NCBI RefSeq assembly: GCF_006539685.1
Contig: NZ_BJNM01000011.1
Span: forward strand, 1-64,000
Source: Gluconobacter oxydans
GTDB taxonomy: Bacteria > Pseudomonadota > Alphaproteobacteria > Acetobacterales > Acetobacteraceae
Direction of reading: 5' to 3'
DNA: 64,000 bases
This document shows positions 1-64,000 of the stretch, piece by piece; position 1 is the stretch's first letter, and every line of letters begins with the position of its first letter. A program made the position numbers and the translations under genes. Below the pieces are notes generated by a model, which worked only from the letters and a program-made list of their open reading frames with translations, did not search any database and was not told the origin of the DNA.

Positions 1-247
1 CCCATCAAACCCCGGGACCAAACACCTAGAGTCCTGAGGAGGCCGGGAGCCGTTCCAAAGAAGAGGGGTGGGTTCCAGGGCCTGACTGTGACGCGTTGTC
101 TCATGCGGAGAGTTAATTATTAGATAATTTAAGCGCAAAATCATTCAGGTTTTAAAAATGAAAACGTCAGTGACAAATCGTTAAAACATTATTTTTCAGT
201 TACTTGCGCGAAGTGCCCCCGCCGTACTTCAGGAGGTGACGCTGGAC
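1..247. other. Non-coding leader region with an AT-rich block
   Basis: No gene is visible before the first operon. Positions 1-110 are GC-rich like the rest of the window. Positions 112-205 are strikingly AT-rich and include an AT-only dyad around 113-132 (TTAATTAT, a 3-base centre, then ATAATTTAA). The stretch most likely carries the promoter and perhaps an operator of the plus-strand operon that follows, but I could not pick out a convincing -35/-10 pair. Whatever gene or RNA lies upstream is outside the window. A near-perfect Shine-Dalgarno sequence, AGGAGGTGA, sits at 231-239. Confidence 0.5.
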
Positions 248-346
248 TTGGATCTTTGTTTTTCAGAGAAAACAGAGCAGGATCGTGTCAGGAAAAAACG
301 GCGGAACGGGTTGCCTGTCAGCAGGCTTCCGACCATCATGTCGTGA
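248..346 (+). CDS. Possible 32-codon leader ORF, coupled to the next gene
   Basis: A TTG at 248 follows the near-perfect Shine-Dalgarno AGGAGGTGA (231-239) and opens 32 codons ending in TGA at 344-346. CTG at 242 and GTG at 236 are in the same frame and could also initiate. The product would be short and basic, with a KKRR run near its middle. The stop overlaps the ATG of the next gene as TGATG, the usual layout for termination-reinitiation. That next gene has no Shine-Dalgarno of its own, so this ORF may exist to deliver ribosomes to it. I recognise no protein family. The alternative is that the next gene starts further upstream, for example at TTG 256. Confidence 0.35.
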   Translation: MDLCFSEKTEQDRVRKKRRNGLPVSRLPTIMS

Positions 347-648
347 TGGTGTCACAGGAAAAATCGGTTCCCTTCCGTAAGAATCGGAAAGTAACAAAGC
401 TTTCTCAAAGAATGGGAATTGCGGGAGCTTCCTGTGTACTGGATGTCATGATCAATGACCGGTCTGCCCTGGTCCGGGACAGCGCGGCTTTCATTGTGCT
501 TCTGGAAAGAATCTGGAAAGCGCGTGATGTCGATGCGAGCCTGGTCTGGTCGGAGATCGACGAGCGGATCCGTCTGGCGGACGAGTTGCGTGCGAGTGGG
601 ATCCGTCCCTACAAGGGGGGCCGTTTCCGCTCGACGAAGCTGCCGTGA
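346..648 (+). CDS. HisE-like (phosphoribosyl-ATP pyrophosphatase fold) protein lacking catalytic residues
   Basis: From ATG 346 the product is 100 residues, the usual HisE size. The pattern follows HisE: a KVTKLSQRM stretch where HisE has KxxQKLGEEAVE, then DRSALVRDSAAFIVLLERIW where HisE has REALVxESADLLYHLLVLW, then VWSEIDERIRL matching VWAELDRR. The acidic residues that bind Mg2+ in HisE (EExxE, and the E and D of ESAD) are replaced by Q/R/I and by D/F here. Pyrophosphohydrolase activity is therefore unlikely, and a regulatory or structural role is inferred. It heads the operon with cvpA and purF, with one base between its stop and the cvpA ATG. An in-frame TTG at 256 would add 30 residues that look unlike the family. 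Confidence 0.6.
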   Translation: MVSQEKSVPFRKNRKVTKLSQRMGIAGASCVLDVMINDRSALVRDSAAFIVLLERIWKARDVDASLVWSEIDERIRLADELRASGIRPYKGGRFRSTKLP

Positions 649-649
649 C

Positions 650-1213
650 ATGCCGCCCCTGCCAGACCTGTCCCATATCAACCCTGACGATCTGACCCGT
701 CTCGACATCGTTGCCCTGATCATCATGGCGCTGTCGGCGTTATGGGGGCTGACGCGGGGTTTTGCGACCGAACTGGCCGGGCTTCTGGCCTGGGTGGGGG
801 CAATTGTCCTGACCTACCGGTTCCACGGGATGCTCGAGCCTTATCTGGAACCCTATCTGCATCAGGCGGCACTGGCCGGGAGTGCGAGTACGGCGATTCT
901 TTTTGTTGTCGTGCTGCTGGTCTTCACCATGCTGGGCGCGCGGATCGGTTCGGCGGCGCGGGGCGTCCTGTCTGGCGGCGTGGACCGTATTCTGGGGGCC
1001 GTATTCGGTGTGGCGCGGGGTTATGTGGCCCTGATCGTGCTTTATCTTCTGGCGGGGTCTTTTTTCGGGTCCTGGATGACCTATGTGATGCAGGGAAGCC
1101 TCATCGGCCCTTACATTGCCGCTGGAGCCACCCATCTGACAGGTTATCTGCCTCATTTCCTGCAACCGCATCTTGCGTCTCCGTTCACAAGCGGCCATGA
1201 GGCGTCCTTGTGA
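650..1213 (+). CDS. cvpA: CvpA family membrane protein
   Basis: A 187-residue inner-membrane protein with about four hydrophobic helices. It matches the CvpA/colicin V production family: LDIVALIIMALSALWGLTRG near residue 20 is the family's typical first helix, and a conserved DRILGAVFGVARG segment lies near residue 110. Its position immediately before purF is the classic cvpA-purF arrangement. In other bacteria cvpA affects colicin V secretion and envelope homeostasis; the biochemical role is not settled. ATG 650 lies one base after the stop of the HisE-like gene, and an ORF reading further upstream in this frame is only a shadow of that gene. Confidence 0.88.
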   Translation: MPPLPDLSHINPDDLTRLDIVALIIMALSALWGLTRGFATELAGLLAWVGAIVLTYRFHGMLEPYLEPYLHQAALAGSASTAILFVVVLLVFTMLGARIGSAARGVLSGGVDRILGAVFGVARGYVALIVLYLLAGSFFGSWMTYVMQGSLIGPYIAAGATHLTGYLPHFLQPHLASPFTSGHEASL

Positions 1214-1238
1214 AACCAGTCCGGAAAGGCCGCGCCGC

Positions 1239-2678
1239 ATGACCCAGTCCGACAGTCTCAACCGCCCCTACGAAGAGTGTGGGGTTTTTGGCGTCTGGGG
1301 TGTGCCTGATGCGTCCGCCCTGACGGCTCTGGGGCTGCACGCCCTGCAGCATCGCGGCCAGGAAGCCGCCGGCATCGTCAGTTTCGATGGCGAACGGTTC
1401 CACCAGCACAAAGGTCTGGGACTGGTCGGCGATGTGTTCGGTGACAGCCGCGTCATGGCGACGCTGCCCGGCACGGTGGCCATCGGTCACAACCGCTATG
1501 CCACGACGGGCGGGACGCATGTCCGCAATGTGCAGCCACTTTATGCCGATTATGAATTCGGCGGTCTGGCCGTGGCGCATAACGGCAACCTGACCAATTC
1601 CGCGACCCTCAAGCAGGCGCTGGTCAAGCGCGGATGCATCTTCCATTCCTCGACGGATACGGAAGTCTTCATCCACCTGATCGCCATATCGCTCTATACG
1701 ACCGTGCTCGATCGCTTCATCGATGCCGTCAAGCAGGTGAAGGGTGCGTACTCGCTCATTACGCTGACGCCGGATGACGGCCTGATCGGCATGCGCGATC
1801 CGCTCGGTGTGCGTCCGCTCGTCCTTGGCCGGATGCCGGGCTATGAGCAGGGCAATGGCGGCTGGGTGCTCGCGAGCGAGACCTGTGCTCTGGATATCAT
1901 TGGTGCGGACTATGTCCGGGATATCGAACCCGGCGAGATCGTCGTCATCAATAATGACGGACTGCGCTCCCTGCGGCCTTTCGGCGATCAGGGCGGCCGG
2001 TTCTGCGTTTTTGAATACATTTACTTCGCGCGGCCTGATTCCGTGCTCGAAGGCCAGCCGGTCTATGAGGCGCGGCGTCAGATCGGCTGCGAACTGGCAC
2101 GGGAGAGCGCGGTTGAGGCGGATGTCGTGGTGCCGGTGCCGGATTCCGGTGTGCCGTCTGCGATCGGCTATGCGGCGGAGAGTGGCATTCCGTTCGAGCT
2201 TGGCATTATCCGTAACCATTATGTGGGCCGGACCTTCATCGAGCCGACGGACCAGATCCGTAATCTCGGCGTGAAGATGAAGCACTCCGCCAACCGTCCG
2301 GTTCTGGCGGGCAAGCGCGTCATCCTGGTGGATGATTCGATCGTCCGGGGCACGACGTCGCGCAAGATCGTGGACATGGTGCGTGCGGCCGGTGCGACGG
2401 AAGTGCACATGCGCATCACGTCTCCGCCGACGAAGCATGCGTGTTTCTACGGGATCGACACGCCTGAAGAGAGCAAGCTGATGGCGGCGACGCATACGCT
2501 TGAGGAAATGGCACAGGCGATCGGTGCGGACAGTCTGGCCTTTGTCAGCTTCGACGGGCTTTACCGGGCGCTGGGTCATGCTAACCGGGCCGAGGGCGCG
2601 CGCCGTTACTGCGATGCCTGCTTCACCGGGGATTACCCGATCGAACTGGTGGACAAGGAAGGCAATCTGGTCGCGTAA
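1239..2678 (+). CDS. purF: Amidophosphoribosyltransferase
   Basis: Catalyses the first committed step of purine synthesis, making phosphoribosylamine from PRPP and glutamine. The 479-residue protein starts with a short propeptide ending before Cys14 (EECGVFG); that Cys becomes the N-terminal nucleophile of the class II glutaminase domain. GHNRYATTG and the phosphoribosyltransferase motif VILVDDSIVRGTTS follow. Cysteines in CVFEYIYFARPDS, HACFYGID and CDACFTG match the ligands of the Bacillus-type [4Fe-4S] cluster, so this is the Fe-S, propeptide-bearing class. ATG 1239 was chosen because it gives the short propeptide; the frame is open upstream to 1173. It is the last gene of the operon and is followed by a strong terminator. 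Confidence 0.97.
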   Translation: MTQSDSLNRPYEECGVFGVWGVPDASALTALGLHALQHRGQEAAGIVSFDGERFHQHKGLGLVGDVFGDSRVMATLPGTVAIGHNRYATTGGTHVRNVQPLYADYEFGGLAVAHNGNLTNSATLKQALVKRGCIFHSSTDTEVFIHLIAISLYTTVLDRFIDAVKQVKGAYSLITLTPDDGLIGMRDPLGVRPLVLGRMPGYEQGNGGWVLASETCALDIIGADYVRDIEPGEIVVINNDGLRSLRPFGDQGGRFCVFEYIYFARPDSVLEGQPVYEARRQIGCELARESAVEADVVVPVPDSGVPSAIGYAAESGIPFELGIIRNHYVGRTFIEPTDQIRNLGVKMKHSANRPVLAGKRVILVDDSIVRGTTSRKIVDMVRAAGATEVHMRITSPPTKHACFYGIDTPEESKLMAATHTLEEMAQAIGADSLAFVSFDGLYRALGHANRAEGARRYCDACFTGDYPIELVDKEGNLVA

Positions 2679-2701
2679 GACCGGATTTTCTTGGAGAGCA
2701 C

Positions 2702-2738
2702 AAAAAAGGCGCCGGACTAAAGGTCGGGCGCCTTTTTT
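2702..2738. terminator. Bidirectional intrinsic terminator
   Basis: AAAAAAGGCGCC pairs with GGCGCCTTTTTT around a short loop, giving an A-run on one side and a T-run on the other. It lies between the ends of convergent purF (plus) and the phytochrome kinase gene (minus) and can serve both. Confidence 0.9.
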
Positions 2739-2760
2739 CATGCCTGAATGCGGGGAAGGC

Positions 2761-4995
2761 TCAGGGATATGGGTAGGGGGGCTGGGACAGGGCGGCCTCG
2801 GTGCTGGCATCCGCTTCCGAAGGCAGGATGGAGTCCAGCGGCAGGGTCATGACAGCTTCCAGGCCCGGAGTGAGCGTGGTGTAGGTCAGTGTACCCGAAA
2901 GGCTGTTGACGACGGCATTCATCATGCGTGTGCCGAAGCCCGTTCCCTTGAGCTGGGGCGTACATTCGCCCTGATCCGAGACTGTCAGCACCAGACGGTC
3001 GCTGGTCTGGGCCAGACCGACATGCAGCGGGCCGGCCTTGCCGTCATAGGCGTATTTGCTGGCGTTGATGACCAGTTCGGTCAGGACCAGGCCGATATTG
3101 ATGGCACGATCGGCCGAAATCATGATCGGGAAGAGGGAGAGGTGCAGCTGCTCCTGCCAGTCTCCGCCCAGTGACGAGCACAGCTCTTCCATCAGTTCTT
3201 CAAGATAGCGGCCGAGGTCCACGATCCCGAAATGCTCGTCGCGGTACAGGCGGCGGTGCACGAGGCCGATGGCGGCGATGCGGTGCTGCGCTTCGGTCAG
3301 GGCGGTCGTGGTTTCCTCGTTCGAGGCGCTGCGAGCCTGGAGCTTGAGGAAGGAGGCGACCATCTGAAGGGAATTCTGCACGCGGTGATTGACTTCCCGG
3401 ATCAGGAAATCCTTCTGGCGGAGCAGGCTTTCGCGCTCTTCCAGCGTGGCGGCAAGGGTCGCGTTGAGTTCCCGGAGCTGCTGGGTCTGGTAGTCCGCGA
3501 TCAGGACGCGGCGCAGGCGGCGGGCGGCCTGTTTCTGTTCGCTGGTCCAGCGTGTGCTGTGACCGCGGATCGTCTGTTCCCAGGTCCTGAAGGACGCGCG
3601 GGGACGCAGGACATCACTGCCTTCTGTCGTGTCCTTGTGCGGATTTCCGGCCCATTCGATGGTCTGGATGATCTCGACGCGGCTCCAGATCAGGCAGGTC
3701 GGCGTCCGGAACGGGAGTGTGATGGCCAGAAGACCGGCCGAGCGTTCGGGCCACTCTGCTGCGGGCGGATAGTCTTTGCCCAGCATGGTGCTGACGAAAA
3801 TGCCGCCGTTCGTGCCCAGTCTCAGCCAGTCATGCAGCCGGTGCAGGTTCTCCGCATCGGGCAGGACGCCGGTCCCGGTAATGGTCTGGTCACTGATGAC
3901 GGCAAAGCCGTTGCACGGGAACAGGGACTGCAGTTCGCCCATGAAGCTGCGCAGATTGCTTTCGATGGGATGACGCACGTCGAAATGGGACGTGACGAAT
4001 TCCATCGCATTGCGCAGGCGCAGACGCTCCTGATAGGTGACCAGCTCTTCCTTGTTCCGCAACTGCCGCGACATGACACCTGCCAGCGTCCGGCAGGCGG
4101 CGCGGATGTCTTCTGACAGGCAGCGCGGCGTGGCATTGTGGCAGGCGATCAGCCCCCACAGCACACCATCCACGACCAGTGAGACGGAGGCCGAGGCCCG
4201 CGTGCCCATATTGGCCATGTACTGGAGATGGATCGGCGAGACGCTCCGGAGCTGGACATCGCTGAGATCAAGCCCTGCAAGCCCGGCTTCCGGGGGGCGT
4301 ATGGGGGCGGCCTCGTAGGTGATGTCAGGGATGACGCGGATGCGGTTGCGCAGATACAGCGCCCGGGCCTGCGTGGGGATGTCGCTGGCCGGAAAATGGT
4401 GGTTCATCAGGGAGGGGAAGGCGTCGTTGCGGCTTTCGCCGACGACGCGGCCGGTTCCGTCCTCCATGAAGCGATAGACCAGAACGCGGTCGAAACCCGT
4501 AAGCCGACGGAAAATCGCAGCGCCCTGGCGGCAGACGGAGGTTGTATCCGGGCAGCGCTCGAAACGGTCTGCCGTGCTGTCGATTTCGCCGAAAATGTCC
4601 CAGGTCAGCAGGTTGTGCGCTTCGACCGGTTCAAGCTCGATGAGGAGATGCGTGCCTTGGGCGTGGCGCAGGATGCTGAAGGTTTCGTCTTTCAGCCCTG
4701 CAACACGCAGATCGGACAGGGAAGGCCGCTTTTCATCGTGAAGGCGGCTTTCCGGGATTTTCAGGATATCCGCGAGGGGGCGTCCGAGCCAGTCGGGAGC
4801 GAGACGCCCTTCGATGTCGCCTGCGCCACCGATGATTTTCAGGCTCGTGCTGTCGACGACGAGCAGGAGTCCATAGGGCTGGATGGCGTCCGGTCGATGG
4901 ATCGGCTCGCGATCACACGAGGTCATGACGGCATGTTCCAGCGAACAGCCCGGTTCGGGGGCGAGGGAGCGCTGGACTGTCAAATGGAGATCCAC
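2761..4995 (-). CDS. Bacteriophytochrome histidine kinase
   Basis: A 744-residue red/far-red light sensor kinase. The N-terminal PAS region carries the biliverdin-attachment cysteine in SCDREPIHRPDAIQPYG (Cys27). The GAF domain has PASDIP (about 202-207), SPIHLQYM (about 253-260) and GLIACH (about 281-286), which contribute the chromophore-pocket Asp and His residues. A PHY domain follows, with the tongue motif PRASF at about 465-469. The output is an HWE/HisKA_2-type kinase: EVNHRVQNSLQ with phosphoacceptor near His537, then the N box LVLTELVINASKYAYDG. No heme oxygenase (biliverdin source) or response regulator is adjacent. The start is GTG 4995; an internal ATG four residues before Cys27 is an alternative. 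Convergent with purF. Confidence 0.92.
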   Translation of the reverse strand: MDLHLTVQRSLAPEPGCSLEHAVMTSCDREPIHRPDAIQPYGLLLVVDSTSLKIIGGAGDIEGRLAPDWLGRPLADILKIPESRLHDEKRPSLSDLRVAGLKDETFSILRHAQGTHLLIELEPVEAHNLLTWDIFGEIDSTADRFERCPDTTSVCRQGAAIFRRLTGFDRVLVYRFMEDGTGRVVGESRNDAFPSLMNHHFPASDIPTQARALYLRNRIRVIPDITYEAAPIRPPEAGLAGLDLSDVQLRSVSPIHLQYMANMGTRASASVSLVVDGVLWGLIACHNATPRCLSEDIRAACRTLAGVMSRQLRNKEELVTYQERLRLRNAMEFVTSHFDVRHPIESNLRSFMGELQSLFPCNGFAVISDQTITGTGVLPDAENLHRLHDWLRLGTNGGIFVSTMLGKDYPPAAEWPERSAGLLAITLPFRTPTCLIWSRVEIIQTIEWAGNPHKDTTEGSDVLRPRASFRTWEQTIRGHSTRWTSEQKQAARRLRRVLIADYQTQQLRELNATLAATLEERESLLRQKDFLIREVNHRVQNSLQMVASFLKLQARSASNEETTTALTEAQHRIAAIGLVHRRLYRDEHFGIVDLGRYLEELMEELCSSLGGDWQEQLHLSLFPIMISADRAINIGLVLTELVINASKYAYDGKAGPLHVGLAQTSDRLVLTVSDQGECTPQLKGTGFGTRMMNAVVNSLSGTLTYTTLTPGLEAVMTLPLDSILPSEADASTEAALSQPPYPYP

Positions 4996-5107
4996 CTGAA
5001 AGAGGAAGAGACCGCCCGAAGTCCCTGAAAGACAGCGGACATGGAAGGTCCAGAAATCATTCCGTCCATTATCTGTTCCTCCATCAGGACTGTCAATTTA
5101 TGACATC

Positions 5108-5149
5108 CTGTTTCAGCGATGGCTGTTTCAGCGATGGCTGTTTCAGGGC
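5108..5149. repeat. 15-bp tandem repeat at the 3' end of the S10 peptidase gene
   Basis: CTGTTTCAGCGATGG occurs twice exactly (5108-5122, 5123-5137), followed by a partial third copy (5138-5149). Because the unit is 15 bp and each copy holds TCA (TGA on the minus strand), every copy offers a stop codon in the same frame of the peptidase gene. It looks like a recent slippage array straddling the stop. Confidence 0.85.
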
Positions 5150-6627
5150 TGGCGACCGTCGGCCTGGATCCAGGAGGCGACGTCTGCCGAGAGGGCATGA
5201 CGGCTGGCCGGACGCGTGTAGAGCATGTGGCCGCCCTGATAGAGGTGCAGCGAAACACGATCCGCGCCCACCGTCAGATGATCCTTCATCCAGTGTGCCG
5301 TTCCGAACGGGCAGGCCACGTCGTAATAGCCATTGGCCACAAAGACGCGCAGGCCGGGATCGAGCGCCAGCAGGCGGTTCAGGACCGGGATCTGATGGAT
5401 TGGCGAGGGACCGCCCGAACTCCACTTCCAGCTTCCGTTCACCTTAAGGGAGAGCAGGTCGTAGGTCAGCGGGGTCTTGAAGCCGAGTTCATTGGCCGCG
5501 TAGCCGGAGAAAGCGTTGCCATAGGCACGGCCGAAGCCAAACAGCGTCGGATCGGGGCTTTCGTCCAGACCATCGGCCGCAGGGTCGGCGATGGACTGGG
5601 TGAAGTCGTACAGTCCATACAGGCGACCATCACGGGACATGATGTCATGCGAGCCGATGGCCGGGATACCGTGCTGGCGGGCGATCACGTCCTGCGGCAG
5701 GCCGGTCCTCTGGGCGATTTCGGCGTAAAGCGCCTGACCTTCGCTTCCCGAGGGGAGCTTGCCGGCGATTTTCGGCAGATAGGTGTTCAGGGACCACTGA
5801 TAGGCGTCTTCAGCGGTCTTTTCCGTCACGTTCGGGCTCTGATGCGATGTGATCAGGCTCGGCATCATGAGGGCGGCGGAAAGCGGGTTCTCGTCCGTGT
5901 CGAGCAGGGGCATTTCGATGGCCGGGGAGATCATGACGATGCCGTTGAGCAGGATGCCCTGTTCCATCTGCAGCGCATTTGCGACCTGGATGGAGCGGAT
6001 ACCGCCATAGCTTTCGCCCACGAGATAATGCGGGGAGGCTTCACGACCATTTGCCGACGTCCACAGGCCGATGGCCTTGGCGAAGGCGCTGGCGTCCTGC
6101 TTGACGCCGTAGAACTGGTCCCCGGCCTTGGCCGTGTCGGCGGGACGGGAATAGCCCGTGCCCACGGCGTCGATGAAGACCATGTCCGTGACGGGGAGCC
6201 AGCTGTCGGGGTTGTCACCCATCGTGGCGTGCGTGCCGTCCGTCGGGTCCTTGGCGGGCATGGTCAGGGCTTTGGGGCCGGCCGCGCCGAGGTTCAGATA
6301 GGCCGTGGCCGCCCCCGGGCCGCCATTGAAGAAATACGAGACCGGGCGGGTGCCGGCCGGGACGCCGTCCTTGGTGTAGGACACGTAGAACATGCGGGCA
6401 GTCGGTTTGCCGTCATGGTCGCGCAGGATGAGCGTGCCGGCATGGGCGGTATAGGCGATGCCGTTCAGATGATGCTGGGTGACGGAATCCGCCGGGAGCA
6501 GGGCTGCCTCGCCGGTGAAGGCGTCGGTGGCCTTGATGGCGTCGGTTTTGGGAGCCTCGGCCGCCGCGGCCGTACAGACGGGGGACAGGAGCGTTAAAGC
6601 CAGCAGGGCTGCGCGGCGGGTCATCAT
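5143..6627 (-). CDS. S10 family serine carboxypeptidase-like protein, secreted
   Basis: A 494-residue protein with an N-terminal signal sequence (MMTRRAALLALTLL, then an Ala-rich cleavage region). It carries the S10 hallmarks: FFNGGPGAA (oxyanion region), GESYGG with the nucleophile Ser near 206, Asp in ANGYYDVACPFG near 436, and His in YQGGHMLYT near 467. Bacterial S10 proteins are exported to the periplasm and trim peptides or act as acyl hydrolases; the substrate here is unknown. The start at 6627 was chosen because a CGGAGATG Shine-Dalgarno precedes it and a signal peptide follows; the frame is open upstream to 6720 but that extension spoils the signal. The stop lies inside a 15-bp tandem repeat. 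Confidence 0.9.
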   Translation of the reverse strand: MMTRRAALLALTLLSPVCTAAAAEAPKTDAIKATDAFTGEAALLPADSVTQHHLNGIAYTAHAGTLILRDHDGKPTARMFYVSYTKDGVPAGTRPVSYFFNGGPGAATAYLNLGAAGPKALTMPAKDPTDGTHATMGDNPDSWLPVTDMVFIDAVGTGYSRPADTAKAGDQFYGVKQDASAFAKAIGLWTSANGREASPHYLVGESYGGIRSIQVANALQMEQGILLNGIVMISPAIEMPLLDTDENPLSAALMMPSLITSHQSPNVTEKTAEDAYQWSLNTYLPKIAGKLPSGSEGQALYAEIAQRTGLPQDVIARQHGIPAIGSHDIMSRDGRLYGLYDFTQSIADPAADGLDESPDPTLFGFGRAYGNAFSGYAANELGFKTPLTYDLLSLKVNGSWKWSSGGPSPIHQIPVLNRLLALDPGLRVFVANGYYDVACPFGTAHWMKDHLTVGADRVSLHLYQGGHMLYTRPASRHALSADVASWIQADGRQP

Positions 6628-6747
6628 CTGACGGGCATCTCCGATAAAAGAAACAGGAATATTCCGCCGTATCAGTCCTGAGGCGGAACGGCTACCGCTG
6701 CCGCATGAAGTTTTCGTCATACGGCAGGGTGAGGGGCCCGGAACCGG

Positions 6748-8151
6748 TCAGGCTTTGGGCGGCGTGATGTTGGAGCGCAGCATCAGGCGCGGGTCGGCGA
6801 AGCGGTCATACTCTTCTGATGTCATGAAGCCGAGTTCCAGCGCGGCTTCACGCGGGCTCAGCCCCTTTTCCATGGCGTGATGCGCGACTTTCGAGGCGCG
6901 GTCATAGCCGATGGCGGGGGACAGGGCCGTGACGAGGACGAGCGAGCGTTCCAGATCCTGCTTCAGCTTGTCGGTATTGGCCTTCGTGCCTTCGACAAGG
7001 AAGCGGCGGAAGTTTTCCGACCCGTCATGCAGAAGGGTGATACCCTGCATGATGTTGTGGATCATGAGCGGCTTGTAGACATTCATGTCCAGCATGCCCG
7101 CTGCACCGCCAAGGCCAACCGCAACGTCATTGCTCATGACCTGAAGGGCAAGCATGGCGAGCGCCTCGGCCTGGGTCGGGTTGATCTTGCCCGGCATGAT
7201 GGAGGAGCCGGGCTCGTTCTCCGGCAGGTGCAGTTCGCCCAGACCGGCGCGCGGGCCGCAGGCGAGCAGGCGGATGTCGTTGGCGATCTTGAACAGGCTG
7301 CCCGCCGTCGTCCGCAGTGCGCCGGACAGATGCACCAGTGCGTCATGGGCGCCCTGTAGCGCGAACTTGTTCTCGCCTGCTGTAAAGCCGAGGCCGGTCA
7401 GGCGGGCGATTTCAGCGCAGGCGCGGCGGTCGAAGCCTTCATCCGTGCTGACGCCGGTGCCGAGTGCCGTACCACCAAGGGCGAGGGGGAAGAGGCCGTC
7501 CCGGGCCTGCTCCAGACGGGCGATATTGTCCGTCAGCATCCCGGCATAACCGTGCCATTCCTGACCCAGCGTGATGGGAACGGCATCTTGAAGATGCGTG
7601 CGGCCGACCTTGACCAGATCGCGCCATTCCTCGGCCTTGGCGGCCATGGCGTCACGCAGGCGGGTCAGGGCGGGGATGAGGCGGCGATGCGTGCCGAGAA
7701 CGGCCGCAATGTGCATGGCGGTCGGGAAGTTGCAGTTGGTGGACTGCGACATGTTGACGTGATCGTTCGGATGCAGCGGTGTCTTGCTGCCGAGCGGATT
7801 GCCAGTGATCTGGCAGCCGCGGTTGGCGATAACTTCATTGACGTTCATGTTGAACTGCGTGCCCGAGCCTGTCATCCAGACATGAAGCGGGAACATCCGG
7901 TCATGCTCGCCCTTCGTGATCTCATCGCAGACGGTATGGATCAGATCCGCACGGTCCTGCGACAGACGGCCACTTGCGGCATTGGCCGTGGCACAGGCAC
8001 GCTTCATGATCGCATAGGCTTCGATCATTTCACGCGGCATCAGTTCGCGGCCGATGCTGAAATATTTCAGGGAGCGCTGGGTCTGCGCGCCCCACAGCAC
8101 ATCATCAGCGACTTCGATCGGGCCCATGCCATCGGTTTCGGTACGGCTCAT
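6748..8151 (-). CDS. fumC: Class II fumarate hydratase
   Basis: Interconverts fumarate and malate in the TCA cycle; iron-independent and homotetrameric. The 467-residue length is typical. The class II lyase signature [11 protein letters not shown] lies near residue 320, [14 protein letters not shown] near 100 and [17 protein letters not shown] near 185. The last three motifs discriminate FumC from aspartase and argininosuccinate lyase, although aspartase is the closest relative. The gene stands between the DMT transporter gene and the peptidase gene on the same strand, with gaps of over 100 bases on both sides, so it is probably transcribed on its own. Confidence 0.95.
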
Positions 8152-8276
8152 TGTCTGTTTTCGGCTTTCCTGCGGGTGATCCGGCTCATTCCAGGCGGGA
8201 AATTATCGCACAATCGCCGCAGGACAAAGGAAGACAGCCATAGAAAATCAGGATGCCGCCACAGGCCGCCGGGGGC

Positions 8277-9173
8277 TCAGGATTCTACGGTCTGGGCAAC
8301 GGGGTGACGACCATAGGTGTTGGTCAGGATCACGCCGGCCATTACGACCGCGCCGCCGATCAGGGTGCGCAGGGAGGGGACCTCGTTAGTGAGAAGATAG
8401 GCCAGGACCATCGTAACAGGGGGCAGAAGGTAAAGCAGCGCGGCGCCCCGGGACGCGCCGAGATGGCCGATGACGAAACCCCAGGCTGCATAGCCGAATG
8501 CCGCCGGGAAAATGCCGAGTTCCAGCACTGCGGCCTGTCCCTGCCATGAGGCATGGGAGAAGCTCGTGAGGCCCTGAGGCAGCCATGGGGTCAGGAAAAT
8601 CGCGCCGGAAATCAGGACATAGGCAATGGTAGGGAGTGCGCCGTAACGTCGGATCAGGCCCTTCTGAAGGATCGTGTAGAACGCTGCGCAGACGGCCGCA
8701 CCGAAGACCAGTGTCGCGCCCGAGCCGAAGGAAAGGCCACCGCTCTGCCCTTTTGCGATCAGGGCGACGCCGCTGAAACTCAGGATCGATCCGGCCCAGC
8801 CCCAGCGGGACATGCGTTCGCCGAGGAACACCATGGCCAGAAGGCCCGCCATCAGGGGGGCTGCGCTGATGAGAAGGCTGGCCGCACCGGAGGAGACGGT
8901 CATTTCGCCGCAGTTGAACAGGATGTTGTAGACCGTAATCCCGATGATCCCGCAGGCCAGGATCTGCGGAATATCCGTCAGTTCCGGACGGCGGGGACGC
9001 TTCCACAGCAGCCACAGGGCCGCCATGACGGCCGCCACGGCATAGCGCAACGCGGCCAGAGGCACGGGGGCAAGGTCATGCAGCGCAATCCGGACGACGG
9101 GATAGGCGCTCGCCCAGGACAGAATGGCCACGGCGACGAAGAATGGCAGAAAACGCCCGGAAGGATGTGTCAT
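8277..9173 (-). CDS. DMT superfamily (EamA) transporter
   Basis: A 298-residue integral membrane protein with about ten hydrophobic helices arranged as two EamA repeats, as in RhaT/YdcZ/RarD-type exporters of metabolites or amino acids. The first helix (LPFFVAVAILSWASAYPVVR) and the motif LAALRYAVAAVMAALWLLWKR are typical of the family. The substrate cannot be predicted. It ends about 125 bases before the fumC start on the same strand. Confidence 0.88.
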   Translation of the reverse strand: MTHPSGRFLPFFVAVAILSWASAYPVVRIALHDLAPVPLAALRYAVAAVMAALWLLWKRPRRPELTDIPQILACGIIGITVYNILFNCGEMTVSSGAASLLISAAPLMAGLLAMVFLGERMSRWGWAGSILSFSGVALIAKGQSGGLSFGSGATLVFGAAVCAAFYTILQKGLIRRYGALPTIAYVLISGAIFLTPWLPQGLTSFSHASWQGQAAVLELGIFPAAFGYAAWGFVIGHLGASRGAALLYLLPPVTMVLAYLLTNEVPSLRTLIGGAVVMAGVILTNTYGRHPVAQTVES

Positions 9174-9228
9174 GATCGCCCATTATCAGGAATATTTCCC
9201 GAGCGGGAGACGGACTTTATGCGGGGGC

Positions 9229-10227
9229 TCAGAATGTATGTTCGAAGGCCAGCGTCCCGATGACCTGACGGGTTGTATCGCGGCCTGAAAGGGTCAGTCC
9301 GACGCCGCCGAGAATGGAGGTGCTGGCGTTCCAGTTGTATTCAATGGCCGGCGCAGCCAACCCTTCGTCTTCCGCGGGTGTATTGAATGACAGGTTCTGG
9401 GCGGCTGGCGCGGTCTGGAGGATCTGGCGTCCCTGCACATGGGAGCCGCTGGACCAGTCCCGGATCATGTCTAGGGCGAAGACGAGGTGGCGGGTCAGGG
9501 AAAATTCGACGGATCCGCCGAAATTGCCGAACGCCTCGGCATGGGCGCGGCCGGAAAATCCTGTGCTGGTTCCGTAAACGCTCTGTCCGTTCAGGGACGC
9601 CGATGTGACGGGCTGGATTCCGGTGGCCCAGAGGCGGACGCGGAAGGGACGCATGTGGCCGAATTTGAATCCTGTCTGGTCGGTCAGGCCGTAGCGGAAG
9701 GAATAGACGCCCGAGCCGCTGCCATCCTGCGGCCGCGACAGCCGGTCATAGCTTCCCGTTGGAAAGTTCATGCCGAGATCGACGGTCAGGGTGGAATGCT
9801 GCCAGCTTCCGGGCCAGAGCCTGCTCTGACGATCCAGCGCCACGCCTTGCAGGACAAATGACAGATCCGTGAATTTCAGACCTGAGGGCGTGGCGGACCG
9901 CTGCCAAGAATACTGCACCTGTGGCGTGATGTAGACCGAGATGCGGTTCGTGATGCCGTATTTCAGGATGATGAGTGAACTGACGGAGCGCTGGACGCCG
10001 GGCAGGGGGTGATAGTCTCCCTGTGAGCCAAACTGCCCGATGGGTGAGCCAACATAGAGATAGGGCTCGACATAAAATGCGCCGGCTTTTGGCAGCGGCG
10101 TGGGCGGCGAGAACAGGGAGCCTGAATAGGCCTGTTCATCTCCGGGGACAGCATGGGCCCGGGACGTGGGCAACAGTACGGCCGCGGTTAGGGACAGGCA
10201 CAGGACGATCTCCAGCGGAAAGCGCAC
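9229..10227 (-). CDS. Predicted outer-membrane beta-barrel protein
   Basis: A 332-residue protein beginning with a Sec signal (LCLSLTAAVLLPTSRAHA). It continues as many short alternating hydrophobic strands and ends in a terminal aromatic residue (LAFEHTF), the BAM recognition pattern for outer-membrane barrels. The layout resembles the uncharacterised transporter-like OMP family related to phenol degradation MetA-like barrels, but I do not recognise it specifically. The start is GTG 10227. It lies downstream of the ccm cluster on the same strand but is separated from it by a terminator-like dyad, so it probably has its own promoter. Confidence 0.65.
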   Translation of the reverse strand: MRFPLEIVLCLSLTAAVLLPTSRAHAVPGDEQAYSGSLFSPPTPLPKAGAFYVEPYLYVGSPIGQFGSQGDYHPLPGVQRSVSSLIILKYGITNRISVYITPQVQYSWQRSATPSGLKFTDLSFVLQGVALDRQSRLWPGSWQHSTLTVDLGMNFPTGSYDRLSRPQDGSGSGVYSFRYGLTDQTGFKFGHMRPFRVRLWATGIQPVTSASLNGQSVYGTSTGFSGRAHAEAFGNFGGSVEFSLTRHLVFALDMIRDWSSGSHVQGRQILQTAPAAQNLSFNTPAEDEGLAAPAIEYNWNASTSILGGVGLTLSGRDTTRQVIGTLAFEHTF

Positions 10228-10258
10228 GGCTTCACAGACTTCCAGACAGTGACGGATG

Positions 10259-10283
10259 AAAGGGAAACGATCGTTTTCCCTTT
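10259..10283 (-). terminator. Terminator-like inverted repeat after the ccm operon
   Basis: AAAGGGAAA and TTTCCCTTT flank CGATCG, forming a nearly perfect dyad with T-runs on both sides. It lies in the 129-base gap between the last ccm-operon gene and the outer-membrane protein gene, so it may end the ccm transcript. Its symmetry and its position about 30 bases upstream of the next start also allow an operator. Confidence 0.6.
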
Positions 10284-10356
10284 CGGGTTCACAAACCTGA
10301 TCGTCTGTTTCTGTCTGGAAGGCCGGATCAGGCCCCTGTCCGGGCCTGACGGGATA

Positions 10357-10638
10357 TTATTTCAGCCAGCGATCGCCGCTGAAACGGTTGTGGGAGAAGA
10401 GAAAACCGGCCACCAGCCCGATGGCAGCGAACATGATCGTCCACAGCGAGATCGGCAGCAGCAGGGTCGAGAGCGCCGCGAGCAGGACCATTCCGGCGAA
10501 GGCGCAGACGGCGGATTCGACGACGCGCGGACCGTAATGGCGCTCAGCCCCGCAGCTGGGGCATTTTTCCGAGGTCGGGCGCATGGGCTGGCGGCAGACG
10601 GGGCACAGCGCGATGGCGTTGGCTTCGGGTTTTCTCAC
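10357..10638 (-). CDS. Small zinc-ribbon membrane protein at the end of the ccm operon
   Basis: A 93-residue protein. Two cysteine pairs, CPVC (12-15) and CPSC (26-29), form a treble-clef/zinc-ribbon knuckle. Two hydrophobic helices follow (VESAVCAFAGMVLLAALSTL and SLWTIMFAAIGLVAGFLF). Its ATG overlaps the ccmI stop as ATGA, so it is translated together with the cytochrome c maturation genes. I know of no assigned function. Context suggests a link to heme or cytochrome assembly or to metal sensing at the membrane; this is inference only. Confidence 0.7.
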   Translation of the reverse strand: MRKPEANAIALCPVCRQPMRPTSEKCPSCGAERHYGPRVVESAVCAFAGMVLLAALSTLLLPISLWTIMFAAIGLVAGFLFSHNRFSGDRWLK

Positions 10639-11375
10639 TGACCGTTATTCTCCTGATGTTCGCCGACCGCGATACGTGCTTCCACGGCCATACGCCAGGG
10701 CGCATCGGCCGGTGCCGCTGCCAGGGCGCGGCGATAGAGGTCAAGGCTCTCACCAGAGATATGGCTGCCGTTGCGACTTTCAAGTTCGGCGAGGCGGATG
10801 GCGAGCTCGGGCTCGAAATGCGCGTCAAGCGCGGCTTTCCAGTCCCGGATCGCCTCATCCGTCATGCCGGATCTTGCTTCGATCTGCCCCAGAAGGAAAT
10901 GCCCGGTCGCATAGGTCGGTGAACCGGGGGGGATGGTGGAGACCTGGGTCTGGAGCTTGTGGATCATCTGCAGGCCCTTCGCGTCCGGGCGTGTCTGCCG
11001 TCCACTCAGGGGCTGGGGCGGCAGGGAAGGATGACCGTTGACGATATAGAGCGCGAAGGCCAGCACCGGAATGCCGATCCCGACGGCCGCGACCGGCAGG
11101 GCGCGGCTGCGTTTTGCAGGTTCGGCGTTCAGATCCTCGACGGCAGCTTCGCCATCGGTGGCCAGCAGGCGGCGCTGAACTTCCAGACGGGCGGCCTGAT
11201 ATTCCTCGTCATTGATGAGGGCGAGGGCGTGGTCACGCTCCAGATCGCCAAGCTGTCCGCGATAGAGGGCGAGAGCGGAGTCACGCGCGTTGACGCGCCG
11301 GCGCAGGGTGCGCAGCCCCAGAAATGCGGGACACAGGGCCACCGCCGCGATTATCAGGATTCCCAACCAGAACAA
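10635..11375 (-). CDS. ccmI: Cytochrome c maturation protein CcmI
   Basis: A 246-residue protein. The N-terminal two-helix membrane part has the charged loop RRRVNARDSALALYRGQLGD, the CcmI signature. A periplasmic TPR-like region from about residue 130 chaperones apocytochrome c to the heme ligation complex (CcmF/H). The start is TTG 11375, preceded by GGAGTAG. The gap to the ccmH stop is 5 bases. The last gene of the operon overlaps its stop. Confidence 0.9.
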   Translation of the reverse strand: MFWLGILIIAAVALCPAFLGLRTLRRRVNARDSALALYRGQLGDLERDHALALINDEEYQAARLEVQRRLLATDGEAAVEDLNAEPAKRSRALPVAAVGIGIPVLAFALYIVNGHPSLPPQPLSGRQTRPDAKGLQMIHKLQTQVSTIPPGSPTYATGHFLLGQIEARSGMTDEAIRDWKAALDAHFEPELAIRLAELESRNGSHISGESLDLYRRALAAAPADAPWRMAVEARIAVGEHQENNGQ

Positions 11376-11380
11376 AAAGT

Positions 11381-11851
11381 CTACTCCCGGCCCGAAAGGG
11401 CATCCAGACGCGCGCGCTCGTCATCCGTGAGCGGCGCAGGCGTGACGACGGTGCGGCGTTTGGTCGCACGCCATGCAATGACAAGTCCGGCCACCAGCGC
11501 GAGCGCCGGCATCAGCCAGAGCAGGGCGGTGGACCATGAAAACTGTGGGGCCAGACGGATGAATTCGCCGTAGCGTTCGGTCATCCAGTCCATGATCTGC
11601 TGATCGGATTTTCCGGCCGAGACCTGCTCGCGCACAACCTTGCGCAGATCGCGGGCGAGGGGGGCGCTGCTGTCTTCGATGCTCTCGTTCTGACAGACGA
11701 GACAGCGCAGATGCGCGCCGATGGCTTCGGCCCGCTTTTCCTGCGCCGGGTTCGGCAGCATCTCGGCAGGGTCATCCACGGCGAGGGCCACGCCACCGCC
11801 GATCAGGCCAGCCGCGAGCAGCAGGGCCGGGAAGCGTCTGGAGGCCTTCAT
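11381..11851 (-). CDS. ccmH: Cytochrome c maturation protein CcmH
   Basis: A 156-residue membrane-anchored thiol oxidoreductase that reduces apocytochrome c cysteines before heme attachment. It has a signal/anchor at the N-terminus, the family motif LRCLVCQN with Cys50 and Cys53, and a C-terminal transmembrane helix (SWSTALLWLMPALALVAGLV). This is the short CcmH type (CycL), with the TPR part encoded separately as ccmI, as is usual in alphaproteobacteria. Its ATG overlaps the ccmG stop (ATGA). Confidence 0.95.
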   Translation of the reverse strand: MKASRRFPALLLAAGLIGGGVALAVDDPAEMLPNPAQEKRAEAIGAHLRCLVCQNESIEDSSAPLARDLRKVVREQVSAGKSDQQIMDWMTERYGEFIRLAPQFSWSTALLWLMPALALVAGLVIAWRATKRRTVVTPAPLTDDERARLDALSGRE

Positions 11852-12402
11852 AGTCCGGCCAGCCTCGGACGGATTTCCGCCTCATAGATCTGGGGATCGA
11901 GGGCGGCACTGCCATGCCAGATGATCCGGCCGCCGGGGGCCACCAGAAAGCTCTCGGGCACGCCGGTCACGCCCCAGTCGATGGCGACCCGGCCATGACG
12001 GTCCGACGCAACGCGGGCATAAGGCGAGCCGTCACGCTGGACGAAGCCGGCAGCGTTCTCGGGCTTGTCCTCATAGGCGATGCCCCAGATCGGCATGTTG
12101 CGCGAAATGGCGCGCAGGCCGGGCATTTCCGCGACGCAGGGGATGCACCATGACGCGAAGAAATTGACCAGAACCGGGCGGTGCTGGGCCCTGAGTTCCG
12201 CATCGGTGAAGCCGTCGCCAAGACCGGGGAGGCCGGGCATGGCGAAGCTCGGGATGGGCTTGCCGACATTGGGGTTCTTGATGGCGCGCGGGTCGAAGGC
12301 ACCGCTGCGCATGTCGCTCAGCATCCGCCAGAAGCCGACGCCGAGGACGCCTGCGCCGATGATGGGGACGGCCGTGAGGATGCCGCGTCGTGTTGCGTTC
12401 AT
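11848..12402 (-). CDS. ccmG: Thiol:disulfide interchange protein CcmG/DsbE
   Basis: A 184-residue periplasmic thioredoxin tethered by an N-terminal helix. The active site FFASWCIPCVAEMP has Cys86 and Cys89, and the GVTGVPESFLV cis-proline segment follows. It supplies reductant to CcmH for apocytochrome c. A clear GAGGAGAGAGGG Shine-Dalgarno precedes ATG 12402. The gap to the ccmF stop is 12 bases. Confidence 0.95.
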   Translation of the reverse strand: MNATRRGILTAVPIIGAGVLGVGFWRMLSDMRSGAFDPRAIKNPNVGKPIPSFAMPGLPGLGDGFTDAELRAQHRPVLVNFFASWCIPCVAEMPGLRAISRNMPIWGIAYEDKPENAAGFVQRDGSPYARVASDRHGRVAIDWGVTGVPESFLVAPGGRIIWHGSAALDPQIYEAEIRPRLAGL

Positions 12403-12414
12403 GTCCCTCTCTCC

Positions 12415-14394
12415 TCAGGCACGCGCCATGTTGCGGGCGGCGGCGCGCTTGGGGGCGCCAATTCGCATCCGGCGGTCAGACAGCGAGAACGCGCCGCCGA
12501 TGGCCATGACCAGTCCGCCCAGCCACATCCAGGGTGCGAGCGGATTGCGGTGCAGGCGCAGGACATAGGTCGTGTCCTTGCCCGTGCCGTGCCGGTCACC
12601 GACCACGCCGTACAGATCGGTGATGAAATTGGTGTGGATGGCGACTTCGGTCGTGGTCTGGCTCTGCGTCGTGAAGTCGCGCTTTTCGGGGTGCAGGATG
12701 GTGACCAGCTTGCCGTTGTGGCGGATGGCGATGTCAGCCTGCATGGCCTTGTAGTTCGGGCCGATATAGTCGTGCACGTCGAGCAGGGTCCAGTCGTCGC
12801 CGGCCAGCGAGCGGGTCTCGCCAATATGGACTTCGACGATGGCGTGCTGCGCCTGCGACATGCCACACAGACCAAGCACGGTGATGCCTGCGCCGATATG
12901 GGCGAGAGCCGCGCCCCAGCTTGAACGCGGCAGGTGCTTCATGCGCTCCCACACGCCCTGTGCGGAGGTGTGGCCAATGCCGATCCGGCGCAGGACGTCG
13001 GAAGCGGAAGCCGCGATGACCCAGATGGCCAGCGCGCCGCAGGCGATGGGCAGGACACCGGAGAGCTTCCAGAAGCACAGGACCAGCCCGATCGCGGCGA
13101 TGCCGGCGGCGGCATAGAGATGCGAGAAGGTCCGGGCGAGCTGTGCGCGTTTCCACGGCAGGGCGGTGCCAACACCCATGGCCAGCAGGAGCGGCAGGGT
13201 CAGCGGGATCGTGGCGGCGTCAAAGAACGGCTTGCCGACGGAAATGGTACGGCCGGCCAGAAGCTGCATGAAGGGCGGATACATCGTGCCCGTCACGACC
13301 ACGGCGCAGATCGAGCACAGCAGGATGTTGTTCAGGACCAACGAGCCTTCACGGGAGATCGGCGAAAACAGGCCGGTCGAGGTGAGGGACGGGGCGCGCC
13401 AAGCAAATAGGGCAAGCGAACCGCCGATGACGATGGCGAGCAGGGCCAGGATGAACACGCCGCGTGCGGGATCGTTGGCGAAGGCGTGGACCGAGTTCAG
13501 GATGCCCGAGCGGACGAGGAAGGTGCCGGACAGTGAGAACGAGAAGGTCGCGATAGCCAGCAGGACCGTCCAGATTTTCAGGCCTTCGCGCTTTTCCACG
13601 ACGATGGCGGAATGCACGAGGGCCGTGCCCGTCAGCCAGGGAATGAGGGAGGCGTTTTCCACCGGATCCCAGAACCAGTACCCGCCCCAGCCCAGCACAT
13701 AATAGGACCACCAGGAGCCCAGCGCGATGCCGCAGGTCAGGAAGCACCAGGCCGCCACGGCCCAGGGACGGACCCAGCGGCCCCATGCGGCATCGACGCG
13801 GCCTTCGATCAGAGCCGCGACGGCGAAGGCGAAGGGGACGGCGAAACCGACATAGCCGGTGTAGAGAATGGGGGGGTGGAAGGCGAGACCCGGATCCTGC
13901 AGGAGCGGGTTCATGCCCTGACCGTCCATCGGTGCCGGGAAGACGCGGTCGAACGGATCGGAGGTCAGGAGGCAGAACATCTGGAACCCGGCGGAGACAC
14001 CGCCGAGAATGGCCAGAACGCGTCCGCGCAGGATGTCTGGCAGGTTACGGCCGAACAGCGAGACCGCACCGCCGCAGACGGCAAGGATCAGCGTCCAGAG
14101 CAGGACCGAGCCTTCGTGGTTTCCCCAGACGCCCGTGATTTTATACAGGAGCGGCTTGGAGACGGCAGAGTTTGCTGCAACGTTCTGGACCGAGAAATCG
14201 TCGCTGACGGCGCACATCACGAGGCACAGGAACGAATAGCCCAGCGCGATAAGCTGCGAGACCGCGAGATAGGGCGCGAGCCCCACGAGGCGGGCATCGC
14301 GGCGGTTTGCGCCCCAGAGCGGGACGGCGAACTGCACGAGGGCGAGCACGCAGGCGAGGGCCAGGGCGAAATGGCCCTGTTCAGGTCCGAACAT
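12415..14394 (-). CDS. ccmF: Heme lyase subunit CcmF
   Basis: A 659-residue polytopic membrane protein that ligates heme to apocytochrome c together with CcmH and CcmI. The tryptophan-rich WWD heme-handling motif GGYWFWDPVENASLIPWL is present near residue 230. About fifteen hydrophobic helices and the large periplasmic loop near the C-terminus fit the family, and the length is normal. It lies 7 bases after the ccmE stop. Confidence 0.97.
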   Translation of the reverse strand: MFGPEQGHFALALACVLALVQFAVPLWGANRRDARLVGLAPYLAVSQLIALGYSFLCLVMCAVSDDFSVQNVAANSAVSKPLLYKITGVWGNHEGSVLLWTLILAVCGGAVSLFGRNLPDILRGRVLAILGGVSAGFQMFCLLTSDPFDRVFPAPMDGQGMNPLLQDPGLAFHPPILYTGYVGFAVPFAFAVAALIEGRVDAAWGRWVRPWAVAAWCFLTCGIALGSWWSYYVLGWGGYWFWDPVENASLIPWLTGTALVHSAIVVEKREGLKIWTVLLAIATFSFSLSGTFLVRSGILNSVHAFANDPARGVFILALLAIVIGGSLALFAWRAPSLTSTGLFSPISREGSLVLNNILLCSICAVVVTGTMYPPFMQLLAGRTISVGKPFFDAATIPLTLPLLLAMGVGTALPWKRAQLARTFSHLYAAAGIAAIGLVLCFWKLSGVLPIACGALAIWVIAASASDVLRRIGIGHTSAQGVWERMKHLPRSSWGAALAHIGAGITVLGLCGMSQAQHAIVEVHIGETRSLAGDDWTLLDVHDYIGPNYKAMQADIAIRHNGKLVTILHPEKRDFTTQSQTTTEVAIHTNFITDLYGVVGDRHGTGKDTTYVLRLHRNPLAPWMWLGGLVMAIGGAFSLSDRRMRIGAPKRAAARNMARA

Positions 14395-14401
14395 CAGGCG
14401 G

Positions 14402-14905
14402 TCAGCCCCCTGCTTTCTTTGCGGTCATGGTGTCCCAGCTCGACGCGTCCGGAGCCTTGCCGAAGCGCGGATCCCATTTGCCGGTGCGCTTGAGTTCGTC
14501 CGCGACTTCCTTGGGCATGTAGGTCTCGTCATGCTTGGCGAGGACTTCGCTGGCCGTGAAGCCGCCGTCCTTCTGGACGGTGCCGAGGGCGACGACGCTC
14601 TGTCCTTCGCGGAACAGGTCGGGGAGGATGCCGGTGTAATGGACCTCGACGGCAGCCTGTCCGTCCGTGACTTCGAAGGCGTTCACGGGGGTGCCGTTCT
14701 CGTTGATGCGGTGCAGGCTGCCGGCCATGACCATGCCGCCGAGGCGGATGGTGCGGTCTGGCGAAGGCGGATTGGCTTTCACCTGCGAGGGCGCCATGAA
14801 GAAGACGATATTGGACGAGAACGCCCGCAGCGTCAGGGCGGCGGCGGAGCCGACACAGGCCAGACAGGCAATGACGATCCAGAGGCGACGGGTCTTGCGG
14901 GTCAT
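14402..14905 (-). CDS. ccmE: Periplasmic heme chaperone CcmE
   Basis: A 167-residue protein: an N-terminal membrane anchor, an OB-fold domain, and the heme-binding motif LAKHDETYMP, in which His125 forms the covalent heme bond and Tyr129 is the axial ligand. It carries heme from the CcmABCD side to CcmF. The H-x-x-x-Y form is standard, not the CxxxY variant. Its ATG overlaps the ccmD stop (ATGA). Confidence 0.97.
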   Translation of the reverse strand: MTRKTRRLWIVIACLACVGSAAALTLRAFSSNIVFFMAPSQVKANPPSPDRTIRLGGMVMAGSLHRINENGTPVNAFEVTDGQAAVEVHYTGILPDLFREGQSVVALGTVQKDGGFTASEVLAKHDETYMPKEVADELKRTGKWDPRFGKAPDASSWDTMTAKKAGG

Positions 14906-15066
14906 GATGCTGACCTTTCACGACGGCGGGCATGGCCCTCAACGACGGCCAGACGGGCCTTGGACTTCCGAAGGCGCAGGGCCGCGCCGACACCGAGGAC
15001 GAGCGAGCAGCCCAGCGTCAGGGCATAGGATGCCGCGATATAGGGCCAGTGGTTCGGGAGGTGCAT
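14902..15066 (-). CDS. ccmD: Cytochrome c maturation protein CcmD
   Basis: A short gene of 54 codons. The protein begins MHLPNHWPYIAASYALTLG, one hydrophobic helix with the conserved aromatic cluster before it, and then turns strongly basic (RLRKSKAR and HARRRERS). This is the CcmD pattern of a small anchor that helps release holo-CcmE from CcmC. Its ATG shares one base with the ccmC stop (TGATG), and its own TGA overlaps the ccmE ATG. The position between ccmC and ccmE is canonical. Confidence 0.9.
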   Translation of the reverse strand: MHLPNHWPYIAASYALTLGCSLVLGVGAALRLRKSKARLAVVEGHARRRERSAS

Positions 15067-15896
15067 CATGCGGCTTGACTGTCCCTGCGGTCGAGGCGCG
15101 AACGGGCCAGAAGCTGGCGCGCGCGGCTTTCATGGATGGCGGCGCTGAGCCGGGTGAAGATGACGGCCGCGACACCGAGCGTGAAGCCGATCGTGGTGAT
15201 CAGCAGCGGCCAGAGCATCATCATGGACATGGTGGGGGCGCCGGTCAGGGTAATGCTGTCGGGCTGATGCAGGGTATTCCACCACTGGACGCTGAACTTG
15301 ATGATCGGCAGATCGATCACGCCGGCCAGAGCGAGGATCGCGGCGGCGCGTTGGCCACGGGCGGGTTCATCAAAGGCGCGGATCAGGGCGATATGGCCCA
15401 GATACAGGAAGAACAGCACCAGCATCGAGGTCAGGCGCGCGTCCCAGACCCACCACGTGCCCCACATGGGCTCACCCCAGAGCGAACCGGTAATCAGGCA
15501 CAGGGCGGCGGCGCAGGCACCGACCGGGCCGATCTCGATGGCGGCAAGATCCGCCAGCGGATGGCGCCAGACCAGCGAGAGCACGCCGCAGACTGCAAGT
15601 CCAAGGTAGCAGGACGAGGCCAGCCAGGCCATCGGGACATGCACATACATGATGCGCACGGTGTCGCCCTGCTGCCAGTCAGCCGGGGCGATGAACAGGC
15701 CCCAGATGACGCCGACGGTCAGGAACAGGATGGCGCCGCTGCTCAGCCAGGGCAGGAGCGCATGCGCCAGACGCAGGAACTGCCCCGGATTGGCATAGCG
15801 ATGGAGCAGGTTGGGGGTAGGGCGCACTGGGACACGGACCTCGGAGATTGGCAACTCGGCGATTGGTTCCCCTTTGAAATAGTCCGAAGCAATCAT
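15066..15896 (-). CDS. ccmC: Heme transporter/handling protein CcmC
   Basis: A 276-residue, six-helix membrane protein with the WWD motif WGTWWVWDARLTSMLVL (about residues 142-158) and flanking heme-ligand histidines (YVHVPMAWLAS and LGHIALIRAF). It loads heme onto CcmE. It is the first gene of the cluster; ccmA and ccmB, the ABC transporter partners, are not in this window. The N-terminus is about 30 residues longer than in many homologues, so a later start is possible. Confidence 0.95.
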   Translation of the reverse strand: MIASDYFKGEPIAELPISEVRVPVRPTPNLLHRYANPGQFLRLAHALLPWLSSGAILFLTVGVIWGLFIAPADWQQGDTVRIMYVHVPMAWLASSCYLGLAVCGVLSLVWRHPLADLAAIEIGPVGACAAALCLITGSLWGEPMWGTWWVWDARLTSMLVLFFLYLGHIALIRAFDEPARGQRAAAILALAGVIDLPIIKFSVQWWNTLHQPDSITLTGAPTMSMMMLWPLLITTIGFTLGVAAVIFTRLSAAIHESRARQLLARSRLDRRDSQAA

Positions 15897-16000
15897 ATTC
15901 GGAAGAGGCGCGTTGTCCCATTGTTCCGATCACTGTTATCACGTTTCACGGAATTGAGCGGTAAATGCCTCTGTAAATGCCCTTGGGGCGGGAGTGAAAT

Positions 16001-16417
16001 GTGGCTTTCTGGCTGGTGAAATCGGAACCCGAGGCGTTCTCGTGGGCACAGCAGCTCGATCATGGCGTCGAGCCGTGGACGGGGGTGCGCAACTATCAGG
16101 CGCGCAATAACCTCTCGGCCATGAAAAACGGTGATCTGGCGCTTTTTTACCACTCCGTCAGCGAAAAACGCATTGTCGGCGTGGTTGAAGTGGTGCGGGA
16201 AGCCTATCCGGACCCGACGGCGGAGGATCCGCGCTGGGTCTGTGTGGATGTGAAGGCGATGGGGGCGTTTGCCCACCCCGTGAGCCTGGCCGACATCAAG
16301 GCTGATCCTGCCCTGGCGGAGATGGCGCTGCTGAAACAGTCCCGACTGTCCGTGGCGCCGGTGACGGAGACGGAGTTCCGCCACCTGACGCAGATCGGGG
16401 GCTGGACGCGCCCCTGA
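16001..16417 (+). CDS. EVE domain protein
   Basis: A 138-residue protein that is a complete EVE (PUA-like) domain: FWLVKSEPEAFSW at the start, WTGVRNYQARNNL, then GDLALFYHS and VGVVEVV. The fold is related to YTH and SRA readers and is thought to recognise modified bases. The direct ligand is unknown. The start is GTG 16001, after a GGGCGGGAG Shine-Dalgarno; the ATG overlapping it reads another frame. It is divergent from ccmC across a 104-base gap. That gap contains GTAAATGCC twice in close tandem (15961-15981). Confidence 0.9.
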   Translation: MAFWLVKSEPEAFSWAQQLDHGVEPWTGVRNYQARNNLSAMKNGDLALFYHSVSEKRIVGVVEVVREAYPDPTAEDPRWVCVDVKAMGAFAHPVSLADIKADPALAEMALLKQSRLSVAPVTETEFRHLTQIGGWTRP

Positions 16418-16423
16418 GGAGGA

Positions 16424-16957
16424 TCAGTGAATGGCGGAGGAGTCGCCGTTCACGAGAATGTTGGTCTGGCCGTTGACCGGGTGTCCGGCGTAGCTCGTGG
16501 GAGAGTCTTCATCCTCATAGGGGGACTGGACCGGGGCGTTGAACTTCACCGGCATGCCGAAGATCGAGAAATGGGACGGCAGGTTGTTGGTGCCGTTGGT
16601 CTTCTGCTGGGCGTTCGTGCCGGGCATGCCGACCGGGAGATGCGTGCGGACGCGATCACTGTAGCTGGCGAGGGCTGCTTCCGAGTCTTCCACTTCCGTA
16701 TAACCGTGCGGCGGGGCGGGAGCGCCTTCATCGGGCAGGGCGGATTGCTGGGCCGGAGTCAGGGGCTTGGCGGGAGCGCCGACGATCTGGCCGGCTGTCG
16801 GGCCCATCTGCGGAAGATTGGCCGTGCCGTGTGCGGCGCGGTGACGGGTGTGACCCGAGGAAGAAGAGCTGGAGGCGGCATGGGCCGAAAAACCGGCCGG
16901 GATGAGGAGGCTGGCTGCCAGCGGAGCAGACAGGATCCAGCGCGATAATACGGTCAT
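16424..16957 (-). CDS. Hypothetical secreted protein
   Basis: A 177-residue protein with a Sec signal (LSRWILSAPLAASLLIPAGF ending SAHA), then a Ser run and a His/Arg segment (GHTRHRAAHG), and a Pro/Ala-rich middle. I recognise no domain. ATG 16957 was chosen because GAGGAGAATT precedes it; the frame is open for 25 codons further upstream without a signal sequence. It converges on the EVE gene with only 6 bases between the stops. Confidence 0.65.
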   Translation of the reverse strand: MTVLSRWILSAPLAASLLIPAGFSAHAASSSSSSGHTRHRAAHGTANLPQMGPTAGQIVGAPAKPLTPAQQSALPDEGAPAPPHGYTEVEDSEAALASYSDRVRTHLPVGMPGTNAQQKTNGTNNLPSHFSIFGMPVKFNAPVQSPYEDEDSPTSYAGHPVNGQTNILVNGDSSAIH

Positions 16958-17098
16958 TATTGTAATTCTCCTCACCCCGCCGGGGGCGTCCCGGGTAGCG
17001 TCACAGAGCCGATATCCCCATGATGGCGCCATGTTAGGATATGAAACCTGCTATCCGGTAAACGGTTTCGGGTCTTACGAACAGGAGTTTTGATCGTC

Positions 17099-17938
17099 AT
17101 GACCGCAGTGAATGACACGCAGCTTCCAACCAGCGAATTCGCCTCGATGGCGCTGGACGGGGATTCCCTTGCCCAGCTTCAGTCGGTTCTCGAAAAGGTG
17201 GAACAGGGCCGCGGGGTTCTCGTGCGTCTTGCAGACCTGATGGGGGGTGCGGTCGGGCAGGCTACGCGACTCGGTATGCAGGGACTCGGCCTGGCGCCGG
17301 CGGTGCAAGAAAAATTCCACAACGCGGCTGAGATCGCCATCGAGCGGGCGTTCAAAGTCGCCATACTGGGGATCGACAACGAGGCTCCCGCCGTCCGTGA
17401 ACCCTGGCGTGAGAATGTGGGGCAGGCCGCCGTGGCCGTTTCGGGCGCGCTGGGTGGTTTCGGCGGGATCTTCGGTCTGGCGCCGGATGTGGGCTTCACG
17501 ACGCTGACCATCATGCGCGAGATCGCACGCATTGCCCGCGAGGAAGGCGAGGACCTGCGTAACGAAGACACGCGCCGGGCCTGTCTGGAAGTCTTTGCGC
17601 TGCGCAGCTTCCCCGCACGGCAGAGCGAAGATGAGAGCGAACTCGGATTTTTCTCGGCGCGGGCGCTGCTGCGTGGCCGGCCTATCGTCATGCTGATGGC
17701 GGAAGTGGCGTCGCATTACGGAATCGGTCTGTCGCGCAAATTCGCGTTGCAGATGGTGCCGGTGGCAGGTGCACTGTGTGGGGCGTCGCTCAATGCGGCG
17801 TTCCTCGCGCATTACCGCGCGCTGGCCCGGGCCCATTTCACGATCCGCCGTCTGGAACGGACCCATGGGCTGGCCGTTAAGGAAGCGGCTGCCGACCTGC
17901 GCGCAGGGGGAACGGGCACATCTGAAACATTCTCCTGA
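17099..17938 (+). CDS. EcsC family protein
   Basis: A 279-residue protein of the EcsC family. The helical core contains VREPWRENVGQAAVAVSGALGGFGG and DVGFTTLTIMREIARIAREEGED, which are family hallmarks. EcsC proteins are associated with the Ecs ABC transporter in Firmicutes; in proteobacteria they occur alone and their role is unknown. ATG 17099 has AGGAG 11 bases upstream; TTG 17090 in the same frame lies too close to it. The MAPEG gene follows after 27 bases. Confidence 0.82.
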   Translation: MTAVNDTQLPTSEFASMALDGDSLAQLQSVLEKVEQGRGVLVRLADLMGGAVGQATRLGMQGLGLAPAVQEKFHNAAEIAIERAFKVAILGIDNEAPAVREPWRENVGQAAVAVSGALGGFGGIFGLAPDVGFTTLTIMREIARIAREEGEDLRNEDTRRACLEVFALRSFPARQSEDESELGFFSARALLRGRPIVMLMAEVASHYGIGLSRKFALQMVPVAGALCGASLNAAFLAHYRALARAHFTIRRLERTHGLAVKEAAADLRAGGTGTSETFS

Positions 17939-17965
17939 TTTTCAGGAGCTTCCGGGGAAAAGCCC

Positions 17966-18355
17966 ATGCCGATCGGTCTTGTCTGGCTTGGATGGACACT
18001 GGTGCTGGCAGTCGTCCAGCTTTTCCTCACCGCCTCAGCGTGCCGTCAGCAGGACGGTCTGCAATGGGCGAGCAGCAACCGTGACGGTGACCCGCCCCAT
18101 TACACGGGGATGGCGGCACGGCTGAAGCGGGCGCAGGCCAATCTGGCGGAAACGCTGCCGATCTTTATCGGGGCGGTCCTGCTGAGCTGGGTCTCGGGCC
18201 GTTACAGCCCGCTGACGGGCTGGGGTGCGGGGATCTATTTTCTGGCGCGGACACTTTATGTGCCAGCCTACGCGTTTGGCTGGGGGCCGGTGCGCAGTCT
18301 GATCTGGGGGATCTCGATGGCCGGCTTGGTCCTGGTGCTGATCAGTCTGCTGTGA
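17966..18355 (+). CDS. MAPEG family membrane protein
   Basis: A 129-residue membrane protein with four hydrophobic helices and the MAPEG segment RLKRAQANLAETLPIFIGAV plus ARTLYVPAYAFG. Eukaryotic MAPEG members conjugate glutathione or make eicosanoids; bacterial members are mostly uncharacterised. Its 3' end overlaps the convergent small ORF by 14 bases. Confidence 0.85.
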   Translation: MPIGLVWLGWTLVLAVVQLFLTASACRQQDGLQWASSNRDGDPPHYTGMAARLKRAQANLAETLPIFIGAVLLSWVSGRYSPLTGWGAGIYFLARTLYVPAYAFGWGPVRSLIWGISMAGLVLVLISLL

Positions 18356-18545
18356 AGGACGCTTCGGTCATGGACGGGGGTTCGACGCCTTCGCGCATCA
18401 TCCACAAATCCACGAGTGCGGAGATGACCAGACAGACGGCGCTGACCTTGGCCAGGGTCATCAGCAGGCCATGCGCTTCGGGCATTGCCAGACGCAGTGC
18501 GCCGAGAATGACGAGAATGATGGCATAGACGAAGGCAAGCGGCAC
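18342..18545 (-). CDS. Small two-helix membrane protein
   Basis: A 67-residue product from GTG 18545, which follows a GGGAGA Shine-Dalgarno. It has two hydrophobic helices (PLAFVYAIILVILGALRLAM and LMTLAKVSAVCLVISALVDL) and an acidic tail. The frame is open upstream to 18626, but the added residues are Gly/Arg-rich and look non-coding. I recognise no family. It overlaps the end of the MAPEG gene tail to tail. Confidence 0.5.
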   Translation of the reverse strand: MPLAFVYAIILVILGALRLAMPEAHGLLMTLAKVSAVCLVISALVDLWMMREGVEPPSMTEASFTAD

Positions 18546-18650
18546 TGGCGGTCTCCCTGACGATGGATCACCCTTACCATGCCCGCTGTCGGCACGGCCA
18601 TGTTTTCCCGTGCCGCCCCGGATCATGACACGAGCAAAGACTGTACCCTC

Positions 18651-19328
18651 ATGGACGACATAACGCCGGATCTTCTGCTGCGGGCCTATGCCTCGGGGAT
18701 CTTTCCCATGGCGCCTGACGCCGGGAGTATGGAACTCTCATGGTACCTGCCCGAAGAGCGCGGGATCATGCCGCTGACCGGGATGCATGTTCCAAAGAAG
18801 CTCATGCGGCTGGTGATGTCCGGCAGAATGACGGTGACGGCGGACCGGGCTTTCGATGAGGTCATGCGGGCCTGCGCGGAGCCTGCGCCGGGGCGGGAGA
18901 CGACCTGGATCAGCGGCCGCATCCGCGTTCTTTACGGTGCGCTGCACCGGCAGGGAAACGCCCATTCCATCGAGGTCCGGGAAGGCGAAAAGCTGGTGGG
19001 CGGCCTGTATGGCGTGTCGCTGCGCGGGGCTTTTTTCGGCGAGAGCATGTTTTCGCGCGAACGTGATGCTTCTAAGGTGGCTCTGGTTCACCTTGTCGCA
19101 GGGTTGCGAAAGGGGCGGTTCACGCTGCTGGATACGCAATACACCACACCTCATCTGACGGGGCTTGGCGGTATCGGAATTCCGGCGGCAGATTATCAGT
19201 CCCTGCTTCATCAGGCGCTGACCGTGCGCGCGGTCTGGCCTGACGATTTCAGCCTTCAGGCCCTGCGGGAATCCATTGCGTCCCTGCGTGTGCCTGCCGG
19301 GCGCACGCCTGCCGGAGATCCGCCATGA
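18651..19328 (+). CDS. aat: Leucyl/phenylalanyl-tRNA--protein transferase
   Basis: Adds Leu or Phe to the N-terminal Arg or Lys of proteins, marking them for ClpS-ClpAP degradation. The 225-residue protein has the family signatures LLRAYASGIFPMA at the start, LVGGLYGVSLRGAFFGESMFS near 120 and LLDTQYTTPHL near 165. ATG 18651 is the family-like start; the frame is open to 18579. Its stop overlaps the start of the next gene (ATGA), coupling two secreted proteins to it. Confidence 0.95.
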   Translation: MDDITPDLLLRAYASGIFPMAPDAGSMELSWYLPEERGIMPLTGMHVPKKLMRLVMSGRMTVTADRAFDEVMRACAEPAPGRETTWISGRIRVLYGALHRQGNAHSIEVREGEKLVGGLYGVSLRGAFFGESMFSRERDASKVALVHLVAGLRKGRFTLLDTQYTTPHLTGLGGIGIPAADYQSLLHQALTVRAVWPDDFSLQALRESIASLRVPAGRTPAGDPP

Positions 19329-20242
19329 CTGTTTTCACGCGCCCCGCCCTCCTGTCTGCCGCGCCATTGGGGTTGCTGGCCGTCGGGCTGTGTCTGGTGA
19401 CGCCGGCCCGGGCGGAGGATCATCCCCGCCTGACGCCGACGCGCGATGTCACGGTTGTTTATGAACTCACCACGTCATCCGCGCCGCCCAAGGCTGGGCC
19501 CAATACCGTCAAGGTGGCGTTTTCGGGGGCGGGCGATCTGCTGCGGATTGATTCGCAGGACGGCAATGGCGTCACGATTCTCGACCGGCCGGGGCAGCAG
19601 GTGACGCTCGTGATGATGAAGCAGCAGGTCTATACGCGCCTGCATCCCAGCCACGGGCTGCATAATCCGTTCATGCTTGATCTGGACATGCAGTACACGC
19701 CGGCGGGGCATGAAACCGTGGCGGGCGTGGCCTGTGAGCGCTGGGACATCCAGAGCAGCCATGGCAAGGCCAGTGCCTGCGTGACGGAAGACGGCGTCAT
19801 TCTGGCTGAGAATGGCGTGGACGCGGATGGGGTGGAAGGATCAATCAAGGCGCTTTCGGTGTCCTATCAGGATATTCCGTCCTCGACGTTCGAACCGCCA
19901 GCGGGATTCCATATTCTGGAGCCGAAGGCCCGCCCCGCCCATCAGAGCCAGGCGGGAAGTGCGACGCCATCTCCCGTGCCGGAAACGTCAGGCAGCGACA
20001 CGAAGACGACAATGCCCGAAGCGGCGTCTCCCGAGACGTCCGATTCCGATAATCCCGTGATTGGCAGTCAGGACAGTCCGGCCCCGGCGAAGACAACGCC
20101 TGGTCCGGAGGCGCCCTTGCCGGGGCAGTCTTCCCAGCCTGATACGACGCAGCCTTCCGTTTCCAATGATTCTTCGGGGGATGGCTCGGTGTCTGCTCCC
20201 GATCAGCCGCCCAGCGGTCCTGCTGATGGAAATCACAAATGA
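19325..20242 (+). CDS. Secreted DUF4412-like protein with Pro/Ser-rich tail
   Basis: A 305-residue protein with a Sec signal (LLAVGLCLVTPARA) and a domain to about residue 200 resembling DUF4412-type periplasmic proteins (VACERWDIQSS, ACVTEDGVILAENG, PPAGFHILEP). A roughly 100-residue low-complexity tail rich in Pro, Ser, Thr and acidic residues follows and looks disordered. The next gene encodes a clear paralogue without the tail. Its start overlaps the aat stop, and its own stop overlaps the next start. Confidence 0.7.
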   Translation: MTVFTRPALLSAAPLGLLAVGLCLVTPARAEDHPRLTPTRDVTVVYELTTSSAPPKAGPNTVKVAFSGAGDLLRIDSQDGNGVTILDRPGQQVTLVMMKQQVYTRLHPSHGLHNPFMLDLDMQYTPAGHETVAGVACERWDIQSSHGKASACVTEDGVILAENGVDADGVEGSIKALSVSYQDIPSSTFEPPAGFHILEPKARPAHQSQAGSATPSPVPETSGSDTKTTMPEAASPETSDSDNPVIGSQDSPAPAKTTPGPEAPLPGQSSQPDTTQPSVSNDSSGDGSVSAPDQPPSGPADGNHK

Positions 20243-20853
20243 GGCTGACGTTTTGGCCCGGCGCAGGTGGCGCGGCCTGTGTTCTTATGGCGGCTGTATG
20301 CGCTTTTCCGGCGAAGGCGGATGTGCCGTCTGTTCCGGCACCCGCGCCGGAACCGGGTTCGGCCCCGCTGGTCACGCCGCTGCATGACGCCGATATCGAT
20401 TACGTCCTGACCGGTCCGTCCGGGCAGCGTCTGCACCAGCGCATGCGCTGGACGTCCGCGCTGTGGCGGCAGCGGGTCGAGCCGGAAGGGTCCGCAACGG
20501 TGATGCTGACGGATTACCGCACGCATACGCTGATGGTGCTGGATGGCACGAACCGCACCGCGACTGTCATGTCCGCGCCGGGCGAGGGGTTTTCCGCGCC
20601 CGGAACGCCGGCATCCGGGTCATGGCGCAGGCTGGGGCAGGGCAGGATCGCGGGGGAAGCCTGCACGATCTGGGAAAGCGCGGACAGCGACCGTCACCCG
20701 ACCACATTCTGTTACACGGATGACGGCCTGATGCTCGGGGCGGTTCATGATGGCAAGCCGGTCGTGGAAGCGGTGTCCGTCAGCCACGCGCCGCAGCCCG
20801 TCGAGATTTTCGACCCGCCGCCGGGCTATCACCGCGTCGATCCGGCACACTGA
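20239..20853 (+). CDS. Secreted paralogue of the preceding protein
   Basis: A 204-residue protein with a signal sequence (GAACVLMAAVCAFPAKA) and the same skeleton as its upstream neighbour: a YVLTGPSGQ opening strand, VMLTDYRTHTLMVLD, EACTIWES, TFCYTDDGLMLGA and PPPGYHRVDP at the end. The order and spacing match, so tandem duplication is likely. Two cysteines (one in ACTIW, one in FCYT) correspond to the two in the upstream protein and may form a disulfide. Coupled by an ATGA overlap. Confidence 0.68.
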   Translation: MRLTFWPGAGGAACVLMAAVCAFPAKADVPSVPAPAPEPGSAPLVTPLHDADIDYVLTGPSGQRLHQRMRWTSALWRQRVEPEGSATVMLTDYRTHTLMVLDGTNRTATVMSAPGEGFSAPGTPASGSWRRLGQGRIAGEACTIWESADSDRHPTTFCYTDDGLMLGAVHDGKPVVEAVSVSHAPQPVEIFDPPPGYHRVDPAH

Positions 20854-20955
20854 GACCATGGGGTGAGAGCAGGGCAGGGCGCTGTTACAATTTGTCCGCC
20901 TCCTGCCATGATTGGCGCCTCTTGCTGCCATTTTCAGCGGGCATGATCTTTCTCA

Positions 20956-20997
20956 TGGACGGAAAAGACCCCTTTCATCCGGGGCTTTCCGGTCCAC
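20956..20997 (+). promoter_or_regulatory. Long hairpin in the 5' leader of the Gly/Pro-rich gene
   Basis: TGGAC-GGAAAAGACCCC pairs with GGGGCTTTCC-GGTCCA with two or three bulges, leaving a loop of about eight bases. No T-run follows, so it is not a standard terminator. The GAGGAG Shine-Dalgarno at 21005 starts only eight bases after the stem, so the structure may influence translation or mRNA stability. Confidence 0.45.
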
Positions 20998-21019
20998 GTG
21001 TTTCGAGGAGAAAGATGCC

Positions 21020-21418
21020 ATGCGTCGCATCACACGTGCAGTTCTTATGGCCGCTCCCCTGCTGATCGGTTCTGCCATCGTCCCGAATGTTCTGGTGCCG
21101 CAGGCCCAGGCTCACTGGCATGGCGGCGGTCGCGGTCCTGGTCCCGGTTATGGCGGTCCGCGTGGCGGCTGGCATGGGGGCTACCGCGATCATTCCGGCG
21201 CCATTGTGGGCGGGATCCTTGGCGGTCTGGCTCTGGGTGCCGTAGGGGGCGCGCTTCTGGCGCAGCCTTATGCCGCCCCTCCGCCGCCCCCGCCGCAGGT
21301 GGTCTATGCGCCGCCGGCAGTCGTTTACGCCCCGCAGCCGCAGGTTGTTTACGGACCGCCGCTTGTTTACGGACCGCCGCCGGGTCCGGCCTATCTGGGG
21401 ATGTATCGGGGTTACTGA
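21020..21418 (+). CDS. Gly/Pro/Tyr-rich secreted protein
   Basis: A 132-residue protein: a signal sequence (VLMAAPLLIGSAIVPNVLV ending AQAHA-like), a His/Gly-rich segment (HWHGGGRGPGPGYGG), a glycine-zipper membrane-like stretch (GAIVGGILGGLALGAVGGAL), and then tandem Pro/Val/Tyr repeats (VVYAPPAVVYAP, VVYGPPLVYGPP). Glycine-zipper proteins of this type are envelope-associated. ATG 21020 follows GAGGAGAAAG. A preceding 166-base gap holds the hairpin listed separately. Confidence 0.75.
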   Translation: MRRITRAVLMAAPLLIGSAIVPNVLVPQAQAHWHGGGRGPGPGYGGPRGGWHGGYRDHSGAIVGGILGGLALGAVGGALLAQPYAAPPPPPPQVVYAPPAVVYAPQPQVVYGPPLVYGPPPGPAYLGMYRGY

Positions 21419-21481
21419 TCTCGGCAAACTGAGCGCTTTGTGTCCGCTTTGCCTTGATCGGACCGGAAGGGTGAGGCAATC

Positions 21482-21988
21482 ATGCCCGTCATGACAGCTT
21501 CTTCCCCCAGAACGGATCTTCAGCCGGGTGACCGGGCGCCGGACTTCACGCTTTCCGCCTCGGGCGGACGCACGGTCAGCAGTGCGGAGCTGAAGGGGAA
21601 GCCCTATCTGCTCTATTTCTATCCGAAGGCCGATACGCCGGGCTGCACCACGCAGGCCTGTGGCCTTCAGGACGTTCTGCCGAAGTTTGAGGTCGCTGGT
21701 CTGACCATCATTGGCGTCAGTCCCGATCCGGTGGCGAAAATTGAAAAATTCGCCACCAAATACGGGCTTCAGTTCCCGCTGGCCTCGGATGAGGACCATG
21801 CCGTCGCCGAGGCTTACGGAACATGGGTTGAGAAATCAATGTATGGCCGGACCTATATGGGAATGGAGCGCAGCTCCTTCCTGGTGGACGGGCAGGGCAT
21901 CATCCGGAATGTGTGGCGCAAGGTGAAGTCTGCGACCCATGCGGCCCTGGTGGCTGAAGCGTTCCGGGATCTCTCTTCGGGGGCCTGA
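21482..21988 (+). CDS. bcp: Thioredoxin-dependent thiol peroxidase (Bcp/PrxQ)
   Basis: A 168-residue peroxiredoxin that reduces hydroperoxides with thioredoxin as reductant. LLYFYPKADTPGCTTQACG contains the peroxidatic Cys and, five residues on, the resolving Cys of the BCP/PrxQ type. GDRAPDFTL and the conserved Arg in MERSSFLVD also fit. The cytoplasmic location is inferred because no signal is present. Confidence 0.93.
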   Translation: MPVMTASSPRTDLQPGDRAPDFTLSASGGRTVSSAELKGKPYLLYFYPKADTPGCTTQACGLQDVLPKFEVAGLTIIGVSPDPVAKIEKFATKYGLQFPLASDEDHAVAEAYGTWVEKSMYGRTYMGMERSSFLVDGQGIIRNVWRKVKSATHAALVAEAFRDLSSGA

Positions 21989-22047
21989 GGGCTTCCTCCA
22001 CAAACTTTTACGAGGGAGACAGGCCGGAAACGCGCCGATGACCGTCT

Positions 22048-25000
22048 ATGGCCGTCCCCGACTTCCCGCGCCCTCCCCGCAGGCGTTTCCGTCCTTTCTG
22101 CCCGGGACCACAGTTTCCCCGCCATCTGCATATCGCACGCTGGGCGGCGCTGGTCTGCGTCACGCCCATCGCGCTCGTTGCTGCAGCGGGAAGCGTTTTC
22201 CTGTGGGAGCTGGCGCATGGTCCGGTGGACATCACGCGCGTCTCGCATCTCGTGGAGCCTGTTTCCATCGCGGCGGGGAAGCGTCCCGGACATCCGGCCG
22301 GCCGTCTGAGCTGGGATACGCTGCGCATCCAGTGGCAGCCTGCGGCGGGCGGCGTTCCCGCCGGGCTGGTGCTGATGGCGCGCGGGCTCAAAGTCACCCG
22401 CTTCGATAATCTGATCGCCGAACGTGCCGAAGAGGCCGATGCCGTTCTGTCGCTGAGCGCACTGTTCGAAGGCGTGATCGCCCCCCGGACCCTGCGGCTT
22501 GAAAATGCCACGCTGGCCCTGCGCCGTCTGCCCGATGGCGATGTGGACATGGACCTGCCAGAGCAGAAGCGCGGTGGGCGTGGTGTTCCGACACAGCTCG
22601 ATCGTCTCCGCGCGGTTGATGTTCATAACGTCGCCATTACGCTTGCCGGTCTGCCTCAGGACCGGATCGTCGTGATCGGGCCGGTCGAGATGCAGGCGCG
22701 CCGCATCCGGGTGGCGCCGCATTCGCCTGATTTTGTCTGGACGGGAACGGCCCGGACGACGGTCATGCTCGACGGGTTCCGCACGACACTGACGGCGCAG
22801 GCCAGGCAGGTCGGGAATACCGGCAGGCTGCATCTGGGTAGCACGCCGTTTGAACCTGCGGCGCTTGGCGTTTTCAGCCCGCTGGCGGTGGACTGGCATG
22901 TTCCGGTGTCGGTCGGGGCTGATGCGGTCTTTGTGCCGCATGGCATGGACGAGCAGCCCTCGGAGCTGACGCTGAACCTGTCGCTGGGCGACGGACAGGT
23001 TTTCCAGAAAACGGCCGATCCGATTCATCTCCATGCCGGACAGGCGAGCGTGCATCTGCGGATGGATCGCCCGGGTCTGGACGGGGAGGCTACGGTTTCA
23101 GTGCCGTCTGCCGGGCTGGATGTGGCGGATAATGCGGGTGCGCTGACGCATGTGCATGCCTCGGCCAGTCTGAGGCTGGACAGTCTGCGCCAGCCAAAGG
23201 TGATGGACGGGGACGCCGAAGCCGGGTTGGACGGGGTGCGCTTTGCGACGCTGGGCTCCATCTGGCCGGCCAGCATCATCAAGGGCGGCCGGCGCTGGAT
23301 TTCCAGGAACATCACCGACGGCACGGGGCGGGATCTTGAGGTCAAAGCCCATCTGCACGGCGATCACGGGCCGGACAGCATCCTGCCGGTCTCGGTTCAG
23401 GGGCAGCTGACGGGGCGTGGGCTGACGGTGAACTGGCTGCGGCCGGTTCCGCCCGCGACGGGCCTGGATGCGTCCCTGCATTTCGACGGGCCGGAAACGC
23501 TCGTGATTGATCTGAGCCGGGGTGTCCAGCCCACGGGCGTGAAGGAGAATGTGCTTCTTCCGGACGGGGAGATCCGGATTGGCGATCTGTATGCCAAGGA
23601 TCAGACCGGCGATATTTCCACGCATCTGACGGGGCCTCTGGCGGGGTTCATGTCCGCGCTGGCGCATCCGCGGCTGCATCTTCTGGCGCGGCATCCGCTG
23701 CCGTTCACGCATCCGGACGGGATGGTGGATGCGCATGTGCGTCTGACGCTGCCGCTTGTTGCGCATATTCCGGAAGGGGCGCTTCATGTCTGGACGCAGG
23801 CCACGTTCTCCGGCGTTCATCTGGGTAATGTGCTGATGGGGCAGCCGGTGGACGGGGCGTCGGGGAAGATGTCCGCGACCGAGGATGGGCTGGACCTGAC
23901 GGGGGACGGGCGGCTTGCGGGGATTCCCACGCATGTCGTGCTGCATGAGAATTTTCAGGACGGGGCGCCGTCGCGGGTGTTGCAGACGATCGATGCGCGG
24001 TCGGTCCTGGACCCGCAGTCCACCGCGAAGGCCCGGATTGCGCCGGGCGGGCTGTTTGACGGGCATGCGGTTCTGAATGCGCATTTCGTGCAGCAGGCCA
24101 ATGAGATGTCCGATCTGAAGCTGTCGCTGGACATGGCGCAGGCGGCGCTGACGGTGCCGATCTGGGCCAAGCCGATGGGTGAGCCTGCGACGGCCATGGT
24201 GCATATCGGGTTCCAGAAAGGGCGGATGTCGGTTCTGGATGGATTGCAGGCGCACGGGACCGGGCTTTCCGTGGCGGGGCGCGGTGTGACCCGTGCGGGC
24301 AAGCTGACGGGGATCGTGCTTGAGGGCTTCCGGATCGGCCGGACGGAGGGCGATGCGCGCATTGCCCTGCCGCAGGCCGTGGATCAGCCGATTGGCGTGA
24401 CGGTCGATGCCGATCCGCTGGATCTGGCGCCGATGTTCGCGCCCCATCCGCCGACGCCACCCGCTGCTTCACCGCGCGGTGGTTCAGGCGAGAAGAGCGT
24501 CTCCATGGGGGACAGCTGGTCCATCAGCCTGAATGCGCCGCATGTTTATTATGGCCCCAGGGCGCAGGTTGGCGGTGTCGTCTCGCAGATCGAACTGCGG
24601 AACGGGCATTTGGCCTCGGGGCGGTTTGCGCTCGATGCGCCGACAAGGGTCCGGGCGGTTCTGGCCGATACGGGGCGCGAGCATCCGTTCGTGCTGGATA
24701 TCGATAATCTGGGGACGCTGCTTGAGGGTCTGGGGCTGTATGACCGCATCCGGGGCGGGCAGACGCATCTGGACGGGGTGTTCACGCCGGACGAAACGAC
24801 CGTGCGGAAGGTGCCGGAAGGGCGGAACACGAAATCGGCCGGGCTGTGGGGCGGGTTGCCGCCGTTCCGCGGGCATGTGGAAATGGGGCCGTCGCAATTC
24901 CTGCGGCCGCCTCTGACGCTGACGGCGGTGTCGGACCTGTCCCCGCTGCACTGGCTGACCAATCATCTGGACCGGTTCGAGATCAGTCATCTGGCGACGC

Positions 25001-25314
25001 GTCTGAGCCTGGCGGGGAACCTGCTGGTGCTGCATGACGGGGTGATCGGCAATCAGGCGCTTGGGGCCACGATGGAAGGGCCGATCGACCTGACGACTTC
25101 TAAACTGAACCTGAACGGGACGATCGTCCCGCTGTTCGGGCTCAATGCGCTGCCTGGGCGGCTGCCGGTTCTGGGGCATCTGCTGTCTCCCGAGAAGGGG
25201 GGCGGGCTACTGGCGGCGACGTTTGATCTGCATGGGACGGTCGAGAAGCCGGATCTGTCGGTCAATCCGCTGTCGATGCTGTTGCCGGGCGTGATGCGGC
25301 GCATCCTTCATTAA
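22048..25314 (+). CDS. Giant AsmA-like envelope protein (DUF3971/YhdP type)
   Basis: A 1088-residue protein with one N-terminal membrane helix (WAALVCVTPIALVAAAGSVF) and a long periplasmic region of repeated beta-strand-rich segments. It ends in an AsmA-like C-terminal domain (GPIDLTTSKLNLNGTIVPLFGLNALPG). YhdP and related AsmA proteins are bridge-like lipid transporters between inner and outer membranes. The residues ISRNITDGTGRDL near 420 resemble the DUF3971 core. A second, smaller AsmA-like gene lies 2.5 kb downstream at 27845. The 59-base gap after bcp leaves room for its own promoter. Confidence 0.8.
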   Translation: MAVPDFPRPPRRRFRPFCPGPQFPRHLHIARWAALVCVTPIALVAAAGSVFLWELAHGPVDITRVSHLVEPVSIAAGKRPGHPAGRLSWDTLRIQWQPAAGGVPAGLVLMARGLKVTRFDNLIAERAEEADAVLSLSALFEGVIAPRTLRLENATLALRRLPDGDVDMDLPEQKRGGRGVPTQLDRLRAVDVHNVAITLAGLPQDRIVVIGPVEMQARRIRVAPHSPDFVWTGTARTTVMLDGFRTTLTAQARQVGNTGRLHLGSTPFEPAALGVFSPLAVDWHVPVSVGADAVFVPHGMDEQPSELTLNLSLGDGQVFQKTADPIHLHAGQASVHLRMDRPGLDGEATVSVPSAGLDVADNAGALTHVHASASLRLDSLRQPKVMDGDAEAGLDGVRFATLGSIWPASIIKGGRRWISRNITDGTGRDLEVKAHLHGDHGPDSILPVSVQGQLTGRGLTVNWLRPVPPATGLDASLHFDGPETLVIDLSRGVQPTGVKENVLLPDGEIRIGDLYAKDQTGDISTHLTGPLAGFMSALAHPRLHLLARHPLPFTHPDGMVDAHVRLTLPLVAHIPEGALHVWTQATFSGVHLGNVLMGQPVDGASGKMSATEDGLDLTGDGRLAGIPTHVVLHENFQDGAPSRVLQTIDARSVLDPQSTAKARIAPGGLFDGHAVLNAHFVQQANEMSDLKLSLDMAQAALTVPIWAKPMGEPATAMVHIGFQKGRMSVLDGLQAHGTGLSVAGRGVTRAGKLTGIVLEGFRIGRTEGDARIALPQAVDQPIGVTVDADPLDLAPMFAPHPPTPPAASPRGGSGEKSVSMGDSWSISLNAPHVYYGPRAQVGGVVSQIELRNGHLASGRFALDAPTRVRAVLADTGREHPFVLDIDNLGTLLEGLGLYDRIRGGQTHLDGVFTPDETTVRKVPEGRNTKSAGLWGGLPPFRGHVEMGPSQFLRPPLTLTAVSDLSPLHWLTNHLDRFEISHLATRLSLAGNLLVLHDGVIGNQALGATMEGPIDLTTSKLNLNGTIVPLFGLNALPGRLPVLGHLLSPEKGGGLLAATFDLHGTVEKPDLSVNPLSMLLPGVMRRILH

Positions 25315-25431
25315 GTCGGCGGCCGGGGTTATGCTCCGGTAACGTGAGGCCGGGGATTTTCCTGACCGGCCGGGCTCCCCATATCCGGGGAGCAGACCTT
25401 CTGACGGGGCTTCGGGGAGCGGGAGACGCCA

Positions 25432-26844
25432 GTGACCGACATGACAGATCTTTTCGGCGGTGCTCCGGACGCGAACCGTGCGCAGGCTTCAGGCCGTGGC
25501 CCGTCCCGTACGCCGGAGAACATGCGGCAGCAACGTCCGATCGAGGCACCTCAGGTGCAGCGCCGACCGCCTTCCCGAACGCAGCCTCTGGCGGACCGCC
25601 TGCGGCCGAAGCGGCTGGAAGACGTGCGGGGGCAGGATCATCTGCTCGGGCCTGAGGGAACACTCACGCGGATGCTGGAGCGGGGTACGCTGTCCAGCCT
25701 GATCCTGTGGGGCGGTCCGGGATGCGGCAAGACGACGATTGCGCGGCTTCTCGCAGGGCGGGCCGGGCTGTTCTATTCGCAGATTTCTGCCGTTTTTTCC
25801 GGCGTTGCAGATCTGCGGCGGGCGTTTGAGGAAGCGGACAAGAAACAGGCGGCGACGGGTAAGGGGACGCTGCTGTTCGTGGACGAAATCCATCGCTTCA
25901 ACCGCGCACAGCAGGACGGGTTCCTGCCCTATGTGGAGCGCGGGACGGTGGTTCTGGTGGGTGCGACCACGGAGAACCCGTCCTTTGCGCTGAATGCGGC
26001 GCTGCTGTCCCGATGTCAGGTTCTGGTGCTGAACCGGCTGGATGATGCGAGCCTTGAGAGCCTGCTGGTGCATGCGGAAGAGGAAGTGGGGCGTCCGTTG
26101 CCGCTCGATCCGGAAGCGCGGGCCAGTCTGCGGGCCATGGCGGATGGGGACGGGCGGTATTTGCTGAATATGGTTGAGCAGCTTGTGGCGCTTGATCCGT
26201 CGAAAGTGCTGACGCCACGCGATCTGGCGGCGATCCTGTCCCGCCGGGCGATCCTGTATGACCGGGATCGGGAAGAGCACTACAATCTCATTTCCGCGCT
26301 CCACAAATCGCTGAGGGGCAGTGATCCGGATGCGGCTCTGTACTGGTTCGCGCGGATGCTGGAGGGCGGGGAGGACCCACGCTACATCGCCCGCCGTCTG
26401 ACGCGGTTTGCGGCCGAGGATGTGGGGCAGGCCGATCCGTCCGCGCTGCCGATGGCGGTGGCGGGGTGGCAGACCTATGAGCGGCTGGGTTCTCCGGAAG
26501 GGGAACTGGCGCTGGCTCAGGTGGTGGTGCATCTGGCGACCGCGCCGAAATCCAATGCGGTTTACACGGCTTACAAGGCGGCCCGGGCTCTGGCGCGGGA
26601 CACCGGCAGCCTGATGCCGCCGTCGCATATCCTGAACGCGCCGACGTCCCTGATGAAGGATATCGGATACGGCAAGGGCTATGAATACGACCACGACAGC
26701 GAAGACGCGTTTTCGGGTCAGAACTACTTTCCGGACGGGATGCCCAGAGCGTCCCTTTATCATCCCACGGACCGCGGACATGAGGGGCGTATCAGAAAAC
26801 TTCTGGACATGCGGGCCGCCAAGAGGGCATCCCGCGAACCATGA
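25432..26844 (+). CDS. rarA: Replication-associated recombination protein RarA (AAA+ ATPase)
   Basis: A 470-residue AAA+ ATPase of the RarA/MgsA/WRNIP1 family that acts at stalled forks. It has Walker A GGPGCGKTTIARLL, Walker B LLFVDEIHRFN, sensor 1 VGATTENPSF and the C-terminal tetramerisation region (YDRDREEHYNLISALHKS). The start is GTG 25432, with GGGAG six bases upstream; an ATG three codons later is an alternative. Its stop overlaps the start of the pseudouridine synthase gene (ATGA). Confidence 0.95.
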   Translation: MTDMTDLFGGAPDANRAQASGRGPSRTPENMRQQRPIEAPQVQRRPPSRTQPLADRLRPKRLEDVRGQDHLLGPEGTLTRMLERGTLSSLILWGGPGCGKTTIARLLAGRAGLFYSQISAVFSGVADLRRAFEEADKKQAATGKGTLLFVDEIHRFNRAQQDGFLPYVERGTVVLVGATTENPSFALNAALLSRCQVLVLNRLDDASLESLLVHAEEEVGRPLPLDPEARASLRAMADGDGRYLLNMVEQLVALDPSKVLTPRDLAAILSRRAILYDRDREEHYNLISALHKSLRGSDPDAALYWFARMLEGGEDPRYIARRLTRFAAEDVGQADPSALPMAVAGWQTYERLGSPEGELALAQVVVHLATAPKSNAVYTAYKAARALARDTGSLMPPSHILNAPTSLMKDIGYGKGYEYDHDSEDAFSGQNYFPDGMPRASLYHPTDRGHEGRIRKLLDMRAAKRASREP

Positions 26845-27848
26845 CAGTTACCAACCGCATCGTGACCGAGGATGAGGCCGATATTCGCCTCGACCGCTGG
26901 TTCAGACGTCACTACCCCAATCTGACGCAGGGCGCGCTCCAGAAACTGTGCCGCAAGGGACAGATCCGCGTGGAGGGAGGGCGTGTCCAGACCAACACGC
27001 GCCTGATCCCCGGACAGAGCGTCCGCATCCCGCCACTGCCGGACGTGGACAAGCCCGCACCCCTGCCGCCGCCGGATCCGATGCTGGCGCGCGAGATCAG
27101 GAAGATGGTGATTTACGAGGACGAGCATCTGCTGGTTCTCGATAAGCCATCGGGCCTTGCGACGCAGGGCGGTCCGGGCATTACCAAGCATGTGGACATG
27201 ATGCTTGATGGTCTGCGGACCGAGGGCGGGGACCGGCCGCGTCTGGTGCATCGCATTGACCGTGACACATCTGGTATTCTGCTGATCGCGCGCACGCCGG
27301 GTGTGGCGGCGAAGCTTGCGGCGGCGTTCCGTGGGCGCGATGTGGAAAAGACGTACTGGGCCGTGGTCGTCGGGCGGCCTTCGCCGGAATCCGGCATTAT
27401 TGACCAGCCTCTGGCGAAGATCGGTGCGGGTGGTGCGGCACTGGTGATTGCAGCGTCGCGCGATGAGGAAGACGCGGCTTCGGCCAAGACGGAATATGAG
27501 ACGCTCGATGCGGCGGGCAAGAAGCTGAGCTGGCTGAAGCTGTCTCCGCTGACCGGGCGGACGCATCAGCTTCGCGTACATACCGAATCCATTGGCACGC
27601 CGATCCTTGGTGATCCGCGCTATGGCGGGAAAGCCGCGCATCCGGAAGGGTTTATCGACCGGCTGCATCTGCATGCGCGCCAGCTTGATATTCCGCATCC
27701 CGCAGGCGGGCGCCTGATCGTGACGGCACCTCTGCCGCCGCATATGCGCGAGACGTTCCGCACGCTCGGCTTCGTGCCGGGTGAGACGCCGGCGCCCAAG
27801 CGTGTCCGGGGTGGGAGCAGCAGCAAGGGCCGGGGGCCTGCAAAATGA
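26841..27848 (+). CDS. rluC: RluA/RluC-family 23S rRNA pseudouridine synthase
   Basis: A 335-residue enzyme. An N-terminal S4 RNA-binding domain (IRLDRWFRRHYPNL, LCRKGQIRVEGGRV) is followed by the RluA-type catalytic domain. HRIDRDTSGILLIART holds the catalytic Asp, and GRTHQLRVH lies near residue 240. The RluC-like domain order suggests 23S rRNA sites, but target specificity is inferred. ATGA overlaps couple it to rarA before and the AsmA-like gene after. Confidence 0.88.
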   Translation: MTVTNRIVTEDEADIRLDRWFRRHYPNLTQGALQKLCRKGQIRVEGGRVQTNTRLIPGQSVRIPPLPDVDKPAPLPPPDPMLAREIRKMVIYEDEHLLVLDKPSGLATQGGPGITKHVDMMLDGLRTEGGDRPRLVHRIDRDTSGILLIARTPGVAAKLAAAFRGRDVEKTYWAVVVGRPSPESGIIDQPLAKIGAGGAALVIAASRDEEDAASAKTEYETLDAAGKKLSWLKLSPLTGRTHQLRVHTESIGTPILGDPRYGGKAAHPEGFIDRLHLHARQLDIPHPAGGRLIVTAPLPPHMRETFRTLGFVPGETPAPKRVRGGSSSKGRGPAK

Positions 27849-30364
27849 AGAAGCTGACCGGCGTTCTGATTGCCGTCATCGTTGCCATTGTGGGTGTGAG
27901 TGTGGCCACGCATGTCCTGATCGATCAGGACGCGCTGCGCGAGCGTGTGGCTGTGGCGCTGAAGCACCAGACGGGGCTTATGATGCAGGTCCGTCATTCG
28001 TCGGTGCAGCTTCTGCCCTGGCCGGCGTTCGAGGCCTCCGACGTCGTGCTGACACGCGATGGGCAGACGCCGGTTCTCAAGGCTCATACGATCCATGCCG
28101 GGATCGCCGTTTTTGCCCTGCTGCACCGTGAGGTCCGGTTTCAGGATTTCGTGGTCGAGGGGGCGACGGTCAATCTTGTTCGCGGTCTGGACGGGCAGGC
28201 GAACTGGTCCCTGACGCCGGATCGTGAGAACGAGGATGCGTCCCTGCCGGTGCATGGTCAGAGCGGGCAGCGGATTCAGGCGCACTGGGATCTGTCGCTG
28301 GACGGGCTGCATGTCGCGCAGGCTGCGGTGATCTGGAACGACCGTCTGACCCGCACGAGCGGTTCGTTCGGTCTCGATACGCTGGATCTGGCGGGGCTGC
28401 GCAGTTCCAGCCCGTGGATCAGCTTGCAGGGCCATCATGCGGGCACGCCGTTCACGCTCAAGGGTCATGTCGGCAATCTGTCGCAGATCCGGGGCACGCA
28501 GCCCTGGGCGTTCAGCATCGGGACGACGCTGGGCGATGGGGAAAAGCGCGACTGGCTGAATCTGGACGGGCGGATCGGCAATCCGTCGCAGATGCAAAAC
28601 GTGGTGCTGACAGCGCAGGGCGAATGGCCCAATCTTCAGGACGCGCACCGTCTGTTCCCGCATGCCAATCTTCCGAATGTCCCGGCACTGGGCGGGGATA
28701 TTGCGGTTCAGGGCAGTCCCGGTCCGCTGACGGATCTGGATGGGGATGCGCTGCTGCATCAGGTCCTGGGCAGCATGAATCCGATGCGGGTGCATCTGCA
28801 TGCGGGTTATGTCGCACTGCGGCAGGGCGTGCTGCGGAACCTGCATGTCGACTCCGCCGGGCCGGATGCGGCGCTGACCGTTACGGCAGATACGCAGTGG
28901 CGGGATACGGCTTGGCACGTCGAAGGCGGGGCCGGGACGATGCAGCAGGCGCTTGCGGCCTGGCGCGACGGGTTGAAAACGGCTGTTCCGCTGGCGGTGC
29001 AACTGCGGAGCCAGACGGCGCTTCTGTCCGGTGCGCCTGCGCTCAATGCGCAGGACAGTGCGCGTTTTGCTCTTTCGGGGACGATCGGCGCGGAGAACGG
29101 ACATCTTGTGGCGGAAGGAAGCGGCAAGACGCTCCATCTGCCGGGCGCGGTTTTACATGACGTCAGTCTGCATGGCACGCTGGACGCGCAGGACCACGAG
29201 AACCTGTCGCTCGACGGGCTGACCTTCGGCAGTCAGGAACTTTCCGTGGATGGGGCGCTCAAGCTGGTTGTGGGGCATGACGTTCCGCCGGTCGTGAGCG
29301 GAAATCTGCATGCCGCGAAAATGGATCTGGATGTGCTCAAGGGGCTGTGGCTTCAGCCTGCGCAACCGGCTGCTCCGGCTGTTGCGCCCGCTGTTCCGGG
29401 TGTGCCCGCACCGAAGCCTGTGGTGCCGCAGAATGATGCTCCGGTTCCGGCTGTGAGCGATCATCCTTCGGCTGAGACGGCCGCTGTGGATCCGACACCG
29501 TCCTGGGTGAAGCGGTTGCGGGCGCAGGATGTGAACCTGCATCTGACGGCGGATCATGTCGTGTTTGCGGGGCGGGATTATACGGATCTGGCGACACGCC
29601 TGACGCTGTCGGGTGGCCATCTGCGTCTGGATCCGATTTCCGGTCAGGCGCAGGGAGTGCCGCTTTCGGGAATGGCGGAACTGGATGCCAGTGCGCTGCC
29701 GGTGACGGGTAGCGTGACGTTCCAGCCGCTGATGCTTCCGGCCGGTCTGCTGGAGACGCAGCTTGGGATGCCGCTTCTGCTTCAGGGGCCGGTGCAGGTC
29801 GTGGGGCAGCTTTCGGCGAAGGGGAACAGTTCGCAGGAACTGCGGCAGTCGCTGGACGGGCATCTGGGTATTTCCATGGTGGATGGCCAGGTGCAGAGCG
29901 AACTGCTCGGCCAGATGGCAGGGTCTGCGGCCAGTGTGGTGCTCGGGAAAGGGGGGCGGTCGCTCCGCTGTCTGGGGCTGCACATGAGCATTGCGAACGA
30001 TGTTGCCCATATCGACACGCTGGGGCTTCAGTCCGGGCGGTTCTCGACGTCGGGCAGCGGGACTGTCGGGCTTGGGACGCAGGCGCTGGATCTTCGCCTT
30101 TTGCCGGTGGTGGATTTTGAAGGGGCGGGGGCATCCACGCCGGTTGTGCTGACGGGTACGCTGGGGGCACCGCATGTCGAGCAGGATCGTGACGCGGGTG
30201 GTAATTTCCATGTGACGATCGGCGGGGACAGCAATACGGCCGATCCCTGCACGGCACCGCTGGCTGCGGCGCGGGAAGGGCAGGCTGGTCCGGCTCCTTC
30301 GGCGGTCAAGGCGCATCATTCGAAGGCCGGGGATATCCTGCGGGCTCTGGGAGTTCTGCATTGA
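27845..30364 (+). CDS. AsmA family protein
   Basis: An 839-residue protein: an N-terminal membrane helix (LTGVLIAVIVAIVGVSVATH), the AsmA N-domain pattern (VRHSSVQLLPWPAFEASDVVL), a long periplasmic beta-rich region, a Pro/Ala/Val-rich linker near residues 505-545, and a C-terminal AsmA_2-type domain. Such proteins influence outer-membrane assembly and lipid transport. It is coupled by overlaps to the rluC-type gene upstream and the ATP12 gene downstream, an unusual place for an envelope protein between RNA modification and ATP synthase assembly. Confidence 0.85.
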   Translation: MKKLTGVLIAVIVAIVGVSVATHVLIDQDALRERVAVALKHQTGLMMQVRHSSVQLLPWPAFEASDVVLTRDGQTPVLKAHTIHAGIAVFALLHREVRFQDFVVEGATVNLVRGLDGQANWSLTPDRENEDASLPVHGQSGQRIQAHWDLSLDGLHVAQAAVIWNDRLTRTSGSFGLDTLDLAGLRSSSPWISLQGHHAGTPFTLKGHVGNLSQIRGTQPWAFSIGTTLGDGEKRDWLNLDGRIGNPSQMQNVVLTAQGEWPNLQDAHRLFPHANLPNVPALGGDIAVQGSPGPLTDLDGDALLHQVLGSMNPMRVHLHAGYVALRQGVLRNLHVDSAGPDAALTVTADTQWRDTAWHVEGGAGTMQQALAAWRDGLKTAVPLAVQLRSQTALLSGAPALNAQDSARFALSGTIGAENGHLVAEGSGKTLHLPGAVLHDVSLHGTLDAQDHENLSLDGLTFGSQELSVDGALKLVVGHDVPPVVSGNLHAAKMDLDVLKGLWLQPAQPAAPAVAPAVPGVPAPKPVVPQNDAPVPAVSDHPSAETAAVDPTPSWVKRLRAQDVNLHLTADHVVFAGRDYTDLATRLTLSGGHLRLDPISGQAQGVPLSGMAELDASALPVTGSVTFQPLMLPAGLLETQLGMPLLLQGPVQVVGQLSAKGNSSQELRQSLDGHLGISMVDGQVQSELLGQMAGSAASVVLGKGGRSLRCLGLHMSIANDVAHIDTLGLQSGRFSTSGSGTVGLGTQALDLRLLPVVDFEGAGASTPVVLTGTLGAPHVEQDRDAGGNFHVTIGGDSNTADPCTAPLAAAREGQAGPAPSAVKAHHSKAGDILRALGVLH

Positions 30365-31056
30365 GCGGGCACAAGCGTTTCTGGAAAGCGGTTTCAGTCG
30401 TATCGGAGGACGGGCTGTTCCAGCCGCGTCTGGATGGCCGGCCGATCCGTCTGCCGCAGGGCCACGTTCTGGCTGTACGTTCCTCTGTGCTGGCTGAGGC
30501 CATTGCCGGGGAGTGGGGGCAGATTGCGGAAGGCGCGTCCTTCACGCCGGATTCTCTGCCTCTGACGCGGATGGCCGGGACGATGATCGAACGGATTGCG
30601 CCCGATCCGCAGGCGGCGCGGGACATGCTCCTCGGACTCGGGGTGGATGACGGGCTCTGCTACTGCGCAGACGGGATCGGGCCTGTTGCGGCGCAGGTTT
30701 TCGCCTGGCTTTCGGGTTACGGGCTCCACCCGAATGTAACCGATGGTCTCATGCCGGTTGTGCAGCCTGAAGGGTACCGGGAGGCTCTGGCGGGGCTTCT
30801 GGCGGCACGGGATGATCTGGAGCTTGCGGTTCTGGGCGTTCTGGCGCAGGCGACGGGCAGTCTGCTTCTGTCGCTGGCTGTCGTGGGAGGCGCTGTCAGC
30901 CTCGTGGATGCGGTGCTGTGGACCAATAATGATGAAAAATCCCAGCTTGCGACCTGGGGGCAGGATGATGAACTCGTCCGCACGATGGAAAACCGCGAGA
31001 AGGACATTCTTGACGCGGGCATGTTCCTGACGCTCGGGCGGCAGGTTTCGATCTGA
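30361..31056 (+). CDS. ATP12-type F1-ATPase assembly chaperone
   Basis: A 231-residue homologue of mitochondrial Atp12, which binds the F1 alpha subunit before hexamer assembly; it occurs in alphaproteobacteria and mitochondria. It has the family features KRFWKAVSVV, DGRPIRLPQG, AIAGEWGQ, TRMAGTMIER, and the acidic C-terminal helix region (VDAVLWTNNDEKSQLATWGQD, with minor spacing variation). The start is TTG 30361, overlapping the preceding stop. No ATP synthase genes are in the window. Confidence 0.9.
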   Translation: MSGHKRFWKAVSVVSEDGLFQPRLDGRPIRLPQGHVLAVRSSVLAEAIAGEWGQIAEGASFTPDSLPLTRMAGTMIERIAPDPQAARDMLLGLGVDDGLCYCADGIGPVAAQVFAWLSGYGLHPNVTDGLMPVVQPEGYREALAGLLAARDDLELAVLGVLAQATGSLLLSLAVVGGAVSLVDAVLWTNNDEKSQLATWGQDDELVRTMENREKDILDAGMFLTLGRQVSI

Positions 31057-31210
31057 GAGGAAAATGCCCTGAATGGGGCATGATCTTGCCATATTCGGGG
31101 ATCATTGAAGCTCCAGCCATGAGACAGAACGAGATGATTGGTGACTCGCCCCCGCCGGGGATCGGGCGCTATCTCCGGATCTGTCGAACACTGTGAGATT
31201 CGAGGAAGAT

Positions 31211-31342
31211 ATGTCCGTATCCGTTCGTAGGCCCCTGCTGCGCCACATGGGTACCCGTGTCGTGAAAACCTGCTCCATCGGAGCATGGCTCTTTCTGGCC
31301 GCGACACCGCTGATCGTGGTGGTCTGCGCCATTCACGGCTGA
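31211..31342 (+). CDS. Putative 43-residue single-helix membrane protein
   Basis: ATG 31211 follows GAGGAAGAT closely. The 43 codons encode a basic N-terminus (VRRPLLRHMGTRVVK) and one hydrophobic helix (GAWLFLAATPLIVVVCAIHG). A strong terminator begins 20 bases after the stop, and about 150 untranslated bases separate the start from the ATP12 gene. The good ribosome site, the sensible topology (inside-positive) and the downstream terminator support a real small protein. No homologue comes to mind. Confidence 0.5.
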   Translation: MSVSVRRPLLRHMGTRVVKTCSIGAWLFLAATPLIVVVCAIHG

Positions 31343-31362
31343 GCTGCTGTACAATCAGGCAT

Positions 31363-31406
31363 GAAAAAGCCCGGCCTCCCTTTCGGGAGTGCCGGGCTTT
31401 TTTTTA
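31363..31406. terminator. Bidirectional intrinsic terminator
   Basis: AAAAAGCCCGGC pairs with GCCGGGCTTTTTTTT; the loop itself forms CTCCC-TTTC-GGGAG. A-run and T-run on opposite sides allow it to end both the plus-strand small ORF and the convergent LprI-type gene. Confidence 0.92.
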
Positions 31407-31426
31407 TGGCGTCAGGGCCGGAGCGT

Positions 31427-31861
31427 TCAGTTCTGTGGGCTTACTGCGGGTTCGGGAAGGATCGGGGTAGCCCGGTCCGGAGCAGTCAGCCAGTTCTGCC
31501 AGAGTTCGTAGGTCCGCTCTTCCGTGAGTTTCAGGCGGCAGGACAGTTCCATGGATGTCCTGATCGTTCCGTCTGACCAGCGGCCTGCGACGGCCTTGCA
31601 CTCTGCCTCACGGAAAGCCCTCCAGGCTGATTCGCCTTTGCGGAAATCCGCCTGTGTCCGGGCTGTGATGCCCGGGCCCTGCATCCGCCGCAGCGCCGCT
31701 TCCGCGTATCGCTTCAGTTGCGCCTCGGCCTGGGCCAGGCGGGAACTGAAGCAGGACTGGATTTCTGGCGTCGTTTTGCCGGAGCAGACCGGGGCCGCCA
31801 GTGCCGACTGGGCCAGCAGCAGGGCCGTGACGCAACAGACGGGCAGATGGCGGATCCTCAT
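31427..31861 (-). CDS. LprI/DUF1311 family secreted protein
   Basis: A 144-residue protein with a signal sequence (VCCVTALLLAQSALA) and a DUF1311 (lysozyme inhibitor LprI-like) core: CFSSRLAQAEAQL, then ESAWRAFREAECKAV and ELSCRLKLTEERTYEL, with conserved cysteines. Family members are periplasmic; the Mycobacterium LprI prototype inhibits lysozyme, but this activity cannot be assumed here. Confidence 0.85.
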   Translation of the reverse strand: MRIRHLPVCCVTALLLAQSALAAPVCSGKTTPEIQSCFSSRLAQAEAQLKRYAEAALRRMQGPGITARTQADFRKGESAWRAFREAECKAVAGRWSDGTIRTSMELSCRLKLTEERTYELWQNWLTAPDRATPILPEPAVSPQN

Positions 31862-31895
31862 GGCGATGCTCCGTGTACGGATGATGAAATGAAGG

Positions 31896-33062
31896 TCAGG
31901 CTTCCCCGTTATCGGGAACCATAATGCTCACTGTGGCGGTGGCGGCAATCCCTTCTTCGCGGCCCGTGAAGCCCAGACGCTCGGATGTGGTGGCTTTGAC
32001 CGAGATGCGGCTGACGCTGACCTTCAGGAGATCGGCGAGGCGATTGCGCATGGCTTCAGCGTGCGGGCCGATCTTGGGGCGTTCGCAGATCAGCGTGACG
32101 TCGGCGTTCACGAGGAAGCCGCCGCGCTCGCGGATGCGCTCGCCGGCATGGACTAGGAAGCGGGCCGAATCCATGTCCTTCCATTTGTTGTCGGACGGCG
32201 GGAAATGGCGGCCGATATCGCCTTCGGCCAGCGCGCCGTAAATGGCGTCGCACAGCGTGTGGATGCCGACATCGGCGTCGGAATGTCCGGCTAGGCCCTT
32301 CGTATGGGGCACCTCGATGCCGCACAGGATCAGTTTGCGGCCTTCCTCGAAGGCATGGACGTCATAGCCCAGTCCGACGCGGGGCAGCAGGTTCCGGTCA
32401 ATCACACCTTCAAGACGCATCAGGTCCTCCGCAACAGTCAGTTTGATATTGTCTTCCGACCCTTCGACGATCGCGACCGGATGGCCAGCCTGTTCGAGCA
32501 GGGCGGCATCATCGGTGCGGGCGTCACGATGGGTGCGGTGAAGTCCGAGCAGGGTACCGAAGCGGAAACCCTGCGGGGTCTGGGCGCGCCACAGCCCGTC
32601 ACGCGGGACGGTATCAACGATGATGCCGTCTTTGGCCTTCTTGATCGTGTCGATGACGGCGACGGCCGGGATCACGCCCTCATGGGTTTTCAGGGCGTTG
32701 ATGACGTTTTGCACGACTTCGGCCGGGACGCAGGGGCGGGCGCCATCATGGACCAGCACCAGATCGGGCGGTTCGGGCAGTTTGGCCAGGGCTTCGAGGC
32801 CGTTACGCACGCTGTCATGGCGTTCCGCGCCACCGCTGACGGGGGGCAGGATATCCAGTCCTTCGAGGCTGTCGGCCAGCAGGGGATCGTCCCCGACCGG
32901 CAGGAGTACGTCGACATGCGGCAGGAGGGCTTCGGCAGCGCGGCGGATGACGGGTTTGCCCCGCAGCATCCGGAACTGCTTGGAAGAATTTTCCCCGCTC
33001 TGCGAGGAGGCGTCAAAGCGCCGGCCACGACCGGCAGCAAGAAGGAGGGCAGCGATACGCAT
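31896..33062 (-). CDS. ispDF: Bifunctional IspD/IspF (MEP isoprenoid pathway)
   Basis: A 388-residue fusion. Residues 1 to about 225 are the CDP-ME synthase (IspD): [11 protein letters not shown] nucleotide loop, [23 protein letters not shown]. The rest is MECDP synthase (IspF): GLGYDVHAF and [19 protein letters not shown] metal ligands, then [16 protein letters not shown]. The fusion is typical of alphaproteobacteria and bypasses a separate IspE step between them. The start at 33062 was chosen because IspD normally begins just before the nucleotide loop; the frame is open to 33140. Confidence 0.95.
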
Positions 33063-33146
33063 GGGGGAGGAATGGGCCGGGACGGCGGGAACGTCAAGCT
33101 TGTGTGACTGTTCTCCTGCCTGTCCGTGCGGCCCGCCCACGGCCGG

Positions 33147-33620
33147 TCAGTGCACCAGTGTGCTGTCGTGGGGGCTGTCGAGGCTGAAAACGGGGATGCT
33201 GACGTCGAAGCGATGGCCCGAGCGGGGCTCGACCATGTGGTAGGTGCCGCGCATGAAGCCGGTCGGCGTCGTGAGCATGGCGCCGGACGTGTAGTCGAAC
33301 TGTTCGTTAGGCGCGATCACGGGCTGTTCACCAACGACACCATCGCCGTGGACATGTTCCTTGCGTCCAAGCCCGTCCACGATTTCCCAAGAGCGGGAGA
33401 GAAGCTGGAACGTGTCTTTCCGCTCGTTCTCGATGCTGATGTGATAGGCCCAGGCGTATTGATGGTCTTCGGGGTGGGACTGGTCGTCCAGCCAGAAGGT
33501 CCGGACCGTGACCGTCACGTCGTCCGTGGTTTCGCTGAAGCGGGGGGCGCTTTCCATGGCTTCGGCGAGTGCCGTCTCGGGATCGGCGTGCAGATGGGGG
33601 TGGGATGACTTGTCAGGCAT
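33147..33620 (-). CDS. apaG: ApaG domain protein
   Basis: A 157-residue protein. The ApaG fold (fibronectin-III-like) begins near residue 35 with VTVTVRTFWLDDQS, followed by YAWAYHISIENE, LLSRSWEIVDGLG, VGEQPVIAPNEQFDYTSGA and MRGTYHMV. The function is obscure (phosphate/magnesium homeostasis in enterobacteria). It has an N-terminal extension of about 30 residues. It lies upstream of ispDF on the same strand, 84 bases from the ispDF start. Confidence 0.93.
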   Translation of the reverse strand: MPDKSSHPHLHADPETALAEAMESAPRFSETTDDVTVTVRTFWLDDQSHPEDHQYAWAYHISIENERKDTFQLLSRSWEIVDGLGRKEHVHGDGVVGEQPVIAPNEQFDYTSGAMLTTPTGFMRGTYHMVEPRSGHRFDVSIPVFSLDSPHDSTLVH

Positions 33621-33661
33621 GACGCCATTGTAAAGCCATCCCGGGGATTTGTCAGGAAAAC

Positions 33662-34855
33662 TTATGCGAGGGCCGCAACAGCCGCCGCACCACGCTTGAG
33701 ATCGTCGATCAGGTCTGCAGGATCTTCCAGACCTACGGAGAGGCGGATGGCGCCATCCGTGATGCCGAGACGGGCGCGCTCTTCCTCGCTGACGCGCATA
33801 TGCGTCGTTGTGGCGGGGTGGGTGGCCAGGCTGCGGGCGTCGCCGAGATTATTGGAAATCGCGATGATTTTGAAGGCGTTCATGAAGGCGAATGCGCCCT
33901 CACGGCCCCTGTCCACCACGAAGGCGACCATGGAGCCGCCATTGTTCATCTGGGTTTTGGCCAGTTCATGCTGCGGATGATCGGCGCGGCCCGGATAGCG
34001 GACCTGAACGATTCCCGGCAGCTCGGCCAGTGCGTCGGCTACGGCGGCGGCGTTGCGGGCCATGGCATCCGTGCGGAGCTGGAGCGTTTCCAGACCCTTG
34101 AGCAGAACCCAGGCATTGAACGGCGACAGGGCGTTGCCGGTGTTGCGGGTGAAGGGCTGGAGCGTCTCGCTGATCCACTTGCTGGAACCGAGCACCGCAC
34201 CGCCGAGGACGCGACCCTGACCGTCGATATGTTTCGTACAGGAATAGACGATCACGTCTGCGCCCAGCTTGAGCGGAGACTGGCCGAGCGGAGTGGCGAA
34301 GACGTTGTCCACGATCAGCAGGCCACCGGCCTTGTGCGTCAGTTCGGCGACGCGGGCGATGTCGAGGACGTCGAGCATCGGGTTGGACGGGCTTTCGATC
34401 AGCACGGCAGCTGTCGGCTTGGACAGGGCGCGCTCCCAGGCGTCGTAATCCGTGCCATCCACCAGTTCGGTCTCGATGCCGTAGCGGGGCAGGAGGTTGG
34501 TCACGATCCAGTAGCAGGAACCGAAAATGGCGCGGGAGGCCACGACGCGGTCACCGGCCTTTACAGTCGACAGGATGGCCGAGGAGACGGCGCCCATGCC
34601 GGTCGCTGTGGCAACGCAGGCTTCGGCACCTTCGAGAAGGGCGAGGCGCTCCTGAAGCGTGTCCACGGTCGGGTTGCCGAAGCGGGAATACTGGAAGTGC
34701 TGGACGTCGCCCGTGAAGGTGGCGGCGGCCTGTTCGGCGCTGTCATAGACGAAGCCGGATGTCAGGAAGAGTGCCTCGGACGTTTCGCCGAACTCGGTGC
34801 GGTTCGGGGCTTCGTGCAGGAGACGGGTGGCTGTGCGCCAGTTTTCTGAAGACAT
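33662..34855 (-). CDS. metZ: O-succinylhomoserine sulfhydrylase
   Basis: A 397-residue PLP enzyme of the Cys/Met metabolism family that makes homocysteine directly from O-succinylhomoserine and sulfide. The PLP lysine lies in VYSCTKHIDGQGRVLGG near residue 205, and the pocket motif YSRFGNPTVDTLQERLA is present. The MetZ assignment over MetB rests on DGQGRV after the lysine and on the alphaproteobacterial SAM-II context. ATG 34855 follows GAGGGACA. A SAM-II riboswitch and a terminator lie in the leader, so excess S-adenosylmethionine should turn it off. Confidence 0.92.
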   Translation of the reverse strand: MSSENWRTATRLLHEAPNRTEFGETSEALFLTSGFVYDSAEQAAATFTGDVQHFQYSRFGNPTVDTLQERLALLEGAEACVATATGMGAVSSAILSTVKAGDRVVASRAIFGSCYWIVTNLLPRYGIETELVDGTDYDAWERALSKPTAAVLIESPSNPMLDVLDIARVAELTHKAGGLLIVDNVFATPLGQSPLKLGADVIVYSCTKHIDGQGRVLGGAVLGSSKWISETLQPFTRNTGNALSPFNAWVLLKGLETLQLRTDAMARNAAAVADALAELPGIVQVRYPGRADHPQHELAKTQMNNGGSMVAFVVDRGREGAFAFMNAFKIIAISNNLGDARSLATHPATTTHMRVSEEERARLGITDGAIRLSVGLEDPADLIDDLKRGAAAVAALA

Positions 34856-34873
34856 GATGTGTCCCTCCATAAA

Positions 34874-34895
34874 ACGCCCTGTTGTGCAGGGCGCA
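34874..34895 (-). terminator. Attenuator hairpin in the metZ leader
   Basis: On the minus strand GCGCCCTG, a short loop and CAGGGCG are followed by TTTTAT, just upstream of the metZ ribosome site. The 3' arm CAGGGC could instead pair with GGCCCTGC at the end of the SAM-II element (34938-34945), giving an antiterminator. This makes transcription termination the likely expression platform. Confidence 0.75.
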
Positions 34896-34941
34896 TGTGG
34901 CGGGCCGTGGAAGTCCTGGAAATCGTTCGATAACGACGCAG

Positions 34942-35000
34942 GGCCTCTTTAGCGCAGTTCTTTAGCCTCGCCGCAAGCCGGCCGCTCAAATCACGAGGGT
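34942..35000 (-). promoter_or_regulatory. SAM-II riboswitch aptamer upstream of metZ
   Basis: On the minus strand the sequence carries the SAM-II consensus: CCTCGTGATTTG, a C/G-rich segment, CTTGCGG, CGAGG closing the stem, then two GCTAAA boxes (GGCTAAAGAACTGCGCTAAAG) that form the pseudoknot. The compact size, the H-type layout and the placement about 90 bases before metZ match SAM-II (metA element) of alphaproteobacteria. Confidence 0.9.
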
Positions 35001-35031
35001 CAGGCACGCCATGACGTTTCTGACAGGCAGG

Positions 35032-35061
35032 ACTATGAGCCGTATTTCGGTTTTGCGTCAA
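35032..35061 (-). promoter_or_regulatory. Probable sigma-70 promoter of the metZ riboswitch transcript
   Basis: On the minus strand TTGACG (35056-35061), an 18-base spacer and CATAGT (35032-35037) place the start site about 20 to 25 bases before the SAM-II aptamer. Confidence 0.6.
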
Positions 35062-35076
35062 CACCTTGAAGGCGGA

Positions 35077-35105
35077 TTGCGGAGGGATCGCAGAGCGGTT
35101 ATGAT
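35077..35105 (+). promoter_or_regulatory. Probable sigma-70 promoter of the tRNA-Gly gene
   Basis: TTGCGG (35077-35082), a 17-base spacer and TATGAT (35100-35105). Transcription would start about five bases before the mature tRNA. Confidence 0.65.
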
Positions 35106-35116
35106 CGGGGCCGTAA

Positions 35117-35190
35117 GCGGGCGTAGTTCAATGGTAGAACGGCAGCTTCCCAAGCTGCATACGGGGGTTCGATTCCCCTCGCCCGCTCCA
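35117..35190 (+). tRNA. tRNA-Gly (anticodon CCC)
   Basis: The acceptor stem GCGGGCG pairs with CGCCCGC. The D-arm AGTTCAATGGTAGAA, the anticodon stem-loop GCAGC-TTCCCAA-GCTGC, and the T-arm GGGGGTTCGATTCCCC all fold. The anticodon CCC reads GGG codons. The 3' CCA is encoded (35188-35190). Confidence 0.97.
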
Positions 35191-35211
35191 GAATTTCCTG
35201 AAAAACAGTGG

Positions 35212-35751
35212 TTATTTGGGCATCGGCGGCGCGCTGAGCGTGTCCTGATATTCCTTGCCGTTCCAGACCCAGCGGTCGTTCGGGCTGACCAGCAGGTCAT
35301 GCATGCCCTTGTGGCGCGTGGGCAGGACGGAAATATCGCCGTTCACGGAGTCCAGAACCGTGTTCCAGGTGTCGTTGTGCTTCAGATAGACGGAGGTCGT
35401 GCAGCCTGCGGAACCGCAGAGGCGGGCGGACTGGAGCTGTACGAACAGGGCTTCGTCATTCTTGCCTGAAGACAGCGGGGCGGAGCCGACGAGCACAACC
35501 GGCTGGTCATGGTGCTTAGCGGCGTCCTGAAGATCGTCTTCGTTCAGTTTGCGGGCGTCTTCATCCAGCTTCGTGCCCGGATGGGCCGTGAGGATGACGG
35601 GGGCCGCACCGGCATTGGCGGACTGCGCCGTATGCAGCGTGTGATGGCGGGTCTTGCCTGTCGCGGCATCCGCACAGGACAGGGCTCCGGGGAGCATGAA
35701 GGACAGGGCCAGAACCGCCGCGGGGCGGGAAAGAATCTGCTGGATCGACAT
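35212..35751 (-). CDS. Hypothetical secreted protein
   Basis: A 179-residue protein with a signal sequence (PAAVLALSFMLPGALSCADA); the Cys near its end could be a lipobox-like site, but the context LSCAD is imperfect. Later motifs include ARLCGSAGCTTSVYL (two Cys), WNTVLDSVNGDISVLPTRH, DLLVSPNDRWVWNGKEY and a Pro-rich C-terminus. It resembles small periplasmic proteins of acetic acid bacteria that I cannot name. The upstream frame extends four codons to 35763. Confidence 0.65.
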   Translation of the reverse strand: MSIQQILSRPAAVLALSFMLPGALSCADAATGKTRHHTLHTAQSANAGAAPVILTAHPGTKLDEDARKLNEDDLQDAAKHHDQPVVLVGSAPLSSGKNDEALFVQLQSARLCGSAGCTTSVYLKHNDTWNTVLDSVNGDISVLPTRHKGMHDLLVSPNDRWVWNGKEYQDTLSAPPMPK

Positions 35752-35803
35752 GAGACCTGTCATAACACGAAATTGAAGAAGAACATCTGTGAAGCTTCGG
35801 GTG

Positions 35804-36553
35804 TCATTCGTGGCGGAGCGTCACCACCAGCACGTCCCGATAGGCCGGCTGTGACGGATCGACGGGCTGGACGGCCGTGACGCCATGATAGACGCGATGG
35901 TCGTCCACGATGGCGGCATCCAGCGGGTTGGTAAGCGTGAAAGAACCGAGAGGTTCCTTGCGCATGCCGTGGATCGTGGTGACGCCCTGTTCGACGTTGT
36001 GGCGGGCGACCATCAGTACGAGAACCCAGTCCACGCCATCGCGATGCAGGCCCTCGGGTGTGGGGTGGCCTTCATTGCCCGGACGGGCCTCGATGCGGAA
36101 CTGATGCACTTCGACATGCCAGACCGGGGGTTTTTCCTTCGGCGGCGTCAGGGCATCCGCGATCCGGCTGACGGTGCGGATGGCAGCGGTCATGGCGGGA
36201 TGGGTGGCGATGGCGTCGGTTACGGCCGGAAACCAGCGCTCGATGCCGCCATTGAGCAGGTTGTAATCCCGGCTCTGGTAATGGGGCTGGTGTTTCTTGC
36301 GGGTGATGGTGTCGCCCGAGACGGCGAAGGTCGCATAACGGCGGCGGCGGTAACGGCCGCCATCCGCCATGTAGCGGTCAAGACCCAGATGGTTCCAGCT
36401 CTCGGCGAAACCCTGCCAGTCCGTCAGGCCTTCATGCTCAAGCAGAGGACGCGTGACGTCGGCCTGCAGGAAGGAAAACCCTTTTTCCAGCAGCGTATCT
36501 TCGACGCCGGTCAGAACCCTGTCAAAGGGCGGAGAGAGATCGGTAGGGTTCAT
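35804..36553 (-). CDS. 2OG-Fe(II) dioxygenase (PF10014-like)
   Basis: A 249-residue protein matching the 2OG-Fe dioxygenase family that includes the Bacillus isoleucine dioxygenase. Evidence: RYRRRRYATFAV near residue 67, the iron-binding HxD in EGLHRDGVDWVLVLM near 170, a distal His in DDHRVYHGVTAV near 220, and a late Arg (YRDVLVVTLRHE) for 2-oxoglutarate. It may hydroxylate a free amino acid, but the substrate is unknown. The gene is downstream of ndh on the same strand after an 80-base gap. Confidence 0.78.
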   Translation of the reverse strand: MNPTDLSPPFDRVLTGVEDTLLEKGFSFLQADVTRPLLEHEGLTDWQGFAESWNHLGLDRYMADGGRYRRRRYATFAVSGDTITRKKHQPHYQSRDYNLLNGGIERWFPAVTDAIATHPAMTAAIRTVSRIADALTPPKEKPPVWHVEVHQFRIEARPGNEGHPTPEGLHRDGVDWVLVLMVARHNVEQGVTTIHGMRKEPLGSFTLTNPLDAAIVDDHRVYHGVTAVQPVDPSQPAYRDVLVVTLRHE

Positions 36554-36633
36554 GAGTTCTCGGACCAGGGGACGCAGGGTTGGATGAGGCTCCGTCCCAC
36601 ATTCCCTCTTTGACGGGCTTCTGAAAAGGGATT

Positions 36634-37863
36634 TCAGGCGCCCAGATCAGGTTTGACCGGCGAAAGATGTTCGCGGACCGTGCTGCAGGCCGTAGGCGCC
36701 ACGCCGAGGATGCCTGCGAGGTGCTGGCGGTAGAGCCCCTCATGGATCAGACGTGCGGCCAGACCCGACAGCAGACCGCCGCCGAAGCTGCGCTTGGCGT
36801 CCAGCATGCCCCAGCCATTGTAGTCCCCCAGGGCCACGACAGCGCCGCGGTCGTTATAGGCGAACGGGGCAGGGGTTCTGCCGGCGATGATTTCCGGCAG
36901 GGCACGGCCGAGATACTGGCCTTGCTGGCGTGCGGCCTGAGCCGTCGGCGCGATCGGGGCTGCGTCGATGCGGGCGCAGTCGCCGATGGCAAAAACGGCC
37001 GGGTCCTGCGTGGTCTGAAGCGTGGTGGTTACGCCGAGCTGGCCCGAGCGTCCGCGTTCCAGACCTTCGAGAAGGTTTGTGGCATCCGAGGCGCGCACGC
37101 CGGCGGCCCAGACGCGGAGGCTGGCGGGGATGTGCTCGCCGGATTTGAGGCTGAAACCGGTCTCGTCCGCGCCGACCACCATGGCTTCGGTGCGCACGGA
37201 AATTCCGAGCTTTTCGAGCTGCTGCGTGGCAGCGGTGGAGACGGCCTCGGGGAAGGCCGGGAGGATGCGCGGGCCGGTTTCGATCAGGACGGCGTTCAGC
37301 AGGGATTTGCGAACAGCCGGTCCCAGACCGCGGGCGTCATCGATGGACTTGCACAGTTCGGCAATCAGCTGAACGCCGGTGGCACCCCCGCCGACGATGC
37401 CGACCGAGAGCTTCTCGCCAGCGGCACGGGCTTTCTGCACGGCTTCGCGGAAGGTGGCGAAGAGGGCGTCGGCGTCATTCAGGCTGTCGATGAACATGCA
37501 GTGGTCGACGATGCCGGGAATGCCGAAGTCATTCGCGCGCGAGCCGAGAGCGACCACCAGATAATCGTAAGGCAGTGTTGCGCCGGTATCGAGCGAGACG
37601 GTCTTGTTCTCGCGGTTGACGGCGACGGGGCTGCCCTGGACGAAGGTGAAGCCGAACTTTACGGCCGTGTCTTTGAAGGGGATGCAGTTCCCCTGATGCT
37701 GCATGGTGCCCGCAGCGAATTCGTGCAGAGCCGGCTTCCAGTAATGGAGGGGGCTGCGGTCAACGAGTGTCAGGGAGATGTTCTGGCGACGGCCCAGCGC
37801 TGCAGCGGCTTCAAGCCCCCCAACGCCACCGCCAAGAACAAGCACGCGAGCTCCAGCAGACAT
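36634..37863 (-). CDS. ndh: Type II NADH:quinone oxidoreductase
   Basis: A 409-residue flavoprotein that transfers electrons from NADH to quinone without pumping protons. It has the FAD dinucleotide motif VLVLGGGVGGLEAAAALG at the start, a second (NADH) motif SVGIVGGGATGVQLIAEL near 155, and the FAD-binding VFAIGDCARID near 290. The C-terminal region carries a Leu/Ala amphipathic helix for membrane attachment. Acetic acid bacteria often rely on NDH-2. GAGGAAAAATCC precedes ATG 37863. Confidence 0.9.
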   Translation of the reverse strand: MSAGARVLVLGGGVGGLEAAAALGRRQNISLTLVDRSPLHYWKPALHEFAAGTMQHQGNCIPFKDTAVKFGFTFVQGSPVAVNRENKTVSLDTGATLPYDYLVVALGSRANDFGIPGIVDHCMFIDSLNDADALFATFREAVQKARAAGEKLSVGIVGGGATGVQLIAELCKSIDDARGLGPAVRKSLLNAVLIETGPRILPAFPEAVSTAATQQLEKLGISVRTEAMVVGADETGFSLKSGEHIPASLRVWAAGVRASDATNLLEGLERGRSGQLGVTTTLQTTQDPAVFAIGDCARIDAAPIAPTAQAARQQGQYLGRALPEIIAGRTPAPFAYNDRGAVVALGDYNGWGMLDAKRSFGGGLLSGLAARLIHEGLYRQHLAGILGVAPTACSTVREHLSPVKPDLGA

Positions 37864-37961
37864 GGATTTTTCCTCATATCAAGTGCGAAACGGCACCCGG
37901 ATTTTGCTAACGGCAGAGGCGGGGACGCACAAGCCCCGCTCTCGCTGACGTGTTGGGACGG

Positions 37962-39197
37962 TCAGCTGCGGTAGGAGCCGTTGATGTCGATGTAGCCATG
38001 CGTCAGATCGCAGGTCCAGACGCGGGCCTGTCCGTCACCCAGGTCGAGATCGACGGCAATTTCGATCTCCTGACCCTTCATGTGGGCGACGACCGGGGCT
38101 TCATCGTAATTCTCGACGACACCGCCGTCTTTCGCGATCCACGTGCCGCCGATGGCGACGGAGAGGCGGTCGCGGTCTGCGGGTTCACCGCTTTTTCCCA
38201 CCGCCATGACCACCCGTCCCCAGTTGGCGTCTTCGCCCGCAATAGCGGTTTTGACGAGCGGGGAGTTGGCGATGCACAGCGCGATGCGGTGGGCGGAGAG
38301 GTTGGAATCCGCTCCGGTGACGGCGATACGGACAAGCTTTGTCGCACCTTCGCCATCGCGGACCACCATCAGCGCGAGCTCCAGCAGGAGATCGTTCAGC
38401 GCAAGGGTAAACTCGGCGAGAGCGGGATCGTTGACGTCGTCGACTTCCGGATTGTCGGCCAGTCCGGTCGCGAAAATCATCAGCATGTCCGAAGTGGACG
38501 TGTCCGAATCGACGGTAATGGAATTGAAGCTCTGGGCGCAGCCGGAGGCCAGCAGGGACTGCAGCACGTTCTGCGGCAGTTTGGCGTCGGTTGCCACATA
38601 GGCCAGCATCGTGGCCATGTCGGGGGCGACCATGCCCGATCCTTTGGCGATGCCCTGGATGCGGACGGGGGTGCCGTTGATTTTCACATCGCGACGGGCG
38701 GCCTTGGGGAAGGTGTCCGTCGTCATGATGGCGCGGGCGGCATCGGCCCAACCGTTCTCTTCCAGTCCGGCCCTGGCGGCGGGAAGGGCGGCGATGATGC
38801 GGTCCTGCGGCAGTTTTTCGCCGATCACGCCCGTAGAGGCGAGAAAGACGTCCTGCGGAGGGCAGTCGAGAAGCTGTGCGGTGGCGTCCGCACAGTCTTC
38901 GCAGGCCTGGATTCCGGCGCGGCCGGTGAAGACGTTCGCGTTGCCTGCATTGACGAGCAGGGCGCGGGCATAAGGGGTCGTCAGGGCCTCGCGGCACCAC
39001 AGGACCGGGGCGCCGGGGCAGGCGTTCTTCGTATAGACGCCCGCGGCGACCGTGCCGGGGACGAATTCCGCGAGCATCAGGTCCGTACGGCCCTGATAGC
39101 GGATGCCCGCGGCGACGGCGGAAAGCCGCACGCCCGCAATCGTTGCAAGGTCCGGAAGCGGACGCGCGAGCGGAGAGACGGGGAGCGGCTTTGCCAT
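37962..39197 (-). CDS. argJ: Bifunctional ornithine/glutamate N-acetyltransferase
   Basis: Transfers the acetyl group from N-acetylornithine to glutamate, recycling it in arginine synthesis. The 411-residue proenzyme self-cleaves before Thr in FLASTGVIGEKL (about residue 175-185) to give two chains. NAGNANVFTG and the C-terminal MLAYVATDAKL also match. ATG 39197 was chosen over an upstream in-frame ATG because it lies right after the neighbouring gene's stop. It lies 4 bases after the stop of the PpiC-type gene. Confidence 0.95.
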   Translation of the reverse strand: MAKPLPVSPLARPLPDLATIAGVRLSAVAAGIRYQGRTDLMLAEFVPGTVAAGVYTKNACPGAPVLWCREALTTPYARALLVNAGNANVFTGRAGIQACEDCADATAQLLDCPPQDVFLASTGVIGEKLPQDRIIAALPAARAGLEENGWADAARAIMTTDTFPKAARRDVKINGTPVRIQGIAKGSGMVAPDMATMLAYVATDAKLPQNVLQSLLASGCAQSFNSITVDSDTSTSDMLMIFATGLADNPEVDDVNDPALAEFTLALNDLLLELALMVVRDGEGATKLVRIAVTGADSNLSAHRIALCIANSPLVKTAIAGEDANWGRVVMAVGKSGEPADRDRLSVAIGGTWIAKDGGVVENYDEAPVVAHMKGQEIEIAVDLDLGDGQARVWTCDLTHGYIDINGSYRS

Positions 39198-39201
39198 GGA
39201 C

Positions 39202-40128
39202 TTACTTCTTTGCAGGTGCGGCAGCCGGAGCTGCATTCGGGATCGCCTTGCCCTGTGCGTCGTAGTGAACGACCTTCACCTGGGATTCAGCGGCCTGAAC
39301 GATGTCACGCACCTTGTCGCGGATCAGCTCCTGACGGACCTGGTCGTGGACCTGGTCGAAGGTCGGGATCGGGGCCGTACGGGTCGCGAGGACCTGGATC
39401 ACGTGCCAGCCGTACTGGGTGTGAACCGGGGTCTGGGAGATCGTGTTCGGCTTCATGGCGAAAGCAGCTGCGGAGAAAGCCGGCAGCATGTCTTCCTTCT
39501 TGAACCAGCCGAGATCGCCACCGTTTGCACCGGCGGAACCCTTGTCCTTGGAAAGCTGGGCAGCAAGCTTGCCGAAATCAGCGCCCTTGCCGAGCTGGGC
39601 AATGATGTCCTTGGCCTGCGCTTCGCTGTCCACGAGGATGTGGCGGGCGTGGATCTCTTCTTCCGGCTTCTTGTTCGCGTAATGCGACTGGTAGAAGTCA
39701 TGCATTGCGGAATCGGTGACCAGCGGGCCGACCTTCTCTTCGAGATAGGCGTTCTGCAGCGCATTTGCGGCAGCGGCATCCATGGCAGCCTTCACGTCCG
39801 GCTTGTGGTTCAGGCCTTCCTTCTCGGCGGCGAACTGTACGGCCTTCTGGTCAACGAGCTGGTTGACGATCAGCGGAACCAGGACGGACGGCTGGATCTG
39901 GCGGGCCTGCGGCGGGAGGTTGCCCGCTGCGCGCTGCACGTCGCCCAGCGTGATCTTCGCACCGTTGACGGTGGCGATCAGCATGTCGGGGTTGGGGGCA
40001 GCGGCCGGAGCGGCTGCGGGTGCTGCGGCGGCAGGGGCTGCTGCGGGAGCGGCGAAAGCCGTCGATGCTGCGACCGACGTGCCGGCCAGAAGGGCGGCGA
40101 GAGCGAAAGTGGAGCGGGAAAGCCGCAT
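39202..40128 (-). CDS. Periplasmic PpiC-type peptidyl-prolyl isomerase
   Basis: A 308-residue parvulin. Signal sequence (FALAALLAGTSVAASTAFA), an Ala/Pro-rich linker, a SurA/PrsA-like N-domain, then the parvulin domain HARHILVDSEAQAKDIIAQL, GGDLGWFKKEDMLPAFSAAAF and VHTQYGWHVIQVL. It folds outer-membrane or secreted proteins. The C-terminus is again Ala/Pro-rich. ATG 40128 gives the signal peptide; the frame is open to 40200. It is the first gene of a short minus-strand pair with argJ. Confidence 0.9.
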   Translation of the reverse strand: MRLSRSTFALAALLAGTSVAASTAFAAPAAAPAAAAPAAAPAAAPNPDMLIATVNGAKITLGDVQRAAGNLPPQARQIQPSVLVPLIVNQLVDQKAVQFAAEKEGLNHKPDVKAAMDAAAANALQNAYLEEKVGPLVTDSAMHDFYQSHYANKKPEEEIHARHILVDSEAQAKDIIAQLGKGADFGKLAAQLSKDKGSAGANGGDLGWFKKEDMLPAFSAAAFAMKPNTISQTPVHTQYGWHVIQVLATRTAPIPTFDQVHDQVRQELIRDKVRDIVQAAESQVKVVHYDAQGKAIPNAAPAAAPAKK

Positions 40129-40340
40129 GTGGGGACTACCTCGGATGTAACCTGGAAAAAGGATGGCCTGCACCATGACAAAGGCTGGTCCGCCCTGCAA
40201 GGGTGCGGTCCGTTACCATTCCTTCACGCGCCCTTCACGCACGCTGCAGGCGGGTGTTGCGCGGGGTGCGGGGGCGGTCGGGGATGTGACACTGTGATGA
40301 CAATGGGAACATTTCATCGGAGTTCTGGGCGGGCTCTCCA

Positions 40341-40369
40341 TTGACCCTTTGCGGCCCGGGTCCTATCTC
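40341..40369 (+). promoter_or_regulatory. Probable sigma-70 promoter of secA
   Basis: TTGACC (40341-40346), a 17-base spacer and TATCTC (40364-40369). It lies in the 336-base divergent gap 40129-40464 between the PpiC-type gene and secA. The rest of that gap shows no ORF and no RNA I recognise; the downstream 95 bases would be the secA leader. Confidence 0.6.
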
Positions 40370-40464
40370 CAGCAGACGTGAAAATCCTGACGGCACGGTG
40401 CGGCGGGTCTTTCCGGTAGTGGAAAGAGCTGGCGCTTCGGGCCTTCGGCATCTCAAGGTTCAGC

Positions 40465-43230
40465 ATGTTCGCACGCCTCGCCCGCGCCCTTTTCGGTTCT
40501 GCCAACGATCGCACGCTCAAGGCGTATCAGCGCCGTGTGCCCGAGATCAATGCACTGGAGCCTGCGGTCCAGGCCCTGTCTGACGAGCAGCTCCGGCACA
40601 AGACGACCGAGTTCAAGGAGCGGCTGGAAAAGGGCGAAACCCTCGACGGTCTGCTACCGGAAGCCTTTGCGGTCTGCCGTGAAGCGTCGCGCCGTGTTCT
40701 GGGTAAGCGTCACTTTGATGTGCAGCTGATCGGCGGCATGGTCCTGCATGCGGGGCGGATTGCCGAGATGCGGACGGGTGAGGGCAAGACCCTTGTGGCG
40801 ACTCTGGCGGTCTATCTGAACGCGCTGAGCGGCAAGGGCGTGCATGTCGTCACGGTGAATGACTATCTTGCGCGGCGTGACGCGGAAGAGATGTCCATCC
40901 TCTACAGCTTTCTCGGGCTGACGACCGGTGTGATCGTGCCGAACCTGTCGGACGGGGAGCGTCGCGAGGCTTATGCCGCGGACATCACCTACGGCACGAA
41001 TAACGAGTTCGGTTTCGACTACCTGCGCGACAATATGAAATATTCGTTCGCCGACATGGTGCAGCGTCCGTTCAACCACGCGATCGTGGATGAGGTGGAC
41101 AGCATCCTGATCGACGAGGCGCGGACCCCGCTCATTATCTCGGGTCCGGCAGATGACAGCTCCGATCTTTATCGCTCTGTCGATGATGTGGTCGTGAAGC
41201 TCGTTCAGGAGCCGGATGTCTACGACAAAGATGAGAAGCTGCGTTCCGTCACGCTGACCGAGCACGGCTCGCACCGGGTCGAAGAACTGCTCGCCGAAGC
41301 GGGCGTGCTTCAGGACGGCGGCCTGTACGACATCCATAACGTCGCGGTGGTCCATCACGTCCAGCAGTCCCTGCGGGCGCATACGCTGTTTACGCGGGAC
41401 GTGGATTATATCGTGCGTGACGGCAAGGTCGTCATCATTGACGAGTTCACGGGCCGCATGATGGACGGGCGCCGGTATTCGGATGGTCTGCATCAGGCGC
41501 TGGAAGCCAAGGAGCATGTGGAGATCCAGCAGGAGAACCAGACGCTCGCCTCCATCACGTTCCAGAACTATTTCCGTCTCTATCCGAAGCTGTCCGGCAT
41601 GACCGGTACGGCCATGACCGAGGCTGACGAGTTTGCGGAAATCTATCACCTCGACGTGGTGGAAATCCCGACGAACCTGCCGGTCAGGCGGATCGATACG
41701 GATGACGAGGTCTATCTGACGGCGGCCGAGAAGTTCAGCGCCGTGGCCGATCTGATCAAGGAAATCCACGAGACTGGCCAGCCCATCCTCGTGGGTACGA
41801 CGTCGATCGAGAAGAGCGAGTATCTCTCGCATATTCTAACGCAGCGCGGCATTCCGCATAACGTCCTCAATGCGCGCCAGCATGAGAAGGAAGCGATCAT
41901 CGTGGCGCAGGCGGGTGCGCCGGGCGCTATTACGATCGCCACGAACATGGCGGGCCGCGGTACCGACATCAAGCTTGGCGGCAATATCGAGATGCTGGTC
42001 AAGGCCAGCACCGAAGGCGTCGAGGATGAGGCGCAGCGTGAGTCCGTTGAGCAGAACATCCGCGCGATCGTCGAGGAGCATCACGAGGAAGTTCACAAGG
42101 CGGGCGGTCTGTATGTGATCGGCACGGAGCGGCATGAGAGCCGCCGTGTGGACAACCAGTTGCGTGGCCGTTCGGGACGACAGGGTGATCCGGGCAATTC
42201 GCGGTTCTTCCTGTCGCTTGAAGACGATCTGATCCGTATTTTCGCCAGCGACCGCATGGGCGCGATGATGCAGAAGATGGGGCTCAAGGAAGGCGAGGCG
42301 ATTGTTCACCCCTGGCTGAACAAGGCTCTGGAAAAGGCGCAGAAGCGGGTCGAGGCGCGCAACTTCGACATGCGCAAGAACACGCTCAAATATGACGACG
42401 TCATGAATGACCAGCGCAAGGAGGTTTATGCCCAGCGCCGGGAATACATGGCGACGGACGACCTGTCGGGCGTGATCGCCGAGCTGCGCGAGCATACGAT
42501 CGAGGATCTGGTGCATGCGCATATTCCCGAGAAGTCCTTTGCCGAGGCCTGGGATACGGAAGGGTTGACCAAGGAAGTCTCCCGCATCCTGAACCTGGAT
42601 CTGCCGATTGCGGACTGGGCGAAGGAAGACGGTATGGATTCCGAGGGCGTGATCGAGCGGATCGAGGCGGAAGCCGCGAAGGCGCAGGCGGCACGGACGG
42701 CCAATATGGGCCCCGAGCTGATGCGTCTGATCGAGAAGCAGGTCGTGTTGACGACGTTCGATGCGGTGTGGAAAGAGCATCTGCACGGGCTGGACCAGCT
42801 GCGTCAGGGTATTGGTCTGCGGGCTTATGGGCAGCGTGATCCGCTGAATGAGTACAAGCAGGAAGCCTTCCAGATGTTCACGGCGATGCTGGATGACATG
42901 CGCATCCGCGTGACGGAGACGATGTGCCGCATCCAGGCCGTGTCCGAGCCGCCGCCATTCCCGGTCATCAACACCGAGACGTCCGGTCCGTCCGAGGAAC
43001 CTGCGGGACTGTTCTCGCAGGGAACGACGGGGGGCGACATTCCGGCGCCGCAGCCGATGGCAGGTTTCCCGTCCGCTGCTCCGATGCCGCCACGCCCGCA
43101 GCCCGTCCCGACGGGTGCTGAGCCTGATGCGGCGACGCTTCAGCGCTGGTATGCGGAGACGCCGCGCAACGCCCTTTGCCCGTGTGGATCGGGTCTGAAG
43201 TTCAAACATTGTCATGGCAGGCTCGCCTGA
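40465..43230 (+). CDS. secA: Preprotein translocase ATPase SecA
   Basis: The 921-residue motor of the Sec export pathway. Walker A is in [19 protein letters not shown] near residue 105, [17 protein letters not shown] near 210 is the DEAD-like box, and [16 protein letters not shown] and [11 protein letters not shown] follow in the second ATPase domain. The C-terminus has a Pro-rich linker and the zinc/SecB-binding motif [15 protein letters not shown]. The length is normal. It is followed by yebC after 34 bases. Confidence 0.98.
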
Positions 43231-43264
43231 GCCTCTGACACGACGATAGAGGAAGGAGCGACCG

Positions 43265-44014
43265 ATGGCCGGTCATTCACAGTTTAAGAACATCATGCAC
43301 CGCAAGGGTGCGCAGGATGCCAAGCGCGCCAAGCAGTTCGCCAAGGTCCTGCGTGAGATCACGGTTGCGACGCGCTCGGGCCTGCCGGATCCGACGTCCA
43401 ACCCCCGTCTGCGTGCCGCGATTTCCATGGCGCGTGAAGTCAACATGCCCAAGGACAATGTCGAGCGTGCCATCAAGAAGGCGTCCGGTGCTGCCGGTGG
43501 CGACGACTATGTGGAAGTGCGTTACGAGGGCTACGGCCCGGCCGGCGTTGCGATCATCGTTGAAGGCCTGACGGACAACCGCAACCGGACGGCAGGTGAA
43601 GTCCGTGCCGCGTTCTCCAAGCATGGCGGGTCACTGGGTGAGACGAACTCGGTGTCCTTCATGTTCCAGCGTCTGGGCGTGATCAGCTATCCGCTGGATG
43701 TGGCTTCCGAGGACGAGATGCTGGAAGCCGCGATTGAAGCCGGTGCGGATAATGCCGAGACGACCGAAGAAGGCCACGAAGTGACCTGCGCGATGGAGAA
43801 TTTCTTCGCCGTGCGTGATGCGCTTGAGAGCCGTTTTGGTGAGCCGCAGTCGGCCAAGCTCGACTGGCGCCCGGAAAACAGCGTGACGCTGGACGAAGAC
43901 AAGGCGCGTTCGGTCATGAAGCTGATCGACGTGCTGGAAGACAGCGACGACATCCAGGCTGTCTATGCGAACTTCGATATTCCCGACGATGTGGCTGAGG
44001 CGCTGGCTGCTTGA
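43265..44014 (+). CDS. yebC: YebC/PmpR family regulator (TACO1 type)
   Basis: A 249-residue protein beginning [19 protein letters not shown], with [20 protein letters not shown] and [19 protein letters not shown], all hallmarks of YebC. Recent work on relatives points to translation of polyproline stretches; older work calls it a transcriptional regulator. AGGAAGGAGCG precedes the ATG. Its stop overlaps the TTG start of ruvC, and the yebC-ruvCAB order is common. Confidence 0.95.
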
Positions 44015-44517
44015 TCCGCCTGATGGGCATTGACCCCGGCCTGCGTTTCATGGGCTGGGGCATCATCGACGTGGACGGCAATCATCTCAAGCATGTGGCT
44101 TCGGGTGTGATCGGGACCGATGGGTCCGAATCCGTGCCGCTGCGTCTGTGTGAACTTCACGGCGCACTCAAGAAGCTGATCCGCGAATATGCGCCGGCCG
44201 AGGCGGCTGTTGAGGAGACTTATGTCAACCGCAACGGCTCCTCGACGCTCAAGCTCGGCTATGCGCGTGGGGTGGCTCTGCTGACGCCCGCCTATGAAGG
44301 GCTGCCGGTTGCGGAATACGGGGCGATGACGGTCAAGAAATCCGTGGTCGGGACCGGATCGGCGAGCAAGGAACAGGTGACGATGATGGTGAAGCGGCTT
44401 CTGCCGGGGGCGGAGATCCGCAAGGCTGACGCCTCCGATGCGCTGGCGGTTGCGATCTGTCATGCCCATCATCGTGCAAGTGCGGCCCATGTCGTGGCCG
44501 GAAAGCGCATGGCATGA
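44011..44517 (+). CDS. ruvC: Holliday junction resolvase RuvC
   Basis: A 168-residue endonuclease that cuts Holliday junctions. The catalytic acidic residues lie in [13 protein letters not shown] (Asp), [11 protein letters not shown] (Glu) and [17 protein letters not shown] (Asp pair). The start TTG 44011 overlaps the yebC stop; ATG 44023 would remove four residues of the first strand. The ruvA start overlaps its stop. Confidence 0.96.
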
Positions 44518-45116
44518 TCGGGCAGTTGACCGGACTTGTCGGGCAGATCGAAGGCGAGCGCTGTATCGTGGACGTCAATGGTGTGGGGTACGTGGTTTCG
44601 GCCTCGACCCGCACGCTGGCGGTACTGCCTCAGCCGCCGTCTGTGGCGCGCGTATTGATCGAGACGATCGTGCGCGAGGATGCAATCCAGCTTTTCGGTT
44701 TTGCGACGACGGATGAAAGGGACTGGTTCCGGCTGCTGACGACTGTGCAGAGCGTGGGCGCGAAAGTGGCGCTGGCGATCCTATCGGCGAACAATCCGGG
44801 CGAGCTTCTGCTGGCCATCAATGCCGGAGACAAGGGCTCGCTGACCCGCGCGGCCGGTGTCGGGCCGCGTCTGGCGGACCGGATCCTGAGCGAGTTGCGC
44901 AACAAGGTTGCGAAAATGCCGGGCGGGGGCGGGACCGTGTCCGCGCCGGGGATCGTTTCGGGGCCGAGTGTCGAGAATGATGCGCTGCTGGCGCTGGCGG
45001 GGCTCGGATTCCGTCGGGCCGAAGCCTGGCCTGTTCTGAGCAAGGTGCTGGCCGAGAACGAGAATGCGACGCTTGATCTGGCGATCCGGCTGAGCCTGAA
45101 GGATCTCGCGCGATGA
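44514..45116 (+). CDS. ruvA: Holliday junction branch migration protein RuvA
   Basis: The 200-residue DNA-binding subunit of the RuvAB motor: an OB domain ([24 protein letters not shown]), two helix-hairpin-helix motifs ([17 protein letters not shown] and [20 protein letters not shown]), and the small RuvB-contacting C-domain ([16 protein letters not shown]). ATGA overlaps at both ends. Confidence 0.97.
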
Positions 45117-46162
45117 GCGACGACTATCGCGAAACCGATCCGACCCGTCAGCCCGAGGATATGGGCGAGGGCAGTCTGCGGCCTGAAACGCTTGCGGATT
45201 TTACGGGCCAGAAAGCCAGCCGCGAAAATCTGGCGATTTTTATCGAGGCGGCTCGGGCCCGGAATGAAGCGCTGGATCATGTCCTGCTGCACGGGCCTCC
45301 GGGTCTGGGCAAGACGACGTTGGCACAGATCGTGGCACGTGAGCTGGGTGTGGGGTTTCGGGCGACGTCCGGGCCGGTCATCCAGCGAGCGGGTGATCTG
45401 GCGGCGATCCTGACGAATCTCCAGCCGCGTGATGTGCTGTTCATTGACGAAATCCACCGTCTTCAGCCGGCGATTGAGGAAGTGCTCTATCCGGCGATGG
45501 AGGACTTCCAGCTTGACCTGATCATCGGCGAAGGGCCGGCTGCGCGGTCCGTGCGCATTGATCTGGCGCCGTTCACGCTTGTGGCCGCGACCACGCGGGC
45601 CGGTCTGCTGGCCACGCCTCTGCGGGACCGGTTCGGGATCCCGCTGCGGCTGGTGTTCTATACGCCGGAAGAACTTCGGGCGATCGTCTCGCGCGGGGCT
45701 CTGAAGCTCGGAATGCGCCTGACGGATGACGGGGCGGAAGAAATCGCCCGCCGGTCGCGTGGGACGCCGCGTATCGCCGGGCGTCTGCTGCGCCGGGTGC
45801 GGGATTTCGCGCTGGTGTCGAAGCATGCGGTCGTGGACCGGGCGCTGGCGGATGCGGCTCTGGGGCGGCTTGAGGTTGATGAGCGCGGGCTGGATGCGAT
45901 GGACCGGCGCTACCTCAAGCGGATTGCCGAGCATCATCATGGCGGTCCGGTTGGTGTGGAGACGCTGGCGGCGGGGCTTGCCGAAGCGCGCGATACGCTG
46001 GAAGACGTGATCGAGCCCTACCTGATCCAGGAAGGGCTGGTTCTGAGAACGGCCCGCGGGCGGATGCTGGGTGAGGCGGGATGGCGTCATCTCGGTCTGA
46101 CGCCGCCGGCGAGCCAGGTGGATCTGCTCTCCTCGCTGGAGCAGGACGATTCCGCGCCCTGA
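45113..46162 (+). CDS. ruvB: Holliday junction helicase RuvB
   Basis: A 349-residue AAA+ motor. [12 protein letters not shown] opens the domain; Walker A is [15 protein letters not shown], Walker B is [10 protein letters not shown], sensor is [11 protein letters not shown], and [20 protein letters not shown] carries the arginine sensor, with a winged helix after it. Its start overlaps the ruvA stop. It is followed after 52 bases by ybgC. Confidence 0.98.
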
Positions 46163-46214
46163 AAGGCCCTGAACACGGTTCGGGGTATGGGCGCACCATG
46201 ACTGGAGAAACAGT

Positions 46215-46640
46215 ATGGCCACGCACAAGATCAGGTTCCGGGTTTATTACGAAGACACCGATGCGGGCGGTATCGTCTATCACGCCCGCTATCTGGGCTT
46301 TGCCGAGCGTGCGCGGAGCGAGGCGATGCGGGATGCGGATGCGTCCGTCACCGAGCTTTTGAACGATTTCGGACTGGTCTTCGTCGTGCGTCAGGCTGCA
46401 CTCCGGTACCGCTCCCCGCTCCGACTCGATGATGAGATGGAAATCGAGACGGCGCTGGAGGCCATGACTCCGACGCGGCTGAAACTTTGTCAGACGGTCC
46501 GGAATTATTCCGGGGGTGGCGATACGGCTACGGTTATCGACGTTGAGCTGGCCTGTCTGAACGCTGCTGACATGAAACCTGCCAAAATTCCGCCTCGGTG
46601 GCGTGATGCAGTAAGAAAACTGGAGGCAGGAGAGGTCTGA
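46215..46640 (+). CDS. ybgC: YbgC-type acyl-CoA thioesterase
   Basis: A 141-residue hot-dog-fold thioesterase. RVYYEDTDAGGIVYHARYL holds the catalytic Asp region of the 4-HBT class, with the family's FAERARSEAMRD next. It is usually the first gene of the tol-pal cluster and acts in acyl-CoA and phospholipid metabolism at the division site. GGAGAAACAGT precedes the ATG. Confidence 0.94.
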   Translation: MATHKIRFRVYYEDTDAGGIVYHARYLGFAERARSEAMRDADASVTELLNDFGLVFVVRQAALRYRSPLRLDDEMEIETALEAMTPTRLKLCQTVRNYSGGGDTATVIDVELACLNAADMKPAKIPPRWRDAVRKLEAGEV

Positions 46641-46717
46641 CCCACTTTCCTGTTTCGTCATGAAGTGCAATGGAGAGTCCTGACCCGCAAGGGACAGGAT
46701 CTGTACAGGAGAGAACA

Positions 46718-47461
46718 GTGGATCATGAGGTAAGTTCGAGTGCGCTTGGGGCGGTCGGTGCGACTGGTCTATCGCCTCTGGACCTGTTCCTGCACGCCTC
46801 CATCGTTGTAAAGCTGGTGATGCTGGGTCTGCTGCTGTGCAGCGCCGGCGTATGGGCGATCATCGCGGAAAAAATCATTCTCATCCGTCGCGTCAACCGT
46901 GAGGCGACCGAGTTCGAGGACCGTTTCTGGTCGGGCGGATCGCTTGACGATCTTTACGAATCCGATGGTGCGCGTCCGACGCATCCGATGGCGGCCGTGT
47001 TCGGTGCGGCCATGGGTGAGTGGCGCCGTTCGGCCCGGATTGGCGGAATTGACCTGTCGCGGGGTGGCGTGCGTGAGCGCGTGGACCGCGCGATCGACAT
47101 CACCATCATGCGTGAGAACGACCGTCTGACGCGCCGTCTGATCTTCCTTGCGACGATCGGCCCGGTGGCACCGTTCGTCGGTCTGTTCGGAACAGTCTGG
47201 GGCATCATGCATTCCTTCGCGTCCATCGCGCAGATGCACAACACGAACCTTTCGGTCGTGGCGCCTGGTATTTCCGAAGCCCTGTTCGCCACGGCGATCG
47301 GCCTCGTGACGGCCATTCCGGCCTATATCGCCTATAACGGTCTGAGCAATTCCTTCGAGAAGTTCGCTGACCGCATGGAAGCCTTCGGCACCGAGTTCGC
47401 TGCCATCCTGTCGCGTCAGTCCGAGGAACGTGCGGATGATACGACCGGCGGAAAGGCCTGA
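46718..47461 (+). CDS. tolQ: Tol-Pal system proton-channel subunit TolQ
   Basis: A 247-residue three-helix inner-membrane protein, paralogous to ExbB and MotA. The helices [19 protein letters not shown] and the later pair around [27 protein letters not shown] and [23 protein letters not shown] contain the conserved Thr and Pro residues. GTG 46718 was preferred because AGGAGAG precedes it; an ATG 48 bases earlier exists. The tolR start lies 4 bases after its stop. Confidence 0.95.
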
Positions 47462-47464
47462 ACC

Positions 47465-47905
<441 letters not shown>

Positions 47906-47917
47906 GAGGCCGCTGCC

Positions 47918-48913
47918 GTGGTGCGTCCACGCCGCTCTGACAACAGGCGCTTTCGTCATGCGCTTTACGGATCAGCCGCCATTCATCTGGGGCTGATCGC
48001 GTATCTGCTTGTGCAGATCCCCCCCGAAAAACCGCCCGAGCCACCGGAGCCCCCCACGGTTCAGATGGAATTCGAGCAGGCAGGACCGCCGACCCATCCG
48101 GTCAAGGGCGATCATCCGGCGCCTGCGCCCGCTCCGGCCCCTGCACCCGTAAAGAACGAGGCCCCTCCCGCCCCGACGCCGCCCCTGAAGGCGCCGACGG
48201 AAGAGCCGCCTCCGCCCCCACCGCCGCCTCAGTCCGTGCCGCCTCCGCCGGAGACGCCGCCGCAGAAGCTGCCGGACATCAAGCTGCCGCCGAAGATGAC
48301 GGATGAGTCGCCCGAGCCTGTGCCAGCATCGCCGCCCAAGCCGTCACCGCCGTCCAAATCGACGATGGTTGCACCGCCGAGCCCGCAGACGCAGAAGGCC
48401 GACAAGCTGCCGGATATGCCGAAATTCTCGCATATGACGCAGCCGAACGCGGCCAAGAAGACGGAAGCGGACAGTCATTCGCTGCTGGCGACGCTGGATA
48501 ATTTCCGGGCGGACCAGAAGCAGACCCATGCGCCGACCGCGAAGGCCAATCCGCCGCAGGGTGGTGCGCCGAACGGGGGCGGGGTGCCGAATGGTGACAT
48601 TACCAAGTCCCTGTCCATGGCGGATCAGAAGGCCATCGGTGGCTCCGTGCGCCGCTGCTATACCGAAGACACCGAAGCGCGGAACTATGCGAGCTTTGTC
48701 GCGCATATGGTTGTGACCGTTGATGCGACCGGCGAGGCCCGGATTGTCAAATTTGCGCCTGAAACGGCTGCGAAGATGGCTGCAGATCCGTCTTACCGCG
48801 TTCTGGCGGAGCGGGCGCGGGATGCGGTGCTGAGCCCCACCTGTGCCCATCTGCCCATTCCCTCCAAGATGCTTGGTCAGACGCATGAGCTGCGTTTTGT
48901 CTTCAGGCCGTAA
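47918..48913 (+). CDS. tolA: Tol-Pal system envelope protein TolA
   Basis: A 331-residue protein with a single N-terminal helix (HALYGSAAIHLGLIAYLLVQ), a long Pro-rich region from about 28 to 170 (runs such as EKPPEPPEPPT and PPPPPPPQ) in place of the usual Ala/Lys helix, and a compact C-terminal domain with GSVRRCYTED and LGQTHELRFVF. The proline-based stalk must cross the periplasm as an extended rod. The start is GTG 47918, 12 bases after the tolR stop. Confidence 0.88.
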   Translation: MVRPRRSDNRRFRHALYGSAAIHLGLIAYLLVQIPPEKPPEPPEPPTVQMEFEQAGPPTHPVKGDHPAPAPAPAPAPVKNEAPPAPTPPLKAPTEEPPPPPPPPQSVPPPPETPPQKLPDIKLPPKMTDESPEPVPASPPKPSPPSKSTMVAPPSPQTQKADKLPDMPKFSHMTQPNAAKKTEADSHSLLATLDNFRADQKQTHAPTAKANPPQGGAPNGGGVPNGDITKSLSMADQKAIGGSVRRCYTEDTEARNYASFVAHMVVTVDATGEARIVKFAPETAAKMAADPSYRVLAERARDAVLSPTCAHLPIPSKMLGQTHELRFVFRP

Positions 48914-48929
48914 TCCACGAGGAAGTCTC

Positions 48930-50291
48930 ATGTCCTTCATTCCCAATACCGAAGCCGAGGCCCTGAGCGCGCTGTTTTCGCGCCGCTCCGTTCTGGGAGC
49001 GACCGCCGCGGGCGGTCTCCTGGCGACGCCTCTGGCGGCCTTTGCTCAGTCCGGTGCGGCCTCCGGCCCCGGTGAAGCAGAAATCACCGTCGATCAGGCC
49101 CGTCAGGAGCCGATTCCCATCGTTGTTCCGAATTTCGGGGCAGGGCTGGGTGAGCAGATCTCCGGCGTGATCACGTCCGACCTGAACGGAACCGGTCTGT
49201 TCAAGGTCATGAGCGGCAGTGTGCCGCCCGGCTCTACGCCGGATTTCAGCGCGCTCAAAGCCCAGGGCGCCCGCGCGGCCGTGGCCGGTCAGGCCGTTGG
49301 TGCGGGAAGTGTGCGCGTCGAGATGCGTCTGTGGGATGTGCTCTCCGGACAGCAGCTTCAGGGCACGGCCTATACGGCGTCCAACAGCAACTGGCGCCGG
49401 ATTGCGCATATCATTGCTGACGTGATCTATGAGCGGATGCTGGGTGAGAAGGGCTATTTCGATACCCGCATCGCCTATATCGCCCGCACCGGTCCGCGCC
49501 ATCACCAGATCACGCGTCTGGCCCTGATGGATCAGGATGGCGCCAACGAGCGCATGCTGACGGGTGGCGAGTGGCTGACGCTGACGCCGCGTTTCAACCC
49601 GGTGCGCGATCAGATCGCGTTCATGTCCTACGCCAACAACCGTCCGCGCGTGTATCTGTTCGATCTGGCTTCTGGCCGGCAGCAGATTCTGGGCGAGTTC
49701 GCGGGCATTTCCTTTGCGCCGCGCTTCTCGCCGACAGGTGGCTCGGTGGTGCTGTCCGCTACACGCGGGGGCGGGTCTGACATCTTCGTTGTCGATCTGG
49801 CTTCCCGTGCGAAGCGGCAGATCACCAATTCCAATGGCGCGATCGACACCAGCCCGTGCTTCAGCCCGGATGGTAGCCAGATCGTCTTCAACTCCGATCG
49901 TGGTGGCAGCCCCCAGCTCTACATCATGAGTGCATCCGGTGGGGCGGCGAAGCGGATTTCCTATGGCAGTGGCCAGTATGGATCCCCGGTCTGGTCCCCG
50001 CGTGGAGATCTGATCGCCTTTACCCGGATTGGCAGCGGCGGGTTCTCGCTCGGTGTCATGAACCCGGATGGTACGGGCGAGCGTATCCTGACGCAGGGCT
50101 TCACGGTTGATGGGGCGACGTTCTGTCCGAACGGTCGTGTGCTGGCGTTCTGCCGCCAGAGCGCGTCCGGTGCGGGCGGTGCGGGTTTTGCGTCCGGGAT
50201 TGGTACGATCGATATTACGGGCTTCAACGAGCGTCCGATCCGGATCTCGACGGGGGCGTCCGACCCGGCCTGGTCTCCGCGGAACGGCTGA
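48930..50291 (+). CDS. tolB: Tol-Pal system beta-propeller TolB
   Basis: A 453-residue periplasmic protein: an N-terminal domain (PIPIVVPNFGAGLGEQISGV) and six WD40-like blades with TolB motifs (RIAYIARTG, DGANERMLTGG, SPCFSPDGSQIVFNSDRGG). The N-terminus reads FSRRSVLGATAAGG then a hydrophobic stretch ending AAFAQ. This has a twin-arginine signal pattern, unlike the Sec signal usual for TolB. ATG 48930 follows GAGGAAG. A strong terminator lies nine bases after the stop. Confidence 0.95.
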   Translation: MSFIPNTEAEALSALFSRRSVLGATAAGGLLATPLAAFAQSGAASGPGEAEITVDQARQEPIPIVVPNFGAGLGEQISGVITSDLNGTGLFKVMSGSVPPGSTPDFSALKAQGARAAVAGQAVGAGSVRVEMRLWDVLSGQQLQGTAYTASNSNWRRIAHIIADVIYERMLGEKGYFDTRIAYIARTGPRHHQITRLALMDQDGANERMLTGGEWLTLTPRFNPVRDQIAFMSYANNRPRVYLFDLASGRQQILGEFAGISFAPRFSPTGGSVVLSATRGGGSDIFVVDLASRAKRQITNSNGAIDTSPCFSPDGSQIVFNSDRGGSPQLYIMSASGGAAKRISYGSGQYGSPVWSPRGDLIAFTRIGSGGFSLGVMNPDGTGERILTQGFTVDGATFCPNGRVLAFCRQSASGAGGAGFASGIGTIDITGFNERPIRISTGASDPAWSPRNG

Positions 50292-50299
50292 GGTCAGGC

Positions 50300-50331
50300 T
50301 CCGCGCTTTCAGTTGGAAAGCGCGGATTTTC
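50300..50331 (+). terminator. Intrinsic terminator after tolB
   Basis: TCCGCGCTTTC, a 5-base loop, then GAAAGCGCGGA, followed by TTTTC. The 11-bp stem is perfect. It should end most tolQRAB transcripts before pal. Confidence 0.88.
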
Positions 50332-50486
50332 AGGGGCGGAAAACCCCTTTTTCCAGCGTCCCGTTGCGGCGTTGATTCGGTCTGTGGTCGTCAGGGGCAT
50401 GCAGACCGGCTCCGGGTGCTACGCCTGCAACGCTTGGCTGCCACGCGGGCAGCGCATGTATTCAAACTGCAAAACTTCAATGGTGA

Positions 50487-50518
50487 GACGAATATGGCGG
50501 AATTCTGCCACATTCGTC
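50487..50518. repeat. 32-bp imperfect palindrome upstream of pal
   Basis: GACGAAT-TGGC arms face GCCA-ATTCGTC arms around a GAATTC core; only two of the 16 symmetric pairs fail in DNA terms, and one of those can be a G-U wobble in RNA. No T-run follows. It may be an operator or a structured RNA. The surrounding 50332-50602 shows no convincing gene; two overlapping open frames there have no Shine-Dalgarno and no recognisable composition. Confidence 0.6.
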
Positions 50519-50602
50519 AGAGCCGGTGTGACATTTCTGCCGAGTTTTGTGGTTCCGAAACTGAATCGAACTTTCCGGCCTCAACCCGCGTTAACACGAC
50601 AC

Positions 50603-50632
50603 TTGACCCATGATTTGAGTCATGAGTATGGG
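50603..50632 (+). promoter_or_regulatory. Possible sigma-70 promoter of pal
   Basis: TTGACC (50603-50608), an 18-base spacer and TATGGG (50627-50632), with a short CATGA/TCATG dyad inside the spacer. It would give a leader of about 140 bases before the pal ATG. Confidence 0.4.
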
Positions 50633-50778
50633 CGCTTATGGCCACCGGTTTTCAGGCGCGGCAGACAGGGATCGAAACCGACTCCTGCTTGTTCCGGTCT
50701 GGAAAGAAGTGGTCCGGGATAACGCGGCATTTTCCGCATTCGGTTCCAGATGTGGGGCCGTTCTCAGGATTGAGACAC

Positions 50779-51258
50779 ATGAAGTTCAAGGTATTTGGCG
50801 CGCTTGGTCTGGCGCTTGTTCTCGCAGCCTGTTCCAACGGCAACACCAACAAGGGTGACAGCACCGGCGCTGGCGCCGTGGCTCAGGAAGCCGGCCCGAC
50901 GCCCGGCAGCGAAGCCGATCTGGTCGCCAATGTCGGCGATCGCGTCTTCTACGAGCTGAACCAGTCCCAGCTTTCTGAAGAAGCCCGCGCAACGCTGGAC
51001 AAGCAGGTTGCCTGGCTCGCCAAGTACCCGCAGGTCAGCATCCAGGTTGCTGGCAACTGCGATGACCGCGGCACGGAAGAGTACAACATTGCTCTCGGCC
51101 AGCGTCGTGCAAACGCAGCCCGTGACTATCTGGTCGCCAAGGGCGTGAGCGCTTCGCGCATCACCACGATCTCCTACGGCAAGGACCGTCCGACCGCCGA
51201 TGGCGATGACGAGCAGTCCTGGGCCCAGAACCGTAACGCCATCACGTCTGTTCGCTGA
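50779..51258 (+). CDS. pal: Peptidoglycan-associated lipoprotein Pal
   Basis: A 159-residue outer-membrane lipoprotein. The lipobox LVLAAC gives acylated Cys18, and a Gly/Asn/Thr linker follows. The OmpA-like domain has VFYELNQSQLSEEARATLD, VSIQVAGNCDDRGTEEYNIALGQRRANAARDYL and ISYGKDRP, which hold the diaminopimelate-binding Asp and Arg. It anchors the outer membrane to peptidoglycan and binds TolB and TolA. ATG 50779 is preferred because the lipobox then lies at the right distance. Confidence 0.96.
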   Translation: MKFKVFGALGLALVLAACSNGNTNKGDSTGAGAVAQEAGPTPGSEADLVANVGDRVFYELNQSQLSEEARATLDKQVAWLAKYPQVSIQVAGNCDDRGTEEYNIALGQRRANAARDYLVAKGVSASRITTISYGKDRPTADGDDEQSWAQNRNAITSVR

Positions 51259-51294
51259 GCCGACGTTTCAGGCCTGACGGACTGGGATGATGAG

Positions 51295-51329
51295 CGGCCG
51301 GGGGATTATCCCCCGGCCGTTTCTGTTTT
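51295..51329 (+). terminator. Intrinsic terminator after pal
   Basis: CGGCCGGGGGA, a short TTA loop region, then TCCCCCGGCCG, followed by TTTCTGTTTT. Together with the tolB terminator it makes pal a single-gene transcript. Confidence 0.92.
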
Positions 51330-51401
51330 ATGACTGGGCCATGTCGCACGCGAGACCTGCCTGCGTGCCCGTGACCGTGAGTTTGTCTCAGGAGATCCGT
51401 T

Positions 51402-52268
51402 ATGGTGCTGTCCCGTTCCCTGCGTGCCGTCTTTCTGGGCACGGCTCTTTCCGTCCTGTCGCCCGTCGTCCCGGCGCTGGCACAGGATGCCCCTGACAGC
51501 GGGGAAATTTCTTCACGCGAAGCCATTGCTCTGCAGGACCAGATCGCATCCCTGCGGCAACAGCTTTCTCAGGTTCAGAACGGTGGGGGGCTCGCTGCGC
51601 CAAGCACGACGGCGGTTCCGCAGGTTTCGGCCGCAGATGGCAATCTGACGGCGCAGCTTCTGGAGCGTGTTTCGGCTCTGGAAGAGCAGAACCGCCAGAT
51701 GCGCGGCGAGCTGGATCAGCTCAGCAATTCCGTCCGGGACAATCAGGCCAGCGTGTCCAAGCAGATTTCGGACATGCAGTTCGCGTCCCAGAACGGGGGC
51801 GGATCACCGGCCCCGGCTCCGGCCAAGGCCGCCACCGAGGAAAAGGCATCCGCACCTGCTGCAGAGGCCGCCGAGCAGCCGAAGACGGCTCTGGATGCCC
51901 TGAAGGCCGGAAACGCTTCCCTGCATTCGGGCAATTACACGGATGCGGAAAGCAATGCCCGCTTCGCCATCAAGACGGCGCATAGCGTGTCGGGCAAGAT
52001 GGATGCGCAGTTCCTGCTGGCCCAGTCCCTGGCAGGGCAGAAGCAGTACCGTCAGTCCGCCGTTGCCTATTACGACGCCTATACCAAGGCGCCCAAATCC
52101 CTGAAGGCCCAGGATTCCCTGCTTGGCGTGGCAGCATCGATGCTGGCGCTCGGGGACAAGGGATCGGCCTGTCAGGCGCTGGACAAGCTCAAGACCGAGT
52201 TCCCCGCACCTGCGCCGCGTGTGAAGACGGCTGAGACGACGTTCCGGAGCCGCGCCGCCTGTCACTGA
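51402..52268 (+). CDS. cpoB: Tol-Pal associated coordinator CpoB (YbgF)
   Basis: A 288-residue periplasmic protein: signal sequence ([16 protein letters not shown]), a trimerising coiled coil ([17 protein letters not shown] and [15 protein letters not shown]), an Ala/Pro linker around 130-165, and C-terminal TPR repeats ([37 protein letters not shown]). It coordinates cell-wall synthesis with outer-membrane constriction. The gap after the pal terminator is about 70 bases, so it likely has its own promoter. Confidence 0.92.
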
Positions 52269-52291
52269 GCGATGTCTTGCTGAGTTCGGGG

Positions 52292-53527
52292 ATGGAGCAT
52301 CCGGTCGGGGAGCAGGAGTTTGCCGACCGGATGGCCAGGTTTGGTCCGTGGCCACCCGATATCGATGACGCACCGGTTGGGCTGGCTGTTTCGGGGGGCG
52401 CCGATTCCATGGCGCTCGCGTTTCTGGCCCGCCGCTGGCGGCGGAATGTTGTGGCGTTCGTCGTGGATCATGCCTTGCGCCCTGAGTCTGCCGCCGAAGC
52501 GCAACTGACGGTTCATCGTCTTGCCGGGATGAACGTGAAGGCCCGGCTTCTGACGCTTGCGCCGTTTCCGAAAGGCCGGATGCAGGAGCGCGCACGCCAT
52601 GCCCGGTTCGAAGCTCTTGAGGCAGCCTGTGTTTCGGAAGGCTGTCTGGATCTTCTGGTTGCGCATCATGCCGGGGATCAGGACGAGACGGTGTGGATGC
52701 GGCATCTGCACGCGAGCGGTCCTCTGGGGCTGAGCGGCATTCAGCCTGTCTCCGTTCGCGGGCGTATCCGGCTGGTCCGGCCGCTTCTTACGTTTCCTAC
52801 GGCGCGTCTGCGCCTGACCCTGCAAGCGGAAAATCTGCCCTGGATCGAGGACCCGTCGAACGCCAACCGGCGTTTCGAGCGGGTTCGTCTGCGCCAGGAC
52901 CTAACGCCGGAGCAGAGACAGGAGGCCCGTGTTCTGCAACAGGATGCCCTACAGGAACGTCTGCGCCTTGAGGCGGAACTGGCGGAAGAGCTTGGTCGCC
53001 ATGCCGTCTGGTATTCGCAGGGCTGGGTTTTTCTCGGGCAGGAGGGAGTGGACGAAGAAGCCCTGTCAGTTCTGATCCGGCTGGTCTCGGGGAGTGCCTA
53101 TCGTCCGGCGCGTGAGGCCGTGCGGACCCTGATGACGCAGGGATACGGAACGCTGTCGGGGGTTCAGGTCCGGCCGGCGGGGCGCTTTGGGAACGGGATT
53201 ATTCTGGTGCGGGAGGAAAGGGCGCTTGGTCCGTTCGTTCCCGCGAAGGCCGGAGCGGTCTGGGATGGACGCTGGCGCCTTCTGGCCTGCGATGTTCCAC
53301 AGGGGAGTCTGATCGGGTCTCTGGGGGATGCCATTCATGTGATGGATCTGCGCAGGCTGGGTGTGCCGTATGCGGCTGCCCGCTGCCTTCCGGGCGTGTG
53401 GCATGAGGGACGACTGGTTTTGGGGCCGCGTCTGGGGGAGAGGGCCTGGGGCGAATTTGCCGGTGAGGCGGATTTTGTCTGGTCGTCCGGCGTCCCTGCG
53501 ACAGGAGAAAATCATTTCGGGACGTAA
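52292..53527 (+). CDS. tilS: tRNA(Ile)-lysidine synthase
   Basis: A 411-residue enzyme that converts C34 of tRNA-Ile(CAU) to lysidine. It has the PP-loop motif [17 protein letters not shown] near residue 35, [10 protein letters not shown], and the conserved [15 protein letters not shown], with [18 protein letters not shown] later. The C-terminal domain is divergent. Start choice: ATG 52292 with GGGG just upstream; TTG 52277 in frame is an alternative. It starts about 25 bases after the cpoB stop. Confidence 0.94.
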
Positions 53528-53537
53528 AAAGAGCTTC

Positions 53538-53559
53538 AAAAACGCAAGAAATGCGTTTT
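53538..53559 (+). terminator. Weak terminator-like hairpin after tilS
   Basis: AAAAACGC, a 7-base loop, then GCGTTTT, just after the tilS stop. The T-run is within the stem, so efficiency is doubtful. The following 140 bases before ftsH probably carry its promoter. Confidence 0.4.
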
Positions 53560-53698
53560 CCTGCCTCCGATGGGGTAGGATCGTGGACGCGGAGGCTTAT
53601 GTTATGAAGTCAACGCAGAATGTGACCGGTCGGCCAGTTGTGACGGGGGTTCCCGGACCGCATCTGACGGAACAGTCTGAAGGACGACAGAGAGCGAG

Positions 53699-55603
<1,905 letters not shown>

Positions 55604-55625
55604 TCAGGCAGCCAATCGCACCAAC

Positions 55626-55666
55626 AGGCGCGTCATCGGGATCTTTCCCGGTGCCGCGCCTTTTTC
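55626..55666 (+). terminator. Intrinsic terminator after ftsH
   Basis: AGGCGCG and TCGGGA pair with TCCCGG-type and CGCGCCT arms around a short A/T loop, followed by TTTTT. It sits 22 bases after the ftsH stop and ahead of glmM. Confidence 0.8.
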
Positions 55667-55696
55667 ATTTCTGGCAGACAGGCAGGATTCTTCATT

Positions 55697-57055
55697 ATGG
55701 CCACCAAAAGGTCTCTGTTCGGTACTGATGGCATCCGGGGAACGGCCAATACCGCGCCCATGACGGTCGAGATCGCACAGAGACTGGGGCAGGCGGCCGG
55801 TCTGTATTTCATGCGCAGCCAGAACCGCCGGCATAGCGTCGTGCTCGGCAAGGATACGCGCCTTTCAGGCTACATGCTGGAATGTGCCCTGGTGGCGGGC
55901 TTCCTGTCGGCCGGGATGGACGTCATTCTGGTCGGACCGCTGCCCACGCCTGCCATTGCCATGCTGACGCGCTCCCTGCGGGCGGATCTGGGGGTGATGG
56001 TCTCTGCATCGCACAACCCCTTTACCGACAACGGCATCAAACTGTTCGGACCGGACGGTTTCAAGCTTTCTGACGAGGTGGAAGGCGAGATCGAGGATCT
56101 GATGTCACAGGATCTGTCCGCGCGGCTGGCGTCACCGGCGCAGATCGGCCGAGCGTCCCGTCTGACGGATGCGGCCGGGCGCTATATCGAGAATGCGAAG
56201 GCCTCTTTTCCGCGTGGCCTGCGTCTGGATGGCCTGAAGATTGTCATCGACTGCGCCAATGGCTCGGCCTATCGCGTGGCACCCACGGCCCTGTGGGAGT
56301 TGGGTGCGGAAGTCATCAAGATCGGCTGTTCGCCTGATGGTCTGAACATCAATGACGGCGTGGGGTCAACGCATCCTGAAACGCTGTGCGCAGCCGTCAG
56401 GGAGCATGGTGCGGATTTCGGTATTGCGCTGGATGGTGATGCGGACCGTGTTCTGATTGCGGATGAGAACGGCAATCTTGTCGACGGAGACCAGATCATC
56501 GGTCTGATCGCAGCCTTCTGGAAGCAGCATGACCGGTTGCGAGGCAATACGGTGGTGACGACCGTCATGTCCAATATGGGTCTGGAAAAGGCCCTGGCGG
56601 AGAATGGTCTCGAACTTCAGCGCACGGCGGTCGGTGATCGCTATGTCGTGGAACGGATGCGGGAAATCGGGGCCAATCTGGGCGGCGAGCAGTCCGGTCA
56701 CATGGTCCTGTCGGACTATGCCACCACGGGCGATGGTCTGATTGCGGCTTTGCAGGTCCTGGCGGTGTCCGTCGAGACCAAGCGGCCTGCCAGCGAGATC
56801 TGCCGTTTCTTCACGCCTTATCCGCAGCTTCTGAAAAATGTCCGCTATTCAGGGACCAGTCCGATGAGCAGCCCGGATCTCGCTGCGGCCAAGGCCTGGG
56901 CGGATGAGCGGCTGGCCGGAAGTGGCCGTCTTGTCCTGCGGGCAAGCGGGACTGAACCGCTGATCCGTGTCATGGCCGAGGCGCAGGATGAGGCGCTGGT
57001 GCATGAGGTTGTGGACCATGTCTGTGATGTCATCCGCGCGATCGCGCACGCCTGA
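55697..57055 (+). CDS. glmM: Phosphoglucosamine mutase
   Basis: A 452-residue enzyme converting glucosamine-6-phosphate to glucosamine-1-phosphate for cell-wall and LPS precursors. [12 protein letters not shown] opens the protein, [18 protein letters not shown] near 100 holds the phosphoserine, [13 protein letters not shown] near 245 binds Mg2+, and [15 protein letters not shown] is the C-terminal substrate loop. It converges on ctrA; the 68-base gap holds a CCTGCCG/CGGCAGG hairpin (57085-57102) without a T-run. Confidence 0.97.
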
Positions 57056-57123
57056 TTCTGGCAGATGACTGTAAGAAGCGGGAACCTGCCGTAAGCGGCA
57101 GGGGCGCCTGATCCCGAGTGCGG

Positions 57124-57867
57124 TCAGACGGCCGCGATGGCTGCGGGAACGCTGTTTCTGGACGGTGCGTCTGTCGTGACGGGGATTTCCGCGGTGTCGT
57201 CTTCCCGCAGGATGTAGCCGCGTCCCCAGACGGTCGCGATCAGGTTGCCCGCGCCGACATTCTGGAGTTTGCGACGCAGCTTGCAGATGAAGACGTCGAT
57301 GATCTTCATTTCCGGCTCGTCAATGCCGCCATAAAGGTGGTTGAGAAACGCGTCCTTGGTCAGGACGGATCCCTTGCGGATCACCAGCAGTTCCAGAATG
57401 GCATATTCCTTGCCCGTCAGGTGCAGCGGAGCGCCGTCGACCGTGACGTTCTTGCCATTCAGATCCAGTTCCAGATTGCCGACACGCAGTTTCGGCTCGG
57501 CAAAGCCACGGGAGCGCCGCATGACGGCCTGCAGACGGGCGACCAGTTCGCCTGCGTCGTAAGGCTTGGTCATGTAGTCGTCAGCCCCCATGGAGAAGGC
57601 CCGGATTTTCGCCTGGGGGCGCAGCAGGGCGGACAGGACAAGGATGGGCGTCGTGATACGCGCGGCCCGGGCGCGGCGGATGACTTCGTAGCCTTCAAGG
57701 TCGTTCAGCATAAGTTCAAGCACCACCACATCGTAGTCGTAGTGGCGAAGCATCTCGATGGCTTCTTCGCCAGACGGCGTGTGGTCCACGGTGAAAGACG
57801 CGGTCCGCAGGATCTGGGACAGTGTGGTGGCGGCTGACTGATCGCTGTCGACAAGAAGGATACGCAT
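57124..57867 (-). CDS. ctrA: CtrA-like cell-cycle response regulator lacking the phosphoacceptor Asp
   Basis: A 247-residue OmpR-class regulator that aligns with Caulobacter CtrA without gaps across the first 56 residues. The DNA-binding domain keeps the CtrA signature HLTGKEYAILELL, FLNHLYGGIDEPEMKIIDVFICKLRRKL. In the receiver, Asp51 is Glu (YDYDVVVLELMLND; codon GAA at 57715-57717) and the acidic pair after the first strand reads D7-S8-D9 in place of E-D-D. The GADDYMTKP lysine and SAL serine switch residue remain. D51E in Caulobacter CtrA is the standard phosphomimetic. The C-terminus ends in AAV, not the Ala-Ala that supports ClpXP degradation in Caulobacter. ATG 57867 gives the canonical N-terminus; the frame is open to 58056. 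Confidence 0.93.
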   Translation of the reverse strand: MRILLVDSDQSAATTLSQILRTASFTVDHTPSGEEAIEMLRHYDYDVVVLELMLNDLEGYEVIRRARAARITTPILVLSALLRPQAKIRAFSMGADDYMTKPYDAGELVARLQAVMRRSRGFAEPKLRVGNLELDLNGKNVTVDGAPLHLTGKEYAILELLVIRKGSVLTKDAFLNHLYGGIDEPEMKIIDVFICKLRRKLQNVGAGNLIATVWGRGYILREDDTAEIPVTTDAPSRNSVPAAIAAV

Positions 57868-57980
57868 GTTCTCAACTCCCGGCTTGGTGAAGCAATGGTT
57901 ACTACCCAAGGTTGTGTGTGTCGATAGACATGGATCAAAAATCGTAAAATTGTCATTATTTTTCCCGTCAGAGGGGAACG

Positions 57981-57995
57981 TTAGGGTTCTCTTAA
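57981..57995. promoter_or_regulatory. Candidate CtrA box between ctrA and fliI
   Basis: TTAG-GGTTCTC-TTAA matches the TTAA-N7-TTAA CtrA consensus at seven of eight half-site bases with the exact 7-base spacer. It lies in the 190-base divergent gap, 63 bases before the fliI ATG and 114 bases before the ctrA ATG, so it could serve autoregulation, flagellar control, or both. Confidence 0.6.
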
Positions 57996-58057
57996 GGGTG
58001 TGGTTGTAGGGTTGGAAGATCGGAACAATCCGCGGAAAACGGTCAGAAACTGCCACT

Positions 58058-59416
58058 ATGGACGACTACGACAGACTGCTCGAAAGGCTTTCGAACCTCA
58101 CCTGCGACTGGGTTGTAGGAAGCGTTAAAGACGTTATCGGTCTCTGTCTGACCGTTATCGGACTCGAAGGTTTCATTACGATTGGAGACCGAGTCGCGGT
58201 GAAAGCGCGTGACGGACGGGTTGTGCAATCCGAGGTTGTGGGCTTTCAGGGTGATGTCGCGCGGCTCATGTCCTTCGGGCCTCTGGACGGAATTGGTCCG
58301 GGCTGCGAGGCTAGGATTCCGCTGAACCGTCATGATGGTGGCCTTGGCGTTAATGAAAGCTGGCTGGGGCGCGTGCTGGATCCGCTGGGACAGCCGATCG
58401 ACGGGAAGGGGCCTCTGTTTCCGTCGTTTGAGCGGCAGCCGGTCCAGTGTCCTCCGCCCAATGCTGCAAGCCGGGCGCGGCTTGGCGAGCGTATCGACCT
58501 CGGGGTCCGCGCCCTTGATACCTTCACGACCTGCCGGCGCGGACAGAGGCTCGGGCTTTTCGCAGGGTCGGGTGTCGGGAAATCCACATTGCTGTCCATG
58601 CTCGCCCGCGGCGCGGACTGTGATGTCGCCGTGATCTCGCTTGTGGGTGAGCGTGGGCGCGAGGTGCGGGAGTTCATCGAGGATGATCTCGGGCCGGAAG
58701 GGCTGGCGCGGAGTGTGCTGGTGATTGCGACTTCTGATTCACCGCCACTGATGCGTCGCGAAGCCGCCCTGTCCGCCATGGCCATCGCGGAATATTTCCG
58801 GAACCAGGGCAAATCGGTCCTGCTGCTGATGGACAGCGTGACGCGGTTCTGCATGGCGCTGCGTGAAATCGGTCTGTCAGCCGGAGAGCCGCCTGCGACG
58901 CGGGGTTATCCGCCTTCGGTTTTTGCCGAACTGCCGCGTCTTCTGGAGCGGGCGGGGCCTGGCTATGCCGATCAGGGCATGATCACGGCGCTCTTCACGG
59001 TTCTTGTGGAGGGGGATGACCAGAATGAGCCGGTTGCGGATGCCGTGCGTGGCATTCTGGACGGGCATATCATTCTTGACCGCAAGATCGGCGAGCAGGG
59101 GCGGTATCCTGCCATTGATGTTCTGCGTTCCCTGTCGCGTGCGGTGCCGGGATGTAATTCGCCTGAGGAAAATGCTCTGACGCAACGCGCGCGGGCAGCG
59201 ATGGCGACCTATCAGCGGATGGCAGATATGATCCGGCTGGGAGCCTACAAACCCGGAACGGATCGTGAGGTGGATGAAGCCATCGCCCTCATGCCGAAGC
59301 TAAACGAGTTCCTGTCTCAGGGGCGGAACGAACGCACCACGCGCGCCGAGGCCTTTGAACAGCTGGCGCAGATCATGCAGATGCCGCTGAAAAACCTCCC
59401 CCCGAATGAATCGTAA
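58058..59416 (+). CDS. fliI: Flagellar export ATPase FliI
   Basis: The 452-residue ATPase of the flagellar type III export apparatus, related to F1 beta. Walker A is GLFAGSGVGKSTLLSMLARG near residue 170; VISLVGERGREVREF, VLLLMDSVTRFCMALREIGL and ATRGYPPSVFAELPRLLERAG follow. The flagellar type, not the virulence type, is inferred from the fliJ partner downstream and the ctrA neighbour, an arrangement known from other alphaproteobacteria. FliH and the structural genes are not in the window. Confidence 0.95.
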   Translation: MDDYDRLLERLSNLTCDWVVGSVKDVIGLCLTVIGLEGFITIGDRVAVKARDGRVVQSEVVGFQGDVARLMSFGPLDGIGPGCEARIPLNRHDGGLGVNESWLGRVLDPLGQPIDGKGPLFPSFERQPVQCPPPNAASRARLGERIDLGVRALDTFTTCRRGQRLGLFAGSGVGKSTLLSMLARGADCDVAVISLVGERGREVREFIEDDLGPEGLARSVLVIATSDSPPLMRREAALSAMAIAEYFRNQGKSVLLLMDSVTRFCMALREIGLSAGEPPATRGYPPSVFAELPRLLERAGPGYADQGMITALFTVLVEGDDQNEPVADAVRGILDGHIILDRKIGEQGRYPAIDVLRSLSRAVPGCNSPEENALTQRARAAMATYQRMADMIRLGAYKPGTDREVDEAIALMPKLNEFLSQGRNERTTRAEAFEQLAQIMQMPLKNLPPNES

Positions 59417-59427
59417 AGGACCTCACA

Positions 59428-59853
59428 ATGGAACCCTCACCTCTCGAGACACTGATTACCCTGCGGGAGCAGGAGCTCGATCTTGTGGAACGCAGCTTTG
59501 CAGAGGCCGTGGCGCGGGAAACGGCTGCGGAAGAAAAACTGACTGCGGCGCAGGCGGAGATCCTGAACGAACAGCGGATCGCATCCAGCCCTACGGCGGA
59601 TGACGGTGCCGTGGAGGCATTCAGCCGGTGGCTTCCCGGAGGGCGGCAGGCGGTTCTCGAAGCACGGCAGCGCTGTCGGGAAGCGGCGATGGATCGCGAG
59701 GCGGTGCGTTCAGCCCTGATCGCTGCCCGGGCAGCGATGGAGGCCGTCAGGACCTTGCGGGAAGAGCAGAAGGAAGAAGAGCGGCAGGCTGACCTTAGAA
59801 AGGAACAGAATGCTCTGGATGAACTCGCTGTCCGTCAGTTCGGCAGGTCGTGA
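59428..59853 (+). CDS. fliJ: FliJ-like flagellar export chaperone
   Basis: A 141-residue, almost wholly alpha-helical, highly charged coiled coil (LITLREQELDLVERSFAEAV, AAMEAVRTLREEQKEEERQ), the FliJ pattern. It begins 11 bases after the fliI stop, as expected for the ATPase's central stalk partner. Sequence identity in FliJ is always low, so the call rests on composition and position. It overlaps the convergent next gene by 19 bases. Confidence 0.8.
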   Translation: MEPSPLETLITLREQELDLVERSFAEAVARETAAEEKLTAAQAEILNEQRIASSPTADDGAVEAFSRWLPGGRQAVLEARQRCREAAMDREAVRSALIAARAAMEAVRTLREEQKEEERQADLRKEQNALDELAVRQFGRS

Positions 59854-60266
59854 GAGGGTGCATGCTCACGTAAGGCGGTCTCGATCTGGGCCGCGGTGCC
59901 AATCAGGGCGCAGGCGACCGGATGGGTGCTGTCGCGGACGAAGGCCAGGACGAGGTCGGGATCGCTGGAGAAAAGGTCGCTTTGCAGCGTGATGACCGGT
60001 GTCATTTCGCCGTTGCGGGATGCCCCTTCAGCCGCGTGTGAGAGAAGGCGGGCAACAGCTTTTTCCAGTGCGGGAAGAAGTACCGTGTGAGGGGCGTCAT
60101 GATGTGCGGCATGGGTCGCGATCAGTTCATCCCAGCCGGCACGGGTTACGAAAGCGGGGATGCCGTCAGGGGGCGTGTCGCGCTCGGCGCGCAGGAGGGC
60201 GCCGGATTGGGCCATGCCAAGGATATCCAGGGCAGGAAGAATCGCGGGGTCGAGTTTGATGGACAT
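59835..60266 (-). CDS. Hypothetical protein
   Basis: A 143-residue, soluble, Ala/His-rich protein without a signal sequence. It starts MSIKLDPAILPALDILG, with HAAHHDAPHTVLLPALEKAV mid-protein and DPDLVLAFVRDSTHPVACALIG near 110. I recognise no family. The composition and codon use look coding, and its ATG is plausible, but it converges on fliJ with a 19-base overlap, so both annotations deserve a check. Confidence 0.55.
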   Translation of the reverse strand: MSIKLDPAILPALDILGMAQSGALLRAERDTPPDGIPAFVTRAGWDELIATHAAHHDAPHTVLLPALEKAVARLLSHAAEGASRNGEMTPVITLQSDLFSSDPDLVLAFVRDSTHPVACALIGTAAQIETALREHAPSHDLPN

Positions 60267-60334
60267 TCTGGTCTTTGGTTCGCGGGTGGAAGAGGTCGGC
60301 TTATTCCACGGAAGGCGCGGCCTCTGTGCCGTTG

Positions 60335-60889
60335 TCAGTGCGGCGGGTTGCCCATGGCCTGCATCAGGGCCGTAACCTGCTCGGGCTGGGCCTTGAAGAG
60401 GGCGACATTGGACGGGTTGGGGCTGGGCATTCCCGTCGGGAGCTGTCCGTTGCTGGCGGCCAGAGTCATGCCGAATGTGGTCATGCCCATCACAAAGCTC
60501 TCGGGTGTGAAACCGTGGCTTTGCAGGACGGGCGCCAGCCCCGGCACCTGACTGATCTGCCGGATCGTCTCTGAGAGGCTCGTGCCATGAGAGTTGGGGG
60601 GCTGGATATTCCGGGCCTGGAGTTCGGCGATCGTTGCGGCGGCCCGGGTCATGAAGTCAGGCGGCAGCGGGTAGTGCATGGCCCGTTCCGTATCGGCACG
60701 GACCTGCGGCGACACCTGCTGGGTCTGCTGCGGTGCACCCTGAAGGGGGGCGCTGCCGTCGATCTGGGTCTGGCTCGAGACGCCGCCTTGATAGGCGGAT
60801 GGCGGGTAGGTCTGCGCCTGTGCGGCCAGTGGCAGCATTGCAGCGGAAACGAGAAGGGCCGAGAGCCCTGTCATGCGGGGAAATGTCAT
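60335..60889 (-). CDS. Hypothetical secreted protein
   Basis: A 184-residue protein: signal sequence (LSALLVSAAMLPLAAQAQ), a Gln/Pro/Ser-rich stretch, and a helical C-terminal half (RAAATIAELQARN, GLAPVLQSHGFTPESFVMGM). ATG 60889 overlaps the stop of the upstream aminopeptidase gene (ATGA), so they are co-translated; the frame extends four codons upstream. No known domain. Confidence 0.65.
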   Translation of the reverse strand: MTFPRMTGLSALLVSAAMLPLAAQAQTYPPSAYQGGVSSQTQIDGSAPLQGAPQQTQQVSPQVRADTERAMHYPLPPDFMTRAAATIAELQARNIQPPNSHGTSLSETIRQISQVPGLAPVLQSHGFTPESFVMGMTTFGMTLAASNGQLPTGMPSPNPSNVALFKAQPEQVTALMQAMGNPPH

Positions 60890-62169
60890 GCCTGCACCCA
60901 TTCGCCAGCGCGCATCAGCGGCACGCGGTTGCCATTCTTGAGACCATCGAGGTCGATCTTGTCCGAACCAATCATCCAGTCAATGTGGATGAGGGAGTCG
61001 TTGACGCCGCGCTCCAGCAGTTCTTCCGGCGTCAGGCCTTCGATATCGACCATGCACTTCGTATAGGCCTGACCAAGAGCAATGTGGCTGGACGCATTTT
61101 CGTCGAACAGCGTGTTGCGATACAGGATCTTGCTGGCCGAGATGGGCGAGGAGTGCGGCACGAGGGCCACTTCACCGATCCGGGCTGCGCCTTCATCGGT
61201 GCTGAGGATGCGCTTGAGTACGTCTTCGCCATGGCTTGCGGACGCTTCGACAATCTTTCCGTTTTCAAAGCGGACCGATATGTTGTCGATCAGCGTGCCC
61301 TGATGGAAAAGCGGCTTGGTGCTGCTGACCCGGCCATCGACCTTGCTGCGATGGGGCGTCGTGAAGATTTCTTCTGTCGGGATATTCGGGTTGCAGACAA
61401 TGCCGTTGCCCGATTTTTCCGAGCCGCCTGCCCAGAGATGCCCGTCCGCAAGGCCGACCGTCAGATCGGTGCCGGGGCCGCTGAAATGCAGGGCCTCGAA
61501 GCGGCTGTCATTCATGTATTTCGCCCGGGCGTGCAGGCGGGCGTTATGGGCTTTCCACTCGGCGACCGGGTCGGCCACGTCGACGCGGGAGGCCTTGAAG
61601 ATCCCATCCCACAGGGCGGCGAGCGCCTCGTCGGCCGGAAGCTCCGGGAAGACCTGTGCAGCCCAGGCCGGGGTGGCGCAGGCGATGATGTTCCAGTTCA
61701 CGGCGAACTGCGTGATGATTTCCATCGCCGGGCGGTTGGCCTTGGAATTGGCGCGGTTGGCCCGGGAAATGCGCTCGGGGTCCTGACCCTTCAGAAGGGT
61801 CGGGTTGGCGCCCGTGATAGCCATGCGGGCTGCGCCTTCACGGAAAGCGCGGGCCATGCCGTCAGCGAGCCAGGTGGGGGCGACGTCGAAGGCCTCGTCC
61901 GGGGCGTGGATGAAGCGGGCCAGCGTGGTCTCGTCATCCGCATACAGCGTCGTCACCAGGGAGGCGCCAGCCTTGTAGGCGTGTTCCGTCACGCGGCGGA
62001 CCAGTGGGACGGCGGCCAGAGGCGCTGTGATGAGAAGCTGCTGGCCCGGCGCGATGTTCAGGCCAACGCGGACGGCAACCTCGCCCAGGCGATCAAGCAG
62101 CTGTTCGTGCGAAAAGGTGGAAGGAGCGGACACGTTGGACTCTTTCGCAGTGATCATTCTGTCCGTCAT
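60886..62169 (-). CDS. M29 family aminopeptidase
   Basis: A 427-residue metallopeptidase of the AmpS/aminopeptidase T family. The family pattern NIPTEEIFTTPHRSKVDGRV near residue 250 carries metal-binding Glu and His residues, and NDSLIHIDWMIGSD near 400 carries further ligands, including His and Asp. It trims N-terminal residues in the cytoplasm using two divalent metals. ATG 62169 or an ATG four codons later are both possible. Confidence 0.88.
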   Translation of the reverse strand: MTDRMITAKESNVSAPSTFSHEQLLDRLGEVAVRVGLNIAPGQQLLITAPLAAVPLVRRVTEHAYKAGASLVTTLYADDETTLARFIHAPDEAFDVAPTWLADGMARAFREGAARMAITGANPTLLKGQDPERISRANRANSKANRPAMEIITQFAVNWNIIACATPAWAAQVFPELPADEALAALWDGIFKASRVDVADPVAEWKAHNARLHARAKYMNDSRFEALHFSGPGTDLTVGLADGHLWAGGSEKSGNGIVCNPNIPTEEIFTTPHRSKVDGRVSSTKPLFHQGTLIDNISVRFENGKIVEASASHGEDVLKRILSTDEGAARIGEVALVPHSSPISASKILYRNTLFDENASSHIALGQAYTKCMVDIEGLTPEELLERGVNDSLIHIDWMIGSDKIDLDGLKNGNRVPLMRAGEWVQA

Positions 62170-62259
62170 GGTGTGCCCTGTGGCGGCGAAGTGCAAGAGA
62201 GCAGCGCGGGCTCAGGCGGTGACGTGACAGGTCTGCAGACGCGCAGTATCGTCGCCGGC

Positions 62260-63075
62260 ATGGAACCCGGACTTCACATTTTCGCCGATGCCGGCGAGCC
62301 AGACCAGCGACCATTCGATGTTGCGGTCGTCATGCCGAGCCTGTTGCGGCCGAGTATCGTCCGCGCACTTCAGTCCATCTTCGCGCAGAAGGGCGGGTTG
62401 CGGGTCCAAGTCATGATCGGGCTGGATCGCGCACCAGGAGAGGGCGCGCACGAACTGCTACGGCGTGCAGTCGAGGGACGGCCGCCGGGCTGGGCTGTTG
62501 AAGTTCTGTGGCCCGGTTATTCCACCTCCCAGAGGCATGGCGGATTTGGCCGTGCAAAGGATGGGGGCGTGTTGCGCAGTGTGCTCAGCCAGCTCTCGAA
62601 CGCGCCGCGGATTGCCTATCTCGATGATGACAACTGGTGGGCGCCGGATCATCTGTCCTCACTGCTGACGGCGATCGAGGGGCAGGACTGGGCCTGGGCC
62701 GGGCGCTGGTTCGTGCATCCGAGAACACTGATGCCCATCTGCGAGGATCAGTGGGAGTCTGTCGGGATCGGGGGCGGGATTTTCCGGGAAAGCTATGGCG
62801 GGTTTGTCGATCCGAACTGTCTGATGATCGACCGGACGCGGGCGCCGGAAGCTCTGGACATGTGGAACCAGCCTCTGGCCGGAGACGGGACACAGATGAC
62901 GGCGGACCGGAATGTTTTCAGACTGCTGAAGGACAGGCCGGGCAGACCGACCGGCGAATATACGGCGTATTATGTCCTGACCGAGACCGACGGTCTTCAT
63001 CCGGCACGGCTGCGGCTGATGGGGCCGGCGGCCTGGGATGCGGCGTCCCGGAAAACGGTCGCTCAGGACGCCTGA
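62260..63075 (+). CDS. Glycosyltransferase family 2-like protein
   Basis: A 271-residue soluble protein with a GT-A fold pattern: VAVVMPSLLRPSIVRALQSI at the start of the fold, RGRAKDGG-like middle residues, then RIAYLDDDNWWAPDHL holding the metal-binding DxD near residue 125. The acceptor and donor sugars are unknown. It is divergent from the aminopeptidase gene. The start is uncertain: ATG 62260 or GTG 62224, neither with a clear Shine-Dalgarno. The frame continues open far upstream, but that part is a shadow of the aminopeptidase gene. Confidence 0.78.
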   Translation: MEPGLHIFADAGEPDQRPFDVAVVMPSLLRPSIVRALQSIFAQKGGLRVQVMIGLDRAPGEGAHELLRRAVEGRPPGWAVEVLWPGYSTSQRHGGFGRAKDGGVLRSVLSQLSNAPRIAYLDDDNWWAPDHLSSLLTAIEGQDWAWAGRWFVHPRTLMPICEDQWESVGIGGGIFRESYGGFVDPNCLMIDRTRAPEALDMWNQPLAGDGTQMTADRNVFRLLKDRPGRPTGEYTAYYVLTETDGLHPARLRLMGPAAWDAASRKTVAQDA

Positions 63076-63079
63076 TGCA

Positions 63080-63111
63080 AAACGGCCGGTGCAGAGGGGA
63101 ATTCTGCACCG
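63080..63111 (-). terminator. Intrinsic terminator between convergent genes
   Basis: CCGGTGCAGA, a 7-base loop, then TCTGCACCGG. On the minus strand GCCGTTTTGC follows, so it fits as terminator of the small coiled-coil gene; the plus side lacks a T-run. Confidence 0.7.
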
Positions 63112-63128
63112 GTCGTCTCGGCCGCCAA

Positions 63129-63383
63129 TTACATGGAGCGGATCGTGTTGCGACGCGGCGGGCGGCGCTGGCGGTCGGACTGGGCGTCCGGGTTGGCGGC
63201 CTTGGCAGCCTTTTCACGCGCGATGGTGCGCAGTTCGACTTCCAGTTCGCGGATGCGGCGCTGGATGCTCTCCTTCAGCGTCGGAGAGGTGTGGGACTTC
63301 ATGGACGCGATCGTTTCCTTGAGGTCCCGGAGCTGTTTTTCCTTTTCGGCCTGATTACGGCGAATAGGCTGGTTGTCGGACAT
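63129..63383 (-). CDS. Small coiled-coil protein
   Basis: An 84-residue, highly charged protein: a central heptad-rich helix (QAEKEKQLRDLKETIASMK, LKESIQRRIRELEVELRTIA) and a basic, disordered tail (RQRRPPRRNTIRSM). Start ATG 63383 follows AGGGACAG; the frame is open to 63506. I recognise no family. The basic tail might bind nucleic acid; this is a guess from composition. Confidence 0.6.
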   Translation of the reverse strand: MSDNQPIRRNQAEKEKQLRDLKETIASMKSHTSPTLKESIQRRIRELEVELRTIAREKAAKAANPDAQSDRQRRPPRRNTIRSM

Positions 63384-63541
63384 CTGTCCCTGAAATGCAC
63401 GCATATGTTCGTCTTTCCGCATGAAGCATTCATGGGCCTCCCGCCCATCCGGAGATGGCGGGATGGAACACGCAAAAGCGTGCCCGGCTGGCCCTGTCTG
63501 GCTCATGATTATGGGGGACGGAGTATTACCGTCCGGTTAAT

Positions 63542-64000
63542 TCAGGATCGGGGAGAAAGGATGTCCCGCAAAGCGTCTGTCAGGCGTATGCAGGCTTCGT
63601 ACGTTCCGATCGAGATGCGCAGCCAGTCCTGGATGCGCGGGGTTGAGAGATTCCGGACAAGGATCGCCCGCTCGCGCAGGGCGGCGGCGATGGCTCCGGC
63701 TTTGTGCGCCGGGTGGTGCACGAGAACGAAGTTGGCACAGGATGGCAGGACTTGGAAGCCAAGATTTTGCAGTTCCGGGACCAGCCTGTCACGGCTGGCG
63801 ATAACGCGCGCCGTGATTTCCGCAAGCCAGTCGGTATCCTGAATCGCGGCGATGGCCCCCGCCTGTGCCGGGCGGGAGAGGGGATAGGAATTGAAGCTGT
63901 CCTTGACCCGGATGAGACCTTCGATCAGCTCCGGGGAGCCGATCGCAAATCCCACACGCAGTCCTGCCAGGGCATAGGACTTGGACAGCGTCTGGACCAC
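63542..64000 (-). CDS. hisC: Histidinol-phosphate aminotransferase-type enzyme (C-terminal part)
   Basis: Only the C-terminal 152 residues lie in the window; the N-terminus is beyond position 64000. TLSKSYALAGLRVGFAIG contains the PLP-binding lysine and the following Arg of fold-type I HisC. CANFVLVHHP, RAILVRNLSTPRIQDWLRISIGT is the HisC C-terminal pattern with the substrate-binding Arg. Other class I/II aminotransferases of this branch remain possible. Confidence 0.85.
   Translation of the reverse strand: MVQTLSKSYALAGLRVGFAIGSPELIEGLIRVKDSFNSYPLSRPAQAGAIAAIQDTDWLAEITARVIASRDRLVPELQNLGFQVLPSCANFVLVHHPAHKAGAIAAALRERAILVRNLSTPRIQDWLRISIGTYEACIRLTDALRDILSPRS

Follow-up and report, generated by a model that had tools for sequence, protein, structure and literature searches.

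In the stretch of Gluconobacter oxydans DNA analysed here (the window, 64,000 nucleotides), the minus-strand frame at 57124–57867 encodes a 247-residue orthologue of CtrA, assigned from its open reading frame, NCBIfam and Pfam matches and synteny. CtrA is a textbook case of a phosphorylation-controlled cell-cycle regulator. The window protein combines an OmpR-type receiver (Response_reg, residues 3–112) with a winged-helix DNA-binding domain (Trans_reg_C, residues 146–220), and its best match among family models is the CtrA model NF045991 (RespRegCtrARhodob), at 326 bits, below the model cut-off of 350. A structure prediction for it has a mean pLDDT of 90.3 and a pTM of 0.63.

Asp51 and one of the Mg2+-binding acids expected of a phosphorelay CtrA are missing from this protein. 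Codon 51 (57715–57717, minus strand) is GAA, placing Glu where the phospho-acceptor Asp would be, as read from the translation and from an alignment of 248 ctrA genes. Codon 8 (57844–57846, minus strand) is likewise altered: the translation reads AGC, for Ser. The available text of PMC12632262 names five catalytic receiver positions, DD1, DD2 (an acid in direct contact with Mg2+), D, T and K, which were placed at CtrA residues 7, 8, 51, 79 and 101; Ser8 thus replaces DD2, and the other pocket residues, read from the translation, are Asp7, Asp9, Ser79 and Lys101. The same text defines a pseudo-receiver as one in which at least one of the five is missing, and as aspartate-less if D is missing; since both D and DD2 are absent here, the domain is an aspartate-less pseudo-receiver by that definition. 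An earlier reading made from the sequence alone had reported Glu51 and Ser8 within an altered acidic pocket and a C-terminus ending in Val. Both substitutions and the terminal Val are confirmed, and Ser8 does alter the pocket, but the catalytic acid pair is residues 7–8 (DD1 and DD2), not 8–9, so that what remains is a pocket without DD2 and the phospho-acceptor, with the acid at 7 retained.

Divergent from ctrA is fliI, for the flagellar export ATPase (58058–59416, plus strand; named from Pfam ATPase domains and position), followed by fliJ (59428–59853, plus strand; PF02050). Two minus-strand frames beyond these (59835–60266 and 60335–60901) are conserved neighbours of ctrA and fliIJ with no Pfam match; the former is still next to ctrA in Asaia and Bombella-type loci that have lost fliI from this position. 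An Rfam scan around the ctrA locus returned nothing. Between ctrA and fliI, a motif search found a candidate CtrA-box-like site, TTAAGAGAACCCTAAC (57980–57995, minus strand), of the form TTAA-N7-CTAAC, one mismatch away from the CtrA box consensus TTAA-N7-TTAAC. Adjoining the ctrA start is GTAACCAT (57895–57902, minus strand), which resembles the CtrA half-site TTAACCAT. Across ten aligned Gluconobacter promoters (the window and nine other loci), the first TTAA of the box-like site is invariant and its spacer variable, and the GTAACCA of the half-site-like element is invariant, and the final base of that element is conserved in nine of ten.

Counts of such sites do not exceed chance when taken alone. 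The whole window has two box-like matches against 0.65 expected by chance, which is not significant alone; exact boxes in the G. oxydans genome number six, as many as for a reversed-pattern control, and the flagellar and chemotaxis contig C19 has no excess either, so no CtrA regulon is claimed. At one mismatch or fewer, the box was found in none of the ctrA promoters of the seven D51 relatives examined, nor in those of the E51 loci of Tanticharoenia, Acetobacter musti and Acidomonas. One exact box lies ahead of fliO (named by eye), and control of flagellar genes is likely a CtrA duty that has been retained. An exact overlapping pair of boxes (L385:1502; G000:C25:7409–7425) precedes the gene for a GGDEF-like protein, which diverges from a dapD-like gene (names by eye).

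Glu51 and Ser8 are found together in all ten Gluconobacter loci fetched by name (L009–L018; nine isolates and one MAG), as well as in Neokomagataea, Acidomonas and three Asaia loci. Glu51 also occurs in loci from Tanticharoenia, Brytella and Acetobacter musti, and Bombella/Parasaccharibacter-type loci include four with Ala51 and three with Glu51; Asp51 with an intact acid pair is present in seven other loci (L027–L033, with Acetobacteraceae or Rhodospirillales MAG titles and one Acidobacteria title). The divergent ctrA-fliI pair is seen in 15/15 E51 loci (L009–L023) and in five of the seven D51 loci (L028, L030–L033), the other two being short contigs; that the pair is common to Asp51 and Glu51 loci supports orthology. 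In the Asaia and Bombella-type loci ctrA is present and fliI is gone from that place. Three further records are of separate interest: a CtrA-like protein that has Ser51 but lacks Lys101 in the alphaproteobacterial MAG BRZ_DV bin2 (L045:6001–6690), possibly a pseudo-receiver CtrA from outside the family; a Bombella dulcis record (L048:6001–6668) in which the ctrA frame ends after 115 residues, with an apparent frame change midway; and two genomes of 1.9–2.1 Mb (G029 and G116, genus g30) with no CtrA-like match at E ≤ 1e-30, a possible loss of ctrA.

Two trivial explanations are that the role of CtrA is filled by a second, canonical copy, or that the Glu codon is an error. The agreement of the ten Gluconobacter loci disposes of a sequencing error or strain-specific mutation. 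A second CtrA with Asp51, specified beforehand as the counter-evidence to look for, was not found in the G. oxydans genome, an assembly of 107 contigs with an estimated completeness of 100: other full-length matches are at most 38% identical, and among five of these that were scanned two had OmpR models as their best match, one PhoB, and two no model at the limit used. Each of seven same-genus genomes, its own included, has exactly one CtrA match at E ≤ 1e-50. Either explanation can be given next to no weight.

ChpT, RcdA and SciP were sought with their Pfam families PF10090, PF07323 and PF06627; the Caulobacter positive control was matched for each. PF10090 matched in 185 of 299 family genomes and in none of the seven same-genus genomes, that of the window included. 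A family ChpT profile, built from seven family ChpTs, was run on two controls and on 78 of the 92 genomes with a read ctrA and no ChpT or only a weak match. It scored 221–223 bits in the two positive controls; its best match in G. oxydans, 17.8 bits, lies inside a 681-residue kinase frame. Among the 78 genomes it recovered a clear ChpT in G164 and G270 and a weaker or partial one in G284 and G244, all four being Asp51 genomes. The remaining matches reached at most 46 bits, mostly within long kinase-like frames; those in two short frames (G039, 21 bits in 219 residues; G108, 19.7 bits in 226 residues) could be partial ChpTs, in genomes that were counted as ChpT-less. Genomes with a PF10090 match only at E > 1e-4 were classed as ChpT-less (G001, G009, G192, G224 and G232) or as unknown. 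In five ChpT-positive genomes (G291, G003, G205, G166 and G160), chpT lies on the same contig as ctrA, about 6 kb away.

For CckA, the model NF046026, tried over the 299 genomes, was uninformative because its kinase core cross-matches other hybrid kinases, and it was superseded by a family alignment. The resulting profile (eight rows, taken from genomes that were not themselves tested) scored 517–740 bits in 11 of 17 ChpT-positive genomes and did not exceed 370 in the other six, which are without a CckA above background, so that it is not fully sensitive; G164 gave 523 bits and G087 478. Its best score in G. oxydans was 302 bits, and 0/56 broken-pocket genomes had a match above 370. The ChpT and family-type CckA of a working phosphorelay were thus both missing from the G. 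oxydans genome in these searches, which support the uncoupling of its CtrA from the CckA-ChpT relay.

Other signalling proteins are present. Two single-domain receivers on contig C19 are beside and within a cheA-cheW-cheR-cheB-type cluster (gene names by eye), a setting that gives them a CheY-like look rather than that of DivK or CpdR. Two hybrid kinases (L162 and L165) are retained in G. oxydans, and could be invoked for phosphorylation of CtrA at a different residue, by another kinase or by acetyl phosphate. The length and N-terminal part of both kinases are unlike those of family CckA, the Asp at D and the acid at DD2 are both gone from the receiver, and no ChpT-type phosphotransferase was found in this genome; all of this makes such a rerouting highly improbable.

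In the Acetobacteraceae as a whole, pocket state goes with the presence or absence of the relay. From the 299 sampled family genomes, 248 ctrA genes could be read. With an intact pocket defined as D51/D8/K101, 232 genomes divide into 135 with ChpT and an intact pocket, 88 with no ChpT and a broken one, and nine discordant: two with ChpT and a broken pocket (G133, with E51, and G103, with N8) and seven intact with no ChpT. Five of these seven (G041, G039, G227, G163 and G087) are 73–90% complete and two (G030 and G013) are 99% complete; the latter two retain E7-D8, D51 and K101, with K9 in G030 (EDK at 7–9), and fall inside the main ChpT-less clade described below. Sixteen rows of the 248 were set aside from this table, eight as truncated, partial or paralogous (G281, G086, G032, G247, G062 and the second copy in G133, together with the paralogues of 40–41% identity in G004 and G297) and eight with only weak ChpT matches; G004 and G297 are ChpT-positive with broken receivers, and counting them in would raise the ChpT-positive, broken class to four. 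In the 98 rows first classed as ChpT-less, residue 51 was Glu in 50, Asp in 26, Arg in 9, Ala in 3, His in 3, Gly, Asn and Ser in one each and unread in 4; D8 or K101 was missing from 15 of the 26 Asp51 rows. G133 (L240, L349) combines ChpT, a main CtrA with E51 in an otherwise intact pocket and a second, divergent copy: possibly an early stage, possibly an assembly error.

The number of evolutionary events behind these counts was estimated on a tree of 177 CtrAs, with columns 7–9, 50–52, 79–80 and 100–102 omitted. It comprised the 107 rows that were not both ChpT-positive and intact (the five truncated rows and the second G133 copy excluded) and 70 drawn at random from the 135 that were. The main ChpT-less group forms a single clade of 67 tips (SH-aLRT 96) that contains acetic acid bacteria, with genomes probably of Gluconobacter, Neokomagataea, Tanticharoenia, Brytella, Acidomonas, Asaia and Bombella; further broken lineages outside it include an Arg51 lineage and g54. 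The loss of ChpT and the decay of the pocket amount to few phylogenetic events, with minima of 10 changes for ChpT, 12 for the intact state and 18 for residue 51. An independent-pairs test of ChpT against pocket state found only two pairs on supported branches, so that no significance is possible and the association draws mainly on the 67-tip clade and a few other lineages.

One possibility for the role of residue 51 is that Glu is a true phosphomimetic, which alone locks CtrA in a phosphorylated-like state and which permitted CckA and ChpT to be lost without losing CtrA activity. In Caulobacter, the D51E allele is treated as active or phosphomimetic in the accessible parts of PMC5189948 (with a stabilised end) and PMC12186491. 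Within the family, E51 with an otherwise intact pocket is found in G009 and G295, early branches of the E51 group, and in Acetobacter musti, and in G133 it coexists with ChpT; in the 67-tip clade, residue 51 is acidic in 61 tips, as against 11 for residue 8. However, a branch sister to the rest of the clade (G071, G251, G132, G181, G056 and G219) retained D51 and lost D8 instead, and D51 persists in broken pockets in G046, G126, G060 and G184. Ala, His and Asn also occur at 51 within the clade, and the separate, ChpT-less Arg51 lineage still has a DNA-binding half 56–60% identical to the D51 consensus; a mimic is thus not needed for ctrA to be retained. The sequence-only reading had proposed that CtrA may have left the phosphorelay or may be permanently active. 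The former is supported, as ChpT and family-type CckA were not found, whereas the second is not established: a phosphomimetic Glu51 in a permanently active CtrA is plausible, and the stronger proposal, that Glu51 alone suffices and opened the way to relay loss, is a tentative one to which we give somewhat less than an even chance.

Another possibility is that relaxed constraint is simply eroding the receiver: CtrA, having lost its kinase, would be a basal DNA-binding protein with no part left for residue 51 to play. The at least 18 changes at residue 51 on the whole tree and the Ala51 of some Bombella-type loci would fit this, as would two loop sites near the pocket, 55 and 80, for which the clade shows 19 and 28 changes. 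Fitch changes per site in the 67-tip clade are 11.68 for the receiver and 6.18 for the DNA-binding domain (ratio 1.89), compared with 8.48 and 7.30 (ratio 1.16) in the 70 intact tips; the strong conservation of the DNA-binding half (residues 126–221; 57205–57492, minus strand) remarked on earlier thus holds up, with fewer changes per site than in the receiver.

Within the receiver, the comparison was based on 23 sites invariant in the intact set. In the clade, the numbers of changes at the catalytic sites 7, 8, 51, 79 and 101 are 8, 17, 9, 2 and 8. For sites 94, 95, 96, 102, 107, 111, 114, 117 and 118, which the secondary structure of the predicted model places within or between alpha4, beta5 and alpha5, they are 0, 4, 0, 0, 1, 0, 1, 0 and 0 (p = 0.002 against the catalytic sites by an exact Mann-Whitney test, with site classes picked after the data were seen). 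Of the nine sites left, P55 and G59, which follow the phospho-site in the loop and at the start of the helix, have 19 and 5 changes, and each of the others 0–2. The alpha4-beta5-alpha5 surface (residues 84–119; 57511–57618, minus strand) is the dimer interface in OmpR-family regulators, according to the accessible text of PMC12632262. Since the catalytic sites changed and the alpha4-beta5-alpha5 sites hardly did, the chemistry appears to have decayed and the dimer face to have stayed; judged by these per-site changes, constraint remains on the DNA-binding half and on that face. Together with the acid kept at 51 in 61/67, the near-invariance of the dimer face makes simple relaxed decay unlikely. 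It is compatible with a constitutive dimer, although not proof of one.

The reading we prefer, at a probability of roughly three in four, is that the window protein is a genuine CtrA orthologue turned phosphorylation-independent atypical response regulator, out of the CckA-ChpT relay and probably a constitutive dimer. Its phosphate chemistry would have been lost through Asp51 to Glu and Asp8 to Ser, with the family-type ChpT and CckA gone. The receiver would then serve as a fixed dimerisation module, so that CtrA would be on its sites whenever present, and an acid at 51 may help to hold the active conformation in most lineages. We infer both the dimerisation and the activity of the G. oxydans protein from its sequence and those of its relatives. 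Extended to the acetic acid bacteria as a whole, the proposal is that, once CckA and ChpT had been lost, the cell-cycle master regulator became a one-component, constitutively dimeric transcription factor, Glu51 probably having provided the bridge, in a clade without a CtrA phosphorylation cycle, with similar receiver decay arising separately in the Arg51 and g54 lineages; this wider version we regard as about evenly balanced.

If CtrA is no longer switched by phosphate, control may have moved to the amount of CtrA produced or the speed of its removal. An Ala-Ala C-terminus is a proteolysis signal in Caulobacter. That end has been lost clade-wide: it is found in 9 of 67 clade proteins, compared with 83 of 131 ChpT-positive proteins with an intact pocket. 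The adaptor RcdA (PF07323) was matched in 0 of 80 genomes (50 ChpT-less or weak-match and 30 with a PF10090 match), and SciP (PF06627) in 0 of the same 80 above cut-off, with one weak match in G037; as neither was matched above cut-off in either group, they are uninformative about the change. Upstream of ctrA, GANTC occurs within 230 bases in one of ten Gluconobacter loci and not in the window. A shift of control to the rate of CtrA synthesis or removal is what we would infer.

In the bacteria that make vinegar, CtrA appears to have lost its phosphate site and the enzymes that feed it while keeping its DNA-binding half, so that an on/off switch has seemingly become a built-in regulator. A clade that keeps CtrA, apparently without relay and phospho-site, is a natural experiment: which CtrA functions need phosphate? 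The acetic acid bacteria concerned are easily grown and industrially used. Surviving intermediates range from an intact pocket with the relay, through Glu51 in an otherwise intact pocket, to full decay, which makes the path from switch to fixed regulator testable stepwise.

Missing relay members in the Rhodospirillales, to varying degrees, have already been reported, as far as the accessible text of two studies goes: Brilli et al. (2010; PMC2877005) described a cluster D with a degenerate relay, in which cckA was detected but chpT was not, and in a 2021 survey (PMC8116508) no more than 27–36% of genomes had chpT, cckA and divL. Unlike the former, the family CckA profile used here met only background kinases in the 56 broken-pocket genomes searched. 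The words aspartate, receiver and phosphorylation site are absent from the available text of Brilli et al., as is CtrA from that of the pseudo-receiver review PMC12632262, a 2025 paper whose abstract calls the activation and inactivation mechanisms of pseudo-receivers a mystery. Pseudo-receivers are thus a known kind; a clade-wide CtrA version was in no paper among the open-access matches listed.

The G. oxydans protein resembles CtrA of Caulobacter and other alphaproteobacteria in being an orthologous, full-length protein with a conserved DNA-binding half, and it has the ctrA-fliI neighbourhood in common with D51 Acetobacteraceae; it differs from the CckA-ChpT-CtrA phosphorelay in lacking Asp51 and Asp8, with family-type ChpT and CckA not found. 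It carries the same substitution as the hand-made CtrA(D51E) allele, which with CtrA(D51A) is treated for Caulobacter and Rhodobacter capsulatus in the accessible parts of PMC5189948, PMC12186491 and PMC6363796; unphosphorylated R. capsulatus CtrA is said there to have an activity of its own (gafA). Unlike those alleles, this one is natural and clade-wide, and is accompanied by the disappearance of both DD2 and the relay. The protein also resembles the atypical OmpR/PhoB regulators ChxR, GlnR and HP1043, which in the available portions of PMC12632262 and PMC3960148 are orphan regulators whose receivers are without catalytic residues, with an alpha4-beta5-alpha5-type dimer face and with Glu as a common substitute for D. 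In contrast to these, the ancestral phosphorelay form of CtrA survives in sister lineages, so that conversion and relay loss can be traced step by step.
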